Assembly (NCBI GenBank): GCA_007280275.1
Contig: QYQB01000123.1
Span: forward strand, 1 to 47,170
Origin: a bacterium
Lineage (GTDB): Bacteria; Bacteroidota; Ignavibacteria; UBA10030
Reading direction: 5' to 3'
Length of the DNA: 47,170 bases
This document shows, in pieces, positions 1-47,170 of the stretch. Numbering within the stretch: the first letter of the stretch is position 1; each line of letters begins with the position of its first letter. A program made the position numbers and the translations under genes. The notes under the pieces are model-generated. The model had not been told where the DNA came from, did no database searches, and saw only the letters and a program-made list of their open reading frames with translations.

Positions 1-690
1 ACGAAGAAGGGACCGAAGAATTCTACGAAGGAAGACTGGTTCTACAAAGCCTACCAGCTTACAATCTCCTTTGATGGCGACAAAGTCCTCGACCGGAAGT
101 TCGGCCAACCCGCCTACAAGCCTGCGATCGATTCCACCGAACATGCCCTTGCCCAGGCACAATATGACAAGGCTGTGGCAACTCTCGAAATTGCGCGTAA
201 AGCAGATCCGAAGGACAACGAGACACTGCAGAGATTGTTGAAAGGCTACGTGGAGTCGAACCGGATTGAGCCAGCCGTGCGTGAGTTCGAGAAAGTTGTT
301 GCCGGCGACACCACCAACGCGAAGACGAATAGATTCATCCTTGGCGTCCTCTACCGGACGATCGGTAGGTACGATGATGCGATTGGGCAATTCAAGGAAG
401 CCACCAAGATGGATCCAAACGATTGTGAGATCATGTTTGACATCGCGGCGACCTACTATAACTGGGGTGTCGACATGATCAAGACGTCCGACGAGAAGAA
501 CGAACAGTCGGATGCGTACAAAGCGAAATTCCAGGCCGCTCTCCCATATATGGAGAAGGTAGCCGAATGCAAGAAAGAAGATGCAAACATCTGGGAAACA
601 ATGGGCACGATCTATGCCCGTCTCGGCCAGCAAGACAAGGCGATGAAAGCATTTGATCAGGCCGATAAGATTCGGAAAGCCATGAAGTAA
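1..690 (+). CDS. TPR-repeat protein (5' truncated by window edge)
   Basis: Frame 1 is open from base 1 through the listed ORF (TKKGPKNSTKEDWFYKAYQLTISFDGDKVL...), with TPR-like repeats (YDDAIGQFKEATKMDPNDCE...). Confidence 0.8.
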   Translation, partial: TKKGPKNSTKEDWFYKAYQLTISFDGDKVLDRKFGQPAYKPAIDSTEHALAQAQYDKAVATLEIARKADPKDNETLQRLLKGYVESNRIEPAVREFEKVVAGDTTNAKTNRFILGVLYRTIGRYDDAIGQFKEATKMDPNDCEIMFDIAATYYNWGVDMIKTSDEKNEQSDAYKAKFQAALPYMEKVAECKKEDANIWETMGTIYARLGQQDKAMKAFDQADKIRKAMK

Positions 691-730
691 GCCGGATTGT
701 TTCGGATGGCTTTTAGATGCACCCTCGTAA

Positions 731-774
731 CGCCCATCGGATCGAGACTCTGTTTCGCCGATGGGCGTTTGTTT
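731..774 (+). terminator. Rho-independent terminator-like hairpin
   Basis: CGCCCATCGG (731-740) / CCGATGGGCG (758-767), followed by TTTGTTT. Confidence 0.7.
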
Positions 775-800
775 CGACACGTGTCACAAAAGGGAACGCC

Positions 801-1127
801 ATGAACGAGCAGAACCAGCCACAACAAATCAACATCGAACTGGGTGAGAAAGAAGCGGAAGGGATTTATTCGAATCTTGCGATCATCACCCATTCTCCAG
901 CTGAATTCGTCATCGATTTTACGCGTGTGCTTCCAGGAATCCCGAAAGCAAAGGTTCATGCCAGGATCGTCATGACGCCGCAACACATCAAGATGTTCCT
1001 CTCGGCGATCAAGAGCAATATGGAGAACTACGAAAAGAAGTTCGGAGAGATCAAGCTGGTGGGGGATGACACGGGTGCACCGATCTTCGGTTTTCAACCT
1101 CCGGGCAAAGAGGAGAAGGTCAACTAA
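801..1127 (+). CDS. DUF3467-family protein
   Basis: MNEQNQPQQINIELGEKEAEGIYSNLAIITHSPAEFVIDFTRVLPG...; start refined to the ATG at 801. Confidence 0.85.
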   Translation: MNEQNQPQQINIELGEKEAEGIYSNLAIITHSPAEFVIDFTRVLPGIPKAKVHARIVMTPQHIKMFLSAIKSNMENYEKKFGEIKLVGDDTGAPIFGFQPPGKEEKVN

Positions 1128-1151
1128 GGAATTTGTGAACTCCCGCTCAGT

Positions 1152-2546
1152 CTAGAGGATGTAGCGGCTGAGGTCACGGTTCTTGACGATGGAGCTCAGT
1201 TTCTCCACCACCAGGCTCTTCGTGACTTGAATGGACGCTGACAGGATCGTATCAGGAGCATCGAACAAGGGCTCCTCAAGGAGGGTTGTCAGAATCGTGT
1301 GCAGTCTGCGCGCACCAATATTCTCAACTTGTTCGTTCACTTCGTAAGCCACTCTCGCAATTTCCCTCACCGCTTCGTCATCAAAGTCCAGGTTGATCCC
1401 TTCCGTCTGGAGGAGCGCGGCATATTGCTTCAGGAGCGCATTCTTCGGTAGGGTGAGGATCTTCACGAAATCGTCTTCCGAGAGGCTCTGAAGTTCCACC
1501 CGAATTGGGAAGCGACCCTGGAGCTCAGGAATGAGGTCTGATGGCTTCGCCACGGTGAACGCACCCGATGCGATAAAAAGAATGTGGTCTGTTTTGACCA
1601 TCCCATACTTCGTGGTGACGCTGGAGCCCTCCACGATGGGGAGCAGATCCCGTTGGACCCCTTCGCGTGAGACATCCGGGCCGGTTGTTTGACCCCGGCT
1701 GCTGGCAATCTTGTCGATCTCATCGATGAAGACGATGCCCGAGTTTTCAACGCGCTGCAGCGCCTCCCTCGTCGCTTTCTCCATGTCAATCAGCTTCTGA
1801 GCTTCCTCCTGCGTCAAAAAGACCTTTGCTTCGGCGACGCTCAGCTTGCGCTGTTTGTTCTTTTTCGGGAAAAGATTCCCGAACATATCCTGCACGTTGA
1901 TCCCCATCTCCTCAAGGCTCATCGGCCCCATAACCTGCATGAGCGGCATCTGTGACGTAGGAACATCGATCTCTATGATGCGATGATCCAGCTCGCCTGC
2001 TTTCAGTTTCTCACGGAATTTCTCTCTCGTCCTCCGGTTCTCTTCTTCATATGCTGCGGTATTTTCTTCGGAGAGGGTTCCTTCCGGTCGGCGGACAGGG
2101 GGGAGGAGTTCATCCAGGATCCGTTCCTCTGCGAGATCAAGCGCTTTTGCCTGGACCTCGGATGTCTTCTCTGCCTTGACCATGTTCACAGCAATTTCTG
2201 TCAGATCCCGGATCATCGATTCCACATCGCGTCCAACATATCCAACCTCGGTGAATTTCGAAGCCTCCACCTTGATGAACGGAGCATGAGCGAGTTTCGC
2301 AAGGCGCCGGGCAATTTCGGTTTTGCCGACACCCGTGGGCCCAATGAGGATGATATTGTTCGGCATGATCTCCTCGCGGAGATGCTCGGGTGCCTGCAGC
2401 CTACGCCAGCGGTTGCGGAGGGCAATGGCAACTGATTTTTTCGCGTTCTGCTGGCCGATGATGTACTTGTCGAGTTCTTTGACTATCTCGCGCGGTGTGA
2501 GTTCGCGGGCACTATCAGAAGCCTGTTCCCTGGGCGTTGAAGGCAT
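1152..2546 (-). CDS. hslU: ATP-dependent protease ATPase subunit HslU
   Basis: [17 protein letters not shown] Walker A, FIDEIDKI Walker B, C-terminal LSRYIL; adjacent to hslV. Confidence 0.97.
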
Positions 2547-2547
2547 G

Positions 2548-3084
2548 CTAGAGCTCTTCCACCGTGATGTTGTTATTCGTGTAGATGCAGATTTGAGAGG
2601 CCGCCTGAAGCGACTCCCGCACCACGTCCTTCGCGCTCATCTGCGTGTGCTTGATGAGCATGCGGGCTGCGGCCATGGCATACGCACCGCCGGAGCCGAT
2701 AGCGACCACCCCGTCGTCAGGCTCTATGACCTCGCCCGTCCCGGAAATGACAAGCGAGTGAGTCTTGTCCATTGCTGCGAGGAGCGCTTCGAGTTGACGC
2801 AGATACTTGTCGGTACGCCAGAGCTTGGCGAGCTCAACTGCAGCGCGGACCAGCTGCCCTTGGTGTTGTTCGAGTTTCTCTTCAAACCGGTCAAGGAGGC
2901 TGAAGGCATCGGCAGCTGAGCCCGCGAATCCTACCAGCACTGATCCCTGATGCAGCTTGCGAATCTTGTTCGCATTCTGCTTCATCACGGTTGCACCGAG
3001 GGTCACTTGTCCGTCGCCTCCGAGAGCGATATTCCCCTCGCGCCTTACCCCAAGAATTGTCGTCGCATGGAGTTGTTCTATCAT
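2548..3084 (-). CDS. hslV: ATP-dependent protease proteolytic subunit HslV
   Basis: [30 protein letters not shown]... with conserved TT near the N-terminus; start refined from the longer ORF. Confidence 0.96.
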
Positions 3085-3109
3085 AGTAAGGAAGTCCCTT
3101 TGGTGGGCG

Positions 3110-4555
3110 TCAGATTTTCTTGCGCAGGCGTGCGATGGGGATGCCCATCTGCTCACGATATTTCGCGACAGTCCGGCGGGCAATTTTCACACCTTCGCCG
3201 CCAACCATGGCGGCGATCTTGTCGTCATTCAACGGTTTCTGCGGATCCTCAACCTCGATGATGTCCTTGATCCTGTGTTTGATCATTCGGTTGGAGACAT
3301 CCTCGCCCGATTCTGTCTCGAGTCCGGACGTAAAGAACTGCTTGAGGGAATGCACGCCGAATTCGGTCTGCACATATTTGCTGTTTACAACGCGGCTAAT
3401 GGTGGAAATATCGACGCCGACCACCTCTGCAATGTCCTTGTAGATCATCGGCTTCAGGACTTCGCCTTCTTCAAACCACTTGCGCTGGCGGTCAACGATG
3501 GCGCGCATCACTTTCATGAGCGTCTGGCGTCGTTGATGGATGGAGGCGATGAACCACTTTGCTGCTTCAAATTTCTGCTTGATGAAATCCTTCGCTTCCT
3601 TGGAAGCTTTCTTCCCCTTCGGCGCAACGAGGTCCCTGTATGCCTTGTTGATGCGAAGGGCAGGCATGTTCCGATCGTGCAGCGAGATGATGAAATCTCC
3701 CTCGTCGTTCTCGACGATGAAGTCCGGGGTGATGTAGTTCTCCTGGGCCGAAAACTGTCCCTCTCCGGGTTTCGGGTTGAGATGTTGAATGAGTTCGATC
3801 ACCCTCTTGAGTGAGTCCATCCCCACATGGAGATCGTTGCCGAGGTTCTCAAACCGCTTGAGTTTCAGATCCTCGAAATGGTGCTGGAGGACCTTCAAGG
3901 CAAGCTCTTTGATGTGAGGATCGCACTTTGTTGTGCGGACCTGAGCTATCAGGCATTCTTGGAGATCCCGGGCTGCAATCCCGGGTGGGTCAAGCAACTG
4001 TATGAGCTTGAGCACCGCTTCGGCCCGTTCAAGGGAGATTTCGAGTCCGAACGTGAGGTTGAGATCTTGTACAATGAGTGCCAGTTCTCGGCGCAGGTAT
4101 CCGTCCTCATCGACGTTCCCGATAATTTCTTCAGCGATGAGGAAGTCCAAGTCATCCTCGCACTGAAGGCGAAACTGACTCAGCAGCCGCTCTGACATCG
4201 GAACTGTCGACGCCAGTGGGCGTTCATATTCCTCTTCCTCATCCTGGGGCTTGTATGATTCGGGACTTTTGTATCCGGCGAGATCGTCGTTGATGTAGTC
4301 TTCAAGTGAGTAGGATTCCTCTTCTTTGTCGTCAACTTTCTCTTCTTCAACCGTTTCGGCGGCAGCTTCTTCCGGTTCATCCTGTTCGGTCTGCTGTTCC
4401 ACCTCGTCGATAGTCTCGAGAAGCGGATTTAGCTCCAGCTCTGTTTTGATGCGCTGCTCAAGCGCCATCGTTGGGAGCTGCAGCAGCTTGAGATATTGGA
4501 CTTGTTGCGGCGTGAGCTTCAGCCCGAGCCGCATTTGTTGAGAGAGATTTATCAT
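3110..4555 (-). CDS. rpoN: RNA polymerase sigma-54 factor
   Basis: N-terminal [21 protein letters not shown] region and C-terminal [23 protein letters not shown] RpoN box. Confidence 0.96.
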
Positions 4556-4578
4556 GCGTCAAAACATAGTGTCAAAGA

Positions 4579-5175
4579 CTAGGATGCGTTTCCTTCTGCT
4601 CTTCCGGCGCGGCAATACTCCGCGAATTGATCGTAGGATCGTTCTCCGTACGCCCGCGTCAAGGATGTGTGCAGGAATTCCCATAGAAAGACATGTTCCA
4701 TCACGCCGCGTTCCAGAGCAGGACGACACTCGGCGATTTCCTCGAACCGCAATCGTTCAGGTGAGCCCGGAGCTACCCGAATCGGGAAGAGATGGCAAGA
4801 GAGCGGTTTGCGCCACGAAAGTTCGCTATTTAGATACGCTTTTTCAAATGCGCACTTCGCGATTTCGTTTTCAAAAATGGCAAAAACACACGCTCGTTTG
4901 TCCACAACCTGGGTCGTGTGATCACCCGGTCGACCCTGAACAAGGCCCCGCTCTTCGATGGCGTCCTTGTGCCGAAAACTGAGGTATTTCTTTACAATTG
5001 GATACGCTTTCTCAATTTCATCGAGCTCTTCGTTGAGAAGGGGTGCGCCCCGCTGACCCGGCATCGTGCAACACGCACCTTTGCACCGCTCCAGATCGCA
5101 GACAAATTCGATGTTGGGGATCTTGGGGTCGATGAGGACTCGTTCGAGCATGTCCAATTTCCAGTAGTTCTTCAC
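4579..5175 (-). CDS. DUF3109-family protein (Cys-rich, YkgJ-like)
   Basis: CDLERCKGACCTMPGQRGAPL...LSCHLFPIRV cysteine pattern. Confidence 0.8.
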   Translation of the reverse strand: MKNYWKLDMLERVLIDPKIPNIEFVCDLERCKGACCTMPGQRGAPLLNEELDEIEKAYPIVKKYLSFRHKDAIEERGLVQGRPGDHTTQVVDKRACVFAIFENEIAKCAFEKAYLNSELSWRKPLSCHLFPIRVAPGSPERLRFEEIAECRPALERGVMEHVFLWEFLHTSLTRAYGERSYDQFAEYCRAGRAEGNAS

Positions 5176-5275
5176 CGCTAAAGTATGATCAATTTCCTTA
5201 AAAAACCAGAGGGTGGGGCCCCTTCTCTAGCCGTCAAGCTTGAAATTGCCTTCGAATTCTGGCAAGTTAACGCTA

Positions 5276-5303
5276 CAACCTTTTTTCAAAGCACAGGTCT
5301 AAT
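5276..5303 (+). promoter_or_regulatory. Candidate ECF sigma-dependent promoter (CAACC-N16-GTCTAAT)
   Basis: CAACC 5276-5280, GTCTAAT 5297-5303; same motif at 8190-8217 and 11677-11705. Confidence 0.6.
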
Positions 5304-5342
5304 CCCATGTCACAAAAGCATGATTCATACACGACAGGCACT

Positions 5343-5906
5343 ATGATCGATCTGGATTTGATACAACGGGCGAAGCGAGGGGATATGGGTGCGTTCGAGG
5401 AGCTCGTCTTCCGATACGATAAACAGGTGTTGACGATTGCAGCCCGTCATGTGCAAAGTTCCGAGGATGCGAAGGACATCTATCAGGAGGTCTTTCTGAG
5501 GGTGTATCGGTCGCTTCCAAAGTTCCAGCTCAGAAGTCAATTCTCAACGTGGTTGTTCCGGATCACGACGAACGTCTGCCTCACGCACAGATCGAGACGC
5601 AAACGACATTTGCACGCATCGATCGATCACGATACTGACGATGAGCACGGGGGAATTCTTGCTGAGGCTATCCAGGAGTCGGGCACGGCGGACCAACACG
5701 CTGAACGGGCTGACACGGCTCTACACGTAGGTCGGGCACTCGAGGCTCTCTCACCAAAGCAGCGGATGGTGTTCACGATGAAGTACTACGAAGGATACAA
5801 GCTACGCGAGATTGCAGAGATGATGGGGTTGGCAGAGGGGACTGTCAAACGGTATCTTTTTGTTGCTACGCACAAGATCCGGAACTCGCTGAAGGATCTT
5901 CTGTAG
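5343..5906 (+). CDS. ECF-family RNA polymerase sigma factor
   Basis: Region 2 (DAKDIYQEVFLRVYRSLPKFQLRSQFSTWLFRITTN) and region 4 (LREIAEMMGLAEGTVKRYLFVATHKIRNSL). ORF is open from 5307; 5343 preferred because 5307 lies only 3 nt after the putative -10. Confidence 0.9.
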   Translation: MIDLDLIQRAKRGDMGAFEELVFRYDKQVLTIAARHVQSSEDAKDIYQEVFLRVYRSLPKFQLRSQFSTWLFRITTNVCLTHRSRRKRHLHASIDHDTDDEHGGILAEAIQESGTADQHAERADTALHVGRALEALSPKQRMVFTMKYYEGYKLREIAEMMGLAEGTVKRYLFVATHKIRNSLKDLL

Positions 5907-5940
5907 CAGGAACGAAACAAGGCACGATGAGGACAAGGCC

Positions 5941-6909
5941 ATGAACCATGATCAGTACCGGGAGCTGCTCCATCTCTCCCTCTATCGAGAGCTCAATGAC
6001 GAGCAAGGGCAAGAGTTGAGCCAACATCTCACGACTTGCAGCTCTTGCTCCGAAGAATTCGCTCAGTTGAGGAAACTCGATGCGATCCTGCACCAGGGAA
6101 AGCAGCTTGAAATCACGGACGCTATGCTCGACGAGGCAAGGCGCGAACTACGCGTTGCGATACGTATGGAGCGAACCAAGCGTCGCCGGTGGCTCGGATT
6201 GATTGAAGGCTTCAATATTCCCTGGTCCCCTGGATACAGGGTGGCACTTGCCGGCGTTGCTACGCTTCTTGTGGGGATCTCTGTCGGCTATGTCGCCTTC
6301 GCGCCATCCGACGGCCCAGGAGTCGCTGGGATTATTCCAGCAGTGGGAACCGGAGAAGTGGAACGCAGCCAGACGCGCGTCTCCGGCTTCCGGTTTATGC
6401 AGCCCGTGTCTGACAACGGTGATGTGGAGTTCACTTTCGACATTGTGACGCCGGTCAGGATGAAGGGAAACGTTTCCGAAAACTCCGTGCAGCGGGTTCT
6501 CGCCCAGGCTCTTGTGAGCGAGCAGAATCCGGGGGCGCGACTGCGAACGGTTAGCGCACTGGCAAATCAGGCCGAATCCACGATGAACCTCGATGTAGAG
6601 ATAAAACAGGCACTCCTTCAGACGCTCAAGTCGGATGCAAATGTGGGAGTCCGTAAGGAAGCACTGAAAGCGCTTCAGAAGTTTCCAATCGACAAGGATC
6701 TCAAGGAGGCATTGCTGTACGTGCTTTCTCATGAATCGAATCCAACAATGCGCATCGATGTGATCAACCACCTTGAGAAACCGATGCTCTCTCGAGAGCT
6801 CGCCGGTCAGGACATTCTGGATGTGCTGAAAGAACGCATGCAATCTGATAACAACAATTATATCCGTCACAGAGCACAAAACATCTATGAGGAGGTACAA
6901 CAACAATGA
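5941..6909 (+). CDS. Anti-sigma factor (HxxxCxxC zinc finger, TM) fused to a HEAT-repeat C-terminal domain
   Basis: QHLTTCSSCSEEF motif, hydrophobic segment VALAGVATLLVGISVGYVAF, then HEAT-like repeats (LLQTLKSDANVGVRKEALKALQKF...). Confidence 0.85.
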   Translation: MNHDQYRELLHLSLYRELNDEQGQELSQHLTTCSSCSEEFAQLRKLDAILHQGKQLEITDAMLDEARRELRVAIRMERTKRRRWLGLIEGFNIPWSPGYRVALAGVATLLVGISVGYVAFAPSDGPGVAGIIPAVGTGEVERSQTRVSGFRFMQPVSDNGDVEFTFDIVTPVRMKGNVSENSVQRVLAQALVSEQNPGARLRTVSALANQAESTMNLDVEIKQALLQTLKSDANVGVRKEALKALQKFPIDKDLKEALLYVLSHESNPTMRIDVINHLEKPMLSRELAGQDILDVLKERMQSDNNNYIRHRAQNIYEEVQQQ

Positions 6910-8072
6910 AAACTACCATGAGAGTATTTTCGTTTACTATGCTTCTTGCTTTGCCGCTGCTTCTGGCATTTGGCAGACAAGCCGAGCAGGACTCACGCTC
7001 AAAGTCATTCGCCGTTGCTAAAGGGGGAACTCTCGAAGTGCGCGTTGACGGTGGTGACATTCGGATCTCCGTGTGGGAAAAGAATGAGGTGTTGGTGAAA
7101 ACGGAGGGGATCGATGAAGATGAACTGGACCAATTGAAAATGAAACAGAGCGGGAATGATGTCAGCGTTGAATTCCGTAATCGGCGCGGCTGGAACAACT
7201 GGAGCAGCGGCCATCTGCGGTTCGATATCACTGTGCCCTCGCAATACAACGCTAATCTGCACACGTCCGGAGGTGACATAGATCTGCGTGGCACGATCAA
7301 TGGCCTCGTTAAAGGATCCACCTCCGGCGGCGATGTGAAACTCGAGAACGTCAGAGGTGGCAAGGTTGACCTTTCTACCTCGGGCGGAAACATGCGCACA
7401 GGCGATGTCCAGGGTGATGTGACCTTGCGAACCGCGGGTGGGGATATAGAAATGGGCACTGTCGGCGGAGAGGCAAACGTTTCGACTTCAGGTGGAGACA
7501 TCACCGTAAAAAGCGTGGGCAAGTCGCTCAGGGCTACTACTTCCGGAGGAAATATTGATATCGGCGATGTCGGTGGGGAAGCGAAGGTGTCGACTTCTGG
7601 TGGAGATGTGAGAGTTCGGAAGGTGTCCGGCAATGCCTCGCTCAGCACATCGGGCGGGAACATTGAATTGGAAGCGGCCAGCGGCTTTGTGAAGGCCAAC
7701 ACGTCAGGCGGCGATATTTCATTGCGGAATATCACAGGCTCTATCGAAGCCGGCACGTCAGGTGGGAACGTCGAAGCTGAAATGCGGCCGAGCGGCAAAG
7801 GGAAAAGCAAGCTCACCTCAGCAGGCGGCGACATCACACTCTCGATCCCCGAAGACGCCAAGGCGACCATCGAAGCCACGATTCGTATCCAGGGCCGATG
7901 GAACAGCCGTCGGGATAAGTACAAAGTGCGCTCCGACTTCAAGGCCGATTCCTATGAGCAGGATGGAGACGAGGGGGATATCCTGGCGACGTACAAACTC
8001 AATGGCGGTGGCGACCTGATTGAACTCAAGACCGTGAACTCCGACATTACTATAAAGAAGCTCCACAAGTAG
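6906..8072 (+). CDS. DUF4097-family beta-strand repeat protein
   Basis: Signal peptide followed by about 11 TSGGDI/TSGGNI-type repeats of 18-20 residues; overlaps the upstream stop. Confidence 0.92.
   Translation: MKTTMRVFSFTMLLALPLLLAFGRQAEQDSRSKSFAVAKGGTLEVRVDGGDIRISVWEKNEVLVKTEGIDEDELDQLKMKQSGNDVSVEFRNRRGWNNWSSGHLRFDITVPSQYNANLHTSGGDIDLRGTINGLVKGSTSGGDVKLENVRGGKVDLSTSGGNMRTGDVQGDVTLRTAGGDIEMGTVGGEANVSTSGGDITVKSVGKSLRATTSGGNIDIGDVGGEAKVSTSGGDVRVRKVSGNASLSTSGGNIELEAASGFVKANTSGGDISLRNITGSIEAGTSGGNVEAEMRPSGKGKSKLTSAGGDITLSIPEDAKATIEATIRIQGRWNSRRDKYKVRSDFKADSYEQDGDEGDILATYKLNGGGDLIELKTVNSDITIKKLHK
7258..7850 (+). repeat. Coding tandem repeat encoding TSGG(D/N)[IVM] units of about 18-20 aa
   Basis: Recurring acntcnggnggngayat-like blocks about every 54-60 nt. 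Confidence 0.85.
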
Positions 8073-8097
8073 CCCATCATTTTGGTTTCGATGGTCG

Positions 8098-8132
8098 AAC
8101 CCCCGCCTCTTCAATGGGACGGGGGTTTTTTT
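8098..8132 (+). terminator. Rho-independent terminator
   Basis: CCCCCG (8100-8105)/CGGGGG (8120-8125) hairpin followed by TTTTTTT. Confidence 0.85.
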
Positions 8133-8189
8133 GTTTGATTTTTGGCATCTTCCTGTTATAGGTTCCAAAGGATTTGTAGATTTTCATGT

Positions 8190-8217
8190 CAACCGAATCC
8201 CCAACCTGTCGTCTAAT
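8190..8217 (+). promoter_or_regulatory. Candidate ECF sigma-dependent promoter (CAACC-N16-GTCTAAT)
   Basis: CAACC 8190-8194, GTCTAAT 8211-8217, 30 bp before the sigma gene start. Confidence 0.65.
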
Positions 8218-8247
8218 AACTGACAACCAGAAGAGGAAGCCTTCCGA

Positions 8248-8802
8248 ATGCCCGCTGACCGGGAGCGGCAACTGATACTTGATGTGCAGGAGGGAAGCCA
8301 TGACGCATTTCGTCAGCTCGTCGAACTGCATATGCGGCGGGTGTACGATCTCGCATATGGTTTTGTGAGTGATCACGATGATGCAGAAGACATCGCCCAG
8401 GAAGTGTTCGTGAAGGTGTATCATTCGATCAAGCATTTCAGGCAGGAGTCGGGTTTCAACACGTGGGTGTATCGGATCGCTGCCAACACGTCGCTTGATC
8501 GGTTGAAGCAGCGGAAACGTTTGGCTGCGCGGCTTGTCCCGATGGAAGAATCACAGATCAGTACGCTTTCGGCTAACACAGGAACAGACCAAATCGATAC
8601 GACCGCCCACATTGAACGAGCACTGTACGAACTGCCGACCTTGCAGCGCGCCGTAGTAATCCTCCGCCATATGGACGGATTCTCCACAAAACAAGTGAGC
8701 GGCATTCTCAGATGCTCGGAGGGAACAGTGAAGACTCATCTTCACCGCGGACTGAAGAAAATGCGAAAGCTGTTGCACGAGGTAGGGGAGGTGGAGACAT
8801 GA
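8248..8802 (+). CDS. ECF-family RNA polymerase sigma factor (RpoE-like)
   Basis: DDAEDIAQEVFVKVYHSIKHFRQESGFNTWVYRIAANTSLDRLKQRKR and STKQVSGILRCSEGTVKTHLHRGLKKMRK. Confidence 0.95.
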   Translation: MPADRERQLILDVQEGSHDAFRQLVELHMRRVYDLAYGFVSDHDDAEDIAQEVFVKVYHSIKHFRQESGFNTWVYRIAANTSLDRLKQRKRLAARLVPMEESQISTLSANTGTDQIDTTAHIERALYELPTLQRAVVILRHMDGFSTKQVSGILRCSEGTVKTHLHRGLKKMRKLLHEVGEVET

Positions 8803-9557
8803 AACACAAAGAAATCCAGACGTCCCTCTATGAGTACGCTCGCGGCGAACTCGATGCTGGCCGGGCGAAGCAGATACAAGACCACATCGCTGGCTGCGAC
8901 CGTTGTTTCGGCGAGCTTCAGATACTCCAGGAGACGATGCGACTCCTCCCATCTCGCGCTCAAAGTCCCAGCAGTGAACGAACGGAAGCGTTTTGGGCTC
9001 GGTTCCCAGCTCAGGTCGAAGGCAGAGCGCATACCGAAGAGAAGCAAGTCGTCGTTACGAATCCGGTTTGGGAGGTGATCCTCTCGGCCTTCACCTATCG
9101 TCGGTCGTATGTTCTGTCGGCGCTGGGGACAGTAGCTGTCGCGGTTGTTTCTCTGCTCTTGTGGCCATCAAATCCCTCCTCCCAACAATCAGATCGTGAT
9201 TACACGAAGATCATGGGTGGGGTCAGCTCTGATCCGGCCCAGATTGCGCTGGCTGACTACTTTCGAAAATCGAAAATACTCCTCGTCGGGATTTCGAACA
9301 TTTCAGCGAACAAGGGGGAGCGTATTGACCTTTCGACCGAACGGCAGGCAGCTCGGGAGCTCATCCAACAAGCGCGTTACCTTGACAACCGAGTTCTCGA
9401 CGATCGCTCGCAACAGCTCATCAAGGCTCTCGAGAGGATTCTGTTGGAACTTGCGAACATGGAGCAGCACGCGAATTTGCCGGATGTCGAGATTGTGCGA
9501 TCTGGAATTCACGACGAAAACATGCTTTTCAAAATCCGGATGGCTGAATCGCAGTGA
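8799..9557 (+). CDS. Anti-sigma factor with HxxxCxxC zinc finger and TM segment
   Basis: ATGA overlap with the sigma gene; DHIAGCDRCFGEL; TM YVLSALGTVAVAVVSLLLWP. Confidence 0.85.
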   Translation: MKHKEIQTSLYEYARGELDAGRAKQIQDHIAGCDRCFGELQILQETMRLLPSRAQSPSSERTEAFWARFPAQVEGRAHTEEKQVVVTNPVWEVILSAFTYRRSYVLSALGTVAVAVVSLLLWPSNPSSQQSDRDYTKIMGGVSSDPAQIALADYFRKSKILLVGISNISANKGERIDLSTERQAARELIQQARYLDNRVLDDRSQQLIKALERILLELANMEQHANLPDVEIVRSGIHDENMLFKIRMAESQ

Positions 9558-9608
9558 AATGTGCCCGGGTACGACAAGACTTGAATTGATAATTGAAAGG
9601 CAATTCCC

Positions 9609-11363
9609 ATGAAGACAAGAATTGGATCCGTTATCGCGTTGGTGCTGGCGTTCAACGTTTTGAGCCTCGCTTGGCAGAACGTTGCCTCCACTGGTCGCAG
9701 CGATATCCCGGCCCCACCGCAGCCGCCGCGATCGGCGCTCAGGGTTGCCAACTGCATGTCTGGGATGACATCAGGTGAATTGGCGGCAGTCCCGGACGTC
9801 ATTGCGGGCTTCGAGGGGGAGGATCAAGATGACCCTTCATATACTCTCTACAAAGCCGGATACAAATTGGTGCTTGACGAGAAGTGGGCTGAAGCCAGAA
9901 AAAAGTTCAGCGAAGTGTTGTCGAAGTACCCCAAAAGCAAGTATTCGGCCGAGGCTCTGTACTGGACGGCTTATTCCTGGAAGTATAGCGACAAGAAGAA
10001 AGCCATTGAAACGTACAAGTCATTTATGAAACAATATCCCACGAGTAACTACTACGATGATGCATCGGGCGATCTTGGACGGTTGGAGAATCCCGTTGTG
10101 CCGCGGCCGGACCGTTTTGCGCCACCCCAGGCAGGGTATGCTGTAACGGCGCCGGAACTCGCCCGCGCAGCGGCAACAATCAGCGAGGCTGCATCGACGT
10201 ATGGGGTTGTTCATGACGCTCATATCTACCCTGAAGGAAAAGCCGATGATCCGGAAGTACGGATGAAGGTCGAGGCATTTCAAGCGCTCATCCGATCGAA
10301 CAAGGATGAAAAGACGTTTGAACTCGTAAGGGAGACGCTCCTTGATCCAAAGCAGCCCTATCGCTTGCGCGAAACCGCTCTGTATGCACTGAGGCAATTC
10401 GAAAAGAAGGATCTCTCAGACCTCTATTTACAGGTCATGAAAAGCGATACGAGCAAGCTGCTGACTCAAAACATCATCTATCAACTAGGGTTCTATGCCG
10501 AACGTGGAGATGAGAAGATTATCGACGTACTTAAACAGACGGCTCTCGATTCCAACCAGGATCGACGCCTCCGGGAGGCATCCCTTCAGGCGCTTTGCGC
10601 TGCGAAGCGACCCGATCTGCTAAACTTCTACGCTGAAGTCGCGAGGAATGACGTCGATTTACATGTGAGACAGTCAGCACTGTATCAAATTGCTCAATCA
10701 GGTTCTGCAAATGAAGATACGGCCTATAAGCTCCTTAGCGAATTTGCATTGGACAAAAGCCAGGGCCGGGAATTTCGTGAAGCTGCCCTGTCATCACTGG
10801 GGTCTATGAGGGGAAACAAACCTGCAGAGTTGTATCTCCAAGTCGCCAGGACCGACCCCGATGAACGGATTCAAGAGATGGCGCTCTACTTGTTCGTCGG
10901 TTCCGGCAAGAGTCAGCCGGAAAAGGTATCGTCAACTCTCAAAGAGATTGTTCAGGATCGCAATCGGTCGTGGTCAATGCGAGAGGCCGCGATGAACAAC
11001 CTTGTTCGAATCGATGGTGACGAAGCATTGAAGCTTCTCGTTATGGTCGCCAAGACGGATCCAGAGGAGCGGATCAGACTATCTGCCATCAACTTCATAG
11101 GCTATCTTGGTAGAACCAAGGCGAAATCGCTGCTCACCTTAATCTCTTTGTTCGAAACCCTCCCCAAAAATCAGATGAACTCCGTTCAAAGCCTGATGTA
11201 CGCAATTGCGTCGATAGGAAACGACGAGGCAGTTGATTTTCTTGGTAGGTTGGCCAAGACCCATGAGAATCATGAAGTGCGTCGGATTGCGATCCAGTAC
11301 CTGGGAAATATCGGCGGCGAAAAGGCAAGGACGGTTTTGGTCGATATACTGAAAGGAAGGTAA
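9609..11363 (+). CDS. TPR plus HEAT-repeat protein (secreted)
   Basis: Signal-like N-terminus; TPR-like ARKKFSEVLSKYPKSKYSAEALYWTAYSWKY; many HEAT repeats. Confidence 0.85.
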   Translation: MKTRIGSVIALVLAFNVLSLAWQNVASTGRSDIPAPPQPPRSALRVANCMSGMTSGELAAVPDVIAGFEGEDQDDPSYTLYKAGYKLVLDEKWAEARKKFSEVLSKYPKSKYSAEALYWTAYSWKYSDKKKAIETYKSFMKQYPTSNYYDDASGDLGRLENPVVPRPDRFAPPQAGYAVTAPELARAAATISEAASTYGVVHDAHIYPEGKADDPEVRMKVEAFQALIRSNKDEKTFELVRETLLDPKQPYRLRETALYALRQFEKKDLSDLYLQVMKSDTSKLLTQNIIYQLGFYAERGDEKIIDVLKQTALDSNQDRRLREASLQALCAAKRPDLLNFYAEVARNDVDLHVRQSALYQIAQSGSANEDTAYKLLSEFALDKSQGREFREAALSSLGSMRGNKPAELYLQVARTDPDERIQEMALYLFVGSGKSQPEKVSSTLKEIVQDRNRSWSMREAAMNNLVRIDGDEALKLLVMVAKTDPEERIRLSAINFIGYLGRTKAKSLLTLISLFETLPKNQMNSVQSLMYAIASIGNDEAVDFLGRLAKTHENHEVRRIAIQYLGNIGGEKARTVLVDILKGR

Positions 11364-11676
11364 TCCGCTACTCGGGGATGGGACATTAGTCCATGAAACC
11401 TGGACCGTGTCCCACCTCCCGCTAGTTTGCACTCCCGTTGTACAGACTCTGCAGCGGATCTCTTCTGGATCAACGGATCCGCGCCATGCGTCCCCGTTCC
11501 TGTCTTCAGATTCCACCGCCCGCTTTCCATCTTTCTCAATCGTCAGGTGAATAGCCATTATACCGCGAACAGGTACTACGCGTAAGATCTCCAGGGTGGC
11601 TGAACCGAGGGTGGTTGCGGGCTTCTCCCAGAGTCGGCGAGGTAGCGCCCGGGGCCTTTCCGAAGATCTTTCCATA

Positions 11677-11705
11677 CAACCTTTTCCGCTTCGCGCAGGT
11701 CTAAC
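11677..11705 (+). promoter_or_regulatory. Candidate ECF sigma-dependent promoter (CAACC-N17-GTCTAAC)
   Basis: TACAACCTTTT...GCGCAGGTCTAAC closely matches TACAACCTTTT...GCACAGGTCTAAT at 5274-5303. Confidence 0.6.
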
Positions 11706-11746
11706 AAGAATCTGACACAAACGGGAACGCTAGAGGAGAGCTTCAT

Positions 11747-14395
11747 ATGCGCATTCGTTGGACCCAGGTAGTACTGTGTATGCTTGGCTGTTTCGCTTAT
11801 CTGCAATCTCAGACTCCAACACCGCCAACCAAGATCTCGGCTGAACGGGTTCGGGAGGCGATGACGATTGATGGAAACCTTTCGGAGCAAGTCTGGCAAG
11901 GCCCGGGCTTAACAAATTTCACGCAGAGGCTGCCCAATGAGGGATATCCTCCCTCACAGAAGACTGAAGTGTGGCTTGCGTACGACGATGAAGCGCTCTA
12001 CGTCGCGGCGAGGATGCACGACACTGCCCCCGACTCGATCATTCAGGTACTCGGACGCCGCGATGCTGACATGACGGCGGACTGGTTGAAATTCTACATC
12101 GACCCATATCATGACAGAAGGAGCGGATTCTACTTTAACCTGAGCGCTGCGGGCACGATGCAGGACGGGACGCTCTATAACGATGATTGGGATGACGATT
12201 CCTGGGATGGAGTTTGGGAAGGGAGAGCCCGGATCGGCAAGGATGGATGGACGGCGGAAATGCGCATTCCTTTCTCGCAACTCCGGTTCCATCCCGCCGA
12301 GAAGTATGTGTGGGGAGCGAATTTTAGCCGCAGCATCGGACGGGCAATCGAGAAAGACTACTTAGTCTACACGCCCCAAAAAGAGAGCGGATTTGTGTCG
12401 CGATTCATCGATGTCATTGGAATCGAGAAGATTGCACCACCAATGAACATTGAAGTGCTTCCCTATGCGACATCACGCGCAGAGTATTCTCAACGTCCTC
12501 CTGGAGATCCATTCAATGATGGCTCCAAATACTCTCCCGGAATAGGTGCCGATTTCAAGATCGCTCTCGGTTCGGGTCTCACGGTCAACGGAACCATCAA
12601 TCCTGATTTCGGCCAGGTTGAAGTCGATCCAGCGGTGGTGAACCTGAGCGACGTCGAGACATTCTATCAGGAGAAACGACCATTCTTCGTCGAGGGAGCC
12701 AACGTATTCCAATTCGGGCAGGGAGGTTCGAACAACTTCTGGGGATTCAACTGGGGAAATCCCAATTTCATCTATAGCCGGCGAATCGGCCGAGCTCCCC
12801 AAGGAGGAATCCCATCCCATGATTTCGTTGAAATGCCCCTCGGCACGCACATTCTCGGTGCTGGGAAGATCACCGGGAAGGTGGGCGATGACTGGAATGT
12901 GGGCATGATCCACGCGGCCACTTCCAGGGAATACGCGAATATCCAGACCTCTGGCAGGCAGGAAGAATTTGAAATCGAACCATTGACATACTACGGGGTC
13001 GGTAGGGTGCAGAGAGATTTCGATGACGGGAGACAAGGAATCGGGTTCTTGACGACGTTCACGAACCGGTTTTTTTCTGACAGAAGGCTTCAGGACGCGG
13101 TCAACAGCCGAGCGCTGGTTGGCGGGATTGACGGATGGCAGTTCCTTGATTCAGCGAAGACCTATGTGGTGACAGGCTGGGGGGCTTTCACTTCTGTGAG
13201 CGGTAGTCAGTCGAGGATCACTTCCTTGCAGCGGGGTTCACGCCACTACTTTCAGCGTCCGGGGCTCTCTCAGTTTCAGGTGGATAGTGGGGCGACGAGT
13301 CTTTCCGGGTACGCTGCTCGATTCACATTGAACAAACAAAAAGGTGCGATGCAGCTCAACGCTGCTGTCGGATTGATTAGCCCGGGATTTGATGTTGACG
13401 ACCTTGGATTCTCCTGGCGAACGGACGTTGTGAATTACCATATAGTGTCCGGGTACAAATGGACAGATCGGACCGAGTTCTACAATAATGTTCGGTTCGA
13501 TGTGGCGGCCTTTGGAAGCAACGACTTTGGAGGGAATAAGATCTGGCAAGGGTATTTCTTCAGGTGCAACATCGAGTTCCCGAATTTCTATGAGTTCTCA
13601 TTGATCCACGCCTACAATCCCTATACAATTGACACGCGCTCCACACGAGGCGGCCCGCCAATGCTGAATCCAATAGGGAGGGAATGGGACATCAACGTCG
13701 GGACAGATAGCCGTAAATCGGTTGTCATGAATATGTCCGCGTTCACGTATCTCGGAGGCGGTGGTGAGCAATTCCAAGGGGGATTGGAGATTGAATTCAA
13801 GCCCCTCCCGAATATCCTCCTGTCACTGGGGCCTGACTTCAGCAGAAATCTGAATCAGGCTCAATGGGTCGGGTCGTATAGCGATCCCACCGCCGTCCAA
13901 GCAGACGGCACGCGTTACGTGTTTGCTGATTTCGATCAGAAGACCATATCCGCAAACATCCGCCTCAACTGGACATTCTCGCCACAATTGAGCCTGCAAT
14001 TCTTCCTCCAACCTCTACTCTCGTCGGGGAATTATCGCGACTTCAAACATTTCGCAAAGCCAAGGACTTTCGAGTTCGGCACATATGGCAGGGGCGGTTC
14101 AACGATCACGCTCAATCAGGACGGGACAGGGTATTCGGTTGATGCGGATGGAGCCGGACCAGCTCCGGGCTACTCATTTAGCAATCCCAACTTCAGCTTC
14201 GCCTCCCTCAGGGGAAATGCGGTCCTGAGATGGGAATACCGTCCAGGATCTGCTCTCTATCTCGTCTGGACTCAGACCAGGTCGGACAATGAGGCGGTGG
14301 GCGAATTCCGGTTTGGTCGCTCGATGAACAGGTTGTGGGAAATCAAGGGTGACAACATCTTTATGCTCAAATTCACATATTGGTGGTCACCGTAA
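11747..14395 (+). CDS. DUF5916 outer-membrane protein with N-terminal CBM9-like domain
   Basis: MTIDGNLSEQVWQGPGLTNFTQRLPNEGYPPSQKTEVWLAYDDEALYVAARMHD; NPDFGQVEVDPAVVNLSDVETFYQEKRPFFVEGANVF. Confidence 0.93.
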   Translation: MRIRWTQVVLCMLGCFAYLQSQTPTPPTKISAERVREAMTIDGNLSEQVWQGPGLTNFTQRLPNEGYPPSQKTEVWLAYDDEALYVAARMHDTAPDSIIQVLGRRDADMTADWLKFYIDPYHDRRSGFYFNLSAAGTMQDGTLYNDDWDDDSWDGVWEGRARIGKDGWTAEMRIPFSQLRFHPAEKYVWGANFSRSIGRAIEKDYLVYTPQKESGFVSRFIDVIGIEKIAPPMNIEVLPYATSRAEYSQRPPGDPFNDGSKYSPGIGADFKIALGSGLTVNGTINPDFGQVEVDPAVVNLSDVETFYQEKRPFFVEGANVFQFGQGGSNNFWGFNWGNPNFIYSRRIGRAPQGGIPSHDFVEMPLGTHILGAGKITGKVGDDWNVGMIHAATSREYANIQTSGRQEEFEIEPLTYYGVGRVQRDFDDGRQGIGFLTTFTNRFFSDRRLQDAVNSRALVGGIDGWQFLDSAKTYVVTGWGAFTSVSGSQSRITSLQRGSRHYFQRPGLSQFQVDSGATSLSGYAARFTLNKQKGAMQLNAAVGLISPGFDVDDLGFSWRTDVVNYHIVSGYKWTDRTEFYNNVRFDVAAFGSNDFGGNKIWQGYFFRCNIEFPNFYEFSLIHAYNPYTIDTRSTRGGPPMLNPIGREWDINVGTDSRKSVVMNMSAFTYLGGGGEQFQGGLEIEFKPLPNILLSLGPDFSRNLNQAQWVGSYSDPTAVQADGTRYVFADFDQKTISANIRLNWTFSPQLSLQFFLQPLLSSGNYRDFKHFAKPRTFEFGTYGRGGSTITLNQDGTGYSVDADGAGPAPGYSFSNPNFSFASLRGNAVLRWEYRPGSALYLVWTQTRSDNEAVGEFRFGRSMNRLWEIKGDNIFMLKFTYWWSP

Positions 14396-14423
14396 GTTTT
14401 GATCGAACAAGCCACTCCACGCA

Positions 14424-15524
14424 TCACCATTGCCGGACAAACATCTTGCCCGGCAACTGCCTCACGAGTCCCTTGAATTCGAGAGAAAGGAGATTGACGA
14501 GCGCATCTGCCGTCGATGTCTCTGCGAGTTCGGAAATTGTGTCAATCTGTACCGGCTGGTCCCCCAAGATGTTGAGGACGTTTCTCTCAAATAGCGTCAA
14601 TTCAACAGGTGGGTCAATCGCACGCTCCTTCTTGAGAAGATGACGCATCTGGGGTCCAAGTTCTTCAAGAATGTCCTGCACCCGCTGCACCAACTTCGCC
14701 CTCCCTTCCCGGATCAGCTTGTTCGGCCCGGCACTCCGCTTCTCGGTAATATTGCCGGGTACTGCGAAGACTTCGCGGTTCTGATCGAGAGCTGTTGACG
14801 CAGTTATCATCGCTCCTCCATCCTCACCCGATTCTACAATCACAGTTCCAAGCGAAAGACCGCTTATGATGCGATTGCGCCGCGGAAAATTCGTTGCATC
14901 GGGTTTCGCCCCCATCGGGAATTCGGACACGACAGCTCCTTGTTCCGCGATGGCTTCGAGGAGCTTTCGGTTCTCCGGCGGATAAGGAACGTCAAGCCCG
15001 GAACCAATCACCGCGATGGTCCGACCTTTCGACTTCAATGCGGTTTGATGCGCTTGCGTGTCGATGCCACGGGCGAGACCGCTCACGACGGTCAGCCCGA
15101 GCTCGACCAATTCCCGCGCAAATATTTCGGCAGTCATTTGGCCGTACAGAGAGGGGTGCCTTGTGCCCACGATGGCTATTGAATTCTTGTCATTGGACAT
15201 GAAATGCCCGAGCATGTACAGAAGCGCGGGAGGATCATATGTTTTCTTCAGGAGATCAGGATACTCGCTGTCCCAGATGGTCAGAATTCTTCCCCCGATC
15301 CTGTTGAGCCGCTTGAGTTGCTCGTCCGCGAACTTCTCGCCTCCTTTGTTATGAACGATATTCGACGCCAGCTTCTTGTCGATGCCTGGCACCCTGATGA
15401 GATCGCGTGGTGATGCCTTCAGGATGGCGGAGGGATCGTGGAAGTGCGTAATAAGAGCCCGGATCTTATGAGGGCCGATCCTCGGCACGGAGGAGAGTGT
15501 TAGGAGATCTCGAACCTTGAACAT
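14424..15524 (-). CDS. dprA: DNA processing protein DprA
   Basis: IAIVGTRHPSLYGQ, VVSGLARGIDTQAHQTAL, FPRRNRIISGLSLGTVIVE; start refined. Confidence 0.95.
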   Translation of the reverse strand: MFKVRDLLTLSSVPRIGPHKIRALITHFHDPSAILKASPRDLIRVPGIDKKLASNIVHNKGGEKFADEQLKRLNRIGGRILTIWDSEYPDLLKKTYDPPALLYMLGHFMSNDKNSIAIVGTRHPSLYGQMTAEIFARELVELGLTVVSGLARGIDTQAHQTALKSKGRTIAVIGSGLDVPYPPENRKLLEAIAEQGAVVSEFPMGAKPDATNFPRRNRIISGLSLGTVIVESGEDGGAMITASTALDQNREVFAVPGNITEKRSAGPNKLIREGRAKLVQRVQDILEELGPQMRHLLKKERAIDPPVELTLFERNVLNILGDQPVQIDTISELAETSTADALVNLLSLEFKGLVRQLPGKMFVRQW

Positions 15525-15618
15525 GATCAGTTGATCGTTGGACGGAAAGGACGCGGTCAAGATTGGTGAAGCAGGGGAAATGCAGGAACGGAGGCAAAAC
15601 CGGAACCGGCCCGGTTTG

Positions 15619-17007
15619 TCAGGTTTGCCGGATTTCGCTGATGAAGGTAGCGACCAGCTCGTCTGCTTTCGCTTTTTGAGGGGCTTCTGCGATGATGCGT
15701 ATGATCGGTTCGGTATTCGACTTGCGGAGATGAACCCAGTATTCCGGGAAGTCGAGCTTCAGGCCATCGGTTGTTGTGACCTTGCCTTTGGCGCTGTACT
15801 TGTTCTGAAGTCGCGAGAGGACATCGTCCGGGTTTAGAGTCCCCAGATCGACTTTCCCCTTCGTGATGGAGTACTGCGGAAGGCTTTGTTTGAGTTCGGA
15901 AACGGTGCCGCCAAATTCTGCAAGATGCTGGAGTGTCAACCCGATGCCCACCGGCGCATCTCTTCCGATGTGAGAAGCCGGGAGTATGACCCCGCCGCTT
16001 CCTTCACCGCCGACGATTGCACCGACTTCCTTCATTTTCTTCGCTACGTTGATCTCTCCGACTGGAGTCCGTATGAGCTCTGCACCAAATCGCGCACAAA
16101 TGTCGTCGATCGCCCGTGTGGTAGAGAGGTTGACGACAACGCGGGGCGTTTGCGATTGTCGATTTGCGATACTCGACTTGCTCAACGACTCTTTCTCCAG
16201 GACAAACTTTACCACGCTGGCAATGGTATATTCCTCGCCGATCGGTTCCCCCTTTTCATCGATGAGGACCAAGCGGTCGACATCAGGGTCAACGGCGATC
16301 CCGAGATCTGCGTGCTCCTCTTTGACGCGGTCGGAGAGGCCAGAGAGGTTTTCCGGTATTGGCTCAGGAGTGTGGGAGAAAACACCTGAGACGTCGCAAT
16401 TCATCTCCACCACATCGCAGCCGAATTCCCTCAGCAGCTTTGGGATCATCACACCTCCAGCTGCATTGACGCAATCCACGACAACCCGAAACCTGCCTTT
16501 TCGTACCTTCTCCACATCGATATAGGGAAGAGAGAGGACATTGTTGATATGCCTGTCGATCATGCCGGGATCAGAAGTGTGTTTCCCCTGTCTGTCCCAC
16601 GCAGAGTAGCTCCTCGGCTGCTGTTCAGCGATAGACCAGAATGCATGGTTCTCATCGGCGTCGAGAAAAAGTCCTGTCGAAGACATGAATTTCAAGCCGT
16701 TCCATTGCATCGGGTTATGGCTGGCCGTGATGGCGATGCCGCCGGCTGCTTTGTTCATCTCGACGGTAAGCGCAACAGTAGGTGTTGGGCAGACCCCGAT
16801 CCCAATGACATCGCAGCCCATCTGAGACAATGTCGACGAGACGATATGTGCGATGCTCTTTCCGGTGATTCTCCCATCCCGCCCGATGACAATCGTCCCG
16901 CGATTGCAGTATTGCGCGAAGGCCGAGGCATATTTCACGACCGTCTCTGGCGTGAGACTGCTTCCGACGATACCGCGAATTCCTGAAATACTGACCATCA
17001 AAGACAT
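15619..17007 (-). CDS. glmM: Phosphoglucosamine mutase / phosphohexomutase
   Basis: GIAITASHNPMQWNGLK active-site loop, DPDVDRLVLIDEKGEPIGEE metal-binding loop, LRKSNTEPIIRI phosphate loop. Confidence 0.88.
   Translation of the reverse strand: MSLMVSISGIRGIVGSSLTPETVVKYASAFAQYCNRGTIVIGRDGRITGKSIAHIVSSTLSQMGCDVIGIGVCPTPTVALTVEMNKAAGGIAITASHNPMQWNGLKFMSSTGLFLDADENHAFWSIAEQQPRSYSAWDRQGKHTSDPGMIDRHINNVLSLPYIDVEKVRKGRFRVVVDCVNAAGGVMIPKLLREFGCDVVEMNCDVSGVFSHTPEPIPENLSGLSDRVKEEHADLGIAVDPDVDRLVLIDEKGEPIGEEYTIASVVKFVLEKESLSKSSIANRQSQTPRVVVNLSTTRAIDDICARFGAELIRTPVGEINVAKKMKEVGAIVGGEGSGGVILPASHIGRDAPVGIGLTLQHLAEFGGTVSELKQSLPQYSITKGKVDLGTLNPDDVLSRLQNKYSAKGKVTTTDGLKLDFPEYWVHLRKSNTEPIIRIIAEAPQKAKADELVATFISEIRQT
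16150..16170. repeat. Three tandem heptamers (TTGCGAT TGTCGAT TTGCGAT) inside the phosphoglucosamine mutase CDS
   Basis: Minus strand reads ATCGCAA ATCGACA ATCGCAA; encodes part of SSIANRQSQT. Confidence 0.75.
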
Positions 17008-17155
17008 TGCCGATTCATCCCCGTTCTATGATGCGAATGTAAGAAATGAGGCCTCCAGAAGCAAGGAAAGCCTCGAGGCTTCGCTTGGCGTTTCGGTTGC
17101 TTGAATGTTTTGCTCTGCATCATTACCTTGTTCCAAAGGATCCGGGGTGAGACAC

Positions 17156-17722
17156 ATGCAACTAAGTGTTGCTGATAAGGAAGAGCTCCTGAGAATTGCG
17201 AGGGCATCAATTGCCTCGGTGCTGAGTGATCGACCCGGCGAACGAAGCGATCAGAGTGGAGCTTCGTTGAGGGAGCATTGCGGAGCTTTTGTCACCCTCC
17301 ATCTTCACGGCGAGCTGCGCGGTTGCATTGGGTACATTGAAGCCCAATTCCCTCTGCTCGAAACCATCGAAGAAGCTGCGGTCAAGGCGGCGGTCGAAGA
17401 CCCCAGATTCCCTCCCCTGACTGCCGAAGAATTCGAGGACGTTGAAATAGAGATCTCGGTTCTTTCCCCTCTGCAGAAAACCTCGAGCGTCGATGAAATT
17501 GAAGTAGGAAAGCACGGGCTCGTGATTGATGCAGGATACACGCGCGGTCTTCTGCTTCCACAGGTGGCAACCGAATACGGGTGGGGAAGGGAGCAATTCC
17601 TCTCCCAGACGTGCCGCAAAGCGGGATTGCCAGTTGATGCCTGGAAGAAGAAGGGGATCACAATCTATAGCTTCACATCGGACGTGTTCTCAGAGGCTGA
17701 GATGTTCCGGAAAGGTCACTGA
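17156..17722 (+). CDS. AMMECR1-family protein (AmmeMemoRadiSam system protein A)
   Basis: CGAFVTLHLHGELRGCIGYIEAQFPL; DPRFPPLTAEEFEDVEIEISVLSPL. Confidence 0.95.
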   Translation: MQLSVADKEELLRIARASIASVLSDRPGERSDQSGASLREHCGAFVTLHLHGELRGCIGYIEAQFPLLETIEEAAVKAAVEDPRFPPLTAEEFEDVEIEISVLSPLQKTSSVDEIEVGKHGLVIDAGYTRGLLLPQVATEYGWGREQFLSQTCRKAGLPVDAWKKKGITIYSFTSDVFSEAEMFRKGH

Positions 17723-17734
17723 AAAGAGGAGACT

Positions 17735-18562
17735 ATGTCCCGAGTCAGAAAACCTGCGGTTGCCGGATCGTTCTATGACGGGGACCCCGGACGTTTGAGC
17801 CACCAAGTTGACCTGCTCCTTACGCAGGCTGAGGACAAGGACTTAAAGGGGGCGATTCGCGCATTGGTTTCTCCGCATGCCGGATACATGTATTCGGGGC
17901 TAGCGGCGGCTGTCGGATACAAGGCGTTGCGGGGTTCCACCTATGACGCCGTATTGATGGTGGGACCCAGCCATCGGGAGTCTTTCGACGGTGTGTCGAT
18001 CTATCCTGGTGATGCTTATCGAACGCCTCTTGGAGATGTACCTATTCACAAGGAGATCCGTGCCGCCCTCGCGGCGCAGTCTCCGGTGTTTGTACTGTCT
18101 GATGTCGGGCATCGCAGCGAGCATTGCCTCGAAGTTCAGCTCCCGTTTCTTCAGAAAGTTCTGGGAGAATTCACTTTCGTGCCGATGATTGTCGGCAATC
18201 AAAGCAAAGAGATCTGCCTTTCGCTTGGGACCGCAATCGCCGAAGTGGCACGGGGGAAGAACATCCTTCTTGTGGCCAGCAGTGACTTGTCGCACTACCA
18301 TCCATACAACACCGCCGTGAGTCTTGATCGCCGCGTGATAGACCAGGTCGAATCCTTCGATGAACTCGCCCTGATGGAACAAATTGAAACCGAGCGTGTT
18401 GAGGCTTGTGGTGGAGGGCCTGTGGTGTCTGTAATGCACGCTGCAAAGCTCCTCGGTGCGAATCGATCGCAGGCTCTTTTCTACTGCAATTCCGGAGACA
18501 TAACCGGCGACAAAAGCGCCGTCGTCGGCTACCTTTCTGCTGCGTTTCTTCAGGTCCACTAA
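17735..18562 (+). CDS. MEMO1-family protein (AmmeMemoRadiSam system protein B)
   Basis: RKPAVAGSFYDGDPGRL; VSPHAGYMYSGLAAAVGYKAL; VGPSHRESFDG; SSDLSHYHPY. Confidence 0.96.
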   Translation: MSRVRKPAVAGSFYDGDPGRLSHQVDLLLTQAEDKDLKGAIRALVSPHAGYMYSGLAAAVGYKALRGSTYDAVLMVGPSHRESFDGVSIYPGDAYRTPLGDVPIHKEIRAALAAQSPVFVLSDVGHRSEHCLEVQLPFLQKVLGEFTFVPMIVGNQSKEICLSLGTAIAEVARGKNILLVASSDLSHYHPYNTAVSLDRRVIDQVESFDELALMEQIETERVEACGGGPVVSVMHAAKLLGANRSQALFYCNSGDITGDKSAVVGYLSAAFLQVH

Positions 18563-18872
18563 GGCGTGAGCCGCCGCATCCTGACTGACGCGGGTGCGCG
18601 TGGCTTGCCGTGAGGAATTGCTTCTCCTGCTCACAATCTCGTCTCGGATCGGCAAACAATTCATTTCCAGGTCCGATCGGTCCAGACGTTCTCCCTCAGG
18701 CCTGAACTCGCCGTGTACGCCCAGAGCTTTGAATCAATCCCAGAGCGAACGATGAGCCGCGAGAATCTTCTCAGTTCCATAAGAGGAGAAAATTTCGTAT
18801 TATTTTCTTCAGCACAAATGCTCGACCTGCACGACGGGCAAGCCCATTGATGAGGATTCTGACGAAAACTGA

Positions 18873-19697
18873 ATGATAGTAGATTATCATACGCACAACA
18901 GGCTCTGCAGACACGCACAAGGAGATCTCGAAGAGTATGTACAGGCAGCAATTCGGCTCGGGTTGGATGAAATCGGGTGCTCGGATCACGGCCCGCTTCC
19001 AGGTAACTATGATGCCCGCCATCGGATGACGGTGGAGGAGTTCTATGCTGACTACGGCCCGGCGGTCTCGGAAATGACTGAGAAGTACGCCAGGAAGATT
19101 CGAATCAGGCGTGCAATCGAAATCGACCATCTCGTTTGGGCCACCGATTGGAATCAGAAGTTCATCACCGAAAACGATTTTGATTTCGTGCTAGGATCGG
19201 TTCACTTTGTCGGACCATTAGGCCAAGAAAAACCTCTTTTCGGTCCCGAGTATGGGCAGCATGAACTCGAGTCGCTCTACGAAGGCTACTATCTGGCGAT
19301 TGCCGATTCGGCAAAGTCGGGAATGTTCGATATCATATCTCACTGTGATATCGTCAAGAAATTTGGGCCATGCACCAGCAAACGCGTTGACGAGTTGACC
19401 AGAGAGGCAATGACCCAGATCAAGAAGGCTGGCATTTGCATTGAGATCAACACGTCAGGGCTGCGGAAACCTGAAAAAGAGACTTATCCAGGCGAGGGTA
19501 TTCTGTCGATCGTCCGGGAATTGCACATTCCCCTCACTATCGGCTCCGATGCGCATACGCCGGAGGATGTCGGCCGGGATTTCGACGCCATTGTCGATCT
19601 CATGGAGGCCTATGGCAGAGGCAAGATTTCAGTTTTCGACAAACGACAGCGGACCGAAGTGAAGATCTCCAGACTGAGCCAGAACGGCACCAGGTAG
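18873..19697 (+). CDS. PHP-domain histidinol-phosphatase family protein
   Basis: MIVDYHTHNRLCRHAQGDLEEYVQAAIRLGLDEIGCSDHGPLP; GSVHFV; TIGSDAHTPEDVG. Confidence 0.9.
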   Translation: MIVDYHTHNRLCRHAQGDLEEYVQAAIRLGLDEIGCSDHGPLPGNYDARHRMTVEEFYADYGPAVSEMTEKYARKIRIRRAIEIDHLVWATDWNQKFITENDFDFVLGSVHFVGPLGQEKPLFGPEYGQHELESLYEGYYLAIADSAKSGMFDIISHCDIVKKFGPCTSKRVDELTREAMTQIKKAGICIEINTSGLRKPEKETYPGEGILSIVRELHIPLTIGSDAHTPEDVGRDFDAIVDLMEAYGRGKISVFDKRQRTEVKISRLSQNGTR

Positions 19698-19723
19698 TCA
19701 CAACACGATTGCGAGGCAATGCG

Positions 19724-20506
19724 ATGGGGTACCAGACATTGTTGGTAGAGAAGCGAAACCGGATCGCGTTCGTTACAATCAATCGGCCGGACAAACTTAA
19801 CGCCCTCAACGCACAAGCCAAAACGGAATTGAAGGCGGCGTTTGAGGGAATCAGGGATGACTCGGAAGTCGATGCGGTTGTTCTCACCGGGGCTGGTGAA
19901 AAGGGCTTTGTAGCAGGAACGGACATCAAGGAGCTGACACAGCTCGATGAGCAGTCAGGGAAGTCCTTCTCAGAAGGGGGACAAGCTGTTTTCAACCTAA
20001 TCGAGAATCTTGGAAAGCCTGTCATTGCCGCAGTAAACGGCTATGCACTCGGTGGTGGGACTGAGCTTGCCCTCGCTTGTCATATCCGCATAGCTTCTGA
20101 GAATGCAAAATTTGGCCAGCCAGAGGTCAATCTTGGGATAATCCCGGGTTATGGGGGAACCCAGCGCCTTGCCCGTCTCGTTGGAAAAGGAAGAGCTCTC
20201 GAGATGATCCTCAGCGGAGATCAGATCGACGCTCAGGAGGCTCTTCGTATCGGACTCGTCAACAAAGTCGTCCCTTTGCCGGACCTCTTGAAGACTGCTG
20301 AGGCTTTGGCGGCAAAGATTATCAGCAAAGGACAGATGGCAGTAAAGCTCGCTCTCCAGTCAGTGAATGCGACGCACGGACTTTCATTAGCGGCTGGTCA
20401 ATCGCTGGAAGCCGAGCTGTTCGGTCGCTGCTGCAAATCGGAAGATTTCAAAGAGGGCATCACCGCGTTCCTGGAGAAAAGGAAACCGGTCTTCAAGAAC
20501 AAGTAG
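19724..20506 (+). CDS. Enoyl-CoA hydratase/isomerase (crotonase) family protein
   Basis: NRPDKLNALNAQ, AVNGYALGGGTELALACHIRIASENAKFGQPEVNLGIIPGYGGTQRL. Confidence 0.95.
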   Translation: MGYQTLLVEKRNRIAFVTINRPDKLNALNAQAKTELKAAFEGIRDDSEVDAVVLTGAGEKGFVAGTDIKELTQLDEQSGKSFSEGGQAVFNLIENLGKPVIAAVNGYALGGGTELALACHIRIASENAKFGQPEVNLGIIPGYGGTQRLARLVGKGRALEMILSGDQIDAQEALRIGLVNKVVPLPDLLKTAEALAAKIISKGQMAVKLALQSVNATHGLSLAAGQSLEAELFGRCCKSEDFKEGITAFLEKRKPVFKNK

Positions 20507-20521
20507 TGGAGTGGAGGGTGT

Positions 20522-20542
20522 GACGAAAGACGTGAGACATAG
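20522..20542. repeat. Degenerate heptamer array (GACGAAA GACGTGA GACATAG)
   Basis: Three 7-nt units each starting GAC. Confidence 0.55.
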
Positions 20543-20547
20543 GTTGT

Positions 20548-20570
20548 AGCCCGAAATTCATTTCGGGGCT
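20548..20570. repeat. Short hairpin AGCCCGAAA-TTCA-TTTCGGGGCT
   Basis: Complementary arms with one extra G in the right arm, tetraloop TTCA. Confidence 0.6.
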
Positions 20571-20587
20571 GGTGTCAACTACATCTG

Positions 20588-20640
20588 AACTTGAAACTTT
20601 CAACTCAAAACTTGAAACTCTAAACTCACAACTCAGAACC
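20588..20640. repeat. Degenerate heptamer array, 7 units plus partial (AACTnnn)
   Basis: AACTTGA AACTTTC AACTCAA AACTTGA AACTCTA AACTCAC AACTCAG AACC. Confidence 0.9.
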
Positions 20641-20648
20641 GAACTATC

Positions 20649-22136
20649 ATGAGTCAACCGAAAAACACGGCAACCGACCAATCGAAAATAATGGAGAAGA
20701 TTGTCTCCCTGGCCAAACGGAAGGGTTTCGTCTATCAGTCGAGCGAAATATATGGCGGCCTGAATGGATGCTGGGACTACGGACCGCTCGGGGTGGAGAT
20801 GCTCAACAATCTCAAGCGACAATGGTGGAAGAGCATGACGTATCGCGAGAACATCGAGGGCATCGACGCGAGCATCCTGATGCACCCGCGGGTATGGGAG
20901 GCGTCCGGCCACGTGGAGAACTTCACAGACCCGATGGTCGATTGCAAGGGCTGCAAATCCAGGTATCGCCTCGATGTCCTCTTCGAGGATATGTCGGTGA
21001 AGCGAAAGAAAGAGGCCTTGCGGGAGATCGAGCCGGGGAAATTTGAAGGGCAGATCAAAGATGAGTTGGTCATCGAGGAATTCGCGAAGCGTGTCGCGAC
21101 AGACGCAGATGCTGCGAAGATGGTGGCGGTTCTCTCCTGTCCTAATTGCGGCAACAAGGGTACATTTACGGAGGCCCGCAAGTTCAATTTGATGTTCAAG
21201 ACATTCGTCGGACCTGTCGAGGATTCTTCCGCGGTCGTGTTTCTTCGCCCTGAGACAGCTCAGGGGATTTTTGTGAACTTCCTGAATGTCCAGTCAGCAG
21301 GAAGATTGAAGATCCCGTTTGGCATTGCTCAGATCGGCAAGGCGTTTCGAAACGAAATCAACACGAAAAACTTCCTTTTCCGGACCCGTGAATTCGAACA
21401 GATGGAGATGCAGTTCTTTGTGAAGCCGGGGACAGATGATGAGCAGTTCGAGTACTGGCGTTCCGAAAGGATGAAATGGTTTGTCGGGCTGGGCATGAAG
21501 GCGGAAAAACTCCAATGGCATCAGCACCCGAAGGACAAACTGGCCCATTATGCCAAGGACGCATACGACATCGAATACCAATTCCCGTTTGGGTGGGGCG
21601 AGATCGAGGGAGTCCACAACCGTACAGATTTTGACCTCTCCAGGCACGAGCAATACTCGGGCAAGAGTCTCAAGTACTTCGATGAGGTGACAAAAGAAAA
21701 GTTCACTCCCTTTGTCATTGAGACCTCGGCGGGAGCCAGCCGTTCATTTATGGCGTTCCTGGTCGATGCGTACAGTGAAGAAGAAGCTCCGTCGGCAGAA
21801 GGAGTGATGGAGACCCGCGTCGTTTTGAAACTCCATCCGAAACTGGCGCCGACGAAGGTTGCCATCTTCCCCCTGGTGAACCGCGACGGCATGCCGGAGA
21901 TGGCGACGAAGATCGAGGCCGACCTGCGACAACATTTCCGTGTGTTCTATGACGACAGCGGAGCCGTTGGCCGACGGTATCGGAGACAGGACGAAGCCGG
22001 AACGCCGTTCTGCGTGACGGTCGACTCGCAAAGCCTCCAGGATCAAACTGTCACGGTTCGTGAGCGGGATTCGATGAAGCAGGACCGAATTGCCGCTGCT
22101 GCCTTGCGCTCATATATCGCTGAGAGGTTGATGTAA
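20649..22136 (+). CDS. glyS: Glycyl-tRNA synthetase (single-chain dimeric type)
   Basis: VSLAKRKGFVYQSSEIYGGLNGCWDYGPLGVEMLNNLK; FLRPETAQGIFVNF; EQMEMQFFV. Confidence 0.97.
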   Translation: MSQPKNTATDQSKIMEKIVSLAKRKGFVYQSSEIYGGLNGCWDYGPLGVEMLNNLKRQWWKSMTYRENIEGIDASILMHPRVWEASGHVENFTDPMVDCKGCKSRYRLDVLFEDMSVKRKKEALREIEPGKFEGQIKDELVIEEFAKRVATDADAAKMVAVLSCPNCGNKGTFTEARKFNLMFKTFVGPVEDSSAVVFLRPETAQGIFVNFLNVQSAGRLKIPFGIAQIGKAFRNEINTKNFLFRTREFEQMEMQFFVKPGTDDEQFEYWRSERMKWFVGLGMKAEKLQWHQHPKDKLAHYAKDAYDIEYQFPFGWGEIEGVHNRTDFDLSRHEQYSGKSLKYFDEVTKEKFTPFVIETSAGASRSFMAFLVDAYSEEEAPSAEGVMETRVVLKLHPKLAPTKVAIFPLVNRDGMPEMATKIEADLRQHFRVFYDDSGAVGRRYRRQDEAGTPFCVTVDSQSLQDQTVTVRERDSMKQDRIAAAALRSYIAERLM

Positions 22137-22137
22137 C

Positions 22138-23340
22138 TTGCCTCCCGAAGGGTACCCCAGCCGACATACTGCGTACTCACTGCGATTGCAGCAGTACTGT
22201 GCATTTCTCCTGTTGTTCCTCATCTCATCGCCGGCGAAAGGTCAATGGATTGAAGATCCGGCGGTCGATGCCCGGGTTCAGCGAGGCATTGACTGCATCT
22301 ACAACATCGAATTCGAGAAGGCGGACAAAGAATTTGAGGAGGTCGTGCGCCTGGCGCCGGATCATCCCGCGGGGCATTTCTTCCAGGCAATGACAGAATG
22401 GTGGAGGATCCTGAGCAATTTCGATGATGAGTCCCGCGACAAAGGGTTCTACGCTATGCTTGACAAAGTCATCGATATGTGCGAGAAGCGACTCGACGAG
22501 AATGAGAATGATGTCACCGCGCTCTTTTTCAAAGGCGGTGCCGTCGGTTTCAGGGGAAGACTAAGGGCAAACAGGGGAGCGTGGCTGCTGGCTGCGAACG
22601 ATGGTCTGGTGGCCCTGCCGGCTGTGAGGAAGGCCAACAAGCTCGAGCCGGCGAACTATGATGTTCTTCTCGGGATGGGCATCTACAACTACTACGCTGA
22701 TGTCGTGCCGAGCCAGTACCCTGTGGTCAAGCCATTAATGATTTTCCTGCCGAGCGGGGAGAAGAAGAAGGGATTGGAGCAGCTTGAACTCGCTGCCCGG
22801 AAGGCCCGGTATGCGAAGGTGGAGGCGACGTACTTCCTGTTGCAGACCTACTTCTCCTACGAAAAGCAATACGTGCGGGCACTCGAGCTCGCCCGTGAGC
22901 TTCACAGCAAGTATCCGAAGAATCCGCTTTTCCATAGAATGTATGGACGGTGTTACGTGAGCCTCGGGTATTGGGCGGAGGCGTTCGAAATTTTCAACGA
23001 AGTCGAGGGACGGTTCCGGAATCACCAGGCCGGGTACGATGACTACGACGCGAGGGAAGCTTATTATTACATCGGTCGCCACTATTTTCTAGCCAGTCGA
23101 TTTGAAGAATCGCTGAAGAACCTCTATCGGTGTGACGAGATCTCGAGGAAGACAGACAAGAACGGGTCCTCCGGCTTTATGTCGATGGCGAATCTCACGA
23201 TTGGAATGATCTACGATCTTCAGAAAAAGCGCGGTTCAGCGCTCGCACAGTATCAGAAAGTGCTGAACATGAAAGAGTACGAAAACACGTACAGAGAAGC
23301 TCGCCGTTTCATGGAAAAGCCATACTCGAGGGCTCAATGA
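22138..23340 (+). CDS. Secreted TPR-repeat protein (start uncertain: TTG 22138 or TTG 22183)
   Basis: Signal-peptide-like LRLQQYCAFLLLFLISSPAKGQ; TPR repeats; overlaps the next start (ATGA). Confidence 0.8.
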   Translation: MPPEGYPSRHTAYSLRLQQYCAFLLLFLISSPAKGQWIEDPAVDARVQRGIDCIYNIEFEKADKEFEEVVRLAPDHPAGHFFQAMTEWWRILSNFDDESRDKGFYAMLDKVIDMCEKRLDENENDVTALFFKGGAVGFRGRLRANRGAWLLAANDGLVALPAVRKANKLEPANYDVLLGMGIYNYYADVVPSQYPVVKPLMIFLPSGEKKKGLEQLELAARKARYAKVEATYFLLQTYFSYEKQYVRALELARELHSKYPKNPLFHRMYGRCYVSLGYWAEAFEIFNEVEGRFRNHQAGYDDYDAREAYYYIGRHYFLASRFEESLKNLYRCDEISRKTDKNGSSGFMSMANLTIGMIYDLQKKRGSALAQYQKVLNMKEYENTYREARRFMEKPYSRAQ

Positions 23341-24083
23341 TCGTCCAAACGTTTCTCTTCGGACTTGCAGCAGCATTTGCCGAGATTCTTGGCGGCAGTC
23401 TTATCTATTTCGGGAAATCGTGGCCGAGGCGGGTGCAGGAAACATTGCTGGCGTTGGGGGCCGGATTCATACTCGCTCTGGTGTTCCTGAAACTCGTGCC
23501 GGAGAGCATTCGGGCAATTGGTGACACCGCGATGCTGTACTGTGTCCTGGGGTTTGCCACGATCCATTTCTTCGAACACACCATCGTCGGCCATTTCCAC
23601 TTCGGTGAAGAGACGCACAGCGATGTGATGGTGTCGAAGGTGGCCAGCCTGTCCGCTTTCTCAGGGCTGTTTGTACACGCTTTCTTTGATGGTTTTACCA
23701 TTTCCATTGGAATGCAGTTCGACTTCGGGATCGGGGTTCTCATCTTTCTCGCTGTGCTCTTGCACAAGTTCCCTGAGGGGCTCACCATCGGATCAATTGT
23801 TATTGCTGCGGGTTATTCTCGGAAAGCGGTGATGTTGTCAACTGTAGGATTGGCTGCGGCGACAATGCTCGGTGTCTGCACGCTCTTCATATTTCAGGGG
23901 ATAGGTGTTGAAGCGATCGGAGCCGGATTCGCTTTCTCGGCCGGCGTTGCTGTGTACGTGGGCGCGAGTGATCTCATCCCGGAGATCAACAAATCGAAAG
24001 ACCGGATTCCTCCGCTGGTGGTGTTCGCGGGTATGATTCTTTTCTACCTGAGCGACAGGATTCTGGAAAGCTTGGTTCGGTGA
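23337..24083 (+). CDS. ZIP-family metal transporter
   Basis: Polytopic; HAFFDGFTISIG and LHKFPEGLTIGSIVIAAGYSR signatures. Confidence 0.9.
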   Translation: MIVQTFLFGLAAAFAEILGGSLIYFGKSWPRRVQETLLALGAGFILALVFLKLVPESIRAIGDTAMLYCVLGFATIHFFEHTIVGHFHFGEETHSDVMVSKVASLSAFSGLFVHAFFDGFTISIGMQFDFGIGVLIFLAVLLHKFPEGLTIGSIVIAAGYSRKAVMLSTVGLAAATMLGVCTLFIFQGIGVEAIGAGFAFSAGVAVYVGASDLIPEINKSKDRIPPLVVFAGMILFYLSDRILESLVR

Positions 24084-24111
24084 CGGTTTGCGTGTGCGTT
24101 AAAGGGCAGGT

Positions 24112-25056
24112 CTAGAGGCTCATACCGACGGAAATCCTGTGCAGACTCCCGATCTTGCCGTAGGAGTTGAACGCATAGTCGAATACATATTCACCAAGAA
24201 GTATCCCCCCTCCCAGCGATATCCCCGCAAGTCCAGCACTCGTCCCAAGCTTCAGTTCCTTCCGTTGGTGGTTGTTGTATCCCACCCGCAGCCGGACTGA
24301 TTCGCTCATCAGGAACTCGGCTCCGAAAGAGAAGGCGCTGAAATGATCCAGGACCTTGTCCTGTTTGTCAGTTAGCCGGTGGAAGTTGAAATTCAGGAGA
24401 ACAGGGAGGTGTTCGGGGCGCTTGGTGATGCCGATGTTCACATCCAAGGGCAGCGATTCCTTGATCCCGGAATAGGATTTCAATTGCGTGCCAAGGGTCA
24501 GGACGCTTGCTCCGATGGTAATGTTCTGTGACGGGATCTGGTAGAGGATCCCTGCATCGATTGCAAGACCGGATGATTTGAACTCAGCGATGGACGAGTA
24601 AATCAGTTTCACGTTGAGGCCGACGCTGGTCACGTCGTCGATGGAACGGCCGACCCCTACCACGACGGCGAGGTCACGGGCACCGAATGTTCCGAGTGTG
24701 TTCATCGACTCGTCGGTCTCATTGAAGGACCCATAATCAACATAGATGATTCCGCCGGCCACGGTTCCGATCCCCTCGAAGTCGCGGGTGTACGAGAGAT
24801 ATCCCCCGTTCACGTCCATCAAATGTTTGAGGAAACCGGCAGAGCCTTTGGATTGGGTGAGAGTCGTCAGAGCGCCCGGGTTGTAGAAAAGCAGGTTCGG
24901 GTCGTTGGTCATCGAGACAAAGCTTCCGTTGAGTCCGGCGGCCCGCGCCCCAACATCGTTGCGGAGGAAACTGTATGTCCCTTTTTCCTGCGCGAAAGTC
25001 GCGGCAGCGAAGAAGCAGAGAACAAGAAAGGAAGCCCGGAGGTGTTTCATCATCAT
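24112..25056 (-). CDS. PorV/PorQ-family outer-membrane protein
   Basis: Signal peptide then [41 protein letters not shown]-terminal beta-barrel-like strands. Confidence 0.8.
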
Positions 25057-25204
25057 CAATCTACCCAAATCGCTGCAGAATTTCAAGGATTCTGCAGGAG
25101 AGTTTCCCTTCGGTCCCGTAGCGGATGCGGAAAATTGCCGTTGCAGTTTTGAACAAATACTGCTACATTATAGAACAATTGAGAATGTAAAACTGGAGAG
25201 TTCG

Positions 25205-25462
25205 ATGAAGCCTGGAATACACCCTGACTATAAAAAAACGCTCGTTACCTGTGTCTGCGGCAACACATTCGAGACGCGCTCAACGACTGGAAATCAGCAC
25301 ATAGAAATCTGTTCGAATTGCCACCCCTTCTATACCGGGAAACAGAAACTCGTTGACTCCGCTGGCCGGATCGAGAGGTTCAACCGGAAATACGGAAAGA
25401 AAGCTGTGGCCGATGCGCCGGCGGAAGCCGCACCCGCGGCAGAAGCAGCTCCCACGGCATAG
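25205..25462 (+). CDS. rpmE: 50S ribosomal protein L31 (zinc-binding C+ type) with Ala/Pro-rich tail
   Basis: [27 protein letters not shown]...[29 protein letters not shown]. Confidence 0.97.
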
Positions 25463-25490
25463 GTCAACATTGAGGTTTTACGCATGAGTG

Positions 25491-25532
25491 TGCGGAATGT
25501 AATCGACAGATGCATTCCGCATTTTCTTTTCT
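25491..25532 (+). terminator. Rho-independent terminator after rpmE
   Basis: TGCGGAATG (25491-25499)/CATTCCGCA (25513-25521) then TTTTCTTTTCT. Confidence 0.9.
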
Positions 25533-25569
25533 TGCCGAACGCAAGAATCCATCAAATAATCAACAGACG

Positions 25570-26946
25570 ATGCAAGACCCGCTCCGAATGAGCATTGACG
25601 GCGATACATCTAACCTGTACCGGGGACCGCGGGGGACCGCTGTCAAGATCCTCAACCGGGTCGACCGATCCGACGCGTACCTTGACCGGCTCCTCGAGAC
25701 GGAAATGCGGAACACCGAGATGAACGAACTCGACAAGGGGCTGATGAATGAGATCGTCACGGGCATCGTACGGTGGCAGATGAAGGTGGACTGGGTTCTG
25801 ACCGGTTTCTTCCATGGCAATTTTACCAAGGCTGAAACAAACATCAAGAACGCCCTGCGAGTTGCCGTTTATCAAATCCTCTTCCTTGACAAGGTGCCGC
25901 ACTCTGCGGCAGTGAATGAATCGGTTGAATTCATCAAGCGACTCAGAGGCCAGAAGGTCGCCGACCTGGTCAACGGCGTGCTACGGAATATCGTTCGGAA
26001 CCTTGAGAATATCCGTTACCCCGATCCCAATGAGGACAAGATACAGCACTTGGCGGTTGTCGAGTCACACCCGAACTGGATAGTCAAACGCTGGGTGACG
26101 CGATATGGCTATGATGAAGCGAAGAAGCTCCTCGCGGCGAACAACGAGCGCCCCGACCTGACCCTGCGTGTTAATCGTCTGAAGATCGACTTCAATTACT
26201 TCTTGAACCAACTGGAGCAGCATCAGGTTCAATTTGCGAAGTCTGAATACCTCGACTTCTTCGTTCGGGTCAAGCACATGGCCGGGATCGGAGGATCGGA
26301 GATGTTCAAGCTGGGCTTTTTCGTTGTGCAGGATGAAAGTGCGGGGATTGCGGTACAGCTGCTTGATCCGAAGCCGGGAGATCGTGTAATCGATATGTGC
26401 GCAGCGCCAGGTGGCAAAACGACGTTTATCGGCGAAATGATGAAAAATGTGGGTGAAATCGTAGCCATCGACCGGTACGAGACACGGCTGAATCTGGTGA
26501 AGAGTGCTTGTCAGAGACTTGGCATTGCCAACGCGCATTTTATTGCATCGGATGCGGCCACGATTCAAACTGCACCGGCGGAGAGAGTCTTGGTGGATGT
26601 TCCCTGTTCCGGATTGGGGGTCCTTTCCAAGAAACCGGATGCGAAATGGAAACGCGAACCTGAGGATCTGATCAGACTTGTCCAAACCCAGAAAGCCATT
26701 CTTGAGAACGCAGCCAAGCACGTCAAGCCCGGAGGCGTTTTGGTTTACAGTACTTGCACGACTGAACCTGAGGAGAACTTCGACCTAATCACGAATTTCT
26801 TGGCGAACTACCCTGAATTCACAATTGATAACGCGAGCCAATTCGTGAAATCTCGCATTGTCACTCCAGAGGGATATGTCGAAACGTTTCCCCACCGCCA
26901 TTCGATGGATGGGTCATTCGCCATCAGATTGACGAAAGCTCCCTAA
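25570..26946 (+). CDS. rsmB: 16S rRNA (cytosine(967)-C5)-methyltransferase RsmB
   Basis: N-terminal NusB-like region; DMCAAPGGKTTFIGEMM; VDVPCSGLGVLSKKPDAKW; STCTTEPEEN. Confidence 0.93.
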   Translation: MQDPLRMSIDGDTSNLYRGPRGTAVKILNRVDRSDAYLDRLLETEMRNTEMNELDKGLMNEIVTGIVRWQMKVDWVLTGFFHGNFTKAETNIKNALRVAVYQILFLDKVPHSAAVNESVEFIKRLRGQKVADLVNGVLRNIVRNLENIRYPDPNEDKIQHLAVVESHPNWIVKRWVTRYGYDEAKKLLAANNERPDLTLRVNRLKIDFNYFLNQLEQHQVQFAKSEYLDFFVRVKHMAGIGGSEMFKLGFFVVQDESAGIAVQLLDPKPGDRVIDMCAAPGGKTTFIGEMMKNVGEIVAIDRYETRLNLVKSACQRLGIANAHFIASDAATIQTAPAERVLVDVPCSGLGVLSKKPDAKWKREPEDLIRLVQTQKAILENAAKHVKPGGVLVYSTCTTEPEENFDLITNFLANYPEFTIDNASQFVKSRIVTPEGYVETFPHRHSMDGSFAIRLTKAP

Positions 26947-27091
26947 GAGACCACAGCTTCAAAGTACTTTCCTTCCAGCGTTTTTCTCTCTATATTCACA
27001 CGGCGTTTGATGCCTGATGCGAGCTCGTCAGGACAAAGGCAAAGAACCGCGTTTTTCCTTTCCCGTCGACCAATCACCGAGGAGCACTGCA

Positions 27092-27961
27092 ATGAAACGG
27101 CTCATCACTGTCCTTGCCGGCATCACTGGATTCTTGATGTTCTTGCTTATGGTTGCAGATCCTCATGGCGGCAGAGGGAGAACTTCGTCCGATCCCTTCG
27201 CTTCGACGTTCTCGATTGTTGCCATCGATATGAACACAGGTGACGTTGGCGTCGCAGTCCAATCGAAGTTCCCGAACGTCCGTCCGATTGTCCCATGGGC
27301 TGAAGCCGGTGTTGGAGCAATCGCCACGCAGTCGTTTATCAATGTTTCGTATGGCCCAAAAGGGTTGGCGCTGCTTCGTAACGGCGCGACTGCAGAGGAA
27401 GCGCTGAAGATCCTGATAGCGAACGACACGAACCGCGACGTTCGTCAGGTGGGAGTTGTGGATACGAAGGGTAATTCTGCGAGCTGGACCGGCAAGGAGT
27501 GCTTTGACTGGGCCGGAGGCATCACTGGCTTGAACAGTGGTGGGAAGGGAGTGGTCATCACTGGGAATGGATTCGCGGCGCAGGGAAACACACTTGTTGG
27601 CAAAGAGACTGTAGAAGCCCTGGCGAAGTCGTTCCAGGAGACGAAAGGGACACTCGCGGACAAACTCGTGGCCGCAATTGTTGCAGGAGGGAAGGCCGGC
27701 GGCGATCGCAGGGGAGAGGAGTCTGCTGCCCTTCTTGTGAAGCGAAAGGGGGCCGGATACGACGGGACGACGGATGATCTCATCGACATCAGCATCTACG
27801 ACCACGCCAAACCGCTGCTGGAACTTGAACGTCTCTATCTTTTGCACAAGCTGTACTACTTCCGTACAGATCCAAAGAATCTCATCAAGATTGACCCCAT
27901 TCTCTGCAAAGAGCTCCAGACAATTCTCGGCAACAAAGCGTACAAAGGTTTCTTGTTCTAA
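27092..27961 (+). CDS. DUF1028-family protein (apparently truncated by an in-frame TAA)
   Basis: FSIVAIDMNTGDVGVAVQSKFPNVRPIVPWAEAGVGAIATQSF... DUF1028; the same frame stays open for 55 codons after the TAA. Confidence 0.88.
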   Translation: MKRLITVLAGITGFLMFLLMVADPHGGRGRTSSDPFASTFSIVAIDMNTGDVGVAVQSKFPNVRPIVPWAEAGVGAIATQSFINVSYGPKGLALLRNGATAEEALKILIANDTNRDVRQVGVVDTKGNSASWTGKECFDWAGGITGLNSGGKGVVITGNGFAAQGNTLVGKETVEALAKSFQETKGTLADKLVAAIVAGGKAGGDRRGEESAALLVKRKGAGYDGTTDDLIDISIYDHAKPLLELERLYLLHKLYYFRTDPKNLIKIDPILCKELQTILGNKAYKGFLF

Positions 27962-28129
27962 GATGGTCCCGTCAGCGGTATGTTTGACGCAAAAACGAAG
28001 AAAGCACTGCAGGATTTCATGGGATGGGAAAACTACGACATCCGAATTCGTGATGATGATCAGATTGACCGTGAAGTGCTGGACGATATCAGAAAGAACC
28101 ATACAGAGTGGAAATCCAGGAAGAAGTGA
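27962..28129 (+). pseudogene. In-frame continuation of DUF1028 protein (putative peptidoglycan-binding-like C-terminal region) beyond the TAA
   Basis: DGPVSGMFDAKTKKALQDFMGWENYDIRIRDDDQIDREVLDDIRKNHTEWKSRKK* in the same frame as 27092..27961. Confidence 0.75.
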
Positions 28130-28199
28130 TGAAGCTGAATTTTTCGCTGTTCAAGAAGACGCTGCTTCGTCGAACAAACTGAAGGGATAGACAACGACA

Positions 28200-29426
28200 A
28201 TGAGAGCGATCGTTAAACCAAAGCCGAGAGATGGGCAGGCATGGGCATCGGGGCTCCAGATTATCGACAAGCCCGAACCGAGGGTTGAGCAACCAAATGA
28301 TGTGGTTATCCAGGTTGAGGCCGGAGCAATTTGCGGCACGGACGTAGGGATCTACAATTCGAAAGAGTCGCTGCGTGTGCAAATGAGCAGGGCAAAGACG
28401 GACCCAGTCACGGTTGGGCATGAGTTCAGTGGTAGAATTGTCGATGCCGGAAGGCAGGCTCGGAATCACCTGGCCCGCCTCGTTTTTCAGAAATCCAAGA
28501 CGAATGCAAACCTCAGGAAGTTCCTGCATCGAAAAACTGCACGTTCCCTCGCCACGGAGAGCACGTTTCTGAAATTCCTTGGGAAGCAATTCTTCAGCAC
28601 AGCCGAAATGCACGTGACATGCGGAACTTGCTACCAGTGTCGGCAGAGAGAATATCACGTCTGCCGGAACACGATCATCAAGGGCGTTCACGATGACGGC
28701 GCGTGGGCTGCCTTTGTCAAGGTGCCGGCTGAGAACGTTCGCCTCTTCTTCCAACGGGAAATCCCGTATGAAATCATCAGCTTCATGGACGCTCTGGGAA
28801 ACGCCACGCACACCGTCATGGCCGCTCCCGTCAAGGATCGATCAGTGGTAGTTCTGGGATGTGGTGTCCAAGGGCTGATGGCTGTCGCCGTCGCGAAGTG
28901 GGCCGGCGCACGGCGCATTTATGTCACGGATGCGTCGCACGAGGAATTCTCGCATGAAAAGCTCGTCTCCCGCCGTTTTGCGCTCGCCAAGACGTATGGC
29001 GCCGACCACTGTTTCGATATGACTATCGCCGATGATCGTTCAGCATTTGTTGAGACGATCATGAGAGAGACGGACAAAACAGGTGTCGATGCCGCCCTGG
29101 AGATGTCAGGCAGTTATCGTGCCTACGAAGATGCGGCCCGTGTTCTCCGGATGGGGGGCACATTTTCCCTCCTGGGGATCCCGTCAGGGACGATGCAGGT
29201 GGATTTCGCGAAGAATATCATCTTCAGCGGCATTACGGTCCATGGGATCATCGGACGCCGCGTTTTCCAGACTTGGGATCAAATGGAGGAGTTGCTGAAA
29301 GCCGGACTGGCAAAGCAGCTTATGAAGACCGGTTTTGTCACTCACCAGCTCCCGCTTGAGCGCTTCGAAGAGGGCTTTGAAGCGATTCGTTCTGGCGATG
29401 CATACAAGGTTCTGTTCAAACCCTGA
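28200..29426 (+). CDS. Zinc-dependent medium-chain dehydrogenase, L-threonine 3-dehydrogenase-like
   Basis: AICGTDVGIYN, VGHEFSG, structural-zinc CGTCYQCRQREYHVC, LGCGVQGLMAVAVAKWAGARRIYVTD, ALEMSG. About 50-residue atypical segment replaces the usual GDRV region. Confidence 0.88.
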   Translation: MRAIVKPKPRDGQAWASGLQIIDKPEPRVEQPNDVVIQVEAGAICGTDVGIYNSKESLRVQMSRAKTDPVTVGHEFSGRIVDAGRQARNHLARLVFQKSKTNANLRKFLHRKTARSLATESTFLKFLGKQFFSTAEMHVTCGTCYQCRQREYHVCRNTIIKGVHDDGAWAAFVKVPAENVRLFFQREIPYEIISFMDALGNATHTVMAAPVKDRSVVVLGCGVQGLMAVAVAKWAGARRIYVTDASHEEFSHEKLVSRRFALAKTYGADHCFDMTIADDRSAFVETIMRETDKTGVDAALEMSGSYRAYEDAARVLRMGGTFSLLGIPSGTMQVDFAKNIIFSGITVHGIIGRRVFQTWDQMEELLKAGLAKQLMKTGFVTHQLPLERFEEGFEAIRSGDAYKVLFKP

Positions 29427-29467
29427 GAACCAATGGCGAGAACGCATTTTGAGACTGTAAATCGACG

Positions 29468-29848
29468 ATGATCACAGGAGTCGGAACGGACATCGTTGAA
29501 ATTGACCGTTTTAGAAACCTGGAACAGAAGGCGGAGTTCCTGGAGCAGGTTTTCACACACACCGAAATTCATAGCGCACCCAACGGGTCCTCTCAAGACA
29601 CATTCTATGCGACGCTCTTCGCCGTGAAGGAAGCTATTTTGAAGGCGCTGGGATGCGGTCTGCAGCAAGGTTCCGTGTGGCGTGACATTCAAATCTCACA
29701 CGATTGGAGTCCCCATCTGTCCGGTTTCCTGGGGCGACTCGCTGAAGAGAAATCGGTTTCAAAAATCCATGTTTCGCACGCACACGCAGGGAAAAGCGCC
29801 GTTGCCTTCGTTTTGATTGAAACCACCAATGAGGAGAAGATCCTATGA
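29468..29848 (+). CDS. acpS: Holo-[acyl-carrier-protein] synthase
   Basis: MITGVGTDIVEIDRF and LFAVKEAILKALGCG motifs. Confidence 0.92.
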   Translation: MITGVGTDIVEIDRFRNLEQKAEFLEQVFTHTEIHSAPNGSSQDTFYATLFAVKEAILKALGCGLQQGSVWRDIQISHDWSPHLSGFLGRLAEEKSVSKIHVSHAHAGKSAVAFVLIETTNEEKIL

Positions 29849-31545
29849 GCAACATCGGCTCCTATGAGACCAGACTCAGAGACTTCACTTGGAAGATGGC
29901 GGAAGAGGAGTTGGGGTACGGCAAAGACGGAAAATACAATCTCGGCTATTTCTGCAGCGATCGGATCTGTGAAATCGGGAATGGAACAAAAGTCGCGCTC
30001 GTCTGGGAAGGATTCACAGGTGAGGTCAGGAGATATACATACGATGATTTGAGAATCTACAGCAATTCGTTCGCGACGTTGCTCAGGCAGAATGGACTGC
30101 TGCCGGGTGATCGCATCTGCGTGTTTATGGATCGAATCCCCGAGCTGTACATCTCCTTCCTTGGTATTCTCAAGATGGGAGGCATCGTTCAGCCGCTTTT
30201 CTCTGCTTTTGGAGAAGACGCGCTCGCAATGCGTCTCGAAGATGCCAAGACAAAAGCCATTCTGACGACCCGCAAGCATCTTGGCAAGGTGAGGAGGATA
30301 CGATCATCACTGCCGGAGTTGTCATTGGTTATCGTCGTTGATGCGGGCGAGAAGCCGTTGGAACAAGGTGAGATTGCCTTTTCGATGGAAAAGGCCGTGA
30401 AGAACGAGCACATTCAGATCGCTACGGTCGGTCCGGAAACGCCATCCGTGCTTCACTACACTTCAGGGACCACTGGCAGGCCGAAGGGAGCGTTGCATGT
30501 CCACTCCTCTGTTATCGCCCAGGCAATAACGACGAAATGGGTGCTTGACGTTCGCCCTGATGATATCTACTGGTGTACGGCGGATCCCGGCTGGGTGACG
30601 GGCACATCATATGGGATCATCGGCGCTTGGGCTAGCGGTATCACACAGGTTGTCCTGGACGCAGGATTCAGTGCCCATAAGTGGTACGCGTTCATTGAGA
30701 AGCACAGGGTGACGGTATGGTATTCAGCACCCACCGCTATTCGCTTGCTGATGAAGGAGGGTCTTGACCCGGTCAACAAGCATGATCTCTCTTCGCTCCG
30801 ACATCTCGCCAGCGTCGGAGAGCCGTTGAACGCTGAAGCAGTCCTGTGGTCCGAGAAGGCCTACGGGAAGCCGTTCCACGACTCCTATTGGCAGACCGAA
30901 ACAGGATCGATCGTCATTTCGAATTACCCCGGTATGAAGATCAAACCCGGCTCGATGGGTAAGCCCTTTCCGGGGATTACCGCAGCCATCCTCAATCCAA
31001 AGACCTTCGAGCCGATCAACACAGTTGGCACGGTCGGGCTGATCGGGCTGAAGCCAGGATGGCCATCGATGTTTCGGATGTATTGGAACAACAAGGAGAC
31101 ATACGACAAGAAATTCCAAAACGGCTGGTACATTTGTGGAGATCGATCGAGCATAGACAGTGAAGGTTACTTCTGGTTCGTTGGCCGTGACGATGACGTG
31201 ATCAACACGGCGGGACACCTTGTCGGGCCGTTCGAGATCGAGTCGGCGCTTCTGGAACATCCCGCCGTCGCAGAATCTGCCGCGGTGGGCAAACCTGATC
31301 CGATCAATATGGAAGTTGTGAAGGCGTTTATTGCGCTCAAACCCGGGTTCGCAAAGAGCGAGGATCTGAGCATGGAAATCATGAACTACATTCGAAAAAG
31401 ACTTTCACCGCTTGCCATGCCGCAGGAAATCGAATTTGTCGATTCGCTTCCCAAGACCAGAAGCGGCAAGATCATGCGACGGCTGCTGCGGGCGAAGGAA
31501 TGGGGAGAAGAGATAGGGGATATCTCGACGCTTGAAAATGACTGA
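29845..31545 (+). CDS. AMP-forming acyl-CoA/acyl-ACP synthetase, acetyl-CoA synthetase-like
   Basis: LHYTSGTTGRPKGALHVH, YWCTADPGWVTGTSYG, HDSYWQTETG, YICGDRSSID, KTRSGKIMRRLLRA; ATGA overlap with acpS. Confidence 0.93.
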   Translation: MSNIGSYETRLRDFTWKMAEEELGYGKDGKYNLGYFCSDRICEIGNGTKVALVWEGFTGEVRRYTYDDLRIYSNSFATLLRQNGLLPGDRICVFMDRIPELYISFLGILKMGGIVQPLFSAFGEDALAMRLEDAKTKAILTTRKHLGKVRRIRSSLPELSLVIVVDAGEKPLEQGEIAFSMEKAVKNEHIQIATVGPETPSVLHYTSGTTGRPKGALHVHSSVIAQAITTKWVLDVRPDDIYWCTADPGWVTGTSYGIIGAWASGITQVVLDAGFSAHKWYAFIEKHRVTVWYSAPTAIRLLMKEGLDPVNKHDLSSLRHLASVGEPLNAEAVLWSEKAYGKPFHDSYWQTETGSIVISNYPGMKIKPGSMGKPFPGITAAILNPKTFEPINTVGTVGLIGLKPGWPSMFRMYWNNKETYDKKFQNGWYICGDRSSIDSEGYFWFVGRDDDVINTAGHLVGPFEIESALLEHPAVAESAAVGKPDPINMEVVKAFIALKPGFAKSEDLSMEIMNYIRKRLSPLAMPQEIEFVDSLPKTRSGKIMRRLLRAKEWGEEIGDISTLEND

Positions 31546-31583
31546 GGACTAACCAACACATCTCTCTTTACCAGGGAGGAAGC

Positions 31584-31838
31584 ATGACAGAAGACGCTAA
31601 GAAACTGATTATAGAGTATGTCAAGAAGGAATATCTTGACGAGGATTCCGACCAGGTAGTCACTGAAGACACCAAACTCATATCGAGCGGCATCGTGGAT
31701 TCATTCTCGATGGTCTCGTTGAAGATGTTTCTGGAGAAGAAGTTCAAAATCAAGATTCCCGATGAAAAGGCAACACCCGAAGCTTTTGATTCAGTCAACG
31801 ACATTGTCACATTGCTGAGAGAATTCACTCCTCTCTAA
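31584..31838 (+). CDS. Acyl carrier protein
   Basis: 84 aa, acidic; ISSGIVDSFSMVSLKMFLEKKFKIKIPDEK with phosphopantetheine-site DS motif. Confidence 0.92.
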   Translation: MTEDAKKLIIEYVKKEYLDEDSDQVVTEDTKLISSGIVDSFSMVSLKMFLEKKFKIKIPDEKATPEAFDSVNDIVTLLREFTPL

Positions 31839-31848
31839 AGGAGGTTTC

Positions 31849-33096
31849 ATGGCATACGCAGAAAAAGCCAGGAGTCACTACAGCAACGAACTGACTTTGA
31901 TCAAGGAGGCTGGCCTCTTCAAGGAGGAGCGATATATCAAGTCTCCGCAGATGGCAAAGATCAAGGTTGAATTTCCTGCGGGCGCGCCGAGTAAGGAAGT
32001 GCTCAATTTCTGTGCAAACAACTACCTCGGATTGTCGAGCCATCCGGAGGTGGTGGAGGCAGCTCACAAAGGGCTCGATTCGCATGGGTATGGGATGTCC
32101 TCCGTTCGATTCATCTGTGGGACGCAGGATATCCATCGTGAACTTGAAGCGAAGCTGTCCGAATTCCTTGAAACCGAAGACACGGTGCTCTTCCCGTCAT
32201 GCATGGAAGCCAATGCGGGTCTGTTTGAAGTCAGCCTCGACAAGGATGACGCAATGATCTCGGATCGCCTTGTTCACGCTTCGATCGTCGATGGGATGAG
32301 GCTCAGCAAGGCCCAGCTCTATAATTACAAGCACCTCAACATGGATCACCTCGAGGAAAAGCTCCAGGAGACCCAGAGTTGCCGACTACGGATGATTATC
32401 ACCGACGGAGTTTTTTCGATGGATGGCGACATAGCGCCGCTCGAAAAGATCTGCGATCTGGCGGATAAGTACGACGCTATGGTTACGGTGGACGATTCGC
32501 ACTCGACAGGGTTCCTCGGTAAGCACGGGAAGGGAACACATGAGCACTGCGGAGTGTTGGGACGCATCGATGCGATTACGACAACTCTGGGAAAGGCGCT
32601 CGGTGGCGCGGCCGGGGGATGCATAAGCGGCCGGAAAGAAATTGTTGAGCTTTGCCGGCAGCGAGCACGCCCATACCTCTTCTCGAATACAGTGCCCCCC
32701 GTCGTCATCGCCGCATCTATCAAGGTCATTGAGCTGATTTCAAAGTCCACAGACAGGCGCAACAAGCTCGAAGAGAATACAAAGTACTTCCGGGAAAAGA
32801 TGACGCAGGCTGGACTCGATATCAGGCCGGGGGTTCATCCAATTGTTCCTGTCATGCTTTACAACGCAAAGCTGGCTCAGAATGTCGCCCGCGATCTGTA
32901 TGAAGAGGGCATCTACGCGGTCGGATTCTTCTTCCCTGTGGTGCCTCAGGGCCAGGCACGCATTCGAATTCAGATCTCAGCCGACCACGAAAGGGAACAC
33001 CTCGACAAAGCGGTTGCTGCCTTCACGAAGGTTGGTGGCAAGTACAATATTCTGGGCAAGAAGAAGGACGAAGTGATCGCCCTGTACGGGATGTAG
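31849..33096 (+). CDS. Alpha-oxoamine synthase, diverged Kbl-like paralog (PLP)
   Basis: [53 protein letters not shown] (PLP Lys); 10 bp after the ACP gene. Confidence 0.92.
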   Translation: MAYAEKARSHYSNELTLIKEAGLFKEERYIKSPQMAKIKVEFPAGAPSKEVLNFCANNYLGLSSHPEVVEAAHKGLDSHGYGMSSVRFICGTQDIHRELEAKLSEFLETEDTVLFPSCMEANAGLFEVSLDKDDAMISDRLVHASIVDGMRLSKAQLYNYKHLNMDHLEEKLQETQSCRLRMIITDGVFSMDGDIAPLEKICDLADKYDAMVTVDDSHSTGFLGKHGKGTHEHCGVLGRIDAITTTLGKALGGAAGGCISGRKEIVELCRQRARPYLFSNTVPPVVIAASIKVIELISKSTDRRNKLEENTKYFREKMTQAGLDIRPGVHPIVPVMLYNAKLAQNVARDLYEEGIYAVGFFFPVVPQGQARIRIQISADHEREHLDKAVAAFTKVGGKYNILGKKKDEVIALYGM

Positions 33097-33174
33097 AGAT
33101 TGTGAGAGGCGTAACCACCGCGGCGATCAAAAGTTGAACCGGGACAACAAGAAAGGTAGAGGGAACGGCATCCC

Positions 33175-34386
33175 ATGGCAGTTCACGAGCGAGTACGAGA
33201 GTTCTACAACAAAGAGCTGATCGAGCTTCAATATGCTGATCTGTTCAAGGAGGAGCGGTTCATTCATTCTCCCCAAGGTGCCGACATCTCGGTTGAGTAT
33301 CCTCCGAATTCGGACCTTCGTAACGTGATCAACTTCTGTGCAAACAACTACCTGGGTCTTTCCAGCCATCCGGAAGTAATCGCGGCTGCGAAGAATGCAT
33401 TGGAAGAGCGGGGATTTGGATTGGCTTCAGTACGATTTATTTGCGGCACACAGGATTGGCACAAAGAGCTTGAGCGAAAGATCTCAGATTTCCTGGGGAT
33501 GGAGGACGCGATCCTCTACTCGTCCTGCTTCGATGCAAACGGAGGCGTCTTTGAAGCCCTTTTGACGGAGGAGGATGCTCTGATTTCAGACGAGCTCAAC
33601 CATGCATCAATCATCGACGGGATCCGGCTGTGCAAGGCCGAGCGCCATCGGTACAAACATGCTGATATGAGGGATCTCGAGCATCACCTGAAGGAAACCC
33701 AGAACAAGCGCTTCCGGATGATTGTGACCGACGGGGTGTTCTCAATGGATGGAGATGTTGCAAAGCTGGACGAGATCTGCAACCTAGCCGAGGAACATGA
33801 TGCGATACTCATGGTGGACGATTCGCACGCAACGGGCTTTGTGGGGAAAACTGGACGCGGCACACACGAACATCACGATGTGATGGGAAGAGTTGATATC
33901 ATCACAACGACGTTCGGTAAAGCTCTCGGTGGCGCGGCAGGAGGGTGCATCGTTGGTAACAAAGTGTTCATCAATATCCTTCGACAGCGGTCGCGTCCGT
34001 ACCTCTTCTCCAACACGCTGAGTCCTGTGGTGGTCGGAGCGACAATCAAGGCGATCGATTTGCTGAAGGACTCCACGGCGTTGCGCGACAAGCTGGAGCA
34101 GAATGCAGTGTATTTCCGCAAGAAAATCCGTGAAGCGGGCTTCGAGATCAAGGATGGATTCCATCCTATCGTCCCGATCATGCTCCATGATGCCGGGCTC
34201 GTGCAGGCGATGGCTCGTGAGCTGTATGCAGAGGGGATCTACGTCGTAGGATTCTTCTACCCGGTTGTACCAAGAGGAACAGCGAGGATCCGGGTGCAGA
34301 TCTCCGCCGCGCATGAGAAACACCATATTGACACAGCAATTGATGCTTTTGTGAAAGTGGGGAAGAAGCTCGGTGTCTTGAAGTAA
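33175..34386 (+). CDS. kbl: Glycine C-acetyltransferase (2-amino-3-ketobutyrate CoA ligase)
   Basis: Near-canonical Kbl: [88 protein letters not shown]. Confidence 0.95.
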
Positions 34387-34397
34387 TTTCGCAATGA

Positions 34398-34415
34398 AGC
34401 GGCCTGGCGGCCGCT
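34398..34415. terminator. GC-rich stem-loop between kbl and the membrane acyltransferase (no strong T-tract)
   Basis: AGCGGCC-TGGC-GGCCGCT. Confidence 0.45.
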
Positions 34416-34451
34416 GAAACGTTGATCGGATAACACGGAGATGGATCGAAA

Positions 34452-35588
34452 TTGAAGAACCGTCTTGTCTTTGTGGACTTTCTCAGAGGCTGGGCCACGA
34501 TCGTCATGGTCGAGGTCCATGTCTTCAACGCATTCCTGTTGCCGGATATCAAGAATGCTGCGTGGTTCGGGTGGGTCAACTTTGTCAATGGCCTTGTCGC
34601 GCCGAGCTTCCTCTTCGTCGCCGGATTTGTGTTCGTTGTTGCGAGCGACCGAAAGCTCGAAGAATTCCGAACGTTCGGCAAGGCGTTCTGGCGGCAGCTG
34701 AGCCGGATCTTTCTCATCTGGGTTATCGGGTACGGACTTCATCTTCCCTACTTCTCGCTCACCCGGACTCTGCGTGACTCAACTGCTTCGCAGCTTCTCC
34801 TCTTCAGTCAGTCCGACATTCTCCATTGCATCGCTATCGGCCTTCTCATCGTATTTCTTGGACGTATTGTCATCAAGCGCGATCAGTACTACCAACTCTT
34901 TCTTGTGCTGATTGGCAGTCTCATGGTCTTGATTGCTCCGTTCATCTGGGAAATCGACTTTTCCCGCTTTCTGCCAGGATTCGTGGCGCCGTATTTCAAT
35001 TATCACCACGGCTCTATCTTCCCATTATTCCCCTGGCTTGGGTTCCTGATGTTCGGGGCTGTTGCTGCTTTTGTGCACAAGGAAGCCAGGGTGAACGGGA
35101 CTGAAACCCAATATTTCCAGCGATTGGCTCTTCTGGGGGGCGTACTTCTGGTGGGTGGCACATTTCTGGTCGATCTGCCGTCTAAAATTCCGTTCATGTC
35201 CACGGCCATACGAGCGAATCCTGTCTTCTTTGCATCCAGGCTTGGAATTGTGTTCCTTCTTCTCGTGGCATGTTGGTATTACGCCGAGTGGCGTAAGACG
35301 GAGAGATCGGTTGTGCTCGACGTAAGCAAGGAGTCGTTGTTGGTCTACACCGCGCATCTTCTGGTCATCTATGGCCGGTTTTGGAATGGCAACAGTCCTG
35401 CGCATTCTTATGGAGACTTGTTTTCGATCTCTCAGTCTGTGGTTGCCACAGTGGGGTTGATTCTCCTGATGCTTGTTCTTGCAAAGGGTTGGTCAACGCT
35501 GAAGCAGAAGTCGATGCGGTGGGCTCGATACGTGTCATACGCGACAGGGATTATCCTCTTCATTGTGTTCATCGTACGAGTGTATTGA
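34452..35588 (+). CDS. Heparan-alpha-glucosaminide N-acetyltransferase-like / DUF1624 membrane protein (TTG start)
   Basis: LVFVDFLRGWATIVMVEVHVFNAFL, NGLVAPSFLFVAGFVFV; multiple TM segments. Confidence 0.78.
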   Translation: MKNRLVFVDFLRGWATIVMVEVHVFNAFLLPDIKNAAWFGWVNFVNGLVAPSFLFVAGFVFVVASDRKLEEFRTFGKAFWRQLSRIFLIWVIGYGLHLPYFSLTRTLRDSTASQLLLFSQSDILHCIAIGLLIVFLGRIVIKRDQYYQLFLVLIGSLMVLIAPFIWEIDFSRFLPGFVAPYFNYHHGSIFPLFPWLGFLMFGAVAAFVHKEARVNGTETQYFQRLALLGGVLLVGGTFLVDLPSKIPFMSTAIRANPVFFASRLGIVFLLLVACWYYAEWRKTERSVVLDVSKESLLVYTAHLLVIYGRFWNGNSPAHSYGDLFSISQSVVATVGLILLMLVLAKGWSTLKQKSMRWARYVSYATGIILFIVFIVRVY

Positions 35589-35602
35589 CTGGTTGGGGCT
35601 TG

Positions 35603-35623
35603 CCCCTTTCGAAAAGGGGGTTT
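35603..35623 (+). terminator. Terminator-like hairpin
   Basis: CCCCTTT-CGA-AAAGGGG followed by GTTTC. Confidence 0.5.
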
Positions 35624-35708
35624 CAGAAGAATTTCGATGATTTGCCCTGGACCTCTGTAGAGTATAAAACTGAAACATTGGAATTGTTAACGATAAGGTG
35701 GAGAATCA

Positions 35709-36878
35709 ATGGAACTGCTTTTTGGTGCATGTATCGTGGTGGTGCTCGTGCTCCTTGTGTTCATTGCTGTCCGCTTGAGATCTCCCCAACAGCAGGATAG
35801 CACACAGGCGACGCTTCTCATCCAGCAGCAGATCGATTCCCTTCGCGGAGAAGTCAACCTCAGCCTCAAGAATACATCGGATACGCTGGGGATTTCGCTC
35901 AAAACGACGCAGGACACCCTTTTTCAGAGCCTGAGGAATACTTCTGAGACAATGAGTCAGCAGCTGACGAATGTGACGGCGCAGCTCTCGGGTGTGACTC
36001 AGCAGCTTCAAAACAACACCGGTCAAGTCGGGGCGCGGCTTGACAACGCGGCGAAGGTAATTCAGGACGTTCAGAACAAGCTGGGTGAGCTTGGGCAGGC
36101 AACGAAGGAGATCAAGGAACTCGGCCAAAGCGTGTCGAAACTCGAAGAAATGCTCAAGGCGCCAAAGCTTCGCGGCGGTTTGGGCGAATTGCTCCTGGAA
36201 GACCTGCTCAGGCAGGTGTTGCCAATCAGATCCTTTGAGATGCAGCATCGCTTCAAGAACGGACAGGCGGTCGACGCTGTGATCCTCCTTTCAGGAGGCA
36301 TGGTTCCGGTTGATTCGAAATTCCCTCTTGAGAATTTCCAGAAGATGCTTGATGCGAAGACCGAACAGGAAAAGCGGACCGCTGTAAGAACGTTCCGCTC
36401 GGACGTGAAAAAGCATATTGATGCCATTTCGGAGAAATACATACTTCCTGACGAAGGAACGTTTGATTTTGCGCTCATGTACGTCCCGGCGGAGAACATT
36501 TATTACGAAACGATCATCAAAGATGAATCGGTCGCTGAGGAGGAAGGACTGTATAGTTATGCGATGAAGAAGAGAGTGATTCCCGTCTCTCCGAACAGCT
36601 TCTACGCACATCTGCGGGTCATTGCGATGGGATTCAAGGGGTTGCAGATTGAGAAGAGCGCGAAGGAGATTTTCCAGAGCCTCGAGCGCCTGAGTTCTGA
36701 ACTCCAGAAGTTCTCAGAGACGTTTGAGACGCTGGGGTCTCAGCTCAATAACGCCAAGAACAACTACGACAAAGCTGACAAGCAGCTGAACAACCTGACG
36801 GAGAAGTTCAAGACAATTCAGTCAATTCCGGAATCCGGACCTGCGAAACAACTGGACGCATTCAAAGGACAAAAGTAG
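35709..36878 (+). CDS. rmuC: DNA recombination protein RmuC
   Basis: N-terminal TM, coiled coil, then KLRGGLGELLLEDLLRQVLP, VDSKFPLENFQKML, FALMYVPAENIYYE. Confidence 0.95.
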   Translation: MELLFGACIVVVLVLLVFIAVRLRSPQQQDSTQATLLIQQQIDSLRGEVNLSLKNTSDTLGISLKTTQDTLFQSLRNTSETMSQQLTNVTAQLSGVTQQLQNNTGQVGARLDNAAKVIQDVQNKLGELGQATKEIKELGQSVSKLEEMLKAPKLRGGLGELLLEDLLRQVLPIRSFEMQHRFKNGQAVDAVILLSGGMVPVDSKFPLENFQKMLDAKTEQEKRTAVRTFRSDVKKHIDAISEKYILPDEGTFDFALMYVPAENIYYETIIKDESVAEEEGLYSYAMKKRVIPVSPNSFYAHLRVIAMGFKGLQIEKSAKEIFQSLERLSSELQKFSETFETLGSQLNNAKNNYDKADKQLNNLTEKFKTIQSIPESGPAKQLDAFKGQK

Positions 36879-36904
36879 TGGGGCGGGAGGGGGGAGAAAA
36901 GTGA

Positions 36905-36937
36905 GGAGCAGAGTCCCCTTGACGGGGACTTTGCTCC
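36905..36937. terminator. Bidirectional stem-loop between convergent rmuC and csp
   Basis: GGAGCAGAGTCCCC / GGGGACTTTGCTCC, 14-bp stem with one G-U pair, loop TTGAC. Confidence 0.7.
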
Positions 36938-36947
36938 CTAAAGGGAT

Positions 36948-37151
36948 CTAGACACGAACGATGTTGTACGCGCGTTTTCCTTTTTGCTCGTCCTTGAGCT
37001 CATACTTCACCGTATCGCCTTGAGAAAGAACATCCCGGAAACCAGTATTCTTCACATTGCTCTTGTGAAAGAAAACCTCTTCTCCAGTCTCAGTGACGAT
37101 AAATCCAAAACCCTTCGACACGTTAAAGAACTTTACCGTACCGTTATTCAT
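36948..37151 (-). CDS. Cold-shock-domain protein (diverged RNP2)
   Basis: MNNGTVKFFNVSKGFGFIVTETGEEVFFHKSNVKNTGFRDVLSQGDTVKYELKDEQKGKRAYNIVRV. Confidence 0.92.
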   Translation of the reverse strand: MNNGTVKFFNVSKGFGFIVTETGEEVFFHKSNVKNTGFRDVLSQGDTVKYELKDEQKGKRAYNIVRV

Positions 37152-37191
37152 AGGCAACCGACTTCCCACGTTCGTGAGCGACTGAAAAAGA

Positions 37192-37222
37192 AAACCCCAG
37201 ATGAGAATATCTCACTGGGGTT
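37192..37222 (-). terminator. Terminator of the 37240..37440 csp gene
   Basis: Minus strand AACCCCAGTGAGATATTCTCATCTGGGGTTTTCTTTTTC. Confidence 0.75.
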
Positions 37223-37239
37223 GTATCGAACAGACGAAC

Positions 37240-37440
37240 TTAGACCTTCTCTACGTTTGCGGCTTGCAGACCCTTCGGTCCTTGCTGGACATCGAATTGA
37301 ACTTGGTCACCCTCGTTCAAGGTACGGTAGCCATCACCACGGATCGCCTTAAAATGGACGAATACGTCTTCGCCGTTTTGACGAGTGATAAAGCCAAAAC
37401 CCTTGGCTCCATTGAACCATTTGACTGTTCCTTTTTCCAT
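37240..37440 (-). CDS. Cold shock protein, CspA family
   Basis: [66 protein letters not shown]. Confidence 0.97.
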
Positions 37441-37676
37441 GGAACGCTTCCTTTCGGAAATGATGATTGAAGATGTACACGAGGCAGCTAGCCGAAACGT
37501 TCTTGTGTGCTATGGATGTGTTGCGATGTCCGGCCTCGTGAATCTTGGAAGGTCACGAAAAGAGGACAAGGTCAATTCATCTACAGCGACGACGCACAAG
37601 CGAGGCTACGTCGCCCAGCAGGGAATGATGGAGCGCTTCCTGCCGGACTTTGAGGTGTACGTTAATTTGCGGGTGC

Positions 37677-37705
37677 AATATACGTCGCTTTTGAGTGACA
37701 AACAA
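37677..37705 (-). promoter_or_regulatory. Candidate sigma70-like promoter for csp with a long 5' leader
   Basis: Minus strand TTGTTT-N17-TATATT; implies about 230-nt leader to the csp ATG. Confidence 0.4.
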
Positions 37706-37750
37706 GAAAAAAACCGAAACGAGATCTATTTGCCCACGATATCATCGTAA

Positions 37751-37783
37751 TTTGGAAATCGGTGAAGAAAATGCATATCTTTG
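37751..37783 (+). promoter_or_regulatory. Candidate Bacteroidetes-type promoter (TTTG-N21-TATCTTTG) for pfkA
   Basis: TTTG 37751-37754; TATCTTTG 37776-37783 matches TAnnTTTG. Confidence 0.45.
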
Positions 37784-37848
37784 CCGATGTACTCTGTGGA
37801 AGGGAATCACATATCATTGAGAAGACACTGGAATTCTAAAGGAATTTT

Positions 37849-38940
37849 ATGAAATCTTTGAAGAGAATTGGCGTTCTGACCGGCGGAGGAGATTGCCCTG
37901 GATTGAATGCCGTTATTCGAGGCATCGCGAAGCCCGCCATTTCTTACTTCGGGGCGACGGTCGTTGGCATTTTGGATGGGTTTGAAGGACTTGTGGAAGG
38001 AAGGATGCGGGAGCTTACGCCAAAGGACGTTTCAGGTATCGTCAACCTGGGGGGAACGATCCTGGGCACCTCAAACAAGGGTGATCCGTTCCATTTCCCC
38101 GTCGAGACTCCACAGGGCATCGATATTCTCGATTGCTCGGAGAACGCTGTCCGCAACTACAGAGACTGGAACCTCGATGCCCTGATCGCGATAGGCGGCG
38201 ATGGGACAATGCACATCGTTGACAAGTTTACGGATCTCGGCCTGAATCTCATCGGCGTTCCCAAAACCATTGACAACGATCTTTCAGCGACCGATGTCAC
38301 GTTTGGCTACGATTCGGCTGTAACTGTAGCCACAGAAGCGATCGACCGTTTGCATACGACAGGATCGGCTCATCATAGGGTTATGGTTATTGAGGTTATG
38401 GGCCGTTATGCCGGGTGGATTGCTCTGGGGTCCGGCCTGGCCGGGGGCGCGGATGTTATTCTTATCCCGGAGATCCCATTCCAGTGGGACAAGATTTGCC
38501 AGCACGTCCTCAAACGCGGGAAACATGGCAGCAAGTTCAGCATCGTCTGCGTTGCGGAGGGAGCAAAGGCGGCCGAAGGCGGCCTCGTTGTGCGTGAACA
38601 GGATTCCAAGCGCACCGATCCGATTCGTCTCGGAGGAATTGGCGACGTTGTGGGAGCGAAGATTACCGAGATATCCGGGTTGGAGACGCGCGTGACGGTC
38701 CTGGGTCATCTGCAGCGGGGCGGGAGCCCAACACCGTTCGATCGCATCCTTGCCAGCAAGTACGGAACGAAGGCGCTTGAGCTGGCTTCTGAAGGGAAGT
38801 TCGGCCACATGGTCAGTCTCCAGGGAAATGAAGTATCCTCCGTCCCGGTCAAGGAGGCGATAGTCAAGCTGCGAACCGTGCCGCCGGATTCTCAACTGAT
38901 TCGTGCCGCAAGAGCGGTAGGAACTTCCTTCGGCGACTAA
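37849..38940 (+). CDS. pfkA: 6-phosphofructokinase
   Basis: GVLTGGGDCPGLNAVIRG, AIGGDGTMHIVDKF, GVPKTIDNDLSATDVTFGYDSA, MGRYAGWIAL. Confidence 0.96.
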   Translation: MKSLKRIGVLTGGGDCPGLNAVIRGIAKPAISYFGATVVGILDGFEGLVEGRMRELTPKDVSGIVNLGGTILGTSNKGDPFHFPVETPQGIDILDCSENAVRNYRDWNLDALIAIGGDGTMHIVDKFTDLGLNLIGVPKTIDNDLSATDVTFGYDSAVTVATEAIDRLHTTGSAHHRVMVIEVMGRYAGWIALGSGLAGGADVILIPEIPFQWDKICQHVLKRGKHGSKFSIVCVAEGAKAAEGGLVVREQDSKRTDPIRLGGIGDVVGAKITEISGLETRVTVLGHLQRGGSPTPFDRILASKYGTKALELASEGKFGHMVSLQGNEVSSVPVKEAIVKLRTVPPDSQLIRAARAVGTSFGD

Positions 38941-38971
38941 GTTTCCCGTGATACGAGTACCTGGTTTGCAA

Positions 38972-38995
38972 ACCTCGGTCCGATCGGACCGAGGT
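38972..38995. repeat. 24-bp perfect palindrome ACCTCGGTCCGATCGGACCGAGGT
   Basis: Sequence equals its own reverse complement; 31 bp after the pfkA stop. Confidence 0.9.
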
Positions 38996-39055
38996 CCATT
39001 CTCTTCTTCACTGTTGATCCACAATCTCTCTGCATGTCACAAGGGACGCCACAAC

Positions 39056-40666
39056 ATGAAAATCCAACCGTTGCTCCGTTCGTCGTTTGTCAGTTTGGTG
39101 CTCGCCGCAATGTCTGTGCATGGACAGGAAAGTATTTTCAATGTCCGGGACTTTGGCGCGACGGGCAAGAAATCCGATAACGCCCAGCCTTTTCTGCAAC
39201 GCGCGATCGATTCGTGTGCGCGCTCGGGGGGCGGTATGGTGTATCTTCCGCCGGGGGAATACTCCTCCGGGACACTCCATCTGCGAAGCCACGTCAGGTT
39301 CCACATTGAGGCGGGGGCAACACTGTATTCAATCAAGGTCAAGGAGGCGTTCGACAAAGACGCTCTCCTCTACGGCGAGGATCTGGAGAATATCACAATC
39401 GAGGGACGAGGGACGGTCGATGGGCAGGGAGCATATGAGTGGAGGATAAACGATATCCAGGATGACTTCATCCGACCCAACCTGGAACAAATGGAGGCGC
39501 TCGGCAAGCCGCTGATGCGCTCCTTCCCGAAAAAGGATCAATTCGGTAAACTGATTCTTCTCCTTCGCTGCAAAGATGTTCGGATCACGGGGCTATCGCT
39601 CCTGCGGTCGCCATCATGGACCATTCATCCCTATGCATGCGAACGATTGGTGATCGACGGGGTGTACATCTGGTCGAGCCTGGCTGAAGGAGTCTGGGCA
39701 GACGGGATCGATCCCGACGGATGCAAAGACGTACGCATCTCGAATTGCACCATCGAAACAGGAGACGACGCCATCGTGTTCTACTCCATGAATTGGTTCG
39801 GCCCTGCGATGCCATGCGAAAACATCACGGTGACGAATTGCCGCCTTTCCTCCGCCTCGAGTGCAATCAAATTCTGTGACGGGAACATGAATTGTGTCCG
39901 CAACGTCACGATCGACAACTGCAGTATAACCAACTCGAATCGCGGAATTGCATTCATGGTATTCGATGGGGGTTATGTCAGCGACGTGGTGCTCTCGAAC
40001 CTGACGATCGAATGCCGACGGCACGATTGGTTCTGGTGGGGAGATGGGGACCCATTTCACTTCAATATCAAACGCCGGAGTGAAGTGCACAAGCACGTGA
40101 AATTCGAGAACGAGCCGCCGGCAGGGTCAATTCGCAACGTGTTGATTCAGAATGTCATCGCTCACGGCAAAGGCTCGAGCGTTATCAATGGACATCCGCA
40201 GAGCTGGCTGGACGGGGTGACATTTGAAAACGTGAAGCTGTATCTCTCCTCGGATTCCACGGTGGCCTTCGACAAGGCCGTCCACGCTCTCAGATTTCAG
40301 ATGGCGAAAAACCTGAGACTCCGGAATGTCGAGGTCTTCTGGGGCAATCCGGAGTCGAAACAATGGCGCTCCGCGCTGTACTTTGAAGATGTCAAGGGGC
40401 TCGAAGTGGAAAATTTCGGCGGCCGCCAGGCGTCGCTTGGTTCGGATGTTCCAGCGCTGGAGCTCAACCGCGTCGATGGGGCTGTCATTCGGGATTCCCG
40501 AGTTCAACAAGGCACATCAACCTACTTGAGAATTCTGGGTAAAGAATCCGCGAACATCCTTCTCACAGGAAATGATTTCCGGAATTCCGCCAGAGCATTC
40601 GTCGCAGAGAAGGAAGTCCAGAAGAACTGTGTTATCCTTTTCAACAACATCTCAGGAGCCCGATAG
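39056..40666 (+). CDS. Glycoside hydrolase family 28-like (polygalacturonase/pectin lyase fold) secreted protein
   Basis: Signal peptide; FNVRDFGATGKKSDNAQPFLQRAID; ADGIDPDGCKDVRISNCTIETGDDAIVF. Confidence 0.9.
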   Translation: MKIQPLLRSSFVSLVLAAMSVHGQESIFNVRDFGATGKKSDNAQPFLQRAIDSCARSGGGMVYLPPGEYSSGTLHLRSHVRFHIEAGATLYSIKVKEAFDKDALLYGEDLENITIEGRGTVDGQGAYEWRINDIQDDFIRPNLEQMEALGKPLMRSFPKKDQFGKLILLLRCKDVRITGLSLLRSPSWTIHPYACERLVIDGVYIWSSLAEGVWADGIDPDGCKDVRISNCTIETGDDAIVFYSMNWFGPAMPCENITVTNCRLSSASSAIKFCDGNMNCVRNVTIDNCSITNSNRGIAFMVFDGGYVSDVVLSNLTIECRRHDWFWWGDGDPFHFNIKRRSEVHKHVKFENEPPAGSIRNVLIQNVIAHGKGSSVINGHPQSWLDGVTFENVKLYLSSDSTVAFDKAVHALRFQMAKNLRLRNVEVFWGNPESKQWRSALYFEDVKGLEVENFGGRQASLGSDVPALELNRVDGAVIRDSRVQQGTSTYLRILGKESANILLTGNDFRNSARAFVAEKEVQKNCVILFNNISGAR

Positions 40667-40701
40667 TGAAATCAGCCCATCACGAAGAGACTGCAACTGT
40701 C

Positions 40702-41724
40702 ATGAGAGCGGTAGAAATCTCCAAGTTCGGCCCGCCGGCGGTTCTGAGATTCTGTGAAATGCCTGTCCCAGGAATCGAGGAGCGGGATGTCCGGGTCCGG
40801 ATTCGGGCAATTGGGTTGAATTTCGCAGATGTGTTCGCTCGCCTTGTGTACTATCCTGGGATTCCTAAACCTCCGTTTGTCCCTGGCATCGAGTTTGCCG
40901 GTACGGTGGAGAGTGTCGGGAAGTCCGTGAAGAAGTTTCGGAAAGGGGACCGTGTTTTTGGGTTCACGAGGCAGAAGGCATACGCAGAATACGTTGCAGT
41001 GCCGGCGGCGTTGGTTTTGCTTATGTCAAAGAAGATGTCATTCGAAGAAGCTGCAGCGTTTGGGGTGACATACCTGACAGCCTACCACGCGCTCATCACT
41101 CTTGGCCAAATGAAAAAAGGGGAAAGCCTGTTGTTGCACGCCGCAGCCGGGGGCGTTGGAACGGCAGCCCTGCAGATCGCAAAGCATCTCGGCGTTCGAG
41201 TGTACGCCACAGTCGGTTCCCACTCGAAAACTCAGACGGCGCGGGATTTGGGTGCGGCCGTGGTTATCAACTATGCTGAAGAGGATTTTGCAGCAATCGT
41301 TCGACAGGAGACCAATGGCCAGGGGGTCGACGTCATTCTGGATTCCGTCGGAGGCAAAGTCTTTCGTAAAGGATGGAAGCTCCTCAGGCCCATGGGCAGA
41401 TACGTTCTATATGGTTTTGCAGCCATAGCGGGCCGAAAGGGGGTTTCGAAGATAAAAGCTCTGATCGAGTCTGCTTCGGTTCCTTTGATATATCCTCCGT
41501 CAATCGTTTCGAAAAATGTGACATTGAGCGGGTTCAACCTGTATTTCCTTTTTGAAAAGGCTGACTATTTGCAGCATGCGATGCTGAAGCTCGTAGCTTG
41601 GTATGAAAAAGGTGTCGTGCGGCCTGTGATTGGGGCGGTATATCCCTTCGAGAAGATCCAGGAGGCGCACCAATTTCTCCAATCACGGCAAAGCATCGGC
41701 AAGATCGTCGTGACAATCGGGTGA
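40702..41724 (+). CDS. Zinc-less MDR, quinone oxidoreductase/VAT-1-like
   Basis: MRAVEISKFGPPAVLRFCEMPVPG; FADVFARLVYYPGIPKPPFVPGIEFAGTVESVG; LLLHAAAGGVGTAALQIAKHLG. Confidence 0.88.
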   Translation: MRAVEISKFGPPAVLRFCEMPVPGIEERDVRVRIRAIGLNFADVFARLVYYPGIPKPPFVPGIEFAGTVESVGKSVKKFRKGDRVFGFTRQKAYAEYVAVPAALVLLMSKKMSFEEAAAFGVTYLTAYHALITLGQMKKGESLLLHAAAGGVGTAALQIAKHLGVRVYATVGSHSKTQTARDLGAAVVINYAEEDFAAIVRQETNGQGVDVILDSVGGKVFRKGWKLLRPMGRYVLYGFAAIAGRKGVSKIKALIESASVPLIYPPSIVSKNVTLSGFNLYFLFEKADYLQHAMLKLVAWYEKGVVRPVIGAVYPFEKIQEAHQFLQSRQSIGKIVVTIG

Positions 41725-41783
41725 TCGGACCATCGGAGGTCAGAGCATTTCGCACTACAAAATCATTTGGTCAGGCATGAAGA

Positions 41784-42386
41784 ATGGGAGAGATGCGAAC
41801 GCGGGTCAACATCATCGACCCTGATTTCCTTCTGAAAGCTTATTGCTCAGGCTACTTCCCGATGGCGGATGACAAGTCCGGCGAAATAGGATGGTATTCC
41901 CCCGATCCACGCGCCATCTTTGAACTGGGTGGGTTCCGTGTCTCGCGTAGCCTTTCCCTCACGATGAAAAAAGAGCCATTTGAGCTTCTTGTGAACAACC
42001 AGTTCGAGGAGGTCATGCGTGCGTGTGCTGCAAGAAAAGAGACTTGGATTTCCGAAGAAATCATACAAAGTTACATTGAGCTGCATCGATTGGGATATGC
42101 ACACAGCGTGGAATGTTGGAAGGATCAGAAGCTGGTCGGAGGACTCTACGGCGTGGCAATTCGAGGGGCATTTTTCGGGGAATCCATGTTCAGTCGAATG
42201 CGGGACGCTTCCAAAATCGCCCTTGTGTACCTCGTGGATCGCTTGAATTCAAGGGGCTTTGATCTGCTCGATACACAGTTCGTGACGCCACATCTTGCTC
42301 GTTTCGGTGCCAAGGAAATCGCAATGGAGGAATATCTCCAGCGGCTGAAGAAGGCCTTGAAGAAAGAGTGCTCATTCTTTCCCTGA
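41784..42386 (+). CDS. aat: Leucyl/phenylalanyl-tRNA--protein transferase
   Basis: LLKAYCSGYFPMADDKSGEIGWYSPDPRAIFEL; HSVECWKDQKLVGGLYGVAIRGAFFGESMFSR. Confidence 0.95.
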   Translation: MGEMRTRVNIIDPDFLLKAYCSGYFPMADDKSGEIGWYSPDPRAIFELGGFRVSRSLSLTMKKEPFELLVNNQFEEVMRACAARKETWISEEIIQSYIELHRLGYAHSVECWKDQKLVGGLYGVAIRGAFFGESMFSRMRDASKIALVYLVDRLNSRGFDLLDTQFVTPHLARFGAKEIAMEEYLQRLKKALKKECSFFP

Positions 42387-42557
42387 ATATGTGCATATCG
42401 CGTTGTCGTTGGGATTCCCTCCGTCGCAATCGTGGGATTCAGTGTTGAATATGACACGAAGTTCGGATTTCCAAAGTGCATCCACGTTGACCCGAACGCG
42501 CACATCGCCGACGAGGAATACGGCTACCTCACCGCTTCGATTAGAAAAAACTGCTGA
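42387..42557 (+). pseudogene. Remnant of a DUF6174-like protein C-terminus
   Basis: Open frame directly after the aat stop: ...VVVGIPSVAIVGFSVEYDTKFGFPKCIHVDPNAHIADEEYGYLTASIRKNC*; resembles DUF6174 (YDPxYGYPtsI..D....iaDeEygY); no N-terminal half or start codon. Confidence 0.6.
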
Positions 42558-42624
42558 AGTAAAGCTGTCACATTTCACAGAACATTCCAGTACATTGTCA
42601 CACCACCAATAAAAAGGGTCCACG

Positions 42625-43536
42625 ATGTCTTCATCATTCAAAGTGCCTGTCGTTACACAGACAAACTTCTCCGGACTGAAGCTTGTAAACCGAGGGAAGG
42701 TGAGGGATATTTATGACTTCGGGGATGCGTTGTTGATTGTGGCAAGTGACCGCCTCTCAGCCTACGATGTCATCATGGGAGAAGGAATTCCGTTCAAGGG
42801 AAAGGTACTCACTCAGATATCGGACTATTGGTTCGAGCAAATGAAAGACGTCATTCCCAACCATCTCATCTCGACTATTGTCTACGACTTTCCGTCGGAG
42901 TGCAAGCCGTATTGGGGGGACCTGGAGCAGCGTTCGATGTATGTGAAGAAGACAAAACCGCTCGCCATCGAATGCGTCGTTAGGGGATACCTCTCCGGCT
43001 CGGGTTGGAAGGAATACAAGGAACATCAGAGCGTCTGCGGCATCACGTTACCTGCGGCGCTTACGGAGTCGGACAGACTGCCAGAGCCCATCTTCACACC
43101 CGCCACGAAGGAAGATGTGGGCAAACACGATGAGAACATAGACTTTGCCAGAGCAGCGAGCATCGTCGGAAAGGATATTGCGGAACGCGTGAGGGATGTC
43201 TCAATCGAGATCTATTCACGTGCCGCCGCGATCGCCGAGCAGAAAGGGATCATCATCGCCGACACCAAAATGGAGTTTGGGATCGATGACAAGGGCGATC
43301 TGATTCTGATTGACGAGTTGCTGACGCCGGATTCGTCGCGATTCTGGCCGAAGGACAAGTACAAGCCCGGCAAAGGTCAGGAGAGTTTTGACAAACAGTT
43401 TGTGCGGAACTATCTCGATTCGATCGGTTTCAATAGAAAACCCCCCGCGCCAAGACTGCCGGAGGACGTGATATTCAAGACTTCCTCGCTCTATCTCGAG
43501 GCGCTGAAGCGATTGAGCGGGAAGACTCTGATGTAG
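42625..43536 (+). CDS. purC: Phosphoribosylaminoimidazole-succinocarboxamide synthase
   Basis: [60 protein letters not shown]. Confidence 0.97.
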
Positions 43537-43658
43537 TTGAACTTTGCCTGATCTGTCCTTTCTCCTTTGCGATGCCTCGCAGTGGGGAGAGTAGGCTGAT
43601 CAAGCTGAGACAGACTGGACGAAACAACTGACGCCTTCATGGCAGCAAGCAAGGGACG

Positions 43659-44078
43659 ATGGACGAAGGCTATCGCATACTCGAGCATCCTGCCGACATG
43701 GGTATCGAGGCCACTGGTCCCGATCTCAAAAGTGCATTCAAGCAGGCGGCGCTGGGCTTGATTTCGATCATTGTCGATCCAGCAAGCGTTGAACCTCGCG
43801 AGCAAAAGGCTGTCACGCTGCATGGCACAGACGCAGAAAACCTGCTCGTGAAATGGCTGTCAGAAATCCTCTACCTTTACGACGGAGAGGATTTTGTAAC
43901 CTCTACGATCACCATCAAGAAACTCGCTGCGACGGAGCTTGATGCTGTTTTGGCCGGTGAGACGGTCGACGGGAATAAACATCGGCTCAAGATGGATGTG
44001 AAGGCAATTACGTACCACCAACTGAAGGTTGAGGAACGGCAAAATGGTTGCGTCGTGTCAGTCTTCCTTGATATCTGA
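43659..44078 (+). CDS. Archease
   Basis: MDEGYRILEHPADMGIEATGPDLKSAFKQAALGL...; adjacent to rtcB. Confidence 0.93.
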   Translation: MDEGYRILEHPADMGIEATGPDLKSAFKQAALGLISIIVDPASVEPREQKAVTLHGTDAENLLVKWLSEILYLYDGEDFVTSTITIKKLAATELDAVLAGETVDGNKHRLKMDVKAITYHQLKVEERQNGCVVSVFLDI

Positions 44079-44102
44079 GGAATCCAGGCTTGGTGGCCCA
44101 CA

Positions 44103-45536
44103 ATGACGCGGCTGCAGAAACTGGACGACTATCGTTACCTCATACCGAAGAGCTTCCGGGAGGGGATGAATGTTGAAGGCCTGATTTTCGCAAGCTCGGA
44201 ACTGATCAAGGCGATCGAGAACGACCTCACTCTCATGCAGGTGGCGAACGTGGCCACGCTGCCCGGTCTGGTCGGCCGGTCTCTGGCGATGCCGGACGCA
44301 CATCAGGGGTATGGATTTGCCATTGGTGGAGTCGCAGCTGCGGATATTCACAAAGGGGTCGTTTCTGCGGGAGGCGTGGGGTTCGACATCAACTGCGGTG
44401 TTCGGCTGCTTCGATCAGGTTTTCATCTCGACGAAGTGAAACCAAAACTTGACGCACTGCTGGATCAGATGTTTCGGGATATCCCCTGTGGGACAGGGAA
44501 AAAGGGAATCGCGGGCGGTCTGAGCTATGACGAGCTGGACCGGGTTCTGGAACGAGGGGCTCATTGGGCAGTTGAAAATGGTTATGGCGATGCTGAAGAC
44601 CTTCTGTACATCGAGGAAAGTGGCAAGATCCCGAATGCCGATCCAAACAAGGTGAGTAGAAGGGCAAAGGAGAGAGGGCGCGACCAACTTGGGACGCTTG
44701 GATCAGGCAATCACTTTGTCGAAATTCAGTTTGTCTCGGAAGTCTTCGACGAGGAGGCTGCGAAGGCATTTGGCCTCTTCACTGACCAGATTGTCGTCCT
44801 GATCCATACCGGCTCCCGCGGCCTTGGACATCAGGTCTGCACTGATTACCTCGAGATCATGCAGGATGCGATGCGCAAGTATAAAATCACGATTGTCGAT
44901 CGTCAGCTTGCCTGCGTCCCGATTCAGTCGCCGGAAGGTCAGAGTTACCTGCATGCGATGGCCTCTGCCGCAAACTTCGCATTCGCTAATCGGCAAATGA
45001 TCACTCACTGGACTCGCCAGGCATTTGGCCGGATTTTCGGTTCCAGCGACCTGAAAGTCGTTTACGATGTGTGCCATAATATTGCGAAGGAAGAAACACA
45101 CCGTGTCGGCGGCTCATCCCGCAAGGTTCTTGTGCATCGTAAAGGCGCAACGCGCGCCTTCCCGAAACATCGACCCGAGATTCCTGCAGACTACGCAGAG
45201 GTGGGACAACCCGTACTGATACCCGGAAGCATGGGGACGTGCTCGTATGTGCTGGTCGGGACGGAGAAAGCCATGGACGAGACGTTTGGCTCGTCGTGTC
45301 ATGGTGCCGGGCGAGCGATGAGCAGGCACGCGGCGAAGAAGCAGATCACGGCTGAACAACTGTTGCATGATTTGAAAGAGAAAGGAATTCATGTTCGAGG
45401 CGCATCGAAGAGCGGGCTGACGGAGGAGAATCCGGACGCATACAAGGACGTCAGTCTCGTTGTCGATGTCGTGCACAATGCAGGAATTGCACGAAAAGTC
45501 GCGAAACTCATCCCCATTGGAGTGATGAAGGGATGA
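44103..45536 (+). CDS. rtcB: RNA-splicing ligase RtcB
   Basis: MPDAHQGYGFAIGGVAA, GGVGFDINCGVRLLRS, LGSGNHFVEIQ, HRKGATRAFP, PGSMGTCSYVLVGT. Confidence 0.97.
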   Translation: MTRLQKLDDYRYLIPKSFREGMNVEGLIFASSELIKAIENDLTLMQVANVATLPGLVGRSLAMPDAHQGYGFAIGGVAAADIHKGVVSAGGVGFDINCGVRLLRSGFHLDEVKPKLDALLDQMFRDIPCGTGKKGIAGGLSYDELDRVLERGAHWAVENGYGDAEDLLYIEESGKIPNADPNKVSRRAKERGRDQLGTLGSGNHFVEIQFVSEVFDEEAAKAFGLFTDQIVVLIHTGSRGLGHQVCTDYLEIMQDAMRKYKITIVDRQLACVPIQSPEGQSYLHAMASAANFAFANRQMITHWTRQAFGRIFGSSDLKVVYDVCHNIAKEETHRVGGSSRKVLVHRKGATRAFPKHRPEIPADYAEVGQPVLIPGSMGTCSYVLVGTEKAMDETFGSSCHGAGRAMSRHAAKKQITAEQLLHDLKEKGIHVRGASKSGLTEENPDAYKDVSLVVDVVHNAGIARKVAKLIPIGVMKG

Positions 45537-45649
45537 ATGACCGCGTGCTATTTAAACCTAAGAGGAACCAACGACAGGTGTCTACCGTTCTGTATGTTGG
45601 AATCTCACCCATCGTATCATATCACACCATCGAATAGTACGGAGTCTGA

Positions 45650-46747
45650 ATGCTGCCACTTACTGAAGAAAACGTGCTCCAGGCGCTAAGAGCGGTAAAT
45701 GATCCTGATCTGCATCGGGATATCGTTACACTCAATTTCGTCAAGAATCTGAAAATATCCGGCAACAACGTGAGCTTCACGCTCGAACTCACCACGCCTG
45801 CTTGCCCTGTCCGAGATCAGTTCAAAGCCGACAGTGAACGGGCAATCCGCAGTGCAATTGCCGGCGTGGGCAAAGTGGACGTGCAGATGACTGCCTCTGT
45901 CGCGACGCACTCGAATCAACAAAAGGATCTCATCTTGCCCGGCGTGAAAAACACGATTGCCGTTGCGAGCGGCAAAGGAGGTGTGGGAAAATCGACGGTC
46001 GCAGTGAATCTTGCAGTATCCCTCGCGCTCGACGGGGCGAAGGTAGGCTTGGTGGACGCCGACGTGTACGGGCCCAGCATCCCGCTGATGTTCGGCATGA
46101 ACGAACGACCCAGACTTTCAGAGAACAAGCTGATACCGCTTGAGCGTTATGGCGTGAAGATTATGTCCATCGGCTTTCTCGTCGACCCGATGCAGGCGGT
46201 CATCTGGAGGGGGCCTATGGCCAGCGGTGCAGTGAAGCAGTTTATGAGTGATGTGAACTGGGGAGATCTCGACTACCTGATTTTCGATCTTCCTCCGGGA
46301 ACCGGTGACATCCAACTGACGCTCGTTCAGACAATCCCGTTGACGGGAGCCGTCATTGTCACGACTCCCCAGGACGTTGCTCTTGCCGACGCCCGGAAGG
46401 GACTCGTGATGTTCAACAAAGTGAATGTGCCGGTCCTGGGGATGGTCGAGAACATGAGCTATTTCGTGTGCAGCCATTGCGGAGAGAGGGAGAACATTTT
46501 CGACAGCGGTGGCGGGAGCCGCACGGCGAAAGAACTCGGCGTTCCCTTCCTGGGCGAGATTCCGATTAACACGAGGATACGAATCGGAGGAGATCAGGGG
46601 ACTCCAATAGTTGTGATGGATGAAACGTCGCAGCATGCAGAAACGATTCGCCAGATTGCGAGGAAACTTGCTGCCCAGATAAGCATCCTCCACGTCTCCG
46701 CTCCGCCGTCCCAGAAGGTGGAAATACTCATCGGTGGGTCAAACTAG
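45650..46747 (+). CDS. apbC: Mrp/NBP35-family Fe-S cluster carrier ATPase with N-terminal DUF59/MIP18 domain
   Basis: VNDPDLHRDIVTLNFVKNL; VASGKGGVGKSTVAVNLA; DLPPGTGDIQLTLVQ. Confidence 0.95.
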   Translation: MLPLTEENVLQALRAVNDPDLHRDIVTLNFVKNLKISGNNVSFTLELTTPACPVRDQFKADSERAIRSAIAGVGKVDVQMTASVATHSNQQKDLILPGVKNTIAVASGKGGVGKSTVAVNLAVSLALDGAKVGLVDADVYGPSIPLMFGMNERPRLSENKLIPLERYGVKIMSIGFLVDPMQAVIWRGPMASGAVKQFMSDVNWGDLDYLIFDLPPGTGDIQLTLVQTIPLTGAVIVTTPQDVALADARKGLVMFNKVNVPVLGMVENMSYFVCSHCGERENIFDSGGGSRTAKELGVPFLGEIPINTRIRIGGDQGTPIVVMDETSQHAETIRQIARKLAAQISILHVSAPPSQKVEILIGGSN

Positions 46748-46761
46748 CTGAGGCATGCCGA

Positions 46762-46992
46762 ATGATAACGACGGAAATCCTTCAGAAGAGTCTGGAGCAG
46801 GTCCGCCCCTATCTTCAGAGGGACGGCGGAGATGTCGAATTCGTGCGCATGACTGATGACGGTATCGTTGAGGTGCGCTTGACCGGATCCTGCGTTTCGT
46901 GTCCGATGTCATTGATGACCTTGCGCGCCGGCGTAGAGCGTGCACTAATGCTTGCGCATGCGGAAATCAGGAGAGTGGAACAGGTACGCTGA
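46762..46992 (+). CDS. NifU C-terminal-domain Fe-S scaffold protein
   Basis: VRPYLQRDGGDVEFVRMTDDGIVEVRLTGSCVSCPMSLMTLRAGVERAL. Confidence 0.95.
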   Translation: MITTEILQKSLEQVRPYLQRDGGDVEFVRMTDDGIVEVRLTGSCVSCPMSLMTLRAGVERALMLAHAEIRRVEQVR

Positions 46993-47013
46993 TAGAGATC
47001 ATGTTGTAAGACG

Positions 47014-47049
47014 AAGGCGCTGGCGCGATACGTGTCAGCGCCTTTTTAT
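47014..47049 (+). terminator. Rho-independent terminator
   Basis: AAGGCGCTG (47014-47022)/CAGCGCCTT (47036-47044), then T-rich tract. Confidence 0.85.
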
Positions 47050-47170
47050 TTAATCTCGATGTCAATCAGTTTGCCATCCTTGAGCTGGATGACACGTGCA
47101 GGATATTTGCGGACAAGATCGTAGTTGTGTGTGCCCATGAGCACGGCAGTGCCGCGCATGTTGATTTTCT
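47046..47170 (-). CDS. ftsE: C-terminal end of an FtsE-like ABC transporter ATPase (truncated at window edge; not in ORF track)
   Basis: Minus strand: KINMRGTAVLMGTHNYDLVRKYPARVIQLKDGKLIDIEIK*; H-loop THNYDLV context typical of FtsE. Confidence 0.7.
   Translation of the reverse strand, partial: KINMRGTAVLMGTHNYDLVRKYPARVIQLKDGKLIDIEIK

Follow-up and report, generated by a model that had tools for sequence, protein, structure and literature searches.

A candidate acyl carrier protein-linked variant of the threonine/glycine pathway in Ignavibacteria and other little-studied phyla

Carrier proteins are familiar from lipids and natural products. The locus described here raises the question of whether a two-carbon acyl group in central amino-acid metabolism might also be held on such a protein, since a threonine dehydrogenase (Tdh)-like gene is followed in it by genes for an acyl carrier protein (ACP), enzymes that could modify and load it, and two synthases of the 2-amino-3-ketobutyrate (Kbl) type. 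The original prediction for this window (the whole stretch of DNA analysed, 47,170 nucleotides of contig QYQB01000123.1) had offered two options, namely that acetyl is handled as acetyl-ACP in a threonine/glycine pathway, or that an acyl-ACP is condensed with an amino acid to give an aminoketone or sphingoid-like product.

Results

All six open reading frames at 28200–34386 were intact and lay on the plus strand, and their family matches agreed with the co-directional set first proposed. These were a Tdh-like zinc MDR of 408 aa with an insertion of ~45 aa in its catalytic domain (28200–29426), a dedicated AcpS-type phosphopantetheinyl transferase (29468–29848; PF01648, and above the TIGR00516 cut-off), an AcsA-like AMP-forming short-chain acyl ligase that we propose to be an acetate:ACP ligase (29845–31545), a dedicated ACP of 84 aa (31584–31838) with its phosphopantetheine Ser40 at 31701–31703, the proposed ACP-dependent synthase Kbl1 (31849–33096) and an ordinary CoA-type Kbl, Kbl2 (33175–34386). 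The acpS and ligase genes overlapped in an ATGA, and the 10-bp gap between the ACP and Kbl1 contained AGGAGG. Promoter and terminator predictions gave no excess over shuffled sequence, and a search of 14 sources gave no glycine or other riboswitch at the gathering threshold. The ACP itself matched known families weakly, the best NCBIfam model being an OlsHI-type ACP at 48 bits with GIVDSFS at the modification site, and it belonged to a family of 29 members in which the core GIVDSFSM was conserved. Separate housekeeping counterparts are present in the genome, with two further ACPs distinct from that of the cassette, two AcpS copies of which the cassette copy is the second, and a canonical acetyl-CoA synthetase encoded elsewhere (C151 of the same genome); the cassette ACP is thus not the sole ACP of its host, a concern that had been raised with the original prediction.

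The order AcpS-ligase-ACP-Kbl1 was found at 21 loci in Ignavibacteria, WOR-3, Fermentibacteria/Aegiribacteria and Krumholzibacteriia, and because this core order is kept across several phyla we regard it as a real module, beyond chance, so that the neighbourhood is conserved well outside the window's close relatives. The carrier phyla are mutually distant and mostly uncultured. Within the Ignavibacteria order, the cassette-type ligase occurred in exactly the 9 of 61 genomes that have an ACP-type Kbl; in two Ignavibacteria genomes it was retained though apart from the ACP-Kbl pair, and in four Stahlbacteria-type genomes it was likewise located away from the pair, there adjoining Tdh. In two Aminicenantes genomes having an ACP-Kbl pair, a cassette-type ligase was looked for and not found. 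No lipid or ceramide genes, and no tailoring, export or regulator genes, recurred with the module at the compared loci. By this comparison the conserved core consists of AcpS, ligase, ACP and Kbl1, with Kbl2 outside it.

Both synthases scored above the cut-off of 493 bits for TIGR01822, with 608 bits for Kbl1 and 633 bits for Kbl2. That Kbl1 exceeds the cut-off of a CoA enzyme counts against its reading as an ACP-dependent one. As a serine palmitoyltransferase Kbl1 scored only 319 bits, which together with the lack of recurrent lipid genes leaves the sphingoid-like option unsupported. The ACP-adjacent Kbls formed one clade (35 rows, SH-aLRT 99) nested within the CoA-type Kbls, and Kbl2 was placed outside it. 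Kbl1 carried the clade-specific residues F115, M119, R140, V142, L157, H167, A273 and R303. Position 157, a possible counterpart of ALAS Lys156, was Arg or Lys in 82/82 Kbls without an ACP and in 0/44 of the ACP-linked ones. Asn142, a neighbour of the active-site His, was equally invariant in the former group (82/82) and was kept in 1/44 of the latter, being Val or Ile in the ACP clade. F119, invariant or almost so in Kbls without an ACP, was kept by 2/44 ACP-linked enzymes (the change being to Met), and S273, invariant or nearly so in the same group, by none of the 44. Basic residues had also been gained in the ACP-linked enzymes, R140 and H167 being fixed and R303 present in 43/44, and net charge gave no clear difference between the clades for Kbl1. 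In SulA, a synthase that uses ACP, the carrier is proposed to dock in a basic groove (PMC9304779). Kbl2 retained the R/K157, N142 and F119 types, and ACP is probably not its carrier. The original view of two tandem synthases in one carrier-linked set was refined in this respect, Kbl2 being an ordinary CoA-type enzyme that lies outside the core.

The ligase scored 768 bits against PRK04319 (acetate--CoA ligase; cut-off 729). It shares fold, length and the acetate-pocket Trp with AcsA of this type (PDB 9g79), and that Trp (WQTETG), marking a small-acid pocket, was kept in those cassette ligases that were examined. Ligases of the AcsA type from the same phylum were 46–47% identical to it and differed in the hinge: the cassette clade has GRDDDVINT[AG]GHLVGP there, and in the AcsA types TSG precedes an Arg or a Met; unlike AcsA, the cassette clade was found only alongside ACP-type Kbl among the 61 relatives compared. 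The hinge position of Acs Arg526, the Arg of the CoA/thioester conformation (PMC10455477), is Arg in Bacillus subtilis AcsA and Leu in the cassette ligases. We considered whether its replacement by Leu might cleanly indicate ACP use, an idea weakened by three AcsA-type ligases without an ACP that have Met at the position.

The operon site gave a further comparison. Tdh was the nearest family for the window MDR, at 267 bits against a TIGR00692 cut-off of 458 with the match split by the insertion; the Tdh partner in WOR-3 reached 494 bits, above that cut-off. Four congeners, G005 among them, had only Tdh-Kbl at the site and no ACP, and Tdh and Kbl were also paired without an ACP at six loci of other Ignavibacteria, so the MDR is the resident gene of the site and partner of a Kbl. 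Nucleotide identity to the nearest congener, G005, was ~91% up to 29422 and ~0.9 again from ~34475, with values of about 0.64–0.81 over Kbl2, and Kbl2 was nearer to G004 although the flanks were nearer to G005. Because the ~90% identity on both flanks breaks exactly over AcpS-ligase-ACP-Kbl1-Kbl2, this block (29427–34450, plus strand) was recombined in, displacing the resident Kbl. In WOR-3, one and the same place after Tdh was taken by the module (two loci) or by a CoA-type Kbl (two loci), and the genes further downstream were shared. A Tdh of the MDR or SDR type was present in most module genomes; in three, possibly incomplete, a good Tdh was not found, at one locus the operon Tdh was a decayed remnant, and in Fermentibacteria Tdh did not adjoin the module.

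In seven Fermentibacteria loci, Kbl1 was followed by an acetate-transporter gene, either of the SatP type (four loci) or as a YjcH-like and ActP-like pair (three loci). Most module genomes of Ignavibacteria and Fermentibacteria had the threonine synthesis gene thrC; other module genomes lacked it, and it was also missing from two genomes without the module. A role for the module in filling a threonine auxotrophy was considered and rejected, as the presence of thrC does not track it; for the same reason the direction of the pathway is not fixed by genome content.

Discussion

We propose, with a probability of roughly 0.58, that AcpS-ligase-ACP-Kbl1 is a self-contained module in which the acetyl group of a threonine/glycine pathway is carried on a dedicated ACP and not on coenzyme A, the usual carrier. 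The ACP would be phosphopantetheinylated by AcpS, the AcsA-like ligase would convert acetate and ATP to acetyl-ACP in an AMP-forming reaction, and Kbl1, which depends on PLP and descends from CoA-type Kbl, would move acetyl between ACP and glycine, thereby making or cleaving 2-amino-3-ketobutyrate, which Tdh would interconvert with threonine. In the window, having the module together with a replacement CoA-type Kbl2 in a Tdh-Kbl operon, the intermediate could be handled with either carrier. This corresponds to the first option of the original prediction, the better supported of the two through the Trp pocket, the Fermentibacteria acetate transporters and the Tdh-Kbl sites, with acetyl-ACP formation, Kbl1's use of ACP, glycine as the amino acid and the direction being its conjectural parts. 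The uptake-type transporters nearby and the AMP-forming reaction of the ligase make us lean somewhat towards the synthetic direction, from acetate and glycine via 2-amino-3-ketobutyrate to threonine.

Run in reverse, the same steps would yield glycine and acetate from threonine and regenerate ATP out of AMP and PPi. A purely catabolic role, where threonine gives glycine and acetyl-ACP and the reversed ligase yields acetate and ATP in an energy-yielding fermentation, overlaps with our proposal as a directional variant of it; we consider it unlikely as the sole role, because plentiful PPi would be required and the transporters alongside belong to acetate-uptake families, even though Tdh and Kbl are catabolic as a rule, the ligase reaction is in principle reversible and the module lineages are mostly anaerobic.

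Rather doubtful, too, is that the product is another aminoketone, with Kbl1 condensing a short acyl-ACP, be it acetyl, propionyl or another, with an amino acid that is not glycine, or with 2-amino-3-ketobutyrate decarboxylating to aminoacetone and onwards to a pyrazine-type or other small product. Pyrazines can indeed arise from Tdh/Kbl aminoacetone (PMC9814548), dedicated products typically have pairs of carrier-linked ligase and synthase, Tdh is not adjacent in Fermentibacteria, and the changes at positions 119 (F to M) and 142 (N to V/I) are predicted to lie near the cofactor. Against this, the module and CoA-type Kbl interchange beside Tdh, the tailoring, export or regulator genes that might mark such a product do not recur, and Kbl1 keeps the Kbl signature with a score far above those for other synthase families.

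It is also highly improbable that the ligase and Kbl1 are a plain acetyl-CoA synthetase and an ordinary Kbl, with the ACP linked by chance or serving another use. Both enzymes exceed the cut-offs of those families, but the genome already has the C151 synthetase and Kbl2, the ligase co-occurs with the ACP and the ACP-type Kbl in several phyla, and conserved CoA-type residues are lost in Kbl1 alone. A Caulobacter-like sphingoid lipid pathway using long-chain acyl-ACP, which is alike in its gene logic of ligase, ACP and alpha-oxoamine synthase (PMC9386255), is extremely improbable given an acetate-type ligase with a Trp pocket that is not FadD/AasR-like, a Kbl1 that is not SPT-like and the absence of recurrent ceramide or lipid genes near the cassette.

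Our proposal of acetyl-ACP as the acetyl donor can be set beside known systems. In the AcpR/AasR/serine palmitoyltransferase (SPT) system of Rhodobacteria, the ligase acylates no ACP but its own, and acyl-ACP is the preferred substrate of the synthase (PMC9386255). Both arrangements encode together a dedicated ACP, beside housekeeping ACPs, with a ligase and an alpha-oxoamine synthase; the present one differs in having an AcsA-type ligase instead of a member of the AasR/FadD-like long-chain group, Kbl instead of SPT, a dedicated AcpS, and Tdh and acetate transporters as partners instead of lipid genes. With the CoA-type Tdh-Kbl degradation operon of Escherichia coli and Cupriavidus necator it shares the Kbl family, the Tdh partner and, in the window's genus and WOR-3, the operon site, whereas the module adds ligase, ACP and AcpS and its Kbl1 forms a clade of its own with changed residues. 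The cysteate acyl-ACP transferase SulA is likewise an alpha-oxoamine synthase with ACP as its physiological acyl carrier (PMC9304779), but acts on long-chain acyl groups and cysteate in a sulfonolipid pathway, without a dedicated ACP-ligase module such as the one described here. In the literature searched, no description of an acetyl-ACP-dependent Kbl was found. We tentatively suggest, at somewhat less than even odds, that acetyl-ACP, an ACP-dependent Kbl and Tdh, leading to threonine or in reverse, constitute a new carrier arrangement with a pool apart from acetyl-CoA, in a module spreading horizontally among several little-studied phyla.

If true, this would place a carrier protein in a central amino-acid reaction of a two-carbon acyl group and give uncultured, mostly anaerobic lineages a new threonine/glycine/acetate route; it would mean that acetyl pools can be kept separate in cells by means of their carrier, and would correct the annotations of cassette genes as 'acetyl-CoA synthetase' or 'glycine C-acetyltransferase'. 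With a Kbl of the CoA type beside one of the ACP type, the operon is a natural setting for testing how an enzyme changes its acyl carrier. The acs-yjcH-actP genes form an acetate-scavenging operon in E. coli, and some ligase-led clusters of Fermentibacteria similarly end in yjcH-like and actP-like genes, with the difference that ACP and Kbl1 there lie between ligase and transporter.

Results

The six genes at 28200–34386 (MDR, AcpS, ligase, ACP, Kbl1 and Kbl2) lie where the original prediction had placed them, including the ATGA overlap between AcpS and ligase, and the 10 bp gap from ACP to Kbl1 contains AGGAGG. Family searches assigned the AcpS, identified the ligase as an AcsA-type acetate ligase above cut-off, and placed both Kbl1 and Kbl2 above that for glycine C-acetyltransferase; the ACP was divergent, and the nearest family of the MDR was threonine dehydrogenase (Tdh), at a score under that family's cut-off. 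The MDR carries an insertion of about 45 aa between its GHE motif and CGTC structural-zinc lobe (28452–28601), which is a clade feature and not a frameshift because homologues throughout Ignavibacteria are equally long (408–409 aa). The genome (3.7 Mb, 338 contigs, about 84% complete, window on contig C313) has Ignavibacteria as its nearest named relatives. Searches of this genome revealed another AcpS (contig C248), together with two further ACPs (C157, C84) and a separate canonical acetyl-CoA synthetase (C151).

Conservation of the neighbourhood was borne out across genomes. Using tblastn and clustering of ORFs from retrieved loci, in MAGs some of which are incomplete and with organism names following the record titles, we found AcpS-ligase-ACP-Kbl1 in fixed order at 21 loci: in Ignavibacteria (the window, L041–L047, L094), WOR-3 (L048, L049), Fermentibacteria/Aegiribacteria (L067, L068, L071–L075, L078, L079) and a Krumholzibacteriia MAG (L076). 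These four genes thus form a module. Ignavibacteria, Stahlbacteria and Aminicenantes also carry shortened versions, either ligase-ACP-Kbl1 or ACP-Kbl1. Among 61 relatives compared, the cassette-type ligase was present in exactly those 9 genomes having an ACP-type Kbl. Where ACP and Kbl1 are separate from the ligase, a cassette-type ligase is encoded elsewhere in genomes G069, G129, G108, G109, G110 and G115, adjoining a Tdh in the last four; a search for it in two Aminicenantes genomes with ACP and Kbl1 found none. At one Ignavibacteria locus (L042, 2574–3014) the cassette-adjacent MDR is a decayed remnant, with the cassette genes intact and Kbl2 absent.

In a maximum-likelihood tree (quick search, support by SH-aLRT only), all ACP-adjacent Kbls fell into one clade of 35 rows (support 99), nested within ordinary Kbl and excluding E. 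coli Kbl, Bacteroidota Kbl and the Kbl2 of the window. Its specific positions (Kbl1 numbering) are F115, M119, R140, V/I142, loss of Arg/Lys at 157, H167, A273 and R303. Over 126 sequences collected, position 157, 14 residues past the active-site His of the HAS motif, was Arg or Lys in 82/82 other Kbls but 0/44 ACP-linked ones, and position 142 was Asn in 82/82 versus 1/44. The loss at 157 would fit a lost contact to the CoA phosphate, and the added basic residues would fit an ACP landing site, by analogy with that proposed for SulA (PMC9304779). Tandems of ACP-type Kbl1 and CoA-type Kbl recur in distinct lineages (L058, L060, L077, L084, L189 in G386:C2), the second Kbl being drawn from differing parts of the tree (L189 was not placed); such pairs might pass acetyl between CoA and ACP via glycine. 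The usual MDR-partner Kbl in Ignavibacteria is a deep-branching type (L031, L033, L035, L037, L038, L047:12472–13659), with about 48–51% identity to the Kbls of the window.

Cassette ligases share the hinge motif GRDDDVINT[AG]GHLVGP, and that of the window retains the acetate-pocket Trp, which in Acs serves as a size gate. Arg526 of Acs, which holds the thioester-forming state (PMC10455477), is replaced by Leu; this is not diagnostic, since same-phylum AcsA-type ligases without ACP (L185, L186, L187) carry Met there.

In congeners G001, G002, G003 and G005 the site reads RsmB-DUF1028-MDR-Kbl2-HGSNAT, and in the window genome and G004 the cassette sits between MDR and Kbl2. Compared with G005, the window shows a nucleotide identity of about 91% until 29422 and about 0.64–0.81 over Kbl2, and returns to about 0.9 from position 34475 or so onward; the window Kbl2 is nearer to G004 and the flanks nearer to G005. 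AcpS-ligase-ACP-Kbl1-Kbl2 therefore replaced the resident Kbl through recombination. In WOR-3, the place between Tdh and one shared set of downstream genes is occupied by the module at L048 and L049 and by a CoA-type Kbl at L055 and L057, and this same-place replacement suggests a related function. The HGSNAT-like membrane protein gene (34452–35588), directly after Kbl2, is found in all six genus members examined.

In WOR-3 and most Ignavibacteria the module comes with an MDR-type Tdh; the Tdh scores of Ignavibacteria and Stahlbacteria are under the cut-off for the family. At 1e-30, at least 11 Fermentibacteria/Aegiribacteria genomes lacked an MDR Tdh, and nine of these (G116–G119, G121–G123, G127, G128) encode, complete or as contig-end fragments, an SDR-type relative of the protein accompanying Kbl in Aminicenantes, which was not found in G120 and G124. 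NCBIfam gave the SDR protein no assignment above cut-off; its neighbourhood and known features of the family suggest that it is the short-chain-type threonine dehydrogenase. In Fermentibacteria, Kbl1 is directly followed at L070, L073, L074 and L078 by a gene for an acetate uptake transporter of the SatP type, and at L071, L072 and L079 by a YjcH-like gene and then one for an ActP-like symporter.

Discussion

The best reading of the module, as judged from sequence, is an exchange of acetate carried on ACP with glycine/2-amino-3-ketobutyrate beside Tdh. AcpS would prime the ACP, the ligase would load it with acetate, Kbl1 would exchange the acetyl group between ACP and glycine/2-amino-3-ketobutyrate, and Tdh would connect the latter to threonine. 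The module would work much like AcpR/AasR/SPT, where the ligase acylates no ACP but its own and acyl-ACP is the preferred substrate of the synthase (PMC9386255), but is no member of that system: its ligase is of another type, its synthase of another family, and its acyl group presumably of another length. We found no description of an ACP-dependent Kbl in the literature searched, chiefly open-access journals.

As to direction, PMC3439479, citing Marcus and Dekker 1993, reports that coupled Kbl and Tdh can run threonine-ward and that 2-amino-3-ketobutyrate decarboxylates within minutes. The uptake-type transporters and AMP-forming chemistry lean towards the synthetic direction; the distribution of thrC over the genomes does not decide it. 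The window genome itself has four threonine-synthase-like genes (contigs C1, C142, C237 and C256), three of which exceed the thrC cut-off.
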